Source: Clostridia bacterium (lineage in GTDB: Bacteria > Bacillota > Clostridia > UBA1381 > UBA9506). Taken from it: a stretch of 39,908 bases of DNA. Within the stretch, counting starts at the first letter, position 1. Every line of letters starts with the position of its first letter. A program made the position numbers and the translations under genes. Positions 1 to 39,908 of the stretch are shown in pieces. The notes below the pieces were generated by a model that was not told the DNA's origin, searched no databases, and saw only the letters and a program-made list of their open reading frames with translations. Where the stretch lies: contig JAFQWH010000105.1 in the NCBI GenBank assembly GCA_017407515.1, positions 1 through 39,908 of the forward strand, read 5' to 3'.

Positions 1-1
1 A

Positions 2-52
2 GAAAAAGATGATATGAGAAGCGAGGTTCTCAACTGGTTAAAAGGGAGGTAG
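2..52 (+). CDS. C-terminal tail of an upstream gene (partial)
   Basis: Only this forward frame is open from the window edge; it gives about 16 codons ending in LNWLKGR before a TAG stop. The stop overlaps the GGGAGGT ribosome binding site of the phosphoglycerate mutase gene that starts four bases later, which suggests an operon. The tail is too short to identify the protein. Confidence 0.45.
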   Translation, partial: EKDDMRSEVLNWLKGR

Positions 53-55
53 AAC

Positions 56-1267
56 ATGAAAACTATAGTAATCCTTTGCGATGGTATGGCTGACTATCCA
101 GTGCCCGAACTTGGCGGAAAAACACCTCTTGAATGTGCCCAAAAGCCCTATATGGATAAAATTTCCGCAAAGGGCGAGATTGGTCTTGCCAAAACGGTGG
201 ACGATACGTTAAGTCCGGGCAGTGACGTGGCAAATTTAAGCGTTTTAGGCTATGACCCGCTACGGTATTACAGCGGCCGTTCGCCTTTAGAGGCTCTTTC
301 CATCGGTGTTGACCTGCAGCCCACAGATGTAACCTTCCGTGCTAATTTGGTTACCCTGTCTGATGATGGGGATTATAGCCGGAAAACTATGGTAGATTAC
401 AGTGCCGGTGAAATTTCAACGGCTGAGGCTGTGGAATTGATTACATATTTGCAAAAAGAACTGGTGATACCGGGTTTTTCCCTGTATTCCGGCATTAGCT
501 ACCGTCACCTTTTGGTTTGGGATAAGGGCAGTCTTAACGTTAAGCTGACACCGCCCCATGACATTTCTAAGAAAACCGTAACAGAGTATTTGCCCGGCGG
601 GGAAGCGGGCAACGTGATTTTAGACATTATGAAGCAAAGCCATCGTCTGCTGCAGAATCACCCTGTTAATCAAGAAAGAATCAGACGCGGTAAAAACCCT
701 GCCAACTCCTTGTGGATTTGGGGCGAGGGTACAAAACCTGCTCTGGATTCTTTTGCTGACAAGTTTGGTCTTTCTGCCTGCATGATTTCAGCTGTGGATT
801 TGTTAAAAGGTATCGGTAACGGTACAGGTATGCAGGTTGCAACGGTGGAAGGAGTTACCGGCAACATTGATACCAATTTTGAGGGGAAAGCAGCTGCTGC
901 CATTTCAGCCCTTTCCTCCGGCAGCGATTTTGTTTATATTCACGTAGAAGCACCGGACGAATGTGGCCATCAAGGTCAGGTAGATTTAAAAGTTAAAGCC
1001 ATTGAGCTCATTGATGAAAAGATTGTCGGACCGGTTATGGACTATCTGGAGCAAAGCGGGGAAGACTACGCCGTGCTGTTAACACCGGACCATCCCACAC
1101 CGCTGTCGCTGATGACCCATGTGAAAAATCCTGTGCCCTTTGCAATTTATAAAAAGGGGCAGTCAGCAGGTTCCGGCCTTTCCTACACCGAAGAAAATGC
1201 AAAACAGTCCGGCTTATATATTGAAAAGGGTTGCCAGTTGATTAACAGGTTGTTAGAACATAAGTAA
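56..1267 (+). CDS. apgM: Cofactor-independent phosphoglycerate mutase, ApgM type
   Basis: Predicted to interconvert 3- and 2-phosphoglycerate in the cytoplasm. The 403-residue length and the opening ILCDGMADYPVPELGGKTPL match the archaeal-type ApgM family, part of the alkaline phosphatase superfamily and unlike the longer GpmI type. The early Asp and the SPGSDVANLSVLGYDP segment fit the metal-binding and catalytic serine region, and HVEAPDECGHQGQ and LLTPDHPTP supply the later metal ligands. ATG follows GGGAGGT at good spacing. In Clostridia this family is often beside threonine or homoserine pathway genes, so an accessory role in amino-acid metabolism is possible. A terminator follows at once. 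Confidence 0.93.
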   Translation: MKTIVILCDGMADYPVPELGGKTPLECAQKPYMDKISAKGEIGLAKTVDDTLSPGSDVANLSVLGYDPLRYYSGRSPLEALSIGVDLQPTDVTFRANLVTLSDDGDYSRKTMVDYSAGEISTAEAVELITYLQKELVIPGFSLYSGISYRHLLVWDKGSLNVKLTPPHDISKKTVTEYLPGGEAGNVILDIMKQSHRLLQNHPVNQERIRRGKNPANSLWIWGEGTKPALDSFADKFGLSACMISAVDLLKGIGNGTGMQVATVEGVTGNIDTNFEGKAAAAISALSSGSDFVYIHVEAPDECGHQGQVDLKVKAIELIDEKIVGPVMDYLEQSGEDYAVLLTPDHPTPLSLMTHVKNPVPFAIYKKGQSAGSGLSYTEENAKQSGLYIEKGCQLINRLLEHK

Positions 1268-1304
1268 AAAAGAAAAACCGAGGCATTGCCTCGGTTTTTC
1301 TTTT
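1268..1304. terminator. Bidirectional intrinsic terminator between apgM and the HprK-like gene
   Basis: A long GC-centred stem (AAAAACCGAGGC paired with GCCTCGGTTTTT, loop ATT) is flanked by an A tract on the left and a T tract on the right. It can therefore end transcription from both convergent genes. Confidence 0.9.
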
Positions 1305-2165
1305 TTATTTTAATGCTTGCATAGCGGTTTTGACAGCGTCTTCGGAAATGTTACAACGCAGGCGGTAAATCGGCAATTTTTCAACGATGTTACCGATGAT
1401 ATTTAAATTCATTTCGGCCAGGTTAGGAATAACCGGCTTTCTGATCGCCTCAAACAGCTTAAAGACAGCCTCAATTTTATCCATGGGGAGTAACTCGCAG
1501 GTTTCGGCCCGTTCAATAAAAATGATAGCCGACAGCGGAACAGTAATGTTTTCGTGAATAGATTTTTTGCCGCTCCAGGGAGCACCGTACAGGTACGGCA
1601 CACCGTCCTGCATACGGACAATAGGCATATCGTCGTTGACGATTTTAGCCCCGGCATAGGTTGTCCACAAACCGGTGTGGGTAGATTTTCCCGTGCCTGA
1701 GGGAGCGGAAAATAAAAGCCCCTGGTTGTTGTAGGCAAGGGAAGAAGCGTGAATAATCGTTCCGTCTACACGGAGCAGGGCATACCGCAGAACCTCCTGA
1801 ATCATATGATACGGTCGGCGGTCTTTATCCAGGCTCAAGACAGAAGACGGGCAGAACCAGGCTTCAACCTGAGAAAAATCGGGACTGCAGACGATTAAGT
1901 TTAAAATATCGTCTGTAATTTCCCGGATATAGTCTACAAAAGCATACCCACCCTCAGGTGTTAAAAACCATTGACGGCTGTTCACCTCAGCAATTAAAGT
2001 ACCCTCTGGCGGCTGTATCTGCTTGCAATCTGTATGAATGGTGAAGCAAATATCCACGTTGGGGGTTTCTTCTATCTGATAAAAAGATAAATGGTGCTTT
2101 GCAAAATCGTCAAAATAATCGTCGGTCTTAATTGTCAGACCGCCCAGTTTATAAAAAAGAGGCAT
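1305..2165 (-). CDS. HprK/PEPCK-like P-loop kinase domain protein, substrate unknown
   Basis: 286 residues. The central SAPSGTGKSTHTGLW is a Walker A loop of the kind seen in HPr kinase/phosphorylase and PEP carboxykinase-like proteins. VNDDMPIVR is a plausible Walker B with paired Asp, and GAPWSGK is a further conserved loop. The N-terminal 120 residues match no domain I can name. The frame is open for 27 more codons upstream, but a strong promoter lies inside that extension and AGGAG sits eight bases before the ATG at 2165, so the start is placed there. There is no HPr, PTS, PqqD-like or radical SAM gene beside it, so its partner is unknown. It is a single-gene unit with its own promoter and terminator. 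Confidence 0.75.
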   Translation of the reverse strand: MPLFYKLGGLTIKTDDYFDDFAKHHLSFYQIEETPNVDICFTIHTDCKQIQPPEGTLIAEVNSRQWFLTPEGGYAFVDYIREITDDILNLIVCSPDFSQVEAWFCPSSVLSLDKDRRPYHMIQEVLRYALLRVDGTIIHASSLAYNNQGLLFSAPSGTGKSTHTGLWTTYAGAKIVNDDMPIVRMQDGVPYLYGAPWSGKKSIHENITVPLSAIIFIERAETCELLPMDKIEAVFKLFEAIRKPVIPNLAEMNLNIIGNIVEKLPIYRLRCNISEDAVKTAMQALK

Positions 2166-2186
2166 TTTCATCACTCCTATTGTTTC

Positions 2187-2215
2187 ATTGTACCATGAAC
2201 GGGTGGGGTTGTCAA
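2187..2215 (-). promoter_or_regulatory. Sigma-A type promoter of the HprK-like gene
   Basis: On the minus strand TTGACA is followed by 17 bases and then TACAAT, with TG one base before the -10. Transcription would start about 15 bases before the chosen ATG. Confidence 0.85.
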
Positions 2216-2271
2216 CGCTAAAAAACAACAGAAATAACAGCGTCAAAATCAGTAATTTTACAGATTGCCAC

Positions 2272-2300
2272 TTGTTTTTACGGAGGAATTATGTTACAAT
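2272..2300 (+). promoter_or_regulatory. Sigma-A type promoter of tyrS
   Basis: TTGTTT, 17-base spacer, TACAAT with an extended TG motif (TGTTACAAT). The start site would be near 2307, leaving a leader of only about 30 bases. That is too short for a T-box. Confidence 0.8.
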
Positions 2301-2338
2301 AGAAAAATAGGTTACAACATAAGCGAGGAGAGAGACTG

Positions 2339-3556
2339 TTGAGAAACGTATTTGATGTTTTAAAAGAAAGAGAACTCATTGCCCAGACGACTCATGAAGA
2401 CGAAATCAGAGAGCTTTTGGGCCGTGAAAAGGTTACTTTTTATATTGGATTTGACCCCACGGCAGACAGCCTGCACGTTGGGCATTTTCTGCAGATGGTG
2501 GTTATGCGTCATATGCAGGACGCAGGTCACCGTCCTATTGCCTTAGTCGGTGGCGGAACTGCTATGGTAGGTGACCCCTCCGGCAGAACTGATATGCGTC
2601 AGATGATGACGGTGGAAACCATTAACCACAACAGCGAATGCTTTAAAAAACAGCTTTCTACCATTGTAGACTTTTCCGAGGGAAAAGCCATTATGGTAAA
2701 CAACGCTGACTGGCTTCGCGATTTAAACTACATTGAATTTTTACGTGACATTGGCTCCTGCTTCTCTGTTAACGAGATGCTCAGAGCAAAATGCTTCCAG
2801 ACACGTTTGGAAAAAGGTCTTTCTTTTATTGAGTTTAACTATATGCTGATGCAGAGCTACGACTTTTTGCAGCTCAACAAAGAATACGGCTGTCAGATTG
2901 AGTTGGGCGGTGACGACCAGTGGAGCAATATCTTAGGCGGTATTGACCTGGTTCGCCGTAAGGAAAACAAGCAGGTTTACGGCATGACCTTTGCTCTTCT
3001 TACTACCTCTGACGGTAAGAAGATGGGTAAAACAGCAAAAGGTGCTCTCTGGCTTGACCCCAACAAGACAACGCCTTACGAATTCTATCAGTACTTCAGA
3101 AATGTTGGCGATGATGACGTTATTCGTTGCCTGAAGCTTATCACCTTTGTTCCCATGGAGGAAATTCATCGCTTAGAAAAGCTTTCCGGCCAGGAATTAA
3201 ACGAAGCAAAGAAAATTCTTGCTTTCGAGGTTACCAAGCTGGTTCACGGCGAGGAAGAAGCGAAGAAGGCCATGGAAACCGCAGAAGGTTTATTTGCTAA
3301 AGGCGGTAATGTTGAAAACATGCCTTCTACTGAAATGGAACTGACAGAAGAAACCTACGGACTGTTAGATGTTATGCAGATTGCCGGCTTAATTCCCTCA
3401 AAAGGCGAGGGCCGCAGACTGATTCAGCAGGGCGGCGTTTCGGTGAACGATGAAAAGATTACCGATGTTGCTTACCAGATTACGGCTGATGCCATTCGCG
3501 AGGGTATTGTGATTAAAAAGGGTAAGAAAGTGTATCACAGAGTCACCGGCAAATAA
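2339..3556 (+). CDS. tyrS: Tyrosyl-tRNA synthetase
   Basis: Charges tRNA-Tyr with tyrosine. The protein is 405 residues, normal for bacterial TyrS. The class I signature HIGH appears as HVGH in [10 protein letters not shown], and KMSKS as KMGKT in [23 protein letters not shown] is the tyrosine-pocket segment. An S4 RNA-binding domain forms the C-terminus ([20 protein letters not shown]). The start is TTG, supported by GAGGAG eight to nine bases upstream; the only in-frame upstream ATG is closed off by a TAG. Many Firmicutes control tyrS with a tyrosine T-box, but the leader here has no room for one. Confidence 0.97.
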
Positions 3557-3566
3557 TATAGCAGTT

Positions 3567-3598
3567 AATACGTCCCCGGTTTTCCGGGGCGTATTTTA
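3567..3598 (+). terminator. Intrinsic terminator after tyrS
   Basis: Stem AATACG plus CCCCGG pairs with CCGGGG plus CGTATT around a TTTT loop, with one bulged T, followed by a short T run. Confidence 0.8.
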
Positions 3599-3624
3599 TC
3601 TTAGAAAGAAAAAGGAGTGATCAG

Positions 3625-4545
3625 ATGCCTATTAAAATTCCCAATGAGCTTCCGGCAACAAAAACATTGACAGAAGAAAATATTTTTGTAATTACGGAAA
3701 CCCGGGCTCTGACCCAGGACATCAGACCCCTAAAGATTGCGATTTTAAACCTGATGCCCACGAAAATTGAGACAGAAACCCAACTTGCACGGCTTTTGGG
3801 CAACACCCCCCTGCAAGTTGAATTGACATTGTTGAACACCGGCAGCTATAAGTCTAAAAACATAAACGAAGAGCATATGCTGGCGTTTTATAAAACCTTT
3901 GACGAGGTTAAGGACGCAACCTTTGACGGCATGGTGATTACCGGTGCACCGGTCGAGAAAATGGAATTTGAAGATGTGATTTACTGGGACGAACTTTGCC
4001 GTATTTTTGAATGGACGAAAACCAACGTTACCAGCACATTTCATATTTGCTGGGGTGCTCAGGCGGGGCTTTATTATCATTACGGAATTCCCAAATACCC
4101 CTTAGAAGAGAAACTGTTCGGCGTTTTTGACCATACGGTTGAGCATAAATCTTCTATTTTGTTCCGTGGGTTTGACGAGGTATTCCGTGCACCCCATTCA
4201 CGGCATACCACTATCTTACGTGAAGACGTTGAAAAGGTGCCGGAGCTTAAAATTCTGGCAAGCTCCAAAGAGGCGGGGCTGTATGTTATCAGTACAGACC
4301 AGGGCAAGCAGATTTTCGTGACAGGGCATTCAGAGTACGACAGAGATACTTTAAAAAAGGAATATCTGCGTGATATTAACGCAGGGCTTCCCATAGAGGT
4401 TCCCTATCAGTATTTCCCTGACGATGACCCCACCAAGGAACCGTTGGTTACCTGGAGAAGCCACGCAAACCTTTTATATTCAAACTGGCTGAATTACTTC
4501 GTATACCAGGTAACGCCTTATGATTTGACACAGATTAAGAAATAA
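3625..4545 (+). CDS. metA: Homoserine O-acyltransferase MetA, predicted acetyl-CoA specific
   Basis: First committed step of methionine synthesis: acylation of L-homoserine. 306 residues with the full MetA pattern: catalytic Cys142 in [10 protein letters not shown] and His235/Glu237 in TGHSEYD. Residue 111 is Glu in [10 protein letters not shown]. Published work on Bacillus cereus MetA shows Glu111 favours acetyl-CoA, whereas the E. coli enzyme has Gly111 and uses succinyl-CoA. O-acetylhomoserine is therefore the likely product despite the family name. ATG follows AAGGAGTG. Only 27 bases separate it from the tyrS terminator, and I see no SAM riboswitch, T-box or obvious dedicated promoter. 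Confidence 0.95.
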
Positions 4546-4550
4546 ATTTA

Positions 4551-4577
4551 AAAGACCGCCGAATGGGTGGTCTTTTT
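4551..4577 (+). terminator. Intrinsic terminator after metA
   Basis: AAAGACCGCC pairs with GGTGGTCTTT across a short loop, with one G-T wobble, and runs into a T stretch. Confidence 0.8.
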
Positions 4578-4602
4578 GCATATATAAAAATTTTTGAGAA
4601 AC

Positions 4603-4632
4603 ACTATGGTAAAAGGAGGTTTTTACCATGGT
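4603..4632 (+). promoter_or_regulatory. RNA hairpin with the Shine-Dalgarno in its loop
   Basis: Bases 4603-4614 pair with 4621-4632 in a 12-bp stem with one wobble; the inner nine pairs are perfect. The six-base loop is GGAGGT, the ribosome binding site of the next gene, and the ATG at 4628 lies in the 3' arm. The structure could gate translation, for example by temperature, a protein or an antisense RNA. The mechanism is inference. Confidence 0.7.
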
Positions 4633-5062
4633 AGAACAAGATACAATTAAACTGCTCCGGGAATGTGACGCTGGGGTGAAAATGGGCGTTTCCAGTATTG
4701 ATGATGTGATTGGATACGTTAAGGACGAAAAATTTAAGGAAATGCTTTCAGAGTGTAAGTCTGACCACGAAAAACTGCGGGGCGAGCTTCAGGGGTTGCT
4801 TCGGGATTATCACGATGAGGGCAAAGAGCCGAACCCCATGGCAAAAGGGATGTCCTGGATTAAGACAAATGCTAAACTGATGATGGACGAGTCAGACGAA
4901 ACTATCGCTGATTTAATGACGGACGGTTGCAATATGGGTGTTAAGTCATTAAATAAGTATTTAAACCAGTATCAGGCGGCAGACGAAAAATCAAAGGACA
5001 TGACCAAAAGCTTGATTCACTTAGAAGAACGGCTGGCGGAGAACATGAGACCGTACCTGTAA
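4628..5062 (+). CDS. Ferritin-like four-helix protein, DUF2383-like
   Basis: 144 residues, almost entirely amphipathic helix, with no signal peptide or membrane segment. The pattern (IKLLRECDAGVKMG, ECKSDHEKLRGELQ, NPMAKGMSWIKTNAK, then two more helices) resembles the DUF2383 ferritin-like bundle found in stress or spore-associated proteins. Glu and His residues typical of a diiron site are present (E45 and H47 region) but sparse, so metal binding is uncertain. It is a single gene between two terminators. Its ribosome binding site sits in a hairpin loop, the clearest clue to regulation; no convincing promoter was found. Confidence 0.6.
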   Translation: MVEQDTIKLLRECDAGVKMGVSSIDDVIGYVKDEKFKEMLSECKSDHEKLRGELQGLLRDYHDEGKEPNPMAKGMSWIKTNAKLMMDESDETIADLMTDGCNMGVKSLNKYLNQYQAADEKSKDMTKSLIHLEERLAENMRPYL

Positions 5063-5103
5063 AAAAACAGGGCTATTACAAAACTGTAATAGCCCTGTTT
5101 TTA
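5063..5103. terminator. Bidirectional intrinsic terminator
   Basis: A long perfect stem (AAACAGGGCTATTACA with TGTAATAGCCCTGTTT, loop AAAC) has A and T tracts on either side. It serves both the DUF2383-like gene and the convergent small membrane protein gene. Confidence 0.9.
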
Positions 5104-5109
5104 GATACT

Positions 5110-5445
5110 TTACTTACGTTTCGTTAGGAAAGTAACCAGCATTGCGGCGGTGCTAAAGAGAAAATATGTTCCTGCATATATCAGAAAAGCCGGGTCTTTT
5201 GTATCAAAAACGAGGTAAACAGAAAGGAGAAAAGCCAAAGCAAAAACAGCCGGCATATACCAAAGAGTTTTGAAATTTCGCCCGGCGTAGATACCGCTTC
5301 CAACAGAACAGATGGGATAGACTACATAAAAGAACAAGAGACAGACTGCCATTCCGGCATCGGCAGGAACAAAATGAACTGCCAATAGAAGTGGCAAAAA
5401 CAGCACGAAAAGGGTAATTATGATGCTTCCTATGACCTTTTTCAT
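5110..5445 (-). CDS. Small integral membrane protein, function unknown
   Basis: 111 residues with about four hydrophobic segments (roughly 5-27, 32-52, 63-82 and 86-105) and a basic C-terminal tail FLTKRK. The N-terminal MKK followed by a long apolar stretch could also act as an uncleaved signal anchor. I do not recognise the family, and there is no catalytic motif. The start is supported by GGAGGG upstream and a promoter just beyond it. It is a single-gene unit back to back with dnaA. Confidence 0.7.
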   Translation of the reverse strand: MKKVIGSIIITLFVLFLPLLLAVHFVPADAGMAVCLLFFYVVYPICSVGSGIYAGRNFKTLWYMPAVFALAFLLSVYLVFDTKDPAFLIYAGTYFLFSTAAMLVTFLTKRK

Positions 5446-5471
5446 TGTTATCCCTCCTACCTTATGTCTTT

Positions 5472-5500
5472 ATTGTACTATAAGAACCGGGAAGAATCAA
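5472..5500 (-). promoter_or_regulatory. Sigma-A type promoter of the small membrane protein gene
   Basis: Minus-strand TTGATT, 17 bases, TACAAT, about 30 bases before the ATG. Confidence 0.75.
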
Positions 5501-5550
5501 GTCTTTGATTTTATAGACGATTTTTGTGTAACTTTTCGGGGGAAATATCC

Positions 5551-5579
5551 TTGATTCTTTTAAAATTTTGTGATATAAT
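5551..5579 (+). promoter_or_regulatory. Sigma-A type promoter of dnaA
   Basis: TTGATT, 17-base spacer and a perfect TATAAT with extended TG. The leader is about 75 bases and contains two GACATTTT direct repeats (5590 and 5608). No DnaA box (TTATNCACA or its complement) is visible between 5446 and 5662. Confidence 0.85.
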
Positions 5580-5662
5580 TTAAAATCCAGACATTTTCTC
5601 ACTTTTTGACATTTTGACGTTTAACGATATACAATTACTAATGATAGTTGGGGGCAGGAAAG

Positions 5663-7003
5663 ATGAAAGCGAAGTTATCTTCGATTTGGTATGAAGCATT
5701 AAAGCTGTTAAAGGAAAAGCCGGAAATCAGCCAATCGGCATACGACCATTGGATTGAGCCGTTACTACCGGTGGGCATTACAGACAGTGCTATTTATTTA
5801 AAGGTTCCAACAGAGCTGCATTTTGAAATTGTGAAATCTATGTATTTGGATTTTATCAAGGAAGCAGTGAATCTGTGCTCGGACACATTTTATAATATTG
5901 AGCTGTTAGACTACAATCAGCCCTTGCCGCCGGAACTTGAAACTACGGTTTCCTATTTAGGCAGAAGCGACGATGCAATTACGCTAAACCCCCGTTATAC
6001 CTTTTCATCTTTTGTCGTTGGCGATTCAAACCGTTTAGCACACGCTGCCAGCCAGGCTGTTTCCGAACGTCCGGCTGATGCGTTTAACCCCCTGTTTATC
6101 TATGGCGGTCCGGGACTGGGTAAAACCCACTTGGTGCAGGCAATCGGTAACCGCATTAAGGAAAACAACCCCGGGGCCAATATTTTATATATTACCAGTG
6201 AAAAATTTACCAACGATTTTATCAATACCTTAATTGATAAAAAGACGGTGGATTTTAGAAACAAATACAGAACCTGTGATGTTTTGATTATTGACGATAT
6301 TCAGTTTATCTCCAATAAAGATCAGACCCAGGTTGAATTTTTCCATACCTTTAACACCCTGCACGAGTCCAACAAACAGATTATCATTACCTCCGACCGT
6401 CCTCCCAGAGAAATTAAGGAGTTAGAGGAGAGAATGAGAAACCGCTTTGAATGGGGCCTGATTGTAGACATTAAGCCGCCGGATTTGGAAACCCGTGTTG
6501 CAATTTTAAAGAAAAAAGCAAGCGAAGAAAACTTTGAAGTTCCTGACGAGATTCTTTTCTACATAGCGGAGAACCTAAAGTCTAATATCAGAAACTTAGA
6601 GGGCGTTTTAAAGCGTTTGACGGCTTACAACGTGCTTATGGGCAAGCCTATTACCATGCAGCTTGCTGATGAAGCCATTAAGGAATTTTTAAGTAAGTCA
6701 GACGATCCTCACGTTAACACGGAATATATTTTATCCATTGTGTCAAATTACTTTAATTTGACCTCTGATGAAATTCTGTCCTCTAAGAGAACCCAGGAGA
6801 TTTCCTATGCACGGCATATTGCCATGTACTTAATGCGTGAATTTACGGGGCTTTCTCTGCCGAAAATCGGTAAAGAATTAGGCGGCAGAAACCATGCGAC
6901 TATTTTAAACGGTATTAAAAACATTAAAGACAGCATGGAAAAGAACGAAGATACGAAAAAGATTGTTGAAGAACTGATTACAAACTTAGAAAACAGACAG
7001 TAA
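5663..7003 (+). CDS. dnaA: Chromosomal replication initiator DnaA
   Basis: AAA+ ATPase that binds and opens the replication origin. 446 residues with the standard order: an N-terminal interaction domain (to about 90), the AAA+ core with Walker [10 protein letters not shown] and Walker [10 protein letters not shown], and the C-terminal helix-turn-helix with the DnaA signature ([30 protein letters not shown]). The frame can be read from a TTG at 5648, but nothing resembling a ribosome binding site precedes that codon; the ATG at 5663 has AGGA and a G-rich stretch before it and is preferred. It heads the dnaA-yaaA-recF-remB cluster. dnaN, normally next, is missing. Confidence 0.97.
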
Positions 7004-7016
7004 GCGAGGTGGCGGC

Positions 7017-7232
7017 GTGAAGATTCAAATCGAAACAGAGTTTATTAAGCTGGATCAGCTTTTAAAGTTTGCAGGGATTGCCTATTCCGGCAGCGATGCG
7101 AAGGAACTGATTTGGTCCGGTGCCGTCAGTGTTAACGGCGAGTCCTGCGAGATGCGTGGGAAAAAGATACGTCCCGGTGATGTTGTTTTTTTAGAACTGG
7201 GGGACGAATATCTGGAAATTACGGTGGAATAG
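7017..7232 (+). CDS. yaaA: S4-domain protein YaaA/RlbA
   Basis: 71 residues making up one S4-like RNA-binding domain ([17 protein letters not shown], then [14 protein letters not shown]). This matches the small protein encoded between dnaN and recF in Bacillus; its cellular role is poorly defined. The start is GTG with a GAGGTGG ribosome binding site, 13 bases after dnaA. It is followed three bases later by recF, so translational coupling is likely. Confidence 0.9.
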
Positions 7233-7235
7233 CCT

Positions 7236-8312
7236 ATGTATATTAAGAGCCTGACCCTGAAAAATTTCCGAAATTATGAAACCCAGAGCCTGACCTTTGA
7301 CAAGGCGACTAACGTATTTCAAGGCAATAACGCTCAGGGTAAAACCAATCTTTTGGAAGCGTTATATCTTTTCAGCATGGGCAAATCTTTCCGCACCAAT
7401 CAGGATTCGGATTTAATCCGTTTTGGGGAAAGCTACACTAAGGCGGAGCTTCGGTTTTGCGACAGAAACCGGGAGCACGTTTTAGAGATTATTATTCTGC
7501 GGGATAAGAAAAAGCAGATTAAAATTAATGGTCTTACCATCAGTCGGTTGAGTGAGCTGGTAGGGCATTTAAACGTGGTTTTGTTTTATCCGGAGGAATT
7601 GGGCCTGGTCAAAGAAGGGCCTCATATCCGTCGGCGGTTTATGGACGTTGCACTCTCACAGCTGCGGCCGGGGTATTATCATACCTTAGGGCGGTATCAG
7701 CGGGTGGTGGACCAGCGGAATAAACTGATTAAAAAAATTCGTATGTCAGGTGGCAATAGCCTTTCTGATACTATGTTTGTCTGGAATGAAAAACTGGCAG
7801 AACTCGGCATGACGCTGATGCAGTATCGGGAAGAGTTTATGCAGCGGTTGGGCGTTTTGGCACAGAAGGCACATTTTGAAGCCTCCGGCGAAACTCTTAC
7901 CTTAGTGTATAAACCCCGGTTTGAGACAAAAGAAGCTTTTTTGGAGAAACTGGAGACCGGTTTTGACAGAGAGCTGGAGCAGGGGTATACCTTATATGGC
8001 CCTCATCGTGAGGATTTTGAGATTTTTATTAACGATAAAGAGGCAAAAACCTTTGGTTCCCAGGGACAGCAGAGGAGTGCGGTGCTCTCCTTGAAGCTGG
8101 CCCAGGCGGATTTGTTGTTCGAAGAATATGGAGAATATCCTGTTTTGCTGCTTGACGATATTATGAGTGAATTAGACCAAACACGGCGGGCTTATCTTGC
8201 CGGAAAGATTCCGGATAAGCAGGTGTTTATTACCTGTACGGAGCTGGACGCGTTGCTCCATAGGGGCAAGATTTTCACAGTATCCGGCGGCAAGGCAGCC
8301 ATGCAAGAATAA
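7236..8312 (+). CDS. recF: DNA repair protein RecF
   Basis: SMC-like ATPase that helps load RecA at gaps. 358 residues. Walker A is FQGNNAQGKTNLLEAL, the ABC-like signature is SQGQQRSAVLSLKLAQ, and Walker B with the D-loop is PVLLLDDIMSELD, all in the expected order. Start at ATG three bases after yaaA, with GGTGGA serving as ribosome binding site. Remaining in the dnaA cluster is the ancestral arrangement for Firmicutes. Confidence 0.97.
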   Translation: MYIKSLTLKNFRNYETQSLTFDKATNVFQGNNAQGKTNLLEALYLFSMGKSFRTNQDSDLIRFGESYTKAELRFCDRNREHVLEIIILRDKKKQIKINGLTISRLSELVGHLNVVLFYPEELGLVKEGPHIRRRFMDVALSQLRPGYYHTLGRYQRVVDQRNKLIKKIRMSGGNSLSDTMFVWNEKLAELGMTLMQYREEFMQRLGVLAQKAHFEASGETLTLVYKPRFETKEAFLEKLETGFDRELEQGYTLYGPHREDFEIFINDKEAKTFGSQGQQRSAVLSLKLAQADLLFEEYGEYPVLLLDDIMSELDQTRRAYLAGKIPDKQVFITCTELDALLHRGKIFTVSGGKAAMQE

Positions 8313-8324
8313 AGAGGGAAGCGT

Positions 8325-8606
8325 ATGTTTTTACATTTGGGTTCTGATGTAGTTGTGAACATGGCAGACGTAATTGCTATTTTGGATTTAGACGTTACCA
8401 GTACTTCAAAAATCACCCGTGAGTTTTTGGCGATTGCCGAAGATGAGGGGTTTGTTGTGAACGTATCAGAGGATTTGCCGAAATCTTTTGTGATTACGGA
8501 AATTGATAAAAAAAGCCGCGTGTTTGTGTCACCGATTTCCACGGCAACGCTACTGAAGCGGGCAAAAAGTAACGGCGGAATTTCTGAAATTGATTACGTA
8601 AAATAA
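8325..8606 (+). CDS. remB: DUF370 regulator RemB (YaaB)
   Basis: 93 residues of the DUF370 family (opening FLHLGSDVVVNMADVIAILD, ending near FVSPISTATLLKRAK). The family includes RemA and RemB of Bacillus, which control biofilm matrix genes, and the yaaB position after recF matches RemB. ATG follows AGAGGGAAG. The usual next gene, gyrB, is absent; a strong terminator follows instead. Confidence 0.9.
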   Translation: MFLHLGSDVVVNMADVIAILDLDVTSTSKITREFLAIAEDEGFVVNVSEDLPKSFVITEIDKKSRVFVSPISTATLLKRAKSNGGISEIDYVK

Positions 8607-8613
8607 GAAAATT

Positions 8614-8657
8614 AAAAGGCTTTAGCAAAATGATTTCATTTTGCTAAAGCCTTTTTT
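8614..8657. terminator. Intrinsic terminator after remB
   Basis: AAAAGGCTTTAGCAAAATGA pairs perfectly with its complement across a TTT loop (about 20 bp), followed by six T. The A-rich left flank could let it also stop leftward transcription from the dehydrogenase operon. Confidence 0.9.
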
Positions 8658-8930
8658 AGAGATACATGCAAAATAGTGCGGTCTGTGCATTTTGTTACAG
8701 CCTTTTTAGGGATGGACGCAAAATAGTGCAGATTGGATAAACTGAATCCCGCCGGCGTACATAGGTACGCCTAGAGGTGAAGTTTATTCAAAGCACAAAG
8801 CATTTTTTATTTAGAAATTTGTTGTACAACAAATTTCTACCATAATTTTTCTTTCTTATTTTGTTGCTACTTCAAAAACCCGCAACGCTTGGGTGCTTTG
8901 TGCGGTCTGTGCATTTTGCTACAGCTCCTT
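8637..8930. repeat. Gene-free repeat-rich element with direct repeats, hairpins and a 28-bp palindrome
   Basis: This is the only long stretch without a gene between remB and the dehydrogenase. It holds a tandem pair of about 51-bp units (starts 8637 and 8688) sharing CATTTTG, AGCC, a T run and GCAAAATAGTGC. A 26-bp sequence at 8676-8701 recurs with one mismatch at 8900-8925. A two-part hairpin spans 8733-8791 with a GGCGTAC/GTACGCC tip. A 10-bp inverted repeat (8793-8802 with 8894-8903) surrounds a perfect palindrome at 8812-8839 and a GTTGC/GCAAC stem. No credible ORF is present. It resembles a non-autonomous dispersed element or structured 3' untranslated region. Confidence 0.7.
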
Positions 8931-9704
8931 TTATCTTCTGACGGGATACAACTGTATGGTATTGCCACCGTCAACAACCAGCTCAGCACCGGTGGTGTTT
9001 CTGGCGTGTGCAGCGAAATACCAAACGGCATCGGCAACATCTTCGCCTACGGCAACATCGCCGATGGGTGTAAACCGAGAGGGAACATTTGCGTAAAATT
9101 CCGGATTCTTTTCCCATCTGTCGGTTTTAATCATGCCCGGCAGAACGGCGTTTACACGAATGTTATACTGACCTAAGTCTAAAGCCATGGCACGCATCAT
9201 ACCCAGCTGACCGCTTTTTGATGCAGAATATGCAATACGGTTGGGAATAGCACGGTAGGCGGTGTTTGAGTTTACAAAAACAATACTGCCGCCGCCCTTT
9301 TCTTTCATGCGTTTTGCTGCCAGTTCGCAAAGGTAATAATTCCAAACCATGTTTGTGTTAATAACACGCATAAAGTCCTTCAGGGGATTTTCAAAGATTT
9401 CAATGCCCAGGCCCTGGTCAGCTGCGTTCAGAACCAGGGAATCTACAAAAATACCTTCTGCATCGAGAAATTCAAATAGTTTTTCGGCCGCTTTTTCATC
9501 AACGCAGGTTTCGTTTATTAAGGAATCAATGGCGTAGCCGATGATTTTTACCTCGGGGAAATTTTTTCTGTAATTAGTTTCGGCCTCGGAAACTTTTTCT
9601 GAGTTTCTGCCGGTGAAAACAACGTTATAGCCCTCTTTTGCAAATTTTTCTACAATGGCAACGCCTGTGTTGATGCAGGCTCCCGTAACTAAAACTGTGT
9701 GCAT
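8931..9704 (-). CDS. Short-chain dehydrogenase/reductase (SDR family)
   Basis: NAD(P)-dependent oxidoreductase of the classical SDR type, 257 residues. The cofactor loop is VTGACINTGVA, a variant of TGxxxGxG. LNAADQG replaces the usual NNAG, and the catalytic Ser lies in FVNSNTAYRA with YSASK supplying Tyr and Lys. The C-terminus VVDGGNTIQLYPVRR is typical. As the last gene of the hydrolase-dehydratase-dehydrogenase operon it probably oxidises or reduces a sugar or sugar-acid intermediate; the substrate is not visible. Start ATG follows AGAGGT. Confidence 0.88.
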   Translation of the reverse strand: MHTVLVTGACINTGVAIVEKFAKEGYNVVFTGRNSEKVSEAETNYRKNFPEVKIIGYAIDSLINETCVDEKAAEKLFEFLDAEGIFVDSLVLNAADQGLGIEIFENPLKDFMRVINTNMVWNYYLCELAAKRMKEKGGGSIVFVNSNTAYRAIPNRIAYSASKSGQLGMMRAMALDLGQYNIRVNAVLPGMIKTDRWEKNPEFYANVPSRFTPIGDVAVGEDVADAVWYFAAHARNTTGAELVVDGGNTIQLYPVRR

Positions 9705-9730
9705 ACTAAAACCTCTTTTCCGTTATCGCT

Positions 9731-10891
9731 TTAGAAATAGAATTCTGTTTTTTTCGGTCTGATGTCTGTCAGCGTTCCCTTGTAGTGCCGCAGGGTATGG
9801 GGCTCGTAGGGGTGCTTCAAACATTCTTCCTCGTTAATTTCAATGCCAAGACCCGGCTTGTCGGGAATGGTCATATAGCCATCGGCGTAGGTGAGACTTT
9901 CGTCGGTTACGTCTTTTCGCCACTCAACATCGGAATACATAATTTCAAGGATTTCAAAGTTAGGACAAGTAGCAGCCAGCTGCAGAGTTGCCGCGTTTGC
10001 GACCGGTCCGGAGGGGTTGTGGGGAGCAAAAGGAATATATCTGCTTTCGGCTTCAGCCGCAATTTTCTTGAGCTCCATAATGCCGCCGGCATGAGAAATA
10101 TCCGGCTGGATATAATCCGCTGCCATTAAATCAAACATTTTTTTATAGTCCCAACGGGTATATAACCGTTCTCCGGCAGAAATGGCAACAGGGGACTTAT
10201 CTCTTACAGCCTTTAGAGCGTCCAGGTTATCCGGCGGAACAGGTTCTTCGAAGAACATAGGCTTAAAGGGTTCTAATTCTTTTGCGATTTTAATACCGGT
10301 GGGAATGTTAAATCTGCCATGCCCCTCGATTAAAATATCTACGCTATCGCCGACAGCTTCTCGAACTGCTGCAACATTTCTGAGAGCCTTATCAAGATCG
10401 GCATTTGAAATGTTTAAATAGTTTTTGCCGAAGGGGTCCCACTTTAAAGCAGTAACGCCGCGTTTGGCAGCTATTTTAGCCTTTTCACCAAATTCTTCCG
10501 GCTCCTTGGCACCTGCGAACCAACCGTTTACATAAATTCTGACTTTGTCATGTACCTTGCCGCCTAACAGCTGGTACACGGGAACGTTCAGGCTTTTTCC
10601 TAAAATATCCCACAATGCCATTTCCACCGCTGACAGAGCGGACATCAAAACAGCACCGCCTCTCCAGTAGGCATCACGGTAAATGTCATGCCAATGTTTT
10701 TCAATGGTTAACGGATTTTTGCCGACAAGATATTCTTTAATATGTTCCACGGCACCAATCAGGGCTTTTTCCTTGTATTCCAAAGTGGCTTCGCCGACAC
10801 CGTTAATACCCTCATCGGTATAAACCTTTACAAAAACCCAGTTGGTTCTGAAGCAATCAACCGTAAACACCTTAATGTCTGTTACTTTCAT
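9731..10891 (-). CDS. Enolase-superfamily acid-sugar dehydratase, galactonate dehydratase-like
   Basis: 386 residues of the mandelate racemase subgroup, closest in pattern to D-galactonate dehydratase. Aligned by eye to E. coli DgoD, the metal ligands are Glu189, Glu215 and Glu241 (IEGHGR, FFEEP, AGERL) and the acid/base groups are His191 and the Asp264-His291 pair (QPDISHAGG, APHNPSGP). The first ligand is Glu where DgoD has Asp, so the exact substrate may differ. It overlaps the upstream hydrolase gene by four bases (ATGA) and has an AAGGAGGT ribosome binding site. The operon context suggests breakdown of an aldonic or uronic acid. Confidence 0.85.
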   Translation of the reverse strand: MKVTDIKVFTVDCFRTNWVFVKVYTDEGINGVGEATLEYKEKALIGAVEHIKEYLVGKNPLTIEKHWHDIYRDAYWRGGAVLMSALSAVEMALWDILGKSLNVPVYQLLGGKVHDKVRIYVNGWFAGAKEPEEFGEKAKIAAKRGVTALKWDPFGKNYLNISNADLDKALRNVAAVREAVGDSVDILIEGHGRFNIPTGIKIAKELEPFKPMFFEEPVPPDNLDALKAVRDKSPVAISAGERLYTRWDYKKMFDLMAADYIQPDISHAGGIMELKKIAAEAESRYIPFAPHNPSGPVANAATLQLAATCPNFEILEIMYSDVEWRKDVTDESLTYADGYMTIPDKPGLGIEINEEECLKHPYEPHTLRHYKGTLTDIRPKKTEFYF

Positions 10892-11562
10892 ACTTGTACC
10901 TCCTTGTAAATTTCAGGGATAATTGTATTTTTAAATGAAAATTCTTTTACATTGATTTCGTCAAACATTCCCCAGTGAACAGGAACGGCAAACTGCGGAT
11001 TGATGGCTTCGCAAAACCGCTTTGCATCGTCCATGTTCATATTGTTTCCAACGCCGTTTATCGGCAGAAAAGCGGCGTAAATATCCTTGGGAATATCGCA
11101 GAAAATTTCGCTGTTATACAGCGTGTCGCCGGTTATGTAGTATTTTTTGTTGCGGTATTCAATGATAACACCAATGGGAGTAGGGTCGCTGTGCTCAGCC
11201 TTTACAGCGGTAAAGCGAATGTCGCCGTGGGTCCATTGGGTATGTCGGTTAAACAAAACAAAATTGTTTTTACCGCCAATTTTCCTGACCTCGCTCCATA
11301 CAGAGGCAGGGGCAAGCACCGTAACCGCTGTGTTTTCGCTGAGAAAATGGGCAACGGTTTCCGGGTCGAAGTGGTCTATATGATTATGAGTAAAAATCAT
11401 AATATCCGGCTTAATTTGCAGAAAAGCTTCACAAACAGGCACCCGGCGAAATTTTGCGGCATCTATTTTTTGAACACTATCTGAAAAATAGGGGTCAATC
11501 ATAATTTTGGTATCACAGGTCTCAAACAAAAGACCTGCCTGTCCCAGAAAGGTTATTTTCAT
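10888..11562 (-). CDS. Metallo-beta-lactamase-fold hydrolase, UlaG-like
   Basis: 224 residues. THNHIDHFD is the HxHxDH metal site, TGDT supplies the bridging Asp, and VPVHWGMF the last His. The compact form with no extra domain resembles the UlaG/YycJ-like groups, which include L-ascorbate-6-phosphate lactonase. First gene of the leftward sugar-acid operon, so a lactonase acting before the dehydratase would fit, but this is inference. Start ATG after AAGGTGGT. The divergent AraC-type gene is the likely regulator. Confidence 0.82.
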   Translation of the reverse strand: MKITFLGQAGLLFETCDTKIMIDPYFSDSVQKIDAAKFRRVPVCEAFLQIKPDIMIFTHNHIDHFDPETVAHFLSENTAVTVLAPASVWSEVRKIGGKNNFVLFNRHTQWTHGDIRFTAVKAEHSDPTPIGVIIEYRNKKYYITGDTLYNSEIFCDIPKDIYAAFLPINGVGNNMNMDDAKRFCEAINPQFAVPVHWGMFDEINVKEFSFKNTIIPEIYKEVQV

Positions 11563-11579
11563 ATATGCACCACCTTAGC

Positions 11580-11608
11580 TTGACAATATGTTATTTTTAT
11601 TATATACT
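11580..11608 (+). promoter_or_regulatory. Sigma-A type promoter of the AraC-family gene
   Basis: Perfect TTGACA, 17 bases, TATACT. It lies inside the upstream extension of the longest ORF, which shows that the real start is the ATG at 11678. Confidence 0.85.
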
Positions 11609-11661
11609 ATTTCTTACTGTGAAAATACAAATATATTACTATATTTATTAGAAATATTACT
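11599..11661 (-). promoter_or_regulatory. Probable activator-dependent promoter of the hydrolase operon with AraC-type direct-repeat operator
   Basis: On the minus strand a perfect TATAAT (11599-11604) has no acceptable -35. Immediately upstream two copies of ATATTACT (plus-strand 11633-11640 and 11654-11661) are 21 bp apart, two helical turns, as AraC-family half-sites often are. The -10 overlaps that of the divergent regulator gene, so the two promoters probably compete. Confidence 0.5.
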
Positions 11662-11677
11662 GTTATGGGGTGTTTGT

Positions 11678-12496
11678 ATGCATTTGGTATTACCGGAGAT
11701 TGTAGCCGTGGGCATTTATAATTCCCGGCTGGCGGTTAAGGATAAAAAGGTTACGAAAAATCGAAAGACAACCATGTTTGAGCTTGAGATTCCTATTCAA
11801 AAAGGCGGCATTTCCTACATAGATGCCGAAGCCGTTTCCATTGAGCCCGATTTGTTGATTTGTGCAAAACCCGGACAAATACGCCATACCCGGCTGCCCT
11901 TTACTTGCTATTATGTGCATATGATTGTACGGGAAGGGCTTCTTTACGATGTTTTAATGGAGCTTCCGTCTTTTTTTAAAACAGAAAAGCTGGAGGTATA
12001 TAAAAAGCTCTTTAAAAAACTTGCGGAGTGTTACGGTTCAGGTGTGGAGGAAGACGAGCTACTCCTGCAAAGCCTGATTTTAGAGCTTGTTCATATGTTA
12101 AAACGGGACTCCGCAAGAGAAAACAGGCTGAAAAACGTTCGGCGAAGCAACGATGTAATGATTGACAAGGTGATTAAATACATTAAGGAAAATTTGCAGG
12201 CAGACCTATCACTAGATGCCATAGCGGCGTATGTTAATTTGAGCTCCATTCATTTTCACAACTTTTTTAAAACAACAACAGGGAAGACCTTGCACAGTTT
12301 CGTTGAGGAACAACGCATAAAAAAAGCGTCCAATCTGCTTGTTACAACGGATTGGACGCTTACACGCATCTCGGAAGAATGTGGGTTTTCTTCACAATCG
12401 TATTTCAGTTATGCATTTAAACGAAAAATGCACATGACCCCGAGGGAGTTTGCAAAAACAGCACTTAACAGATACGGTGCTGATGCAAAGACTTAA
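11678..12496 (+). CDS. AraC-family transcriptional regulator
   Basis: 272 residues. An N-terminal cupin-like effector region (about 1-150, with PGQIRHTRLPFTCYYVHM) precedes a double helix-turn-helix: DLSLDAIAAYVNLSSIHFHNFFK and TLTRISEECGFSSQSYFSYAFKRK. The family signature is complete, ending MTPREFAKT. The longer reading frame from 11588 is rejected because the promoter lies within it. The gene is divergent from the hydrolase-dehydratase-dehydrogenase operon, which it probably activates in response to a sugar acid. It runs convergently into the dehydrogenase gene with nine bases between and no visible terminator. Confidence 0.92.
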   Translation: MHLVLPEIVAVGIYNSRLAVKDKKVTKNRKTTMFELEIPIQKGGISYIDAEAVSIEPDLLICAKPGQIRHTRLPFTCYYVHMIVREGLLYDVLMELPSFFKTEKLEVYKKLFKKLAECYGSGVEEDELLLQSLILELVHMLKRDSARENRLKNVRRSNDVMIDKVIKYIKENLQADLSLDAIAAYVNLSSIHFHNFFKTTTGKTLHSFVEEQRIKKASNLLVTTDWTLTRISEECGFSSQSYFSYAFKRKMHMTPREFAKTALNRYGADAKT

Positions 12497-12505
12497 GGGC
12501 TGATT

Positions 12506-13702
12506 TTACACAATAACAGCCTGATTCTGTTTTTCCTTAATGGTCTTTAACAGCTCGGACAGGGACTTACCGGCTTTTAACATCTCGTAGTTTGCCATGA
12601 TGCTTTCATATACAGCATCGTCCTTGGCAAGGCCGGCAACTTCCGTCAGAATCACTTCCGGTGTCATGGGTTCTTCACCCTCGCGGCGGAAGAGGAGAGA
12701 AGCGGCGATGGCAGCTTCGATAAAGTCAGTTGCAACGCCCTGCTCACGGCAGAGGTTTAAAGCACCAATCATACGGTCGTTGGGGGACAGCTTACGCTTA
12801 ATGTCGCCACCAACACGGGCAGCGGTATCACCCAGCTGCTTGTTAGAGAAGCGGTAAACCAGGTTTTCAACGTGGTTATTGAGGCCCTGGAATTCTACGC
12901 CGTATTTTTTGCTCATAGCCAGAGCTGATTCCTGCATAGCACGGAGAACAATCAGTTCAACTTCGGGAATACCGATGGCTTCCCAGATGGTTTCCTTGCC
13001 GGAGTACTGTCCTAAATAAGCAGTAGACGCATGGCCCATGTTATGAACGAACAGCTTTCTTTCAATGTAGTAAGAGAAAGGAGCAAAGGGAACCAGATTC
13101 TCAATTGCGGGAATCTCGCCGCGGAATGCGTTTTTATCAACGGGCAGGCGGTCGTAGCGTTCCACGCAGACACGAAGGGGATTGCCGTCTTTCATAGCAT
13201 CGGTCTGAATGGGAACCATTCTGCCGATGGAGGCTTCAACAAAGCCGACCTTGTCTAAGAAAGCACGTTCTTCTTCAGTCATTAAATCAGAAATCATACC
13301 CTTTAAGAATTCATCGGCACCGATTAAGTTTTCGCAGATGATAATATCTAAGGGCTGTTTGTTACCCGTTGTAAAACGACGAACGATACCTTCTTTAAAG
13401 GGTTTTACAACGAATTTTAAAACGTTAACACCAACAGCGGTTGCACAGAGGTCAGCTTCAGCAATGGCATTTGCCACAGCGTCTAAATCGTTACCGTCGA
13501 TACCGCTGATGTTTTGTACCATAACCTCGTCATAGCCTTCGCCCTTTAAAATTCTGACGGGGTATTCTTTTTTTGTATTGAGCATTGACAGCAGCTCCTG
13601 GTTAACGTCAACAAAGCTGACAGCATAACCTGCCTGGAACATCAGCTGGCCGATAAAGCCACGACCGATGTTACCGCCGCCGTACATAACAGCTTTTTTC
13701 AT
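12506..13702 (-). CDS. mtlD: Mannitol-1-phosphate 5-dehydrogenase-like protein
   Basis: 398 residues of the polyol long-chain dehydrogenase family. The N-terminal nucleotide loop is YGGGNIGRGFIG, ICENLIGADEFLKG and VEASIGRMVPIQ are typical of mannitol dehydrogenases, and the catalytic lysine region fits KLFVHNMGHASTAYLG. MtlD converts mannitol-1-phosphate and fructose-6-phosphate with NAD. No mannitol PTS gene lies nearby; instead the gene follows a PfkB-type sugar kinase by 20 bases, so the pair may act on a sugar taken up by another route. Start ATG with GGAGAG upstream. Confidence 0.85.
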   Translation of the reverse strand: MKKAVMYGGGNIGRGFIGQLMFQAGYAVSFVDVNQELLSMLNTKKEYPVRILKGEGYDEVMVQNISGIDGNDLDAVANAIAEADLCATAVGVNVLKFVVKPFKEGIVRRFTTGNKQPLDIIICENLIGADEFLKGMISDLMTEEERAFLDKVGFVEASIGRMVPIQTDAMKDGNPLRVCVERYDRLPVDKNAFRGEIPAIENLVPFAPFSYYIERKLFVHNMGHASTAYLGQYSGKETIWEAIGIPEVELIVLRAMQESALAMSKKYGVEFQGLNNHVENLVYRFSNKQLGDTAARVGGDIKRKLSPNDRMIGALNLCREQGVATDFIEAAIAASLLFRREGEEPMTPEVILTEVAGLAKDDAVYESIMANYEMLKAGKSLSELLKTIKEKQNQAVIV

Positions 13703-13722
13703 TTTGTTCTCTCCATTCTTTA

Positions 13723-14673
13723 TCAGCCGGGCTGGTTTTCTTCCATGAACTTTTTGATTTCTTCATAGGACTTAATACCGGTAGAAGCACCAACAGCCAT
13801 AACGCAATGAGTTGCAACCGCGTTAGCAAACTGAGCACTTTCGGTCATAGACATACCGTGAGTTAAGCCATAGAGGAAGCCGGAGCAGAAGGAGTCACCG
13901 GCACCGGTGGTGTCAACCGGCTTGTAGCCTAAATATGTAGGCATAACTACGCCTTCAGAGTCTTTTGTTTCACGAACGTAGCAACCGTCTTTACCAACTT
14001 TAATAGCAACGTGCTTTGCACCTAAATCAAAGAAGCAGTCAGCAATTTCGTTTAAATCTTCTTTGCCGCCGGCAAACATTCTTGCTTCATCAATGCTGGG
14101 AATGAAGTAGTCAATGTAGGGCATACAGGGACGGATCACTTCAACCCAACGGCCGGAGTTATCCCAAGCACTGTCTAAAACAGTGATTTTGCCCATTTCT
14201 TTACATTTCTTTAAGAATTTTGCACAAGGTTCACCATCAAAGCCGGGCATTAACATAGTGCCGGCAACAAAGACAACCTTTGAATCACGAATAACGTCAT
14301 AATTAACGTCGCTCTCAGTAAAAGCACCGTTTGCACCAACGCAGTGCAGGAAAGAACGCTCGCCTGTGTCATCAACAATAACAACAGAAGCTGAGGTGGG
14401 GTGATCTTTACTTACTTTAATACCGTCGGTTGTTAAACCGTGTTTCTTTACTTCGCCCAGCATAAAAGCACCAAAACCGTCGTCACCAACCATGCCTAAG
14501 AGGGCAATGTTAGCACCCAGTTTTTTCATATCAACGCCGGCATTTACAGCACAACCACCAGTGTAGAGGTCTAAGCTGTCAATCTGGTCAAGTTTACCGG
14601 GGTCGGGGAGCTTTGTAATGGGTTTTGCAATACAGTCAGCAACAAAAATGCCGACGCAAGCTACATCATACAT
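13723..14673 (-). CDS. PfkB-family carbohydrate kinase
   Basis: 316 residues of the ribokinase fold. The N-terminal motif GGCAVNAGVDMKKLG and the C-terminal DTTGAGDSFCSGF (catalytic Asp in GAGD, anion hole) are both intact. Substrate could be fructose, ribose, 2-keto-3-deoxygluconate or a related sugar; the sequence does not settle it. It is the first gene of a two-gene operon with the MtlD-like dehydrogenase and has its own promoter and a strong TAGGAGGA ribosome binding site. A fructokinase role linking mannitol and fructose metabolism is an inference from this neighbour. Confidence 0.88.
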   Translation of the reverse strand: MYDVACVGIFVADCIAKPITKLPDPGKLDQIDSLDLYTGGCAVNAGVDMKKLGANIALLGMVGDDGFGAFMLGEVKKHGLTTDGIKVSKDHPTSASVVIVDDTGERSFLHCVGANGAFTESDVNYDVIRDSKVVFVAGTMLMPGFDGEPCAKFLKKCKEMGKITVLDSAWDNSGRWVEVIRPCMPYIDYFIPSIDEARMFAGGKEDLNEIADCFFDLGAKHVAIKVGKDGCYVRETKDSEGVVMPTYLGYKPVDTTGAGDSFCSGFLYGLTHGMSMTESAQFANAVATHCVMAVGASTGIKSYEEIKKFMEENQPG

Positions 14674-14723
14674 TTGTATATCCTCCTAAAAATAAAACTT
14701 ACTAATATATAGTCCTACCAACC

Positions 14724-14752
14724 ATTATACACCCAATTTTCGGCAAACGCAA
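14724..14752 (-). promoter_or_regulatory. Sigma-A type promoter of the pfkB-mtlD operon
   Basis: Minus-strand TTGCGT, 17-base spacer, perfect TATAAT. The start site is about 45 bases before the kinase gene. Confidence 0.82.
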
Positions 14753-14788
14753 GTACTATTTTAGCAGGTTTTGGGGAATTTTCCAAAG

Positions 14789-14817
14789 TTGACAATTATA
14801 AAAAAACATAGTATAAT
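14789..14817 (+). promoter_or_regulatory. Consensus sigma-A promoter of coaX
   Basis: Perfect TTGACA, 17 bases, perfect TATAAT. Transcription would start near 14824, so the ATG at 14858 is the true start and the longer frame from 14771 is not. Confidence 0.9.
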
Positions 14818-14857
14818 AAAACAGTTATATAATATTTTTATTAAAGAGTGTGATACT

Positions 14858-15622
14858 ATGGTCCTTGCAATAGACATCGGTAATACGAACATTGTGCTTG
14901 GCGGCTTTGTAGATGATGAGCTTGCTTTTGTTGCCCGTATTGCAACCAATTCTTCCAAAACAGAAGATGAATATGCTACAAAAATCGGGAGCATTTTAAG
15001 GCTCCACGGGATTGATAAAGCTACCATTCAGGGTGCCATTATTGCCTCGGTTGTGCCGCCACTGAATACCGTTATGAAGCGGGCTATTAAAATGGCCTAC
15101 GGGGTGGACGCTTTGCTGGTTGGCCCCGGTATTAAGACGGGCATTAACCTTCATTGTGATAACCCGGCATCGGTGGGTGCGGATTTAATTTGTGCCTGCG
15201 TGGCAACTCATCATATTTACGGAAGCCCGTCTTTGATTATTGATATGGGAACGGCTACCAAAATTATGATGATGGACCAAAACGGTGCTTTTTGCGGTGC
15301 TTCTATTATCCCCGGTGTGAACATTGGGTTAAAAGCTTTAGCAAGCGGCACGGCACAGCTCCCTCAGATTAGCCTGGAGGCACCGGCTTCCGTTGTTGGG
15401 AAAAACACGGTGGACTGTATGCGTTCCGGCGTTGTGTTCGGTAATGCCTGCATGATTGACGGCATGATTGACAGGTTTAACGAAGCTGCAGGAGTAACTT
15501 TTAAGGTTTATGCAACCGGCGGCTTAGCACCGACGATTTTATGCCATTGCAAGCATGAGTTTACCTTTGATAATGATTTGGTTTTAAAAGGCTTGAACAT
15601 TTTATATAAGAAAAATAAATAA
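14858..15622 (+). CDS. coaX: Type III pantothenate kinase CoaX
   Basis: Phosphorylates pantothenate, the first step of coenzyme A synthesis. 254 residues of the ASKHA fold: phosphate-1 loop LAIDIGNTNIVLG, the pantothenate-binding GADLICACVATH, and the adenosine or phosphate-2 loop IIDMGTATKI. The type III enzymes need a monovalent cation and resist CoA feedback (family knowledge). The 29 codons before this ATG in the long frame lie over the promoter. The next gene encodes an ECF S subunit, suggesting linked vitamin uptake. Confidence 0.95.
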   Translation: MVLAIDIGNTNIVLGGFVDDELAFVARIATNSSKTEDEYATKIGSILRLHGIDKATIQGAIIASVVPPLNTVMKRAIKMAYGVDALLVGPGIKTGINLHCDNPASVGADLICACVATHHIYGSPSLIIDMGTATKIMMMDQNGAFCGASIIPGVNIGLKALASGTAQLPQISLEAPASVVGKNTVDCMRSGVVFGNACMIDGMIDRFNEAAGVTFKVYATGGLAPTILCHCKHEFTFDNDLVLKGLNILYKKNK

Positions 15623-15709
15623 ATTACTTTGTTGTCTACCCGTTTGGGAAGATATAAATTAAATTTGCGTTGTACCGCATTTGCGGACGACAGCAAGGAG
15701 GAATTTTTT
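15623..15709 (+). other. Leader between coaX and the ECF S gene with a hairpin
   Basis: This 87-base gap holds GTTGT/ACGAC plus CCGC/GCGG around an ATTT loop with one bulged A, ending just before the AAGGAGGA site. It does not match a riboswitch I know, and no promoter is evident. Confidence 0.4.
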
Positions 15710-16300
15710 ATGCAAACAACAAAGAAGTGGTCAACTAAGACTTTGGTGCTCGGAGCTGTGCTGACCGCACTGGTTTTCCTGCTGCAGATGATGGGGTCGT
15801 TCATTCATTTCGGTCCTTTTTCTGTATCTCTGGTGCTGATTCCAATTGTTATTGGTGCAGCTACCTGCGGTTTTGAAGTCAGTGCGTATCTCGGATTGGT
15901 ATTTTCCGTTGCCGTTTTCGCCAGCGGCGATGCTGCGGCATTTATGGCGGTTGATGTTTTCGGAACCATTGTAACAGTTGTCTTAAAAGGCGTTCTCTGC
16001 GGTCTTTGTGCCGGATTGGTTTACAAAGGCGTTATGAAACTGTTTGGCAAGAATATGGTTGCTGTTTTAGCTGCGGCAATTGTATGCCCCATAGTTAACA
16101 CAGGCGTCTTCTTGCTGGGCTGTTTAGTCTTTTTCATGGATACAGTTGTAGCCTGGGGTCAGGCGGCAGGCTTTGGTGACGTTGGTCAATATTTGATTCT
16201 GGGTCTTGTCGGAGCAAACTTCTTATTTGAAATAGCTTCCAACATTGTTTTAAGCCCGCTGGTTGTTAGACTGCTAAATATTAGAAAAAAACAACAATAA
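15710..16300 (+). CDS. ECF transporter S component, possibly for pantothenate
   Basis: 196 residues with about six membrane segments beginning TLVLGAVLTALVFLLQMMG, the usual size and topology for the substrate-binding subunit of an energy-coupling-factor transporter. The N-terminal segment with small residues (AVLTAL) is where S subunits contact EcfT. The long frame adds 27 codons upstream, but AAGGAGGA is placed for the ATG at 15710. Its position directly after pantothenate kinase suggests pantothenate (PanT-like) as substrate; this is inference. It would share the EcfA1-EcfA2-EcfT module encoded at 27-29.5 kb. Confidence 0.85.
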   Translation: MQTTKKWSTKTLVLGAVLTALVFLLQMMGSFIHFGPFSVSLVLIPIVIGAATCGFEVSAYLGLVFSVAVFASGDAAAFMAVDVFGTIVTVVLKGVLCGLCAGLVYKGVMKLFGKNMVAVLAAAIVCPIVNTGVFLLGCLVFFMDTVVAWGQAAGFGDVGQYLILGLVGANFLFEIASNIVLSPLVVRLLNIRKKQQ

Positions 16301-16301
16301 T

Positions 16302-16335
16302 AAAAACTCCCCCTCGTATGAGGGGGAGTTTTTTG
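16302..16335. terminator. Bidirectional intrinsic terminator
   Basis: AAAAACTCCCCCTC pairs with GAGGGGGAGTTTTT around GTAT, with T runs on both strands. It separates the convergent ECF S gene and the his-phosphodiesterase operon. Confidence 0.92.
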
Positions 16336-16337
16336 CT

Positions 16338-16805
16338 TTATAGATCAAAGAACTCAGTTTTTACCGTTCCGTTTGCCACAGTCAAAATGGCATAAGAGCA
16401 AGTGGGGTAGCACACGGAGCCGGGGTTTATAAGACGAATACCGTCTTGTATTTCATCGGTTCGTTTGTGAGTATGACCGAACAAAACGACAGAGCAATCG
16501 TTCTTCTTAGCCTGGTAAATAAGTCCGCTAAAATCCCGCTTAACACGCTCCTGGTGGCCATGGGTAATGTAAAACCGGATTCCCTCAAAGGGTAAAGCCG
16601 TAAAATACGGTTTTTCAGCGTACCATTCATTGTTGCCGCTGACGGAAACAATAGGTGTAAGAGGCGGAACCATGTAGCTGATATACTCACAGTCACGCTC
16701 TACATCGCCGCAGTGGATAATCTGGTCTATCTTGCCGCACTGCTCTAAAACCATATCAATCCGATTTGTGTCGTTATGGGTGTCACTCAAAAGTAAGATT
16801 CTCAT
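16338..16805 (-). CDS. YfcE/MJ0936-type metallophosphoesterase
   Basis: 155 residues, the short single-domain calcineurin-like form. Metal-site motifs are all present: LLSDTHND, CGDVERD, SGNNEW (variant of GNHE), THGH and FGHTHKR, ending NPGSV. Family members hydrolyse phosphodiesters or nucleotides, and the physiological substrate is usually unknown. It overlaps hisH by four bases (ATGA), so it is probably translated with the histidine genes, though no direct role in histidine synthesis is known to me. Confidence 0.9.
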   Translation of the reverse strand: MRILLLSDTHNDTNRIDMVLEQCGKIDQIIHCGDVERDCEYISYMVPPLTPIVSVSGNNEWYAEKPYFTALPFEGIRFYITHGHQERVKRDFSGLIYQAKKNDCSVVLFGHTHKRTDEIQDGIRLINPGSVCYPTCSYAILTVANGTVKTEFFDL

Positions 16806-17413
16806 AAAGTCACACCGTTTGCAAAATTCTCAAGCATACGAAGACCTGTTTTGCCACTTTTTTCGGGGTGAAACTGCGTCAGGTGAATGGACTCGGTTTC
16901 AACCAATACATCTGCCACAGCACCGTATTCCACCGTTGCAGCCACTGTGGACTTATCAGCGGCGTCGACATAGTAGGAATGTACAAAATACACATAGGGC
17001 GGTATCTCTACGCCGGTAAGCAGGCGGGATTCTTTCTGAACGTTCAAATGATTCCAACCGATTTGGGGAATCTTTAAACCGCTGTCGGCCGGGAAGCGTT
17101 TTACGGTTCCCTTTAAAAGGCCGAGACCCTCGCAGTCTCCCTCTTCGCTGTACTCATACAAAAGCTGCATACCAAGGCAGATGCCTAAAAAGGGCGTTTT
17201 CTTTGCCACAACTTCTTTAACAACGGTATCAAGCTTTGCGGCTTTTAATTTGTCCATAGCGTCACGAAAGGCACCTACGCCGGGGAGCACCACCCGGTCA
17301 GCAGATAGAATTTCTTTCGGGTCAGCGGTAACGGTTACGTCCTGACCTAAGTATAAAAAAGCTTTTTCGACGCTTCGGAGATTTCCGGCGTCGTAGTCTA
17401 AAATTGCAATCAT
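16802..17413 (-). CDS. hisH: Imidazole glycerol phosphate synthase, glutaminase subunit HisH
   Basis: Supplies ammonia from glutamine to HisF in histidine synthesis. 203 residues of the class I glutamine amidotransferase fold: nucleophile Cys in LGICLGMQLL, oxyanion strand VVLPGVGAF, and the His-Glu pair in QFHPEKSG. The frame can begin at a GTG four codons earlier that overlaps the hisG stop, but GAGG is correctly spaced for the ATG at 17413. The partner hisF and most other his genes are not in this window. Confidence 0.94.
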   Translation of the reverse strand: MIAILDYDAGNLRSVEKAFLYLGQDVTVTADPKEILSADRVVLPGVGAFRDAMDKLKAAKLDTVVKEVVAKKTPFLGICLGMQLLYEYSEEGDCEGLGLLKGTVKRFPADSGLKIPQIGWNHLNVQKESRLLTGVEIPPYVYFVHSYYVDAADKSTVAATVEYGAVADVLVETESIHLTQFHPEKSGKTGLRMLENFANGVTL

Positions 17414-17421
17414 GTTTTTCC

Positions 17422-18057
17422 TCACCCAAGCAGAGTTTTAATTTTTTCAACCAAAGCCAGAATTCGTTCTGACTCCATTTTCATGCTGACACGGTTCACC
17501 ACGAAGCGAGCAGAGAGGTCGCAGATTTCTTCCAAGACCACTAAGCCGTTTTCCTTTAGGGTTTTGCCGCTTTCCACAATATCTACGATGACCTCGGAAA
17601 GACCAACCAAGGGAGCAAGCTCAACTGAACCGTTTAATTTAATCAGCTCAACGGACTGCTTTTTAACATGGTGGTAGTAGTTTTTCGCTATTTGGGGATA
17701 TTTTGTTGCTACACGCATGTTGTGAATTTCGTCTAAATGCCCCTCTAATTCTTTCGGGCCGGCAACTGCCATACGGCAGGCACCAAAGCCTAAGTTAATC
17801 ATTTCATACAGGTTTTTGCCGGACTCCAGCAGCGTATCTCTGCCCACAACACCGATGTCTGCCGCACCGTATTCCACGTAGACGGGAACGTCGGTGGCTT
17901 TAACCAGAATAAATTTAAATTTATTCTTTTCATCGGTAAAAATCAGCTTTCTGGATTTTTCACGTAATTCGCTAATATCCAGTCCTGCCTGTTCTAAAAG
18001 GTCGATGGTCAGCTCTGCCAGGCGACCCTTTGCTAAAGCAATTGTAATATATTCCAT
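17422..18057 (-). CDS. hisG: ATP phosphoribosyltransferase catalytic subunit HisG, short form
   Basis: First step of histidine synthesis: condensation of ATP and PRPP. 211 residues, the short form lacking the C-terminal regulatory ACT-like domain, which works as a complex with HisZ. The opening [12 protein letters not shown], the core [14 protein letters not shown] and the PRPP loop [16 protein letters not shown] are diagnostic. It starts at the last base of the upstream hisZ stop codon and is followed closely by hisH. Confidence 0.96.
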
Positions 18058-19352
18058 TAGTTTTTGGCGCCTCCTTCGCAGTGGTTACAATGGCAGTCCT
18101 CGCCATGTCCAAGCAGTTCATGGAGGTCTGCCGGCGTGGTTTCGCCGGTTTCAACATTATAAATTTCGGCAGCGTGTTCACTAGCAATCGTCAAAACGCC
18201 CTGAATGGCATTTGCTTCCGCGTACGCCTTAAGTGCCGCCGGTGATTCGTCAGCCAGAGCCAATTCTGCCACATAACCGCTTTCTCGGAGAGAGGTAAGA
18301 ATTGTATGAGCCAAAGCGTTATCTTTGCAGGAAACAAGGAAATCGGAGCCGTAAACGGGCTCTAAAGCGTTCTGTCGAGATAAAACGGTCAGCAAGCGGT
18401 CTGTGCCGATTGCCATGCCCACCGCCGGCAGGTCAGTACCGAATTCACCGGACAGACCATCGTAGCGGCCACCGGCACAAATGGAGTAGCCAATGCCGTG
18501 GGTAATGCCTTTGAAAATGATGCCGGTGTAGCGGTTCATACCTTGTACCAGCGATAAATCAATAGAAATATAGTCTTCATAGCCGTAGTCACATAAAATC
18601 TGATACACGGCCTTTAAGTTGCGAATGGCTTCTTTTGCCTGGTCGTTTAACAGGCTCATATCAAGCCGGTCTAACACCTTAGGACTGCCAAAAAGAGAGG
18701 GCAGTTCTTCTAAGAGTGCAGCCAGTTTCGGCTCTACCTGCAGGGATTTTACAAATTCGGAAATGGCGAGGGTGTCCTTTTTATCAATGAGGACTCTTAG
18801 TGCCTCGGAGTCTTCCTCGGAAAGATCGGAATCGGCAATGATGGACTTATAAAAATCCACCTGACCGATTTCAATCTGAAAACGTTCTAAGCCGGCAGCT
18901 AAGAGTGCTTCAATGGCACAGCAGATAACCTCGCTGTCCGCCAAGTCGCTTTTTACGCCAAAGAGCTCAATACCTGCCTGACAGAATTCACGCTCACCGG
19001 AGGTGTTCTGGTCTAAATAACGAAAAACCTTGCCGCAGTAATACAGACGCTTGGGATAGCACCCGTCGTCTAACTTGCAGGCAACCATGCGGGCAAGACA
19101 GGTGGTAATATCCGGTCGGAGTACCAAAATCCGCCCCTGGGCATCGAAAAATTTAAACATGGTTTCCTGAGGAATTTTACCGCTGGGGGTATCGAATGCA
19201 TCGTAAAACTGCATAACCGGCGTTTCGGCTACCATATAACCGTAGCTTTCAAACACGTCGGAAATTGCTGCCTCGGTTTTCATTTTATTTGTACATTGAC
19301 GGGGGAGTACATCTTGTGTACCCTCCGGCGTATAACGTTTCCAATCTGCCAT
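18057..19352 (-). CDS. hisZ: ATP phosphoribosyltransferase regulatory subunit HisZ with Cys/His-rich tail
   Basis: 431 residues resembling the class II histidyl-tRNA synthetase catalytic fold. Motif 2 is [18 protein letters not shown], and the binding-pocket strand is AGGRYDGL. Paired with a short-form HisG it is HisZ, which gives the complex its histidine sensitivity, rather than a tRNA synthetase. Odd feature: the last 20 or so residues contain His416, Cys420, His421, Cys422, His424 and Cys425 (DCHCNHC), a possible metal-binding tail beyond the normal domain. ATG follows GGGAGG. Confidence 0.92.
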
Positions 19353-19390
19353 AATAGCCTCCCTGAAAGTGTATATTCGCTAATTACATA

Positions 19391-19419
19391 ATTATACAAC
19401 AAATTTCATAAAGTTTCAA
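19391..19419 (-). promoter_or_regulatory. Sigma-A type promoter of the hisZ operon
   Basis: Minus-strand TTGAAA, 17 bases, perfect TATAAT, about 38 bases before the start codon. No T-box or leader peptide fits in the short leader. Confidence 0.85.
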
Positions 19420-19440
19420 TATGATTTTGTTAAAAAGCAG

Positions 19441-19470
19441 AAAAAAGCCGCCGATGTTTACATCGGCGGC
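19441..19470 (-). terminator. Intrinsic terminator after the phosphohexomutase gene
   Basis: GCCGCCGATG pairs with CATCGGCGGC across TTTA, followed on the minus strand by six T. Confidence 0.92.
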
Positions 19471-19483
19471 GAATGTATTCAGA

Positions 19484-20980
19484 TTACGGCAGGGGTGTAA
19501 TGTCAATACAGTCAAATCCTGATAAGAAATCCTTTAAGAAGCTATAAATACCGTCTAAACATCCTTGCGTATCACACTGAATATCCAGGGGCATTAAGGG
19601 GTCGTGGAGGGATAGGCGGAGCAGGAACCAACCGTCACCAATGTTTACGCGAACACCCTCGAAGTTAGGTTCTTCCAGACTCATGTTATCGGAAGCCTTT
19701 ACGGCTTCGGAGAGTGCGTCTAAAATTTTCTGGCCACATTCTTTAAAGTTCTCAGTGGTTAAGTTAAGGCGATGACCGGCAGCCAGCTTAGGCTCTTTTA
19801 AAGTAGCAATCAGCTCGGTGAGCTTTCTGCCTTCGGCTCGCATATTAACAGCTTTAATTAAGAGCTTTGTTACAAGGTAAGCACCGTCATCTAAGAAGTA
19901 GTTTTCAGAAAGTGCCGCATGGCCGCTGGTTTCAATGGCCAGAGGGCAGTATGCACCCTCTTTGTTTAAACGCTTTGCTTCGTTAATAACGTTTTTATAA
20001 CCGCGTTTAAATCTGTGGTGAACGCCGCCTAAGTCGTTTTTAATAAATTCAGCAAGGCCCGTTGAGGTAACAGAGTCTGTTACGATGGTACCTTTCTTTT
20101 CTTCTAAGAGAACGGCGGAAATTAGAGCGATTAAGCGGTTTTTGTTGATTTCGCCGCCTTTATCATCAACGATAGCGGCACGGTCAACGTCGGTATCAAA
20201 GATAACGCCCAAGTCAGAGCCGGAGTCTAAAACAGCCTTGGAAATAGCTGCCATAGCCTCTTTATCTTCGGGGTTGGGAATGTGGTTCGGGAAGGAACCG
20301 TCAGGCTCTAAGAAGCAGCTGCCGGAAACGTCAGCACCTAAGGGAGCCAGAACCTTTTCAGCGTAGAAACCGCCGGCACCGTTACCTGCATCAACCGCAA
20401 TTTTCATGCCGGCAAAGGGAGTTTCTGAACCGGTACCCTTTTTAATAATATCTGCAATCTGAGCCGCATAGCGGGATAAGTAATCAAAGGTTTTAACTTC
20501 GCCTGGCTTTTTGGGGCTGAAAGCGTAGCCATCTTGAGCGTATGTTAAGATTTCGGTAATATCAGCACCTTCTAAACCGCCTTCACGGGTGAAGAATTTA
20601 AGACCGTTACGGTTAAAGGGCAGGTGGCTGGCAATCAGCATAATAGAAGCAAAAATGCCAAGCTCAGCGTCAATTGTGCTCATAAACATTGCCGGGGTTG
20701 TACAGAGAGAAAAGTCATACACAGAAGCACCGGTAGCGGTAATAGCACGGAGGCAAGCGTTTTTAATACGCTGTGCAGAAACACGGCTGTCATGACCGAT
20801 TGAGATGGTAATTTCTTCTGCTTTAACACCATATTTTTCCTGCAGAAAGGCAACAAAGCCAGCAGCAATTGCCTCAACTACGGGGTCTGTTAAGTTAATT
20901 TCGGCACCGGGAATTCCTTCGCTTCCCACGCCGCGGATATCACTGCCGTTTTTTAAGGCAGCCCATTCTTTCGTCAGCAT
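19484..20980 (-). CDS. Phosphomannomutase/phosphoglucomutase family enzyme
   Basis: 498 residues of the alpha-D-phosphohexomutase superfamily. The phosphoserine loop is LIASHLPFNRNG (variant of TASHNPxxxNG), the magnesium loop is DTDVDRAAI, the sugar-specificity loop is AIETSGHAAL, and the phosphate-binding domain lies at the C-terminus. The ETSGH loop fits gluco/manno substrates; a glucosamine-specific GlmM is less likely. A single-gene unit with its own promoter and terminator; it probably supplies hexose-1-phosphate for envelope polysaccharide or glycogen. Start ATG after AAGGAA. Confidence 0.9.
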   Translation of the reverse strand: MLTKEWAALKNGSDIRGVGSEGIPGAEINLTDPVVEAIAAGFVAFLQEKYGVKAEEITISIGHDSRVSAQRIKNACLRAITATGASVYDFSLCTTPAMFMSTIDAELGIFASIMLIASHLPFNRNGLKFFTREGGLEGADITEILTYAQDGYAFSPKKPGEVKTFDYLSRYAAQIADIIKKGTGSETPFAGMKIAVDAGNGAGGFYAEKVLAPLGADVSGSCFLEPDGSFPNHIPNPEDKEAMAAISKAVLDSGSDLGVIFDTDVDRAAIVDDKGGEINKNRLIALISAVLLEEKKGTIVTDSVTSTGLAEFIKNDLGGVHHRFKRGYKNVINEAKRLNKEGAYCPLAIETSGHAALSENYFLDDGAYLVTKLLIKAVNMRAEGRKLTELIATLKEPKLAAGHRLNLTTENFKECGQKILDALSEAVKASDNMSLEEPNFEGVRVNIGDGWFLLRLSLHDPLMPLDIQCDTQGCLDGIYSFLKDFLSGFDCIDITPLP

Positions 20981-21026
20981 TTACATCATTCCTTATTCAA
21001 AAATTTTGATACAACTCTATAAAATC

Positions 21027-21055
21027 AGTATACCAAAGTTTCCGCTAAAAAGCAA
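21027..21055 (-). promoter_or_regulatory. Sigma-A type promoter of the phosphohexomutase gene
   Basis: Minus-strand TTGCTT, 17 bases, TATACT. The -35 abuts the T tract of the terminator that ends the large upstream gene run. Confidence 0.8.
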
Positions 21056-21095
21056 GAAAAAAAGACTGCTGATTTTACTAAAATCAGCAGTCTGT
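21056..21095 (-). terminator. Intrinsic terminator after ispH-S1
   Basis: AGACTGCTGATTTTA pairs with its complement around a short loop and is followed on the minus strand by seven or more T. It closes the seventeen-gene leftward run. Confidence 0.9.
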
Positions 21096-21104
21096 AAAAA
21101 AATC

Positions 21105-23117
21105 TTATTTTTCAGTTGCAGGAGCTTCAACAGCATCACCAATGGTGTTTACAACCTCTTCTGTGTAAGAAGTGGGTTCTTCTTCAGCGGCAGGAGCTTC
21201 TTCAGCTGCGGGAGCTACAACTTCAGGTTCGGGGAGAAGAGCACGAATGGAAAGAGCAATCTTCTTGTTTTCCCAGTCGATGTCAACAATCTTAACGTCA
21301 ACTTCCTGACCAATGGTAAGCTCGTCCTGGGGCTTGCCGATACGCTTGTTGGCAATCTGAGAAATATGAATCAGACCGTCAACGGTGGGCATAATTTCAG
21401 CGAATGCACCAAAGGGCAACATACGAACGATTTTAGCGGAAACAACGTCACCAACGTTTAATTTGGATTTAGCAATTTCCCAGGGGTTTTCTAAGGGGTT
21501 CTTGTAGCCCAGAGAAATTTTCTTGGTGTCTTCAGCAATGTCTTTAATATAAACTTCAATGCTGTCACCAACTTTAACAACATCGGAAGGATGCTTAATT
21601 CTTGCCCAGCTCAGTTCAGAAATGTGAACTAAACCGTCAACACCGCCGATGTCAACAAAAGCACCAAAGCTTGTCAGAGATTTTACGATACCGGTATATT
21701 TCTTACCAACTTCAGCTGCTTCCCAGAAAGCTTTCTCAAGCTCCTGCTTCTGAGCAACTAAAACGGTCTTGATGTTACCGACAATCCGTCTTCTGCTTTT
21801 ATTTAAGTCTAAAATTTTAAAGGGAACAACTTTTCCAACGAGTTCGTTTAAGTCGGTTAAATACCGATCGTTTGCAAGTGACGCAGGAACGAATACACGG
21901 AAGCTCTTATATGTAACTATAATACCGCCGTTAACAACGCCGTCTACTTTCCCTTCCAGAATATCGCCGTTTTCGCGAGCTGTTTCGATTGCTTCCCATG
22001 TTTTGAAGGAATCGAGCCGCTTTTTAGAAAGGGTAATTTTGCCTTCCACGTCATTAACACGGACAACATATCCTTGAATTTCGTCGCCAACCTTAACAAT
22101 ATCTTCAGGTGTAAGATTGGGATCGTCTGAAATCTCAGAAGCGGGGATTACACCGTCCTGCTTAACGCCTAAGTCCACGATTACTTCAGTCGGACCTACC
22201 TCGATAACAGTACCGGTTACAACATCTCCTGAGTTAATTGATTTCAGAGATTCTTCTAAGAGTGTTGCAAAGTCTTTGTCTTGGTTTTCCATCTTGTTGA
22301 TAGCCTCCTTAATTATAACCGCCGGTGTTGATGCACCAGCAGTAATTCCAACGCGCTTGTTTTGAAACTGCTTAAGATCGCCTAATGCGTCAATAGTTTC
22401 GGCACAATATGCCTCAGAGCAGACGCTACTGCAAATTTGATACAGCTTTTGGGTGTTGGAACTGTTTTGTCCACCCAGCACCAGCATAACGTCAACTTCT
22501 TTTGCGAGCATTTGGGATTCGGCTTGTCTCTCTTCAGTCGCATTACATATTGTATCAAATATTACTGTGTTTTGGCAAGTTTTTTTTAAAAAAAATATTA
22601 TTTTTTTGTAAATATTTTTATTAAATGTGGTTTGAGCCACAATACAGACCTTTTCAGAGGTAGGAGTCAAGGATTCTGCCTGCTCTAAATTTTCAATAAT
22701 CGTCGCAGAATTATCGCACCAACCATTGATGCCGATGACTTCCGGGTGCTGGCTGTCACCGATAATCAGAATCCGGCAACCATCTTCGTGATGCCGGCTG
22801 ACTAAGGTGTGAATCTTTTTTACAAAGGGGCAGGTTAAATCTACATAGGGAATGCCTTTTGCTTCCAGCTCCTGATAAATCTGTTTGGGAACGCCGTGGG
22901 TACGGATGATAACCGTTTCGTTGTCTGCCAGCTCGTCAATCGTTTGAACCACACGAACGCCTTTCTTTGCTAAATCATCTACCACCTGGGCGTTATGAAT
23001 AATAGGCCCAAGGGTGCAATATGCTTTACCCGTTTCCTCAGCACATTGATATGCCCGGTCAACAGCACGGGCAACGCCGAAGCAAAAGCCTGCGGTTTTG
23101 GCTACTCTAATGTCCAT
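21105..23117 (-). CDS. ispH: Fusion of IspH (HMBPP reductase) and ribosomal protein S1
   Basis: 670 residues. Residues 1-276 are IspH, the iron-sulfur enzyme making IPP and DMAPP, with cluster ligands Cys12, Cys96 and Cys191 (AGFCFGV, DLTCPFV, TICNATE). Residues 277-670 carry four S1 RNA-binding domains near 296-366, 385-451, 470-537 and 553-625, then an Ala/Glu/Pro-rich acidic tail. This fusion is known from many Clostridia. Start ATG overlaps the end of plsC by 16 bases and has a GGAG site. Odd feature: around 22580-22610 the IspH part contains adjacent runs of 7-8 A or T in codons for KKIIFFLKK. Confidence 0.95.
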   Translation of the reverse strand: MDIRVAKTAGFCFGVARAVDRAYQCAEETGKAYCTLGPIIHNAQVVDDLAKKGVRVVQTIDELADNETVIIRTHGVPKQIYQELEAKGIPYVDLTCPFVKKIHTLVSRHHEDGCRILIIGDSQHPEVIGINGWCDNSATIIENLEQAESLTPTSEKVCIVAQTTFNKNIYKKIIFFLKKTCQNTVIFDTICNATEERQAESQMLAKEVDVMLVLGGQNSSNTQKLYQICSSVCSEAYCAETIDALGDLKQFQNKRVGITAGASTPAVIIKEAINKMENQDKDFATLLEESLKSINSGDVVTGTVIEVGPTEVIVDLGVKQDGVIPASEISDDPNLTPEDIVKVGDEIQGYVVRVNDVEGKITLSKKRLDSFKTWEAIETARENGDILEGKVDGVVNGGIIVTYKSFRVFVPASLANDRYLTDLNELVGKVVPFKILDLNKSRRRIVGNIKTVLVAQKQELEKAFWEAAEVGKKYTGIVKSLTSFGAFVDIGGVDGLVHISELSWARIKHPSDVVKVGDSIEVYIKDIAEDTKKISLGYKNPLENPWEIAKSKLNVGDVVSAKIVRMLPFGAFAEIMPTVDGLIHISQIANKRIGKPQDELTIGQEVDVKIVDIDWENKKIALSIRALLPEPEVVAPAAEEAPAAEEEPTSYTEEVVNTIGDAVEAPATEK

Positions 23118-23728
23118 GTATAGGTCTCCTTTTTAATGGGCTTTTCACCGTAGCCGGCAGTGTGGAGAAGCATCTGAATCAGATAATCGCTGACCTCCTG
23201 CAGTTCATCACCGGTCAGCTTTTCACCGTTTTCGCTTTTTACATGTATGGGTTTTTGAATGTAAACGTTAATTTTAGATAAAAACCGGTATTTGCCGGAA
23301 ATGGCAACGGGCAGAATGGGTGCACCGGTTCTTGCGGCGAGCATGGCAACGCCGGATTTTGCAGTGTGGTCTTCGCCCTGGCGAACTCTGCGTCCTTCCG
23401 GGAAAATAGCAAATGCCTTTCCGGCCTTTAGGGCAGACAAGGCAGCTTTGATAGCACCAATGTCATTTTTGCCTCTTGCCACGGGAATCACCCCTGCCCA
23501 ACGAAGAATAGAGCCCAGCAGGGGAATTTTAAATAATTCCTTTTTCCCCATAATGGCGAGCTGACGGGGCAGGCACGCAGCAGCAAGAGGACCATCCCAA
23601 AGGCTTTGGTGGTTCATTGCAACAATAACGGCACCCTCTTTAGGCATATTTTCTTTACCATGAATTTTTATGCGAAACAACAGATAAAGAATTCCCTTTA
23701 CCAGGGAGCGGACAAAACGAAATAACAT
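23102..23728 (-). CDS. plsC: 1-acyl-sn-glycerol-3-phosphate acyltransferase PlsC
   Basis: Adds the second acyl chain in phosphatidic acid synthesis at the inner membrane face. 208 residues. The catalytic HX4D box is MNHQSLWDGPL, the glycerol-phosphate-binding motif is IFPEGRRV, and a hydrophobic N-terminus (LVKGILYLLF) gives peripheral membrane attachment. It lies between cmk and ispH-S1, a common clostridial order, and overlaps ispH by 16 bases. Confidence 0.93.
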   Translation of the reverse strand: MLFRFVRSLVKGILYLLFRIKIHGKENMPKEGAVIVAMNHQSLWDGPLAAACLPRQLAIMGKKELFKIPLLGSILRWAGVIPVARGKNDIGAIKAALSALKAGKAFAIFPEGRRVRQGEDHTAKSGVAMLAARTGAPILPVAISGKYRFLSKINVYIQKPIHVKSENGEKLTGDELQEVSDYLIQMLLHTAGYGEKPIKKETYTWTLE

Positions 23729-23732
23729 CTAA

Positions 23733-24395
23733 TCAGAGCCTTTCTTCAATAATTTTTGTAAGGTAAGCCAGAGACTCATCGAAGTTTAGCTCAGAGGTAT
23801 CAACCAAAATGCTGTCTTCAGCTTGTTTTAAGGGTGAAAAAGCACGGGTAGAGTCGTTTTTATCCCGTACTAAAAGTTCAGCTAAAACAGCGTCAAACTC
23901 ACAATTTTCGCCTCGCTGTTTTAGTTCTAAGTACCGTCTTTTTGCCCGTTCCTCGCTGGAAGCCGTTAAAAAGATTTTAATAGGAGCGTCAGGCAGAACG
24001 TAAGTACCAATATCCCGGCCGTCCATGATAACATCACGGGTTTCGGCAAGCTTTCTTTGCATTTCTACAAGACGAATCCGAACCTCGGGGATTGCAGAAA
24101 CGTCTGATGCCGCCATGGAAATTTCCGGGGTACGAATGAGACCGGTAACATCTTCACCGTTAAGCATAATTTTCTGACCTGCTTCGTCGGGAATTAAATC
24201 AATTTCAGAAGCGTTAACTATCTGAATTGCTTCCTCCGGTTGCTCTTTAATGGTAATCCCCTGACGAACGCAGGCAAGACCTGCAGCACGGTACATAGCA
24301 CCGGTGTCGATATACACCAGATTAAAATGTTTTGCAAGTTTTTTAGACAAGGTACTTTTTCCGGCACCGCCGGGACCGTCAATCGCAATTTTCAT
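23733..24395 (-). CDS. cmk: Cytidylate kinase
   Basis: Phosphorylates CMP and dCMP. 220 residues; P-loop IDGPGGAGKST, then YIDTGAMYRA and the CMP-binding MDGRDIGTYVLPDA, with the lid region ERAKRRYLELKQRGE. Start ATG with a strong GGAGG site. Its place next to plsC and ispH-S1 is typical of Firmicutes. Confidence 0.97.
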   Translation of the reverse strand: MKIAIDGPGGAGKSTLSKKLAKHFNLVYIDTGAMYRAAGLACVRQGITIKEQPEEAIQIVNASEIDLIPDEAGQKIMLNGEDVTGLIRTPEISMAASDVSAIPEVRIRLVEMQRKLAETRDVIMDGRDIGTYVLPDAPIKIFLTASSEERAKRRYLELKQRGENCEFDAVLAELLVRDKNDSTRAFSPLKQAEDSILVDTSELNFDESLAYLTKIIEERL

Positions 24396-24421
24396 TGGTA
24401 ACCTCCTATATAGGAACGTTT

Positions 24422-25069
24422 TTATTTAACAAAGTTCAGCAGAAAATTCTGATGATACATGGTGGAAACATATTTGGATTCTACCACAAGTTGTGTCGGC
24501 AATTTCATAACCTGCAGCGTTGTGGAGAAGGCAAGGATAGCCAGAATAATATAAATGAATAAAAAGCCGTAAACAGCACCGACAAAGCCACCTAAAAGCT
24601 CATTGGCCTTGCGAAGAATCGGTAATTTGGAAACAGCTTTAAACAACGCAAGAAAAAAGGTTAACAGCAGTTTTACCAAAAGGAAAACAACGATTAAACT
24701 AAGCAAGTTAATGGTTAAAGCCGATAAGGAGTTTGCAACGCTGTTTTGCACAGTTTCAGCAGCTTTTTCTGTTGTTCCTGCAACTGTTTTCTGCAGTGCC
24801 TCAGGTAGATTTAAGCTGGAACCGATTTCTTCTGCTGTTGCGTCAGCGTTTATATCTGTTACAACAATAGCTGAGACAGTACTGCGAATAAAATTACCTA
24901 CAAAACTGTTAGAAATCAGCGAAGAAACCGTTGGGTAGAGAATCAGTGCTAAAATCAGGGAAACCAGCAAAGAACCAAGGCTGAAAGCCGTTTTTACGAA
25001 ACCTTTTTTTGCACCCCAGCAAATAAAGCCGATGATAATGGCGGCACCAATAATATCAACAAGATTCAT
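24422..25069 (-). CDS. CvpA-family membrane protein
   Basis: 215 residues. The opening NLVDIIGAAIIIGFICWGAKKGFVKT is the CvpA/YshB pattern (LDIIILIILLISALRGYRRG type), followed by three more membrane segments with an extracytoplasmic loop of about 60 residues after the second. CvpA in E. coli affects colicin V production and envelope homeostasis; its role in Firmicutes is unclear. AAGG directly abuts the earlier ATG (25078) and is properly spaced only for the ATG at 25069. Confidence 0.8.
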   Translation of the reverse strand: MNLVDIIGAAIIIGFICWGAKKGFVKTAFSLGSLLVSLILALILYPTVSSLISNSFVGNFIRSTVSAIVVTDINADATAEEIGSSLNLPEALQKTVAGTTEKAAETVQNSVANSLSALTINLLSLIVVFLLVKLLLTFFLALFKAVSKLPILRKANELLGGFVGAVYGFLFIYIILAILAFSTTLQVMKLPTQLVVESKYVSTMYHQNFLLNFVK

Positions 25070-25083
25070 ACAAAACATCCTTT

Positions 25084-26226
25084 CTATTTCAGTTCAATCA
25101 AAACAGCACCGGAGGCCGTTATGCCAATACCTTTGTTTTCGTTGCCGAAAAAGATAAAATCCTGAATGTCAAAGTCTAAGTTAACGCGTCCTTTTTCCTG
25201 ACAATGGTCATTGAGCAGAGAAATGGTTCTTCCGTTGTTTATAGCAATGGTTTTATTCTTTACATCAAAGTAATCAAAGGCTTGTAGCACGGAAAAACTT
25301 CCCATAGCTTCACCTTTTTTATTAAAGGTTTTAATTTCAAAAACACCGGAAGATTCGGAAGAACCGGAGAATACCAGCGTTAAAAGTCCTTTCTCCAGTG
25401 CGTAGTTTTGCAGACTGCGTCCGTTATATGAAATGGTTCCTGAACGCTTTCCGTAACTGTTATAAATGTAGGTGTTTTTTGTTCCAACGCAGTATAAATG
25501 GTTGTCACTATAATGAACTGCGGAAAAAATTTCCCCATCGTAAGTATCATTGGTAAAAGGTTTTTCCTTAGAGATGTTAAACATTATAATTTGGTTTTTT
25601 ACAACACTTTCGTCTGTATTGATAGCGGAAACGGTAATGTCTTTATTATTATCGGCAATATCTGCGGCCACTACCGTTAAACCGCCGGAATTCCATTTAA
25701 AAATCTCTTTACCGTCAGCTTTTAAAACCCGGACAGAACATTTGTGCATATCACTTTCCGTTACAATCAGCATATAGCCGTTTTTGTTTACAGCAGCCAG
25801 CAAAATGTTCTCTTCAAGCTCTAGTGAGGTGTTTTGTTTTGTGCCGTTATATGTAACGATTTTACGTCCACCGGCGTCATAAAACAATGCTCTGTTGTTT
25901 TTGGTTCTGACAGCAGGGTTAGAAAATTTCAGGGAAAGGTCTTCAACCAGTTTACCTTTTGCATCAATCACTTTCATATTTTCAATGCTGTAAAAAAACA
26001 GAGCTTTATCAGTAGTGGCGCTTTGGTAACTAATGCCGGGGTCTAGTTCAAAATCCAGTGCGGTAACCTTTGGGTTATTGTTAATGAACATACGACCGCT
26101 CAGATTCATAAAATACCGAACGCCGAGGATTATTAAAAACACAAGCAGCAGTACGCCTATGGTGATGCCTAAAATTTTCAGTATCCGCCGCGTGATGCTA
26201 GGCTTATAAAACATTGACGAACGCAT
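25084..26226 (-). CDS. DUF5711-type membrane-anchored beta-propeller-like protein
   Basis: 380 residues. One N-terminal membrane anchor (about residues 14-36, ILGITIGVLLLVFLIILGVRYF) with basic residues before it, then a long beta-strand-rich outer part with repeated short motifs (DAKGKLVEDL, LKADGKEIFKW, FNKKGEAMGSF) in the manner of a degenerate WD40-like propeller. This corresponds to the DUF5711 family of unknown function in Clostridia. It sits between truA and cvpA, with gaps of only 2 and 14 bases. An envelope sensor or scaffold is possible but not shown. Confidence 0.7.
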   Translation of the reverse strand: MRSSMFYKPSITRRILKILGITIGVLLLVFLIILGVRYFMNLSGRMFINNNPKVTALDFELDPGISYQSATTDKALFFYSIENMKVIDAKGKLVEDLSLKFSNPAVRTKNNRALFYDAGGRKIVTYNGTKQNTSLELEENILLAAVNKNGYMLIVTESDMHKCSVRVLKADGKEIFKWNSGGLTVVAADIADNNKDITVSAINTDESVVKNQIIMFNISKEKPFTNDTYDGEIFSAVHYSDNHLYCVGTKNTYIYNSYGKRSGTISYNGRSLQNYALEKGLLTLVFSGSSESSGVFEIKTFNKKGEAMGSFSVLQAFDYFDVKNKTIAINNGRTISLLNDHCQEKGRVNLDFDIQDFIFFGNENKGIGITASGAVLIELK

Positions 26227-26228
26227 GG

Positions 26229-26987
26229 TTACACTTCCTTTGTTTCGATTTCATTCTCGTAGACAGCTTCCAGCAACGTTAGTCCGTGGGCAGGAGCCGT
26301 CATGCCGGCTAAGGTGCGGTCCTTGGCATCAATAATAGAGGGAATGTCCTCAGGTGAAATTTTACCTTTGCCCACCCAAACCAGGGTACCGGCGATGATA
26401 CGAACCATATTATATAGGAAGCCGTTGCCGGTAATCCGATAGGTCAGCAGCCCGTCTTCTTTGGAAAAAGAGGATTCCATAATGGTTCGGGTAAAGGTTT
26501 TGGAGCTGCCGCCCTGAGCCATAAAGCCGGAAAAATCGTGACTGCCCAAAAAACAGTCAGCAGCTTTTTGCATCTTCTCAATATCTAATGTATGTGGTAC
26601 ATGCCAAGCAAAATTCTTATAAAATACATTTCCGTGAGGTGAGGTATCAATCCGGTACAAATAGGTTTTTTTGATTGCGTCAAACCGGGCATTAAAGCTA
26701 TCGCTGCATAAAGATGCGGACATTAAGCGAATATCCTCCGGAAGCAGTGCATTAACGCCACGGAACAGTTTATATTCATCAATAGGGTTTTCCAAGTGAA
26801 CATTTGCCGTATACCGGGCAGCGTGAACACCGGCGTCAGTTCGGCTGACACCGACGGTGGAAACCGTTTCCCGGGTGATAACAGAGAGTGCCCGTTCCAG
26901 TTCGCCCTGTATGGTTTTAGCATTTTGCTGGCGTTGCCAACCGGCGTAGTTCGTTCCGTCATACATGAGCGTTAGTTTGTAATTCAT
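26229..26987 (-). CDS. truA: tRNA pseudouridine38-40 synthase TruA
   Basis: Modifies uridines 38-40 in the tRNA anticodon arm. 252 residues. The catalytic Asp is in SRTDAGVHA; GTNYAGWQRQ and FLYNMVRIIAGTLV are also conserved. It directly follows ecfT, the same order as in Bacillus and many Firmicutes. Start ATG after AGAGGT. Confidence 0.96.
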   Translation of the reverse strand: MNYKLTLMYDGTNYAGWQRQQNAKTIQGELERALSVITRETVSTVGVSRTDAGVHAARYTANVHLENPIDEYKLFRGVNALLPEDIRLMSASLCSDSFNARFDAIKKTYLYRIDTSPHGNVFYKNFAWHVPHTLDIEKMQKAADCFLGSHDFSGFMAQGGSSKTFTRTIMESSFSKEDGLLTYRITGNGFLYNMVRIIAGTLVWVGKGKISPEDIPSIIDAKDRTLAGMTAPAHGLTLLEAVYENEIETKEV

Positions 26988-26998
26988 ATATAACCTCT

Positions 26999-27802
26999 TT
27001 ATAAAAGAATTCTAAGTGTAATTAAAGCAGCAAAAAACAGCAGGAAAATTGCGGCTGCAACATAGTCAACCGATGCAAAGTGAATTTCATTCAGTCGGGT
27101 GCGTTTGCTGCCACCTTGGTAGCAACGGCTCTCCATAGCAACCGCCAGCTCATCTGCACGGCGAAAAGCACTAATAAACAAAGGAATCAGCATGGGGGCC
27201 AGGGCCTTAACCCGGCGGATCACAGAGCCTGACTCAAAATCAGCACCCCGGGCTTTTTGTGCTTTCATAATTTTGTCTGTTTCTTCAATTAAAGTAGGAA
27301 TAAACCGAATGGCGATGCTCATCATCATAGCAAGCTCGTAGGTGGGAAGTCCCAGCTTTGCAAAAGGGGAGAGCAGCTTTTCAATGCCGTCGGTTAAAAT
27401 AATCGGAGAAGTGGTGTATGTCAGGGCGGAGCTGGTTATAATTAAAAGCACCAGTCTGAGAGCCATTTTTCCGGCTAAGACAAGCCCTTCCCAGGTCATA
27501 GGTGTTTCATAGTTAAACAGTTCAATCTTTGTTCCCGGTGTTAAGAAAATATTTAGTACCGCGGTGAAAATAATTACAAACAAAATGGGTTTTAAGCCCC
27601 GGAAGTACATTTTAAGAGGAACGCGGGACAACAACATAATCATCAAAGTGAAGAGGGTAACAAGTACGTAGCCTGCGGTGTTGTTTGCTAGAAAGATTGC
27701 AACAATATGCAAAATCAGCAGTAAAATTTTCGTTCTGGGGTCCATACGGTGGAGGGGAGAATCAATGGGGAAGAACTGCCCTAAGGTAATATCTTTTAAC
27801 AT
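26999..27802 (-). CDS. ecfT: ECF transporter transmembrane subunit EcfT
   Basis: 267 residues with about five membrane segments. The two coupling helices carry the Arg motifs that contact the ATPases: KAQKARGADFESGS and AMESRCYQGGSKRT. The start GIGLGQF-like opening is TLGQFFPIDSPLHRMDPRTK, highly typical. It overlaps the end of ecfA2 by seven bases, implying coupled translation. It forms the shared module for several vitamin-specific S subunits, one of which may be encoded at 15.7 kb. Confidence 0.96.
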   Translation of the reverse strand: MLKDITLGQFFPIDSPLHRMDPRTKILLLILHIVAIFLANNTAGYVLVTLFTLMIMLLSRVPLKMYFRGLKPILFVIIFTAVLNIFLTPGTKIELFNYETPMTWEGLVLAGKMALRLVLLIITSSALTYTTSPIILTDGIEKLLSPFAKLGLPTYELAMMMSIAIRFIPTLIEETDKIMKAQKARGADFESGSVIRRVKALAPMLIPLFISAFRRADELAVAMESRCYQGGSKRTRLNEIHFASVDYVAAAIFLLFFAALITLRILL

Positions 27803-28671
27803 TCTTTTCCCTCCCGGTTCATTTTATTGGCAAGCATCATCTGAATGGTTGCTTTTGCCTTTTCAATAGTATAAATACTGCTGTCAAGACTGATGCCCCG
27901 ACGACGGAGCTCATCAATTAAGCGGGTAATCTGGGGCACATCAAGGCCCATGCTGCGAAGAGCCTCTGCCTGAGAAAAAATCTCTGCAGGCTTACCGTCT
28001 AAGGCAACGCTGCCCTGGTTCATAACAATAATTCTGCCGGCAGCCCGAGCCACATCTTCCATGGAATGGGACACGAACAAAACCGTCATTTTTCTTTCTA
28101 AGTACAGAGCCCGAATCTGAGTTAAAATTTCTTCACGGCCGGCAGGGTCAAGACCGGCAGCCGGTTCATCTAAAATTAAAACATCGGGACGCATGGCAAG
28201 AACACCCGCAATGGCAACACGGCGTTTCTGACCGCCGGAGAGCTCAAAGGGGGAGCGGTTCATGTATTTTTCGGAAAGCCCCACATAGTTCATAGCTTCT
28301 CTGACTCTTTCGTCAATCTCGTCTTGAGAAAGTCCCATGTTTTTCGGACCGTAGCTAATGTCTTTGTAAATGGTTTCCTCGAAAAGCTGATGCTCGGGGT
28401 ACTGGAATACAAGCCCAACCTTTTGACGGAGTTTTTTCATATCGGCACCTTTTTCGGTGATGACCATGTCACCGATTTTAATCGTACCGCTACTGGGCTG
28501 CAGCAGTCCGTTTAGATGCTGAATTAAAGTGGATTTACCGGAACCGGTATGGCCGATAATGCCCACGAATTCCCCGTCGCCAATTGTCAGATTCACATCT
28601 TTTAAGGCGTGCTTTTCAAAGGGACTGCCTTCCATATAAACATAATTCAAACCTTGAATTTCAATAGCCAT
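27796..28671 (-). CDS. ecfA2: ECF transporter ATPase EcfA2
   Basis: 291 residues. Walker A GHTGSGKSTLI, Q-loop in VFQYPEHQLFEETI, signature LSGGQKRRVAIAG, Walker B VLILDEPAAGLD and the H-loop VSHSMEDV are complete. The YPEHQLF Q-loop and second position in the operon mark it as EcfA2. It pairs with EcfA1 as a heterodimer that drives vitamin uptake. Confidence 0.95.
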   Translation of the reverse strand: MAIEIQGLNYVYMEGSPFEKHALKDVNLTIGDGEFVGIIGHTGSGKSTLIQHLNGLLQPSSGTIKIGDMVITEKGADMKKLRQKVGLVFQYPEHQLFEETIYKDISYGPKNMGLSQDEIDERVREAMNYVGLSEKYMNRSPFELSGGQKRRVAIAGVLAMRPDVLILDEPAAGLDPAGREEILTQIRALYLERKMTVLFVSHSMEDVARAAGRIIVMNQGSVALDGKPAEIFSQAEALRSMGLDVPQITRLIDELRRRGISLDSSIYTIEKAKATIQMMLANKMNREGKEC

Positions 28672-28693
28672 TGTTATTACTCCCGTTTATAAA

Positions 28694-29530
28694 CTACTTA
28701 AAAAGCTTTTCCAGTTCATCGGCACATTCCTGCACGGTTAATATGTCATTCGGCAGAGAAAGACCGGCTTTATTTAGCAAATAGCAAAGCTCTGTTACCT
28801 GGGGAACGTCCAGCCCAAGGCTCTTTAAAAGGCGAACCTGGGAAAAAACCTTTTTAGGCACATCGTCTATCACGATTTTGCCTTTGTCCATAACCACAAC
28901 ACGGTCAGCCTTTACAGCTTCTTCCATGTAATGCGTAATCAGTACCACGGTCATGTGTTTTTCGTTTTTCAGCTTTAAAATAGTATCAATAACCTCCCGC
29001 CGGCCTTTGGGGTCAAGCATGGCGGTAGGTTCGTCAAACACGATGCATTTTGGTTCCATGGCAATCACGCCGGCGATGGCAACTCGCTGTTTCTGCCCGC
29101 CGGATAAAAGGTGAGGAGCGTGACGCCGCATTTCATACATATCTACTGTTTTTAAAGCTTCATCAACCCGTTTGCGGATTTCATCAGAGGGAACACCCAA
29201 GTTTTCCGGTGCAAAGGCGACGTCTTCTTCCACTACCGTTGCAACCAGCTGGTTGTCCGGGTTCTGGAAAACCATGCCTACAGTTTTGCGAATATCCCAA
29301 TAGTAAGCGTCGTCCTTTGTATCCATTCCGGAGACATAAACCTTACCGCCGGAAGGAAGTAAAAGGCCGTTAAAGTGCTTAGCCAGAGTAGATTTTCCGC
29401 AACCGTTATGACCTAAAACGGCAACAAATTCTCCCTCGGAAACAGTCAGGTCAACATCGTCTAGTGCAAATTTTAATTCTTCTGTTTCTGCGGCGTTATA
29501 AGCATACCGCAGATGCTCCGCTTTTATCAT
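28694..29530 (-). CDS. ecfA1: ECF transporter ATPase EcfA1
   Basis: 278 residues. Walker [18 protein letters not shown]-loop [18 protein letters not shown], signature [13 protein letters not shown], Walker [13 protein letters not shown] and H-loop ITHYMEEA. The QNPDNQ loop fits EcfA1. AAGGG directly abuts the earlier ATG (29539), so the ATG at 29530, with normal spacing, is preferred. First of ecfA1-ecfA2-ecfT-truA. Confidence 0.94.
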
Positions 29531-29548
29531 AGTGTCCATCCCTTTGTG

Positions 29549-30787
29549 TTATCTGATTTGACCGCTTCCATAGATAATATGCTTGGTCGAGGTCAGTGCT
29601 GTAAGGCCCATGGGACCACGGGCGTGCAATTTTTGGGTGCTGATGCCGATTTCAGCACCGTAACCAAATTCGTTTCCGTCTGTAAAACGGGTAGAAGCAT
29701 TTACGTACACGGCAGCAGCATCAACACCGTCTAAAAACAGGTTTGCTGCGGCGTAATCTTTTGTTACGATTGCTTCTGAGTGCCCTGTGCCGTGCTCGTT
29801 GATATGAGAGATAGCTTCGGTTATATCGGAAACAACTTTAACTGACATAATGTAGTCGTTATACTCTGTATAAAAATCTTCGTTGGACGCCGGAACTGCT
29901 TCAGGGAGAATTTTGCAGGTGACGCTGCAACCCCGCAGCTCGACGGAGAAGGGCTTTAGGGCCTCTGCAATCATCGGCAGTATAGTTTCAGCAACGCAGG
30001 CATCAACTAAGAGTGATTCTGCCGCATTACAAACAGACGGGCGGCTGGTTTTGGCGTTAACAATAATGTCTTTCGCCATAGCCGGGTCTGCCGTTTTTTC
30101 AATGTAAACATGGCAGTTGCCGGTACCGGTTTCAATAACGGGAACGGAGGCATTTTCTACCACGGTAGAGATTAAGCCCTTGCCCCCACGGGGAATTAAA
30201 ACATCTAAGTACTCAGATAGCCGCATCAATTCCTTTGCGGTTTCTCTGGAAGTATCACGAACAAGCTGGAGGCTACCTTCAGGGAAGCCGGCTTTTGTCA
30301 GTGCTTCGTTCATAATATCTACTAAAACCGAGTTGGAGAAAATTGCCTCGCTGCCGCCACGCAAAATGCAGGCGTTTGAGGTTTTAAGGCATAAAACAGC
30401 GGCATCTACCGTAACGTTGGGGCGTGCTTCGTAAATAATACCGATAACCCCCAGGGGTACCCGTTTTGTGCCGATCACAAGGCCGTTGGGACGTTTGGTC
30501 ATGCCCAGAACTTCACCCACAGGGTCGGGGAGAGCATTTACCTTCATAACGCCCTCAGCCATGTCATAAATCCGTTCCTTGGTCAGGGTTAAACGGTCTA
30601 CCATAGCCGTAGAACCGCCTTTTTTAATAAAAGCCTCAACGTCTTTTTTGTTTTCAGCTAAAATTCGCTCTGTGTTGTTTTTTAAGGCTTCAGCAACGGA
30701 AATTAAACCGGCAGATTTTATGTCTGCAGAAATATTCATCAATAAAAGGCTGGCACGCTTTGCCTTTTTGCCCATTTCATTCAGCAT
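29549..30787 (-). CDS. proA: Gamma-glutamyl phosphate reductase
   Basis: Second step of proline synthesis: NADPH reduction of glutamyl-5-phosphate. 412 residues. The catalytic Cys is in RPSVCNAAESLL, with the ALDH-like cofactor segment LRGGSEAIFSN and NASTRFTDGNEFGYGAEIGISTQKLHARGP at the C-terminus (given here as consecutive short motifs NASTRFTDG and FGYGAEIGIS). The start ATG overlaps the proB stop (TGATG). Confidence 0.96.
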   Translation of the reverse strand: MLNEMGKKAKRASLLLMNISADIKSAGLISVAEALKNNTERILAENKKDVEAFIKKGGSTAMVDRLTLTKERIYDMAEGVMKVNALPDPVGEVLGMTKRPNGLVIGTKRVPLGVIGIIYEARPNVTVDAAVLCLKTSNACILRGGSEAIFSNSVLVDIMNEALTKAGFPEGSLQLVRDTSRETAKELMRLSEYLDVLIPRGGKGLISTVVENASVPVIETGTGNCHVYIEKTADPAMAKDIIVNAKTSRPSVCNAAESLLVDACVAETILPMIAEALKPFSVELRGCSVTCKILPEAVPASNEDFYTEYNDYIMSVKVVSDITEAISHINEHGTGHSEAIVTKDYAAANLFLDGVDAAAVYVNASTRFTDGNEFGYGAEIGISTQKLHARGPMGLTALTSTKHIIYGSGQIR

Positions 30788-31596
30788 CAGGCTTCCTCCT
30801 TTTTTGCCTTAAACAGGGTTCCGACTTTTTTACCCTCTAAAATATCATAAATAACGGAGGGTTGACTTCCGTTGGTGATTACCATGTTAATCCCCGCTTC
30901 GGTTACGGTTTTAGCGGCAATCAGCTTGGTGGTCATACCGCCGGTACCCCGATTAGAACCGGCACTGCCGGCAATGTTGAACAGCTCATCAGTCACTTCG
31001 TCAATCTCGTCAATGAGCTTTGCGTCCTCAGACTTGTGGGGATCGCTGCTGTAAAGCCCGTCAATATCAGACAAAATGATTAACAGGTCAGCATCAATTA
31101 AGCAGGAAACCATAGCAGATAAGGTATCGTTATCGCCAAATTCAATTTCTTCGGTTGAAATGGCATCGTTTTCGTTAACAATAGGAATAACGCCCCATTC
31201 CAGCAGGGTGTTAAAGGTTGTGGTGGCGTTAATTTTTCGTTGCTCGTCCTCAATAACGTTTTTTGTCAGGAGAACCTGAGCCACGTCACAACCGTATTCG
31301 CCAAAAAGCTTACCATAAATACTCATCAGCTCGCTTTGGCCAATAGCAGAGGTTGCTTGTTTTTCTCTGGTTGTTTTCGGTTTTTCGGCAAAACCCATCT
31401 TTCCCATACCGACGCCAACAGCACCGCTGGAAACTAAGACGATTTCTCTGCCTTCATGGCATAAATCAGCTAAGGTTCTTGCCAAAAGGTCAATTTTCCG
31501 CAAATGAATCCGCCCTGTTGAGTAGGTCAGGGAAGAGGTTCCCACCTTTACGACGATTCGTTTTGCGTTTTTTAATTTTGCGATAGAAGTTTGCAT
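30787..31596 (-). CDS. proB: Glutamate 5-kinase without PUA domain
   Basis: First step of proline synthesis. 269 residues of the amino-acid kinase fold: VVKVGTSSL, LVSSGAVGVG, NENDAISTEE, FGDNDTLSAMVS and the ATP segment SDIDGLY. The C-terminal PUA domain of E. coli ProB is absent; such short forms are common in Clostridia and may differ in proline feedback. A GTG three codons upstream is possible, but AGGTG is spaced for the ATG at 31596. Confidence 0.95.
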   Translation of the reverse strand: MQTSIAKLKNAKRIVVKVGTSSLTYSTGRIHLRKIDLLARTLADLCHEGREIVLVSSGAVGVGMGKMGFAEKPKTTREKQATSAIGQSELMSIYGKLFGEYGCDVAQVLLTKNVIEDEQRKINATTTFNTLLEWGVIPIVNENDAISTEEIEFGDNDTLSAMVSCLIDADLLIILSDIDGLYSSDPHKSEDAKLIDEIDEVTDELFNIAGSAGSNRGTGGMTTKLIAAKTVTEAGINMVITNGSQPSVIYDILEGKKVGTLFKAKKEEA

Positions 31597-31601
31597 GATA
31601 A

Positions 31602-32126
31602 TCACTCACCTGATATTGTAGTAATAGTTTCTAAAAACGCTGTGGTTTCAACGGTCGGGGTTTTAATTTTAAGTTCACTGCCGTATGCCAGCTGGATATT
31701 ATCCGCAGTGTAAAAGCCGTTTACAAGTCGTTTGCCCGGAACATGAACGGTCAAAATTACGTCGTATTTCTGAGGAATCTCAGCATAAACGGCCTTACCG
31801 TTGTTATCATAAATCAGCTTGGTAGCAGGTTCTTTGGCAACTTTTTTAATTTCGCCCATGAGTTTGCCTGTATCATTAAAGAACATTTCGTCGCCCTCTG
31901 CAAAAGCGTCAACAGTCATTTGACGAACGTCTTCAACACGGACTGTGACCTCTAATGTGTCGATGGCGTTGGTTTTAATGAGCCCCTTGTTTTCGGTTAA
32001 CACTTCGTTGCCGCTGATTTTCTGGTAGGCAACAAAAGCACCGGCGAGCATTACGATAATAATTACAACAACTAAAACATCAATAATGCTGACCTTTCCA
32101 AACAGTCTGCCTTTTTTATCTAACAT
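31602..32126 (-). CDS. DUF4330 membrane-anchored protein (copy 1)
   Basis: 174 residues: a short cytoplasmic start (LDKKGRLFGKVSIIDV), one membrane helix (about 16-38), then an outer beta-rich domain. This is the DUF4330 pattern; its function is unknown. The neighbouring upstream gene is a paralogue sharing the KGxLFGKxxxxD opening. The pair sits between a glycosyltransferase and proB in the large leftward run, so an envelope role is possible. Confidence 0.75.
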   Translation of the reverse strand: MLDKKGRLFGKVSIIDVLVVVIIIVMLAGAFVAYQKISGNEVLTENKGLIKTNAIDTLEVTVRVEDVRQMTVDAFAEGDEMFFNDTGKLMGEIKKVAKEPATKLIYDNNGKAVYAEIPQKYDVILTVHVPGKRLVNGFYTADNIQLAYGSELKIKTPTVETTAFLETITTISGE

Positions 32127-32626
32127 TATCGTAACCCCCTTAACGCTTCTGCATCGTAGTCAATGTCTACAATGTAGCCATGCATAGCCAGACTTTCGGA
32201 GCGGAAGCTGACATCAGTGCCGATTTTCAGAGGAATATCGGAGGCAAACATATCCGGATAGGACACATTTGCTTCAATTTCAATTTTAACTAAACCGTCG
32301 TAACGGCCTTCGGGAGAGGAGGCCACCAGCTTGTCGTCAGCTTGTCCGATCAGGAGAGCGGGATTTTTATCAAAGCCAACAATTTTACCTACGTAAGCCC
32401 CGGTAATTCCGTCTTTTACAGTCTCACCGGTAACAACGTTTTCAAAATATGCCGCGTCTTTGTTTTGCACTTCTACGGTGTATACAACAGGAATTGTTGC
32501 AGAAGTCTGTTTTTTTCCGGAAAAGAAAAAGCAAGCTACAACAATAATTGCTACAAGCAGAATCAGTAAAATCAAGTCCAAAAGATTCAGTTTTCCAAAT
32601 AATTTTCCTTTTTCGTCTATGATCAT
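32126..32626 (-). CDS. DUF4330 membrane-anchored protein (copy 2)
   Basis: 166 residues with the same layout as its neighbour: DEKGKLFGKLNLLDL, a membrane helix (about 14-36), then an outer domain containing VVTGETVKDGITGAYVGKI. It overlaps the glycosyltransferase stop by four bases (ATGA) and the start of copy 1 by one base, so the three are probably translated together. The two copies have diverged strongly outside the N-terminus. Confidence 0.75.
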   Translation of the reverse strand: MIIDEKGKLFGKLNLLDLILLILLVAIIVVACFFFSGKKQTSATIPVVYTVEVQNKDAAYFENVVTGETVKDGITGAYVGKIVGFDKNPALLIGQADDKLVASSPEGRYDGLVKIEIEANVSYPDMFASDIPLKIGTDVSFRSESLAMHGYIVDIDYDAEALRGLR

Positions 32627-33723
32627 TTCATAACCTCCCTGTAAACACTCTCTAAACGGTCTACCATTTTTTGAACGGTATACCCCTGAGCGTATTTTTG
32701 CTGTGCAGCAGTTCCTAACAGAGCTTTGAGGTCCGGGTTACAGATGAGCCGGAGCATAGCCAGTGCTAAAGCGGTGCTGTTAGCATAGTTGACTAAAATG
32801 CCGTCTTCACTATCAGAAATCAGCTCAAAATTGCCGCCGACTTTTGTGGCGATAGAGGGTTTTCCAAGACTCATGGCCTCTAAAATTGCAAGGCTCATAG
32901 CCTCAGATTCCGAGGTGCAGACGTTAATGTCAACAGCGTTTAACAGCTCCGTGGTATCAGGGACAAAGCCTGTAAAAATTACATTATTTTCTAAGTTATA
33001 ATGTTTCACAAGTTCTTTTAAGGTTTGCTCCATGCTGCCGCTGCCAACGATTAAAAATTTCGCTTTGGGATATTCTTTTAAAACCTGCCAGGCAGCCTTG
33101 ATGAAATATTTATGCCCTTTAACAGGCTCTAAACGGCCGAAAATACCGAAAGCAATTTCGTCTTCTGCAATGCCGTAACAACTTCTGACGTAGGCTCTTG
33201 CCTCTGCCGGTAACTGCGGAATAGGTTTTACACCGTTATTGACAGTGCGGATTTTATCAATGGTTATGCCGGCGTCTACTAAATTGGTCACTACAGCGTC
33301 TGAAACGGCTATGTAGTAATCACACAGGGCGTTATTGAGTGCACTGTATGCAAGTGCTTTGATGCCACGGGGACGAGGCTCAAGACAATGCCGCGTGGCT
33401 AACACTACGGGCACCTTCGTCTTTTTGCCGGCAATGCGGGCAGAAAGACAGGCATGGGTATGCAAAATGTCCGGCTTTATTTTTTGGAACAGAGCCTTTA
33501 AAAATGTCACACAACGCTTGTTGTAAGACTGGTCTGCCATGTAAGGTGCTTCCATCAACGTTACATCCGGAAAGTTTTTTACATATTCAGACAGTTTGCT
33601 GCCTTCAGGTAAAATGACAGTTACGCGAAAAGTAGTCCGGTCAAAACCGTCTAAGTAGTTTAATAAATATTTTCCGGCACCGCCAATGTTAGTATCAGTT
33701 AAGACCTGTACCACATGGGTCAT
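32623..33723 (-). CDS. Glycosyltransferase family 4 protein
   Basis: 366 residues of the GT-B fold. N-terminal LTDTNIGGAGKYLLNYL is the acceptor-side glycine loop; the C-terminal nucleotide-sugar domain has FGRLEPVKGHKYFIKA and the retaining EX7E motif in ESEAMSLAILEAMSLGKPSI. It probably transfers a sugar in surface polysaccharide assembly, together with the polymerase/ligase-like and flippase genes just upstream. GGAGGTG is spaced for the ATG at 33723; the TTG two codons earlier is too close. Confidence 0.92.
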   Translation of the reverse strand: MTHVVQVLTDTNIGGAGKYLLNYLDGFDRTTFRVTVILPEGSKLSEYVKNFPDVTLMEAPYMADQSYNKRCVTFLKALFQKIKPDILHTHACLSARIAGKKTKVPVVLATRHCLEPRPRGIKALAYSALNNALCDYYIAVSDAVVTNLVDAGITIDKIRTVNNGVKPIPQLPAEARAYVRSCYGIAEDEIAFGIFGRLEPVKGHKYFIKAAWQVLKEYPKAKFLIVGSGSMEQTLKELVKHYNLENNVIFTGFVPDTTELLNAVDINVCTSESEAMSLAILEAMSLGKPSIATKVGGNFELISDSEDGILVNYANSTALALAMLRLICNPDLKALLGTAAQQKYAQGYTVQKMVDRLESVYREVMK

Positions 33724-35615
33724 TTGCAATCACCTCCGTCAAAGTCCGGTGCGGATGGAGAACCGGCAAGGGCCAGAACAATCCAAAAAATGAGCACCAT
33801 TTTATAGTTATACCAGACGTTATCCGTTAACCCCTGGAATAAAAACCCTAACACACCGGCCGTCAATGCTAACACAATAGCTCCGGCATAGGTATTTCGC
33901 TTTTGGTATACAAAGCGAGAAAAAGAACGCCGAACGAATGCTATTATCATTAAAACAAAAGCAATGATGCCGGCAATACCAGCTTCCACCATAATTTGCA
34001 AAAACAGGTTATGAGAGTGCAGAGCAAAGTTTGCACCGGCTAAAGCGTATCGGGGGTAAATCATGGAAAAGGCTTCCGAGCCAAGACCAATACCACTCAG
34101 CCAGAAATCGCGAATCATGGTAATAGACGCCTGCCAGATGGAAACCCGGTAAGCAGTGGACGTATCCTGCGTATTGCCAACGCTTACAATACGGCTTACA
34201 ATGGCCGAGTTTGAACTCAGAATTACCGGCAACAGCAAAACGCCTACAACAGCTAAAAGGGACCAGCGTTTGTCTGCAATTAAGAGGAACAGAGCAGTTG
34301 CCAGCAAAACACCCAACCAGGCACCGCGAGACCAGGTGAAAATCATACAGGCACCTAAGGCTAAGAAAATAGCGGTGTAAATAAATTTTTGCCCGTCTGT
34401 TCTGGATTTCCAGAGAACAGCCAAAGCAAGAGGCACCATCATAACTAAGAATTCTCCCAACACGTTGGGGTTATCAAAGGTGGAGTATACCCTGGTTTTA
34501 ATCTGACTGAACATTTCTTGGTCCACCCAGGAGGCAGCTCCGGAAACACCGGCAAAGTTCTGATAAATGCCGACGAGAGCAACAAAAGCCGCAACTAACA
34601 CTAACGAGATAATAGCACCTTTCCACTTTTTCTTTGTATCCAAGGTCTGATACGCCACAAAGTAAAACAGCGAAAAGACTATATAAATCAGCAAAATCTG
34701 CAGGCTTTTTGCAAACGTAAAGGAAAGCAGAGTGGCAAGGCACATTGTCAGCATAAAGAACGCTATAAATCCGCCTAACGGCACAGGACGCAGGTTTGCT
34801 TTCTTGCCGGTTGCAATCTGCAGGAAGAAGGACAATACACAAACCAGACAAGCACCTAAAAGAGCCATGGTCGGCATGATTGGTGATGCCAGAATTACAC
34901 AGTAAACACCGAAAACGGGATACCGCAGGGTAAAACCAACAAAAAACAATCCGCCAATGATCAGCAGGAATATTTTAAAGGGAATGCAGGCGGCAGCAAC
35001 GCCCAGTAAAACACCGAGGGAACTGGTTGTTAACTGTTTGGAAAAAAAGAATTCCGGGTCTTTTAAAAACAGCTTGCTGTCAACGTCTTTTTTTATTTCA
35101 CAGAAGAGACTGCCGATAGCGGTCAAAATTCTGCTGCCTTTAAACAAGGATTTAACACTTCGGTTAATAGCAATCATCAACAGGGAGACAAGAGCCAGAC
35201 CGCTGAGGCCTATCCATTCATAGAGAGAGGGGAAAGAAAGCAAACAACGCATGATGCTGTAGCTGACAGAGAAAAACAGCAGAATAAACCCGTAGGTTCG
35301 GATGCTGATGCTGTGCCAATAGTTAAAAAACCAAATTACGCTGCTTGATTCGTCAAGCGTTTTGGCAAACTTTCCACATTTTTTTGCTGTCAGCTTGCAA
35401 AGGGTAATCGGTAAGGAAAGGAGCTTATAAAAAAGGCTTTCTTTAAAGAAATGATGCTCTTTCGGGGTGAAAAAACGACCGAGAAGACTAGTAGAGAACG
35501 CAGTGGCAAGGGTTTTAGATACGCGGTTAAAAAACCGCCCGATAACGCTTGCATTAAACCAGATATTGATAAGACGAAGCAGTCTTCCGATTCGTTTTAT
35601 AATAGAGCTTTGCAT
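33720..35615 (-). CDS. O-antigen ligase/polymerase (Wzy_C) family membrane protein
   Basis: 631 residues with about twelve membrane segments. The large extracytoplasmic loop near residues 445-540 contains FTWSRGAWLG and later LHSHNLFLQIMVEAGIAG, the Wzy_C family hallmark. In Gram-positives such proteins polymerise or attach surface glycans. The N-terminal 70 residues are basic and amphipathic, longer than usual. The ATG overlaps the murJ stop by one base, and the gene is followed by a glycosyltransferase, so the three likely form an envelope glycan unit. Confidence 0.88.
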   Translation of the reverse strand: MQSSIIKRIGRLLRLINIWFNASVIGRFFNRVSKTLATAFSTSLLGRFFTPKEHHFFKESLFYKLLSLPITLCKLTAKKCGKFAKTLDESSSVIWFFNYWHSISIRTYGFILLFFSVSYSIMRCLLSFPSLYEWIGLSGLALVSLLMIAINRSVKSLFKGSRILTAIGSLFCEIKKDVDSKLFLKDPEFFFSKQLTTSSLGVLLGVAAACIPFKIFLLIIGGLFFVGFTLRYPVFGVYCVILASPIMPTMALLGACLVCVLSFFLQIATGKKANLRPVPLGGFIAFFMLTMCLATLLSFTFAKSLQILLIYIVFSLFYFVAYQTLDTKKKWKGAIISLVLVAAFVALVGIYQNFAGVSGAASWVDQEMFSQIKTRVYSTFDNPNVLGEFLVMMVPLALAVLWKSRTDGQKFIYTAIFLALGACMIFTWSRGAWLGVLLATALFLLIADKRWSLLAVVGVLLLPVILSSNSAIVSRIVSVGNTQDTSTAYRVSIWQASITMIRDFWLSGIGLGSEAFSMIYPRYALAGANFALHSHNLFLQIMVEAGIAGIIAFVLMIIAFVRRSFSRFVYQKRNTYAGAIVLALTAGVLGFLFQGLTDNVWYNYKMVLIFWIVLALAGSPSAPDFDGGDCK

Positions 35616-37174
35616 CAGTTCACCTTCTTTGTTTTCTGTTTTAGCATAGTTCTTATGCTGCCTGCCTCTTCTGTTTTAAAGCAAAACAGAAGCAACACAT
35701 ATACAACAATTCCGCCCAACGCCGGCAAGGCAAGGGACAGAGTTTTTTCGATTAAAGAATCGCCCTGGGGTACTATTGTAGTAACACCATACACTAAAAA
35801 CGCCATGCAAAGGGCGGCTGCCAATAACTTAACGGTATTTACTGCATCACGCCACGTAAGCATATGCAGACGTTTATTTAAAATTATCAAAAGCGTGAAA
35901 GCGATTACGTTCGCTGCAATGGATGCAGCCAAAGCAACGCCCCATAGGCCGGAGCCGATGCCTCTGACGAAGAAAAAGCTTAAAACAATGTTCAGAGTTA
36001 TGCCGATAACGGCAACAATCATAGGCGTTTTACCGTCTTTTAAAGAGTAAAAGGCTTTGTTTAAAATTTCGCTGACGCCAAAACCTACCATACCCAACGA
36101 ATAAAAGAGCAGAGCAGAGGCCGTCAGGGCTGTGCTTTCTGCGTTGAATTCTCCCCGTTCGTAAACAAAACGGACAACGGGAGTTCTCAGCATTAAAAAC
36201 AGCACCATAACAGGCAGAATTACTGCAAGTACGGTTTTAGCCGCCTGGAGCACAACAGCTGAGAGTTCTTCTTTTTTATCCCCGGCAGCAAGGCGGGAAA
36301 TAGAGGGAAAAATTAAGTTGGAAACAGCATAGGTTAAAACGCCTACAAAGATGATATAAAGCTTATTGGCATAATCCAGTGCGGCAACGGCTTGACCCTC
36401 GTTTAAGAAAGAGGCTAAGTAAATGTTTACCATGGAGTTGATAGGCTGAACCCAAGAACTGATTAAAATTGGTAAAGCCAACAACACGGTTCGTTTGATG
36501 CCTTCGCTCTTTAGATCCAACACCGGGCGATAGCTAAATTTCTTTTTTCGTAAGGCGGGAATTTGCACCAGAACCTGAAAACCCCAGGCAATCAGCATAG
36601 CAACGGCAACACCATGAATTCCCAAACGGTCGCGGACGGTCAGGAGATACACAACCATTAAGCCGTTTGAGGCAAGGCTGATAGCTGCCGGAACGTTAAA
36701 TTCGCCCAAAGACTGTAAAATGCCGGTTAAGGCATAGGCTAAGGCAGTAAAAACCATAGTGGGGAATAAAATAATAACCAATTGGGCAGCTAAGTTCTTT
36801 TCAGCATCTCCCAATCCGCTACCGATGAGGCTGGTTATGGGACGGGAGAACAGCATACCCAAAGCACAAATAATGCCGGTTATTAAAACCATTAAGTTTA
36901 CAAAGGAGTTAGCATAATGCATAGCACCGTCTTTTTCGCCTTTTTCCAGGTATTCATTGAACACAGGGATAAAGGAAGAAGATATAGCGGAACCCAGAGT
37001 AATATCAAAAAAAAGCAAAGGAATCCGAGAGGCAGTCAAAAAAGCGGTTGCCTGCCCTCCGGTTCCGTATAAAGAAGCAAAAAGCACTTCACGCAACATT
37101 CCGGCAAGCTTTGCCAGAAGGGTTGCACTCATCATAAAGCCAACAGTTTTAAGGGTGTTTTTAACATTTTGCAT
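35615..37174 (-). CDS. murJ: Lipid II flippase MurJ
   Basis: 519 residues and about fourteen membrane helices of the MOP superfamily. The opening TVGFMMSATLLAKLAGMLREVLFASLYG and the GSAISSSFIPVFNEYL segment are typical of MurJ/MviN (each quoted in short pieces: LAKLAGMLREVL, SAISSSFIPVFNEY). It flips peptidoglycan lipid II across the membrane; a related polysaccharide-flippase role is possible given the polymerase and glycosyltransferase beside it. First gene of the seventeen-gene run, with its own promoter. ATG after AAGGAA. Confidence 0.9.
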   Translation of the reverse strand: MQNVKNTLKTVGFMMSATLLAKLAGMLREVLFASLYGTGGQATAFLTASRIPLLFFDITLGSAISSSFIPVFNEYLEKGEKDGAMHYANSFVNLMVLITGIICALGMLFSRPITSLIGSGLGDAEKNLAAQLVIILFPTMVFTALAYALTGILQSLGEFNVPAAISLASNGLMVVYLLTVRDRLGIHGVAVAMLIAWGFQVLVQIPALRKKKFSYRPVLDLKSEGIKRTVLLALPILISSWVQPINSMVNIYLASFLNEGQAVAALDYANKLYIIFVGVLTYAVSNLIFPSISRLAAGDKKEELSAVVLQAAKTVLAVILPVMVLFLMLRTPVVRFVYERGEFNAESTALTASALLFYSLGMVGFGVSEILNKAFYSLKDGKTPMIVAVIGITLNIVLSFFFVRGIGSGLWGVALAASIAANVIAFTLLIILNKRLHMLTWRDAVNTVKLLAAALCMAFLVYGVTTIVPQGDSLIEKTLSLALPALGGIVVYVLLLFCFKTEEAGSIRTMLKQKTKKVN

Positions 37175-37208
37175 GAGTTTGTTCCTTAAAATATTATTTC
37201 ATCTCATA

Positions 37209-37237
37209 ATTATATCGTAAGTAAGCAAAAAAGTCAA
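37209..37237 (-). promoter_or_regulatory. Sigma-A type promoter of the murJ to ispH-S1 run
   Basis: Minus-strand TTGACT, 17 bases, perfect TATAAT, about 35 bases before murJ. It is the only clear promoter I see upstream of the run; internal promoters inside genes were not excluded. Confidence 0.85.
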
Positions 37238-37292
37238 TAAAATAACCTTAGTTTCACCGAAAAAATGGATAAAAATTCAGCATTTTTCGAGA

Positions 37293-37329
37293 TAAAAAAA
37301 GACTGTGCAAAATTTCATTGCACAGTCCG
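37293..37329 (-). terminator. Intrinsic terminator after the SLOG protein gene
   Basis: GACTGTGCAA pairs with TTGCACAGTC, loop AATTTCA, followed on the minus strand by seven T. Confidence 0.9.
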
Positions 37330-37340
37330 GATTTAAAAAT

Positions 37341-37841
37341 TTAAAAAAAGGACAACTGCCGTGGCCCCGGCGTTTCCATAAAGAAAACGGGAACCCCGGT
37401 TTTTTCAGCATATCTCACCGTGTTTTTTGTGCCGCCGGAATCATGGGTTAAGTAGGCAAGCAGGCAGCCAGAGGCGTCTACTAAATAGCGGTTTCTCTGT
37501 TGCATGCAGCCACTGTGGTAGGTGTCAGCGGTGTAAATCACGGTGTCGGCACCGGAAAGAATCTGCCGGTATGCGTTCTGCTGTTTTCTGCTCCAGAATT
37601 TATCCTGATTTTTGCAGGGCAGAACCATAACAAGGCGAATTTCGGGAAAGGTTTTTTTGCAGCAGAGAACAGCTTCTGCCGCTAACTGATCAAACCCCAA
37701 AGCACCGCCTGATAAAAAGGTGGTAAACCCTCGTTGAATCAGGGAAAAAACCGTCTCTTTTAGTTGTTGCTTTAGTTGGAATTTGTGTTCGTTCGAAATA
37801 ATTCTGTGACCGGTGAAGGAACAGGTGGTTTCTTTGCACAT
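37341..37841 (-). CDS. SLOG-fold protein of the DUF1273/YpsA group
   Basis: 166 residues. CSFTGHRII near the N-terminus and TTFLSGGALGFDQLAAEAV with its glycine-rich nucleotide loop are hallmarks of the DUF1273 branch of the SLOG (Rossmann-like) superfamily, which includes Bacillus YpsA. Proposed functions centre on binding a nucleotide-derived ligand; none is established here. Six Cys residues are present but not patterned. It shares a transcript with the XRE regulator upstream (gap 34 bases). Start ATG after GGAGG. Confidence 0.82.
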   Translation of the reverse strand: MCKETTCSFTGHRIISNEHKFQLKQQLKETVFSLIQRGFTTFLSGGALGFDQLAAEAVLCCKKTFPEIRLVMVLPCKNQDKFWSRKQQNAYRQILSGADTVIYTADTYHSGCMQQRNRYLVDASGCLLAYLTHDSGGTKNTVRYAEKTGVPVFFMETPGPRQLSFF

Positions 37842-37875
37842 ACAATCCTCCGGGTAGCATTTGAAAGAGTAATCT

Positions 37876-38538
37876 TTAGAAAATAGACTGAATACTTTTG
37901 ATAACCTTGCCTAAAATTTTATGATTCTTATCATGGGGAGAAAGAAGCACCGGTTTGTATATGGAATTAGAGCTTTCAGCCAGCAGAACCACAGCATCTT
38001 CCAAGCGGTAATAACGGCTGAGAAAAGCAGGATTGCCATTTAATGAAACAGCAATAATATCCCCATTGTCTGCAAAATCCTGCTTTCGGATTACGGCGAT
38101 ACTGCCGTCAGAAAGGGCAGCCTGGTCCATACGGTCGCCGGAAACTTTAAGAGCCATAAAGTCACCACCGCCAATTAAAGCATCGGGCAGTTTAATTTGG
38201 AACAAAGGAGAAGCATCGTTTGCGTCGCCGGAAAGGGACGAGTAAACAGAAATGCTTCTTTCGCCGTAGGCGACAGTGGTATTTTCTCTGAGGTGGCTTC
38301 CGATTTTGCTGGGGGTATCATCAATTACATATGGAATAGGATCGTCGTTTAAAAGATAGTCCGTGGTGACAGAGAAAAAATCAGCCAGTTGTATAATCAT
38401 AGCACTGGGGGGACGCGTATAACCGGTTTCGTAATTGGAGATTGTTGTTTTGCCAACCCCTAAAATCTGAGCCAGTTCGTCCTGATTTAAGCCTTTTTCT
38501 TTTCTGAGTTTTTTTAATTTTAATCCAAGATTATCCAT
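37876..38538 (-). CDS. XRE-family regulator with a degenerate S24 (LexA/CI-like) domain
   Basis: 220 residues. An N-terminal helix-turn-helix (LKKLRKEKGLNQDELAQILG, VGKTTISNYETG) is followed by a linker and an S24 peptidase-like domain. At the position of the LexA catalytic Ser the sequence reads SGDRMDQ (Arg136), and at the Lys position AFLSRYY (Ser174), so the Ser-Lys dyad is lost and self-cleavage is not expected. It may sense something by dimerisation or ligand binding instead. The dyad GAAC-N6-GTTC around its own ribosome binding site is a candidate operator. Promoter and terminator define a two-gene unit with the SLOG gene. Confidence 0.88.
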   Translation of the reverse strand: MDNLGLKLKKLRKEKGLNQDELAQILGVGKTTISNYETGYTRPPSAMIIQLADFFSVTTDYLLNDDPIPYVIDDTPSKIGSHLRENTTVAYGERSISVYSSLSGDANDASPLFQIKLPDALIGGGDFMALKVSGDRMDQAALSDGSIAVIRKQDFADNGDIIAVSLNGNPAFLSRYYRLEDAVVLLAESSNSIYKPVLLSPHDKNHKILGKVIKSIQSIF

Positions 38539-38570
38539 AATTATGAACTCCTTTGTTCTAAGATAAGAAG

Positions 38571-38599
38571 ATTATATCATTTAAAAATTAAAAAATCAA
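38571..38599 (-). promoter_or_regulatory. Sigma-A type promoter of the XRE-SLOG operon
   Basis: Minus-strand TTGATT, 17 bases, perfect TATAAT with extended TG. Three TTCAAAT repeats on the plus strand (38606, 38637 and 38646) lie just upstream in very AT-rich DNA and could be regulator sites. Confidence 0.75.
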
Positions 38600-38677
38600 C
38601 AAAAATTCAAATATTTTTTATAAAAAATTATAAAATTTCAAATAATTCAAATTTTGTTGCAAAAGCGTCCAAAAAGC

Positions 38678-38718
38678 AAAAGCGAAGTTACAATCATAAA
38701 GTTGTAATTTCGCTTTTT
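38678..38718. terminator. Long hairpin, probable terminator or insulator before the aroF promoter
   Basis: AAAAGCGAAGTTACAA pairs with TTGTAATTTCGCTTTT (16 bp, one wobble), loop of eight bases, ending in T. No gene reads into it from the left on the plus strand, so its role is unclear; it may insulate the aroF promoter. Confidence 0.55.
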
Positions 38719-38730
38719 AATCGAAAAGTA

Positions 38731-38759
38731 TTGCAAAATAAAATGCTTATTGCTATAAT
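38731..38759 (+). promoter_or_regulatory. Sigma-A type promoter of the aroF leader
   Basis: TTGCAA, 17 bases, perfect TATAAT with extended TG (TGCTATAAT). Transcription would start near 38766, about 33 bases before the leader peptide ATG. Confidence 0.88.
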
Positions 38760-38798
38760 TTTATATAATGATTGAATCTTTAGAAAGGACAGCTTGTT

Positions 38799-38921
38799 AT
38801 GCAGTTAATGAAAGCTTACTCCGTACGATTTTATTACTTTATCAGCCGTAGCTTTTTTGGCTTCGGTTATTTTTGCTACGGAAAAAAGTTTAATTGCATG
38901 ATGAGTTCAGCTCTTTCTTAA
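38799..38921 (+). CDS. Phe/Tyr-rich leader peptide of the aroF attenuator
   Basis: 40 codons from ATG, with AAAGGA eight to nine bases upstream, to TAA. Seven Phe (positions 11, 14, 19, 20, 22, 25, 31) and five Tyr (7, 12, 13, 24, 27) make up 30 per cent of the peptide, and there is no Trp. It lies between a strong promoter and an intrinsic terminator in front of the gene for DAHP synthase, the first enzyme of aromatic amino-acid synthesis. Low charged tRNA-Phe or tRNA-Tyr would stall the ribosome here. The peptide itself probably has no other function. Confidence 0.85.
   Translation: MQLMKAYSVRFYYFISRSFFGFGYFCYGKKFNCMMSSALS
38846..38881 (+). promoter_or_regulatory. Hairpin over the Phe/Tyr codons of the leader
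   Basis: CCGTAGC (38846-38852) pairs perfectly with GCTACGG (38875-38881), enclosing the densest aromatic codons. It could act as the pause structure that synchronises ribosome and polymerase. Confidence 0.5.
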
Positions 38922-38958
38922 ATTTAATGTAATTTGTTTCGGGAACTCATTGTGCAAT
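38893..38958 (+). promoter_or_regulatory. Antiterminator helix of the aroF attenuator
   Basis: Bases 38893-38908 (ATTGCATGATGAGTTC) pair with 38943-38958 (GAACTCATTGTGCAAT): 16 pairs, 14 Watson-Crick and two G-T. This helix uses the whole 5' arm of the terminator and so excludes it. Its 5' strand is the last codons of the leader peptide, so a ribosome at the stop codon would mask it and a ribosome stalled at earlier Phe/Tyr codons would leave it free. Confidence 0.85.
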
Positions 38959-38972
38959 GGGTTCCCTTTTTT
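38941..38972 (+). terminator. Attenuator terminator before aroF
   Basis: GGGAACTCATTG pairs with CAATGGGTTCCC (one wobble; tight loop) followed by six T, between the leader peptide stop and the aroF ribosome binding site. Confidence 0.9.
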
Positions 38973-38991
38973 AATGCAAGGAGGAAAAAAC

Positions 38992-39908
38992 ATGATTGTC
39001 ATTATGAAACCTCAGGCAACAACGGAAGAAATAGAACAAATTGTTGTCGAGCTGAAAGGCATGGGTCTTAGTGTTCAGACCAATACCGGTGTGGAATGTA
39101 CGGTTTTAGGTGTTTTGGGTAACACCGTAGATGCTGACACCAGTGCTTTGGAGTTGCATCCCAGCGTTGACAGGGTGATGCGTGTTTCAGAGCCATTTAA
39201 AAAGGCTAACCGTAAGTTCCACCCTGACGATACGGTGATTCCCATCGGCGGCACTGCCATCGGCGGTAAAAAGATTTCTCTGATAGCCGGTCCCTGTTCT
39301 GTGGAAAGCGAAGAACAGATTATTGACATAGCCGAGCAGGTTAAGGCTTCCGGTGCTACCTTTTTGCGTGGGGGTGCTTTTAAACCCCGAACCTCTCCAT
39401 ATGCCTTCCAGGGCATGCAATTTGAGGGCTTAGAGCTTCTGCAGGAAGCAAAACGCAAAACCGGTCTGCCGATTGTTTCTGAGCTGATGTCACCGAAACA
39501 TGTGGAATTTTTTGAATACGCAGTAGATGTGATTCAGGTTGGGGCCAGAAATATGCAGAATTTTGACCTCTTAAAAGAGTTAGGCAGAAGCAAAAAACCG
39601 ATTTTGTTAAAACGTGGCCTTGCTTCTACGATTGAAGAGTGGCTCATGTCTGCTGAATACATCATGGCAGGGGGCAACGAAAAAGTTATTCTCTGCGAAC
39701 GCGGCATCAGAACCTTTGAGCAGTATACAAGAAATACTCTGGATTTAAGTGCCATTCCGGCGATTAAAAAAATGAGCCATCTACCGGTGGTTGTTGACCC
39801 GTCCCACGCAACCGGTATGCATTGGATGGTGCTGCCTATGGCAATGGCTGCCATTGCTGCTGGTGCAGACGGTTTGATGATTGAGGTGCATAACGACCCG
39901 AAAAACGC
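38992..39908 (+). CDS. aroF: 3-deoxy-7-phosphoheptulonate (DAHP) synthase, partial at the 3' end
   Basis: Condenses PEP and erythrose-4-phosphate, the entry step of the shikimate pathway. 305 codons are visible before the window ends. Residues 1-70 form the ferredoxin-like regulatory domain (MIVIMKPQATTEEIEQIV onwards) that in Thermotoga AroF gives inhibition by Tyr and Phe. The TIM barrel follows with ISLIAGPCSVES, LRGGAFKPRTSPY, QVGARNMQN, LLKRGLAST, ILCERGIRTFE and VVDPSHATG, placing it in class I-beta. ATG follows AAGGAGG. It is preceded by the Phe/Tyr attenuator. Only the last 30 or so residues should be missing. Confidence 0.96.
   Translation, partial: MIVIMKPQATTEEIEQIVVELKGMGLSVQTNTGVECTVLGVLGNTVDADTSALELHPSVDRVMRVSEPFKKANRKFHPDDTVIPIGGTAIGGKKISLIAGPCSVESEEQIIDIAEQVKASGATFLRGGAFKPRTSPYAFQGMQFEGLELLQEAKRKTGLPIVSELMSPKHVEFFEYAVDVIQVGARNMQNFDLLKELGRSKKPILLKRGLASTIEEWLMSAEYIMAGGNEKVILCERGIRTFEQYTRNTLDLSAIPAIKKMSHLPVVVDPSHATGMHWMVLPMAMAAIAAGADGLMIEVHNDPKN

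Follow-up and report, generated by a model that had tools for sequence, protein, structure and literature searches.

A gene-less, putatively mobile repeat with a conserved fold in Clostridia

Layout of the repeat-rich gap

Within the 39,908-nucleotide stretch of Clostridia DNA analysed here (the window), the RemA-like remB gene of the dnaA-dnaN-recF cluster and a leftward short-chain dehydrogenase gene are separated by a gap that contains no gene, as the first-pass annotation had also noted, and that is packed with repeats (Table 1). All of the repeats named in that annotation were present when the sequence was re-examined: the tandem units as direct repeats of 22-27 nt (8653/8703 and 8637/8688, spacing 50-51), the 26-nt direct repeats T1 and T2 (224 apart, with one mismatch), the perfect 28-nt palindrome, the nested hairpin (P2/P3, with its inner hairpin at 8754-8771), the 10-bp inverted repeat around the palindrome, which corresponds to helix P4, and another small stem at 8862-8867/8882-8887. 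We place the start of the element near 8614 rather than at 8637, because a 20-bp perfect hairpin, termed H, is part of the same arrangement. The element ends at 8930, adjoining the stop codon of the dehydrogenase gene.

Table 1. Features of the element and its neighbours (positions are those of the window).
Feature	Position	Strand	Description
RemA-like (remB) gene	8325-8606	+	left neighbour, dnaA-dnaN-recF cluster
Hairpin H	8614-8655	+	20-bp perfect inverted repeat, terminator-like; TTTTTT on + side, TTTTAATTTT on - side
Core-deleted remnant unit	8656-8707 (approximate)	+	5'-arm remnant ATGCAAAATAGTGC joined directly to 3'-end sequence T1 GGTCTGTGCATTTTGTTACAGCC
Direct repeat T1	8676-8701	+	upstream copy of T
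Helix P1, 5' arm	8708-8733	+	body start, complementary to T
Arm P2/P3	8734-8790	+	P2 8734-8750/8774-8790; P3 8754-8760/8765-8771
Helix P4	8793-8903	+	arms 8793-8805/8891-8903; encloses P5 and an AT-rich spacer; arms covary freely among copies
P5	8812-8839	+	perfect 28-nt palindrome hairpin, inside P4
Direct repeat T2	8900-8925	+	downstream copy of T
Helix P1, 3' arm	8905-8930	+	contains T2, then TTTT; body end, abuts stop codon of leftward gene
Short-chain dehydrogenase gene	8931-9704	-	right neighbour, convergent with the element

The stretch 8614-8930 resolves into three pieces: hairpin H, then a remnant unit that lacks the core, and finally a complete body of approximately 220 bp (8708-8930). 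H is probably a bidirectional terminator between the remB-like gene and the element. Hairpins of this kind travel with the body in genomes that have undergone bursts, a constant H being found ahead of the copies in SUG1177 and G114, and a core-deleted copy like the remnant stands alone at another locus (L018). The 5' arm of the body is the complement of T. P2 carries a conserved ACUGA..GGUGAAGU motif (tandem G.A), and the sequence-conserved P2/P3 core (8726-8803) was used to build the covariance model R1 for the searches described below. No promoter-like site is present on either strand of the window copy.

A branched fold maintained by compensatory change

The predicted fold of 8700-8935 has an energy of -75.8 kcal/mol, compared to -51.0 +/- 4.5 kcal/mol for shuffled sequences (z -5.5), and with H included (8608-8935) the z-score against shuffles is -8.2. 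Across the family the fold consists of the closing stem P1, the P2/P3 arm with the conserved core, and P4 enclosing P5; some copies have an extra, variable hairpin in the P2 loop. An unconstrained alignment of 34 divergent copies yielded 41 consensus pairs, 29 of which show changes on both sides with pairing kept, and at P4 positions three or four different Watson-Crick pairs are in use. For the core, 98.6% of the cells are paired, both sides have changed in 12 of 19 pairs and none of 500 shuffles matched the observed covariation, in an alignment that was fitted to the covariance model and hence leans toward it. In nearly all copies the two ends can pair with each other; their sequences differ from locus to locus and covary. 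P1 arms pair far better with their cognate arm than with arms from other copies (-22.4 versus -14.3 kcal/mol; 0 of 10,000 permutations). The P4 arms in this pairing test were picked by complementarity and are biased, making the unconstrained 34-copy alignment the cleaner test for this helix.

The fold belongs to one strand. Of the 34 copies, 32 have the lower minimum free energy on the + strand (Wilcoxon p about 1e-9). There are 93 G.U pairs against 14 A.C pairs, or 25 against 11 when the three commonest G.U columns are removed. Selection acts on the + strand to keep a single branched fold, and what the family conserves is this shape, the letters changing freely. The structured nature proposed by the first-pass annotation is therefore borne out more strongly than expected, by compensatory changes, P1 pairing and strand bias alike.

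Dispersal, placement and signs of mobility

A dispersed element had been among the initial suggestions, along with a search of the genome itself and its relatives, and this search returned many intergenic copies, excluding a single-copy sequence. The genome from which the window derives (1.42 Mb, 80% complete) contains many partial and near-full copies by DNA search, and 10 body copies by covariance model, plus solo hairpins. The latter, of GGCTGTAGCAAAATG...CATTTTGCTACAGCC type and without a body (C5:1898-1931, C38:5988-6021, C47:17405-17438 and C62:7724-7756), are dispersed in the manner of solo LTRs. With a completeness filter applied, 46 of 61 genomes of the order have the family (44 of 61 in the first covariance-model scan), and many carriers have ten to forty copies, with a maximum of 41; that first scan found no copies in the same-genus species G003 and G009. 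In a class-wide sample, 42 of 293 Clostridia genomes are carriers, belonging to at least 15 families. A phylum-wide sample of 299 genomes, which doubles as a specificity control for the model, gave the genome itself and one weak match among the 298 others. The named public carriers among the matches listed are uncultured Clostridia, many of them from ruminant gut. In G114 and G109, many contigs start or stop within near-identical copies, and copy numbers from draft genomes are underestimates because contigs break in this way. Copies without the P4 3' arm are truncated, interrupted or located at a contig end. The model also scores a second hairpin element of weak relatedness (L105, reverse complement, 4456-4532; L072:5163-5236). 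It has the form AAATTCGTCGGCGTAC....GTACGGTAGAGTTT, its ends are GTTGAAAAACGA / TCGAGTTTTTC, and it is possibly a sister family.

No genes are present in the approximately 94 copies examined, nor did any of these copies have an internal ORF that would indicate a larger, gene-bearing version. Viral contigs, phages and plasmids gave no match to the family, so that carriage by such vehicles was rejected. Likewise, Rfam 15 has no family reaching gathering score for the window or 26 carrier loci, and the sub-threshold matches are weak and lie mostly over ordinary terminator hairpins. A literature search found no description of the family; an earlier automatic detection may be listed in the supplement to PMC8040213, a survey of microbiome RNAs. 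Absent from Rfam and from the literature found, the family appears to be previously uncatalogued.

The position of the copies is strongly biased. Of 72 copies, 42 have a strong hairpin in the 70 nt upstream and 2 have one downstream, against 7 of 225 random background windows; a T run follows P1 in 43 of the 72. By simple ORF calls, 67 of 81 cases have an antisense gene on the 3' side, its stop codon lying near the end of the body, and the 5'-side gene is on the + strand in 51 cases and on the - strand in 33. The host genes are unrelated, with 55 singletons among 63. Given this, and given that the better-folding strand is antisense to the leftward gene, the initial proposal that the leftward operon has a long processed 3' end here finds no support as a main explanation. 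In about half of the copies a direct T copy stands immediately 5' of the body and resembles the T2 of that copy significantly more than the T2 of others; in roughly half, T1 is missing or unrecognisable.

Comparison of related loci reveals gain and loss. The gap between a HAD gene and rpmB is empty in G006, holds one unit in G000 and two tandem units in G008, and the insertion sits between the two native terminators, which share no T. Between KH and smpB, G000 has a copy and G008, G006 and G002 have only decayed fragments. Near-identical copies including H occur in SUG1177 and G114, suggesting bursts, tandem arrays have units of 215-242 bp, and several contigs terminate inside copies. Since two species share the filled HAD-rpmB site, many copies are old and vertically inherited. 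Nine recent copies have no target-site duplication of 2-10 bp at a common offset. From these sequence patterns (the empty site, remnants, bursts, arrays and unrelated neighbours), the copies appear to behave as mobile, and the T-body-T layout suggests that arrays, core-deleted copies and solo hairpins are products of recombination between T repeats. We consider it probable that the window holds one copy of a non-autonomous, gene-less, putatively mobile repeat.

Known systems, candidate movers and rival explanations

Several known repeats resemble the element in part. Like the bacterial MITE-type repeats ERIC, Correia/NEMIS and RUP (reviewed in PMC2229807), it is in the 100-250 bp range, intergenic, gene-less and dispersed in many copies, with a long stem formed from both ends; a stable transcript fold is a further likeness, the fold here being predicted from DNA. 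It differs in its branched fold, extensive compensatory change, locus-varying arms, T direct repeats within the unit and hairpin-directed, one-way placement, and in that we found neither a target-site duplication nor a parent IS. With REPs and REPINs moved by RAYT (TnpA-REP), the element has in common that it is dispersed, palindromic and strand-specific in its folding and has no gene of its own, and the trans-acting HUH enzyme of these systems is a possible model for it. However, REPs are 20-40 bp long with a GTAG/CGTC tag (PMC3733652), whereas the unit here is 220-260 bp, has neither GTAG nor CGTC, and its copies do not track the presence of Y1 genes. Of the "MITE/REP-like" label given at first, the lifestyle stands; assignment to the REPs fails on size, tag and the missing RAYT link, and assignment to the MITEs would be premature, as no target-site duplication was seen in nine recent copies and no parent element in the genome itself. 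Likened by description, BOX and SPRITE of Streptococcus pneumoniae (PMC10969869) are also modular, structured repeats paired with a terminator-like hairpin element and forming tandem modules, but in different organisms from the hosts of the element. The genomes of the Bacillus cereus group contain bcr1, a dispersed repeat of approximately 155 bp that is reported to have a conserved RNA fold. It too is similar by description only, and its organisms and sequence are others.

The movers that we considered were not supported. RAYT/Y1 genes were not detected in copy-rich G004, G006, G109 and G306 and were detected in copy-free G003 and G009; where present, the RAYT genes of these genomes flank a different, GTAG-tagged repeat. 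A parent IS with the same ends is not apparent, as no IS-sized end pair was found in the element's own genome (80% complete). The idea that P1 is a split target hairpin was discarded as well, since the P1 sequence is partly family-conserved and the copy at L010 lies behind a native terminator that has no sequence in common with P1. Separately, single-copy RAYT-like Y1 transposase genes (KYVIMPNHIH; L241-L250, e.g., L245:1918-2463 on the - strand and L242:2167-2685) contain an in-frame stretch, VGQGLAPAENQ (VGNDLCVVPPQN), which in L245 matches the adjoining GTAG-tagged repeat GTAGGGAACGACCTACGTGTCGTTCC; judged from sequence, a REP appears to have inserted into its own RAYT-like transposase gene. 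At another locus of the window's genome (L011:420-480 and 690-754, contig C19), a REPIN-like repeat, GTAGGGGAGGGCCTCTGTGCCCTCCC...CCCCTACAA, both borders and breaks up a copy of the element whose P1 3' arm is gone.

A degenerate or minimal retroelement, similar to a group IIC intron, is disfavoured and in our view very improbable. Group IIC introns recognise and settle 3' of intrinsic terminator hairpins (PMC3898094), and the element has this position, the same orientation and an RNA-like fold of one strand. Yet it is far shorter, without a group II match in Rfam, and many carriers have no detected reverse transcriptase: a PF00078 search found none in 11 element-rich genomes (G000, G001, G004, G007, G008, G077, G109, G114, G165, G177 and G306), including some that are nearly or fully complete (G077, 100%; G109, 98%; G114, 96%). 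We also take the ends and core of the element to be unlike group II domains. Somewhat less improbable, but still doubtful, is a passive repeat, in which recombination and template switching, with no dedicated mover, would be enough for terminator-like hairpins and the sequences next to them to spread and to convert one another. Inside a genome, H and the P1 3' arm do have common sequence, solo hairpins and core-deleted copies exist, and crossing over between T repeats accounts for the tandem units. Such a process, however, leaves unexplained the sequence-conserved core across 15 or more families, the internal P4 and P3 covariation, and the insertion between two native terminators without a common T.

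Of these alternatives, the one we take most seriously, while still thinking it unlikely, is an RNA element serving the host. Lying between convergent genes, it would terminate transcription in both directions, stabilise 3' UTRs or be an antisense RNA, and would be copied for its usefulness. The fold strictly kept on one strand, the frequent T run after P1, the location between stop codons, the filled site common to G000 and G008 and the presence of the element 3' of smpB in two genera would all fit such a role. They have to be set against unrelated host genes, sites that are empty or decayed in same-genus species, entire species without copies (G003 and G009) and the lack of a promoter-like site in the window copy; moreover, the + strand is expected to be poorly transcribed, because a terminator hairpin is normally located just upstream.

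Taken as a whole, the element looks like a new structure-dependent mobile repeat whose lifestyle is MITE-like, without being a demonstrated member of the MITEs, REPs or group II introns. For such a repeat, we infer that a trans-acting enzyme would recognise the folded + strand, either as single-stranded DNA at a fork or as RNA, and would join the body behind a hairpin whose 3' arm resembles T, with T-body-T as the product. T1 and T2 could then recombine, which would generate tandem arrays, or remove the body and leave a solo hairpin, and copies would survive in harmless gaps between convergent genes. A point against this explanation is that a mover acting at the DNA level alone leaves the internal P4 covariation unexplained. 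More tentatively still, the family might represent a new mobile class, spread over many Clostridia families, in which the folded + strand (ssDNA or RNA) of a gene-less body is the substrate, the 5' arm complementary to T joins behind a T-carrying terminator hairpin, and movement in trans depends on an enzyme other than a reverse transcriptase or any known REP transposase.

In gut Clostridia this repeat family is both abundant and widespread. It combines signs of mobility with a fold held by dozens of compensatory changes, and it can be tested directly by means of the covariance model, the empty sites and the solo hairpins. If confirmed, it would mean that small selfish repeats can rely on an exact nucleic-acid structure, would account for gaps that are hard to assemble, given the several contigs that stop within copies, and would point to a trans-acting mover.
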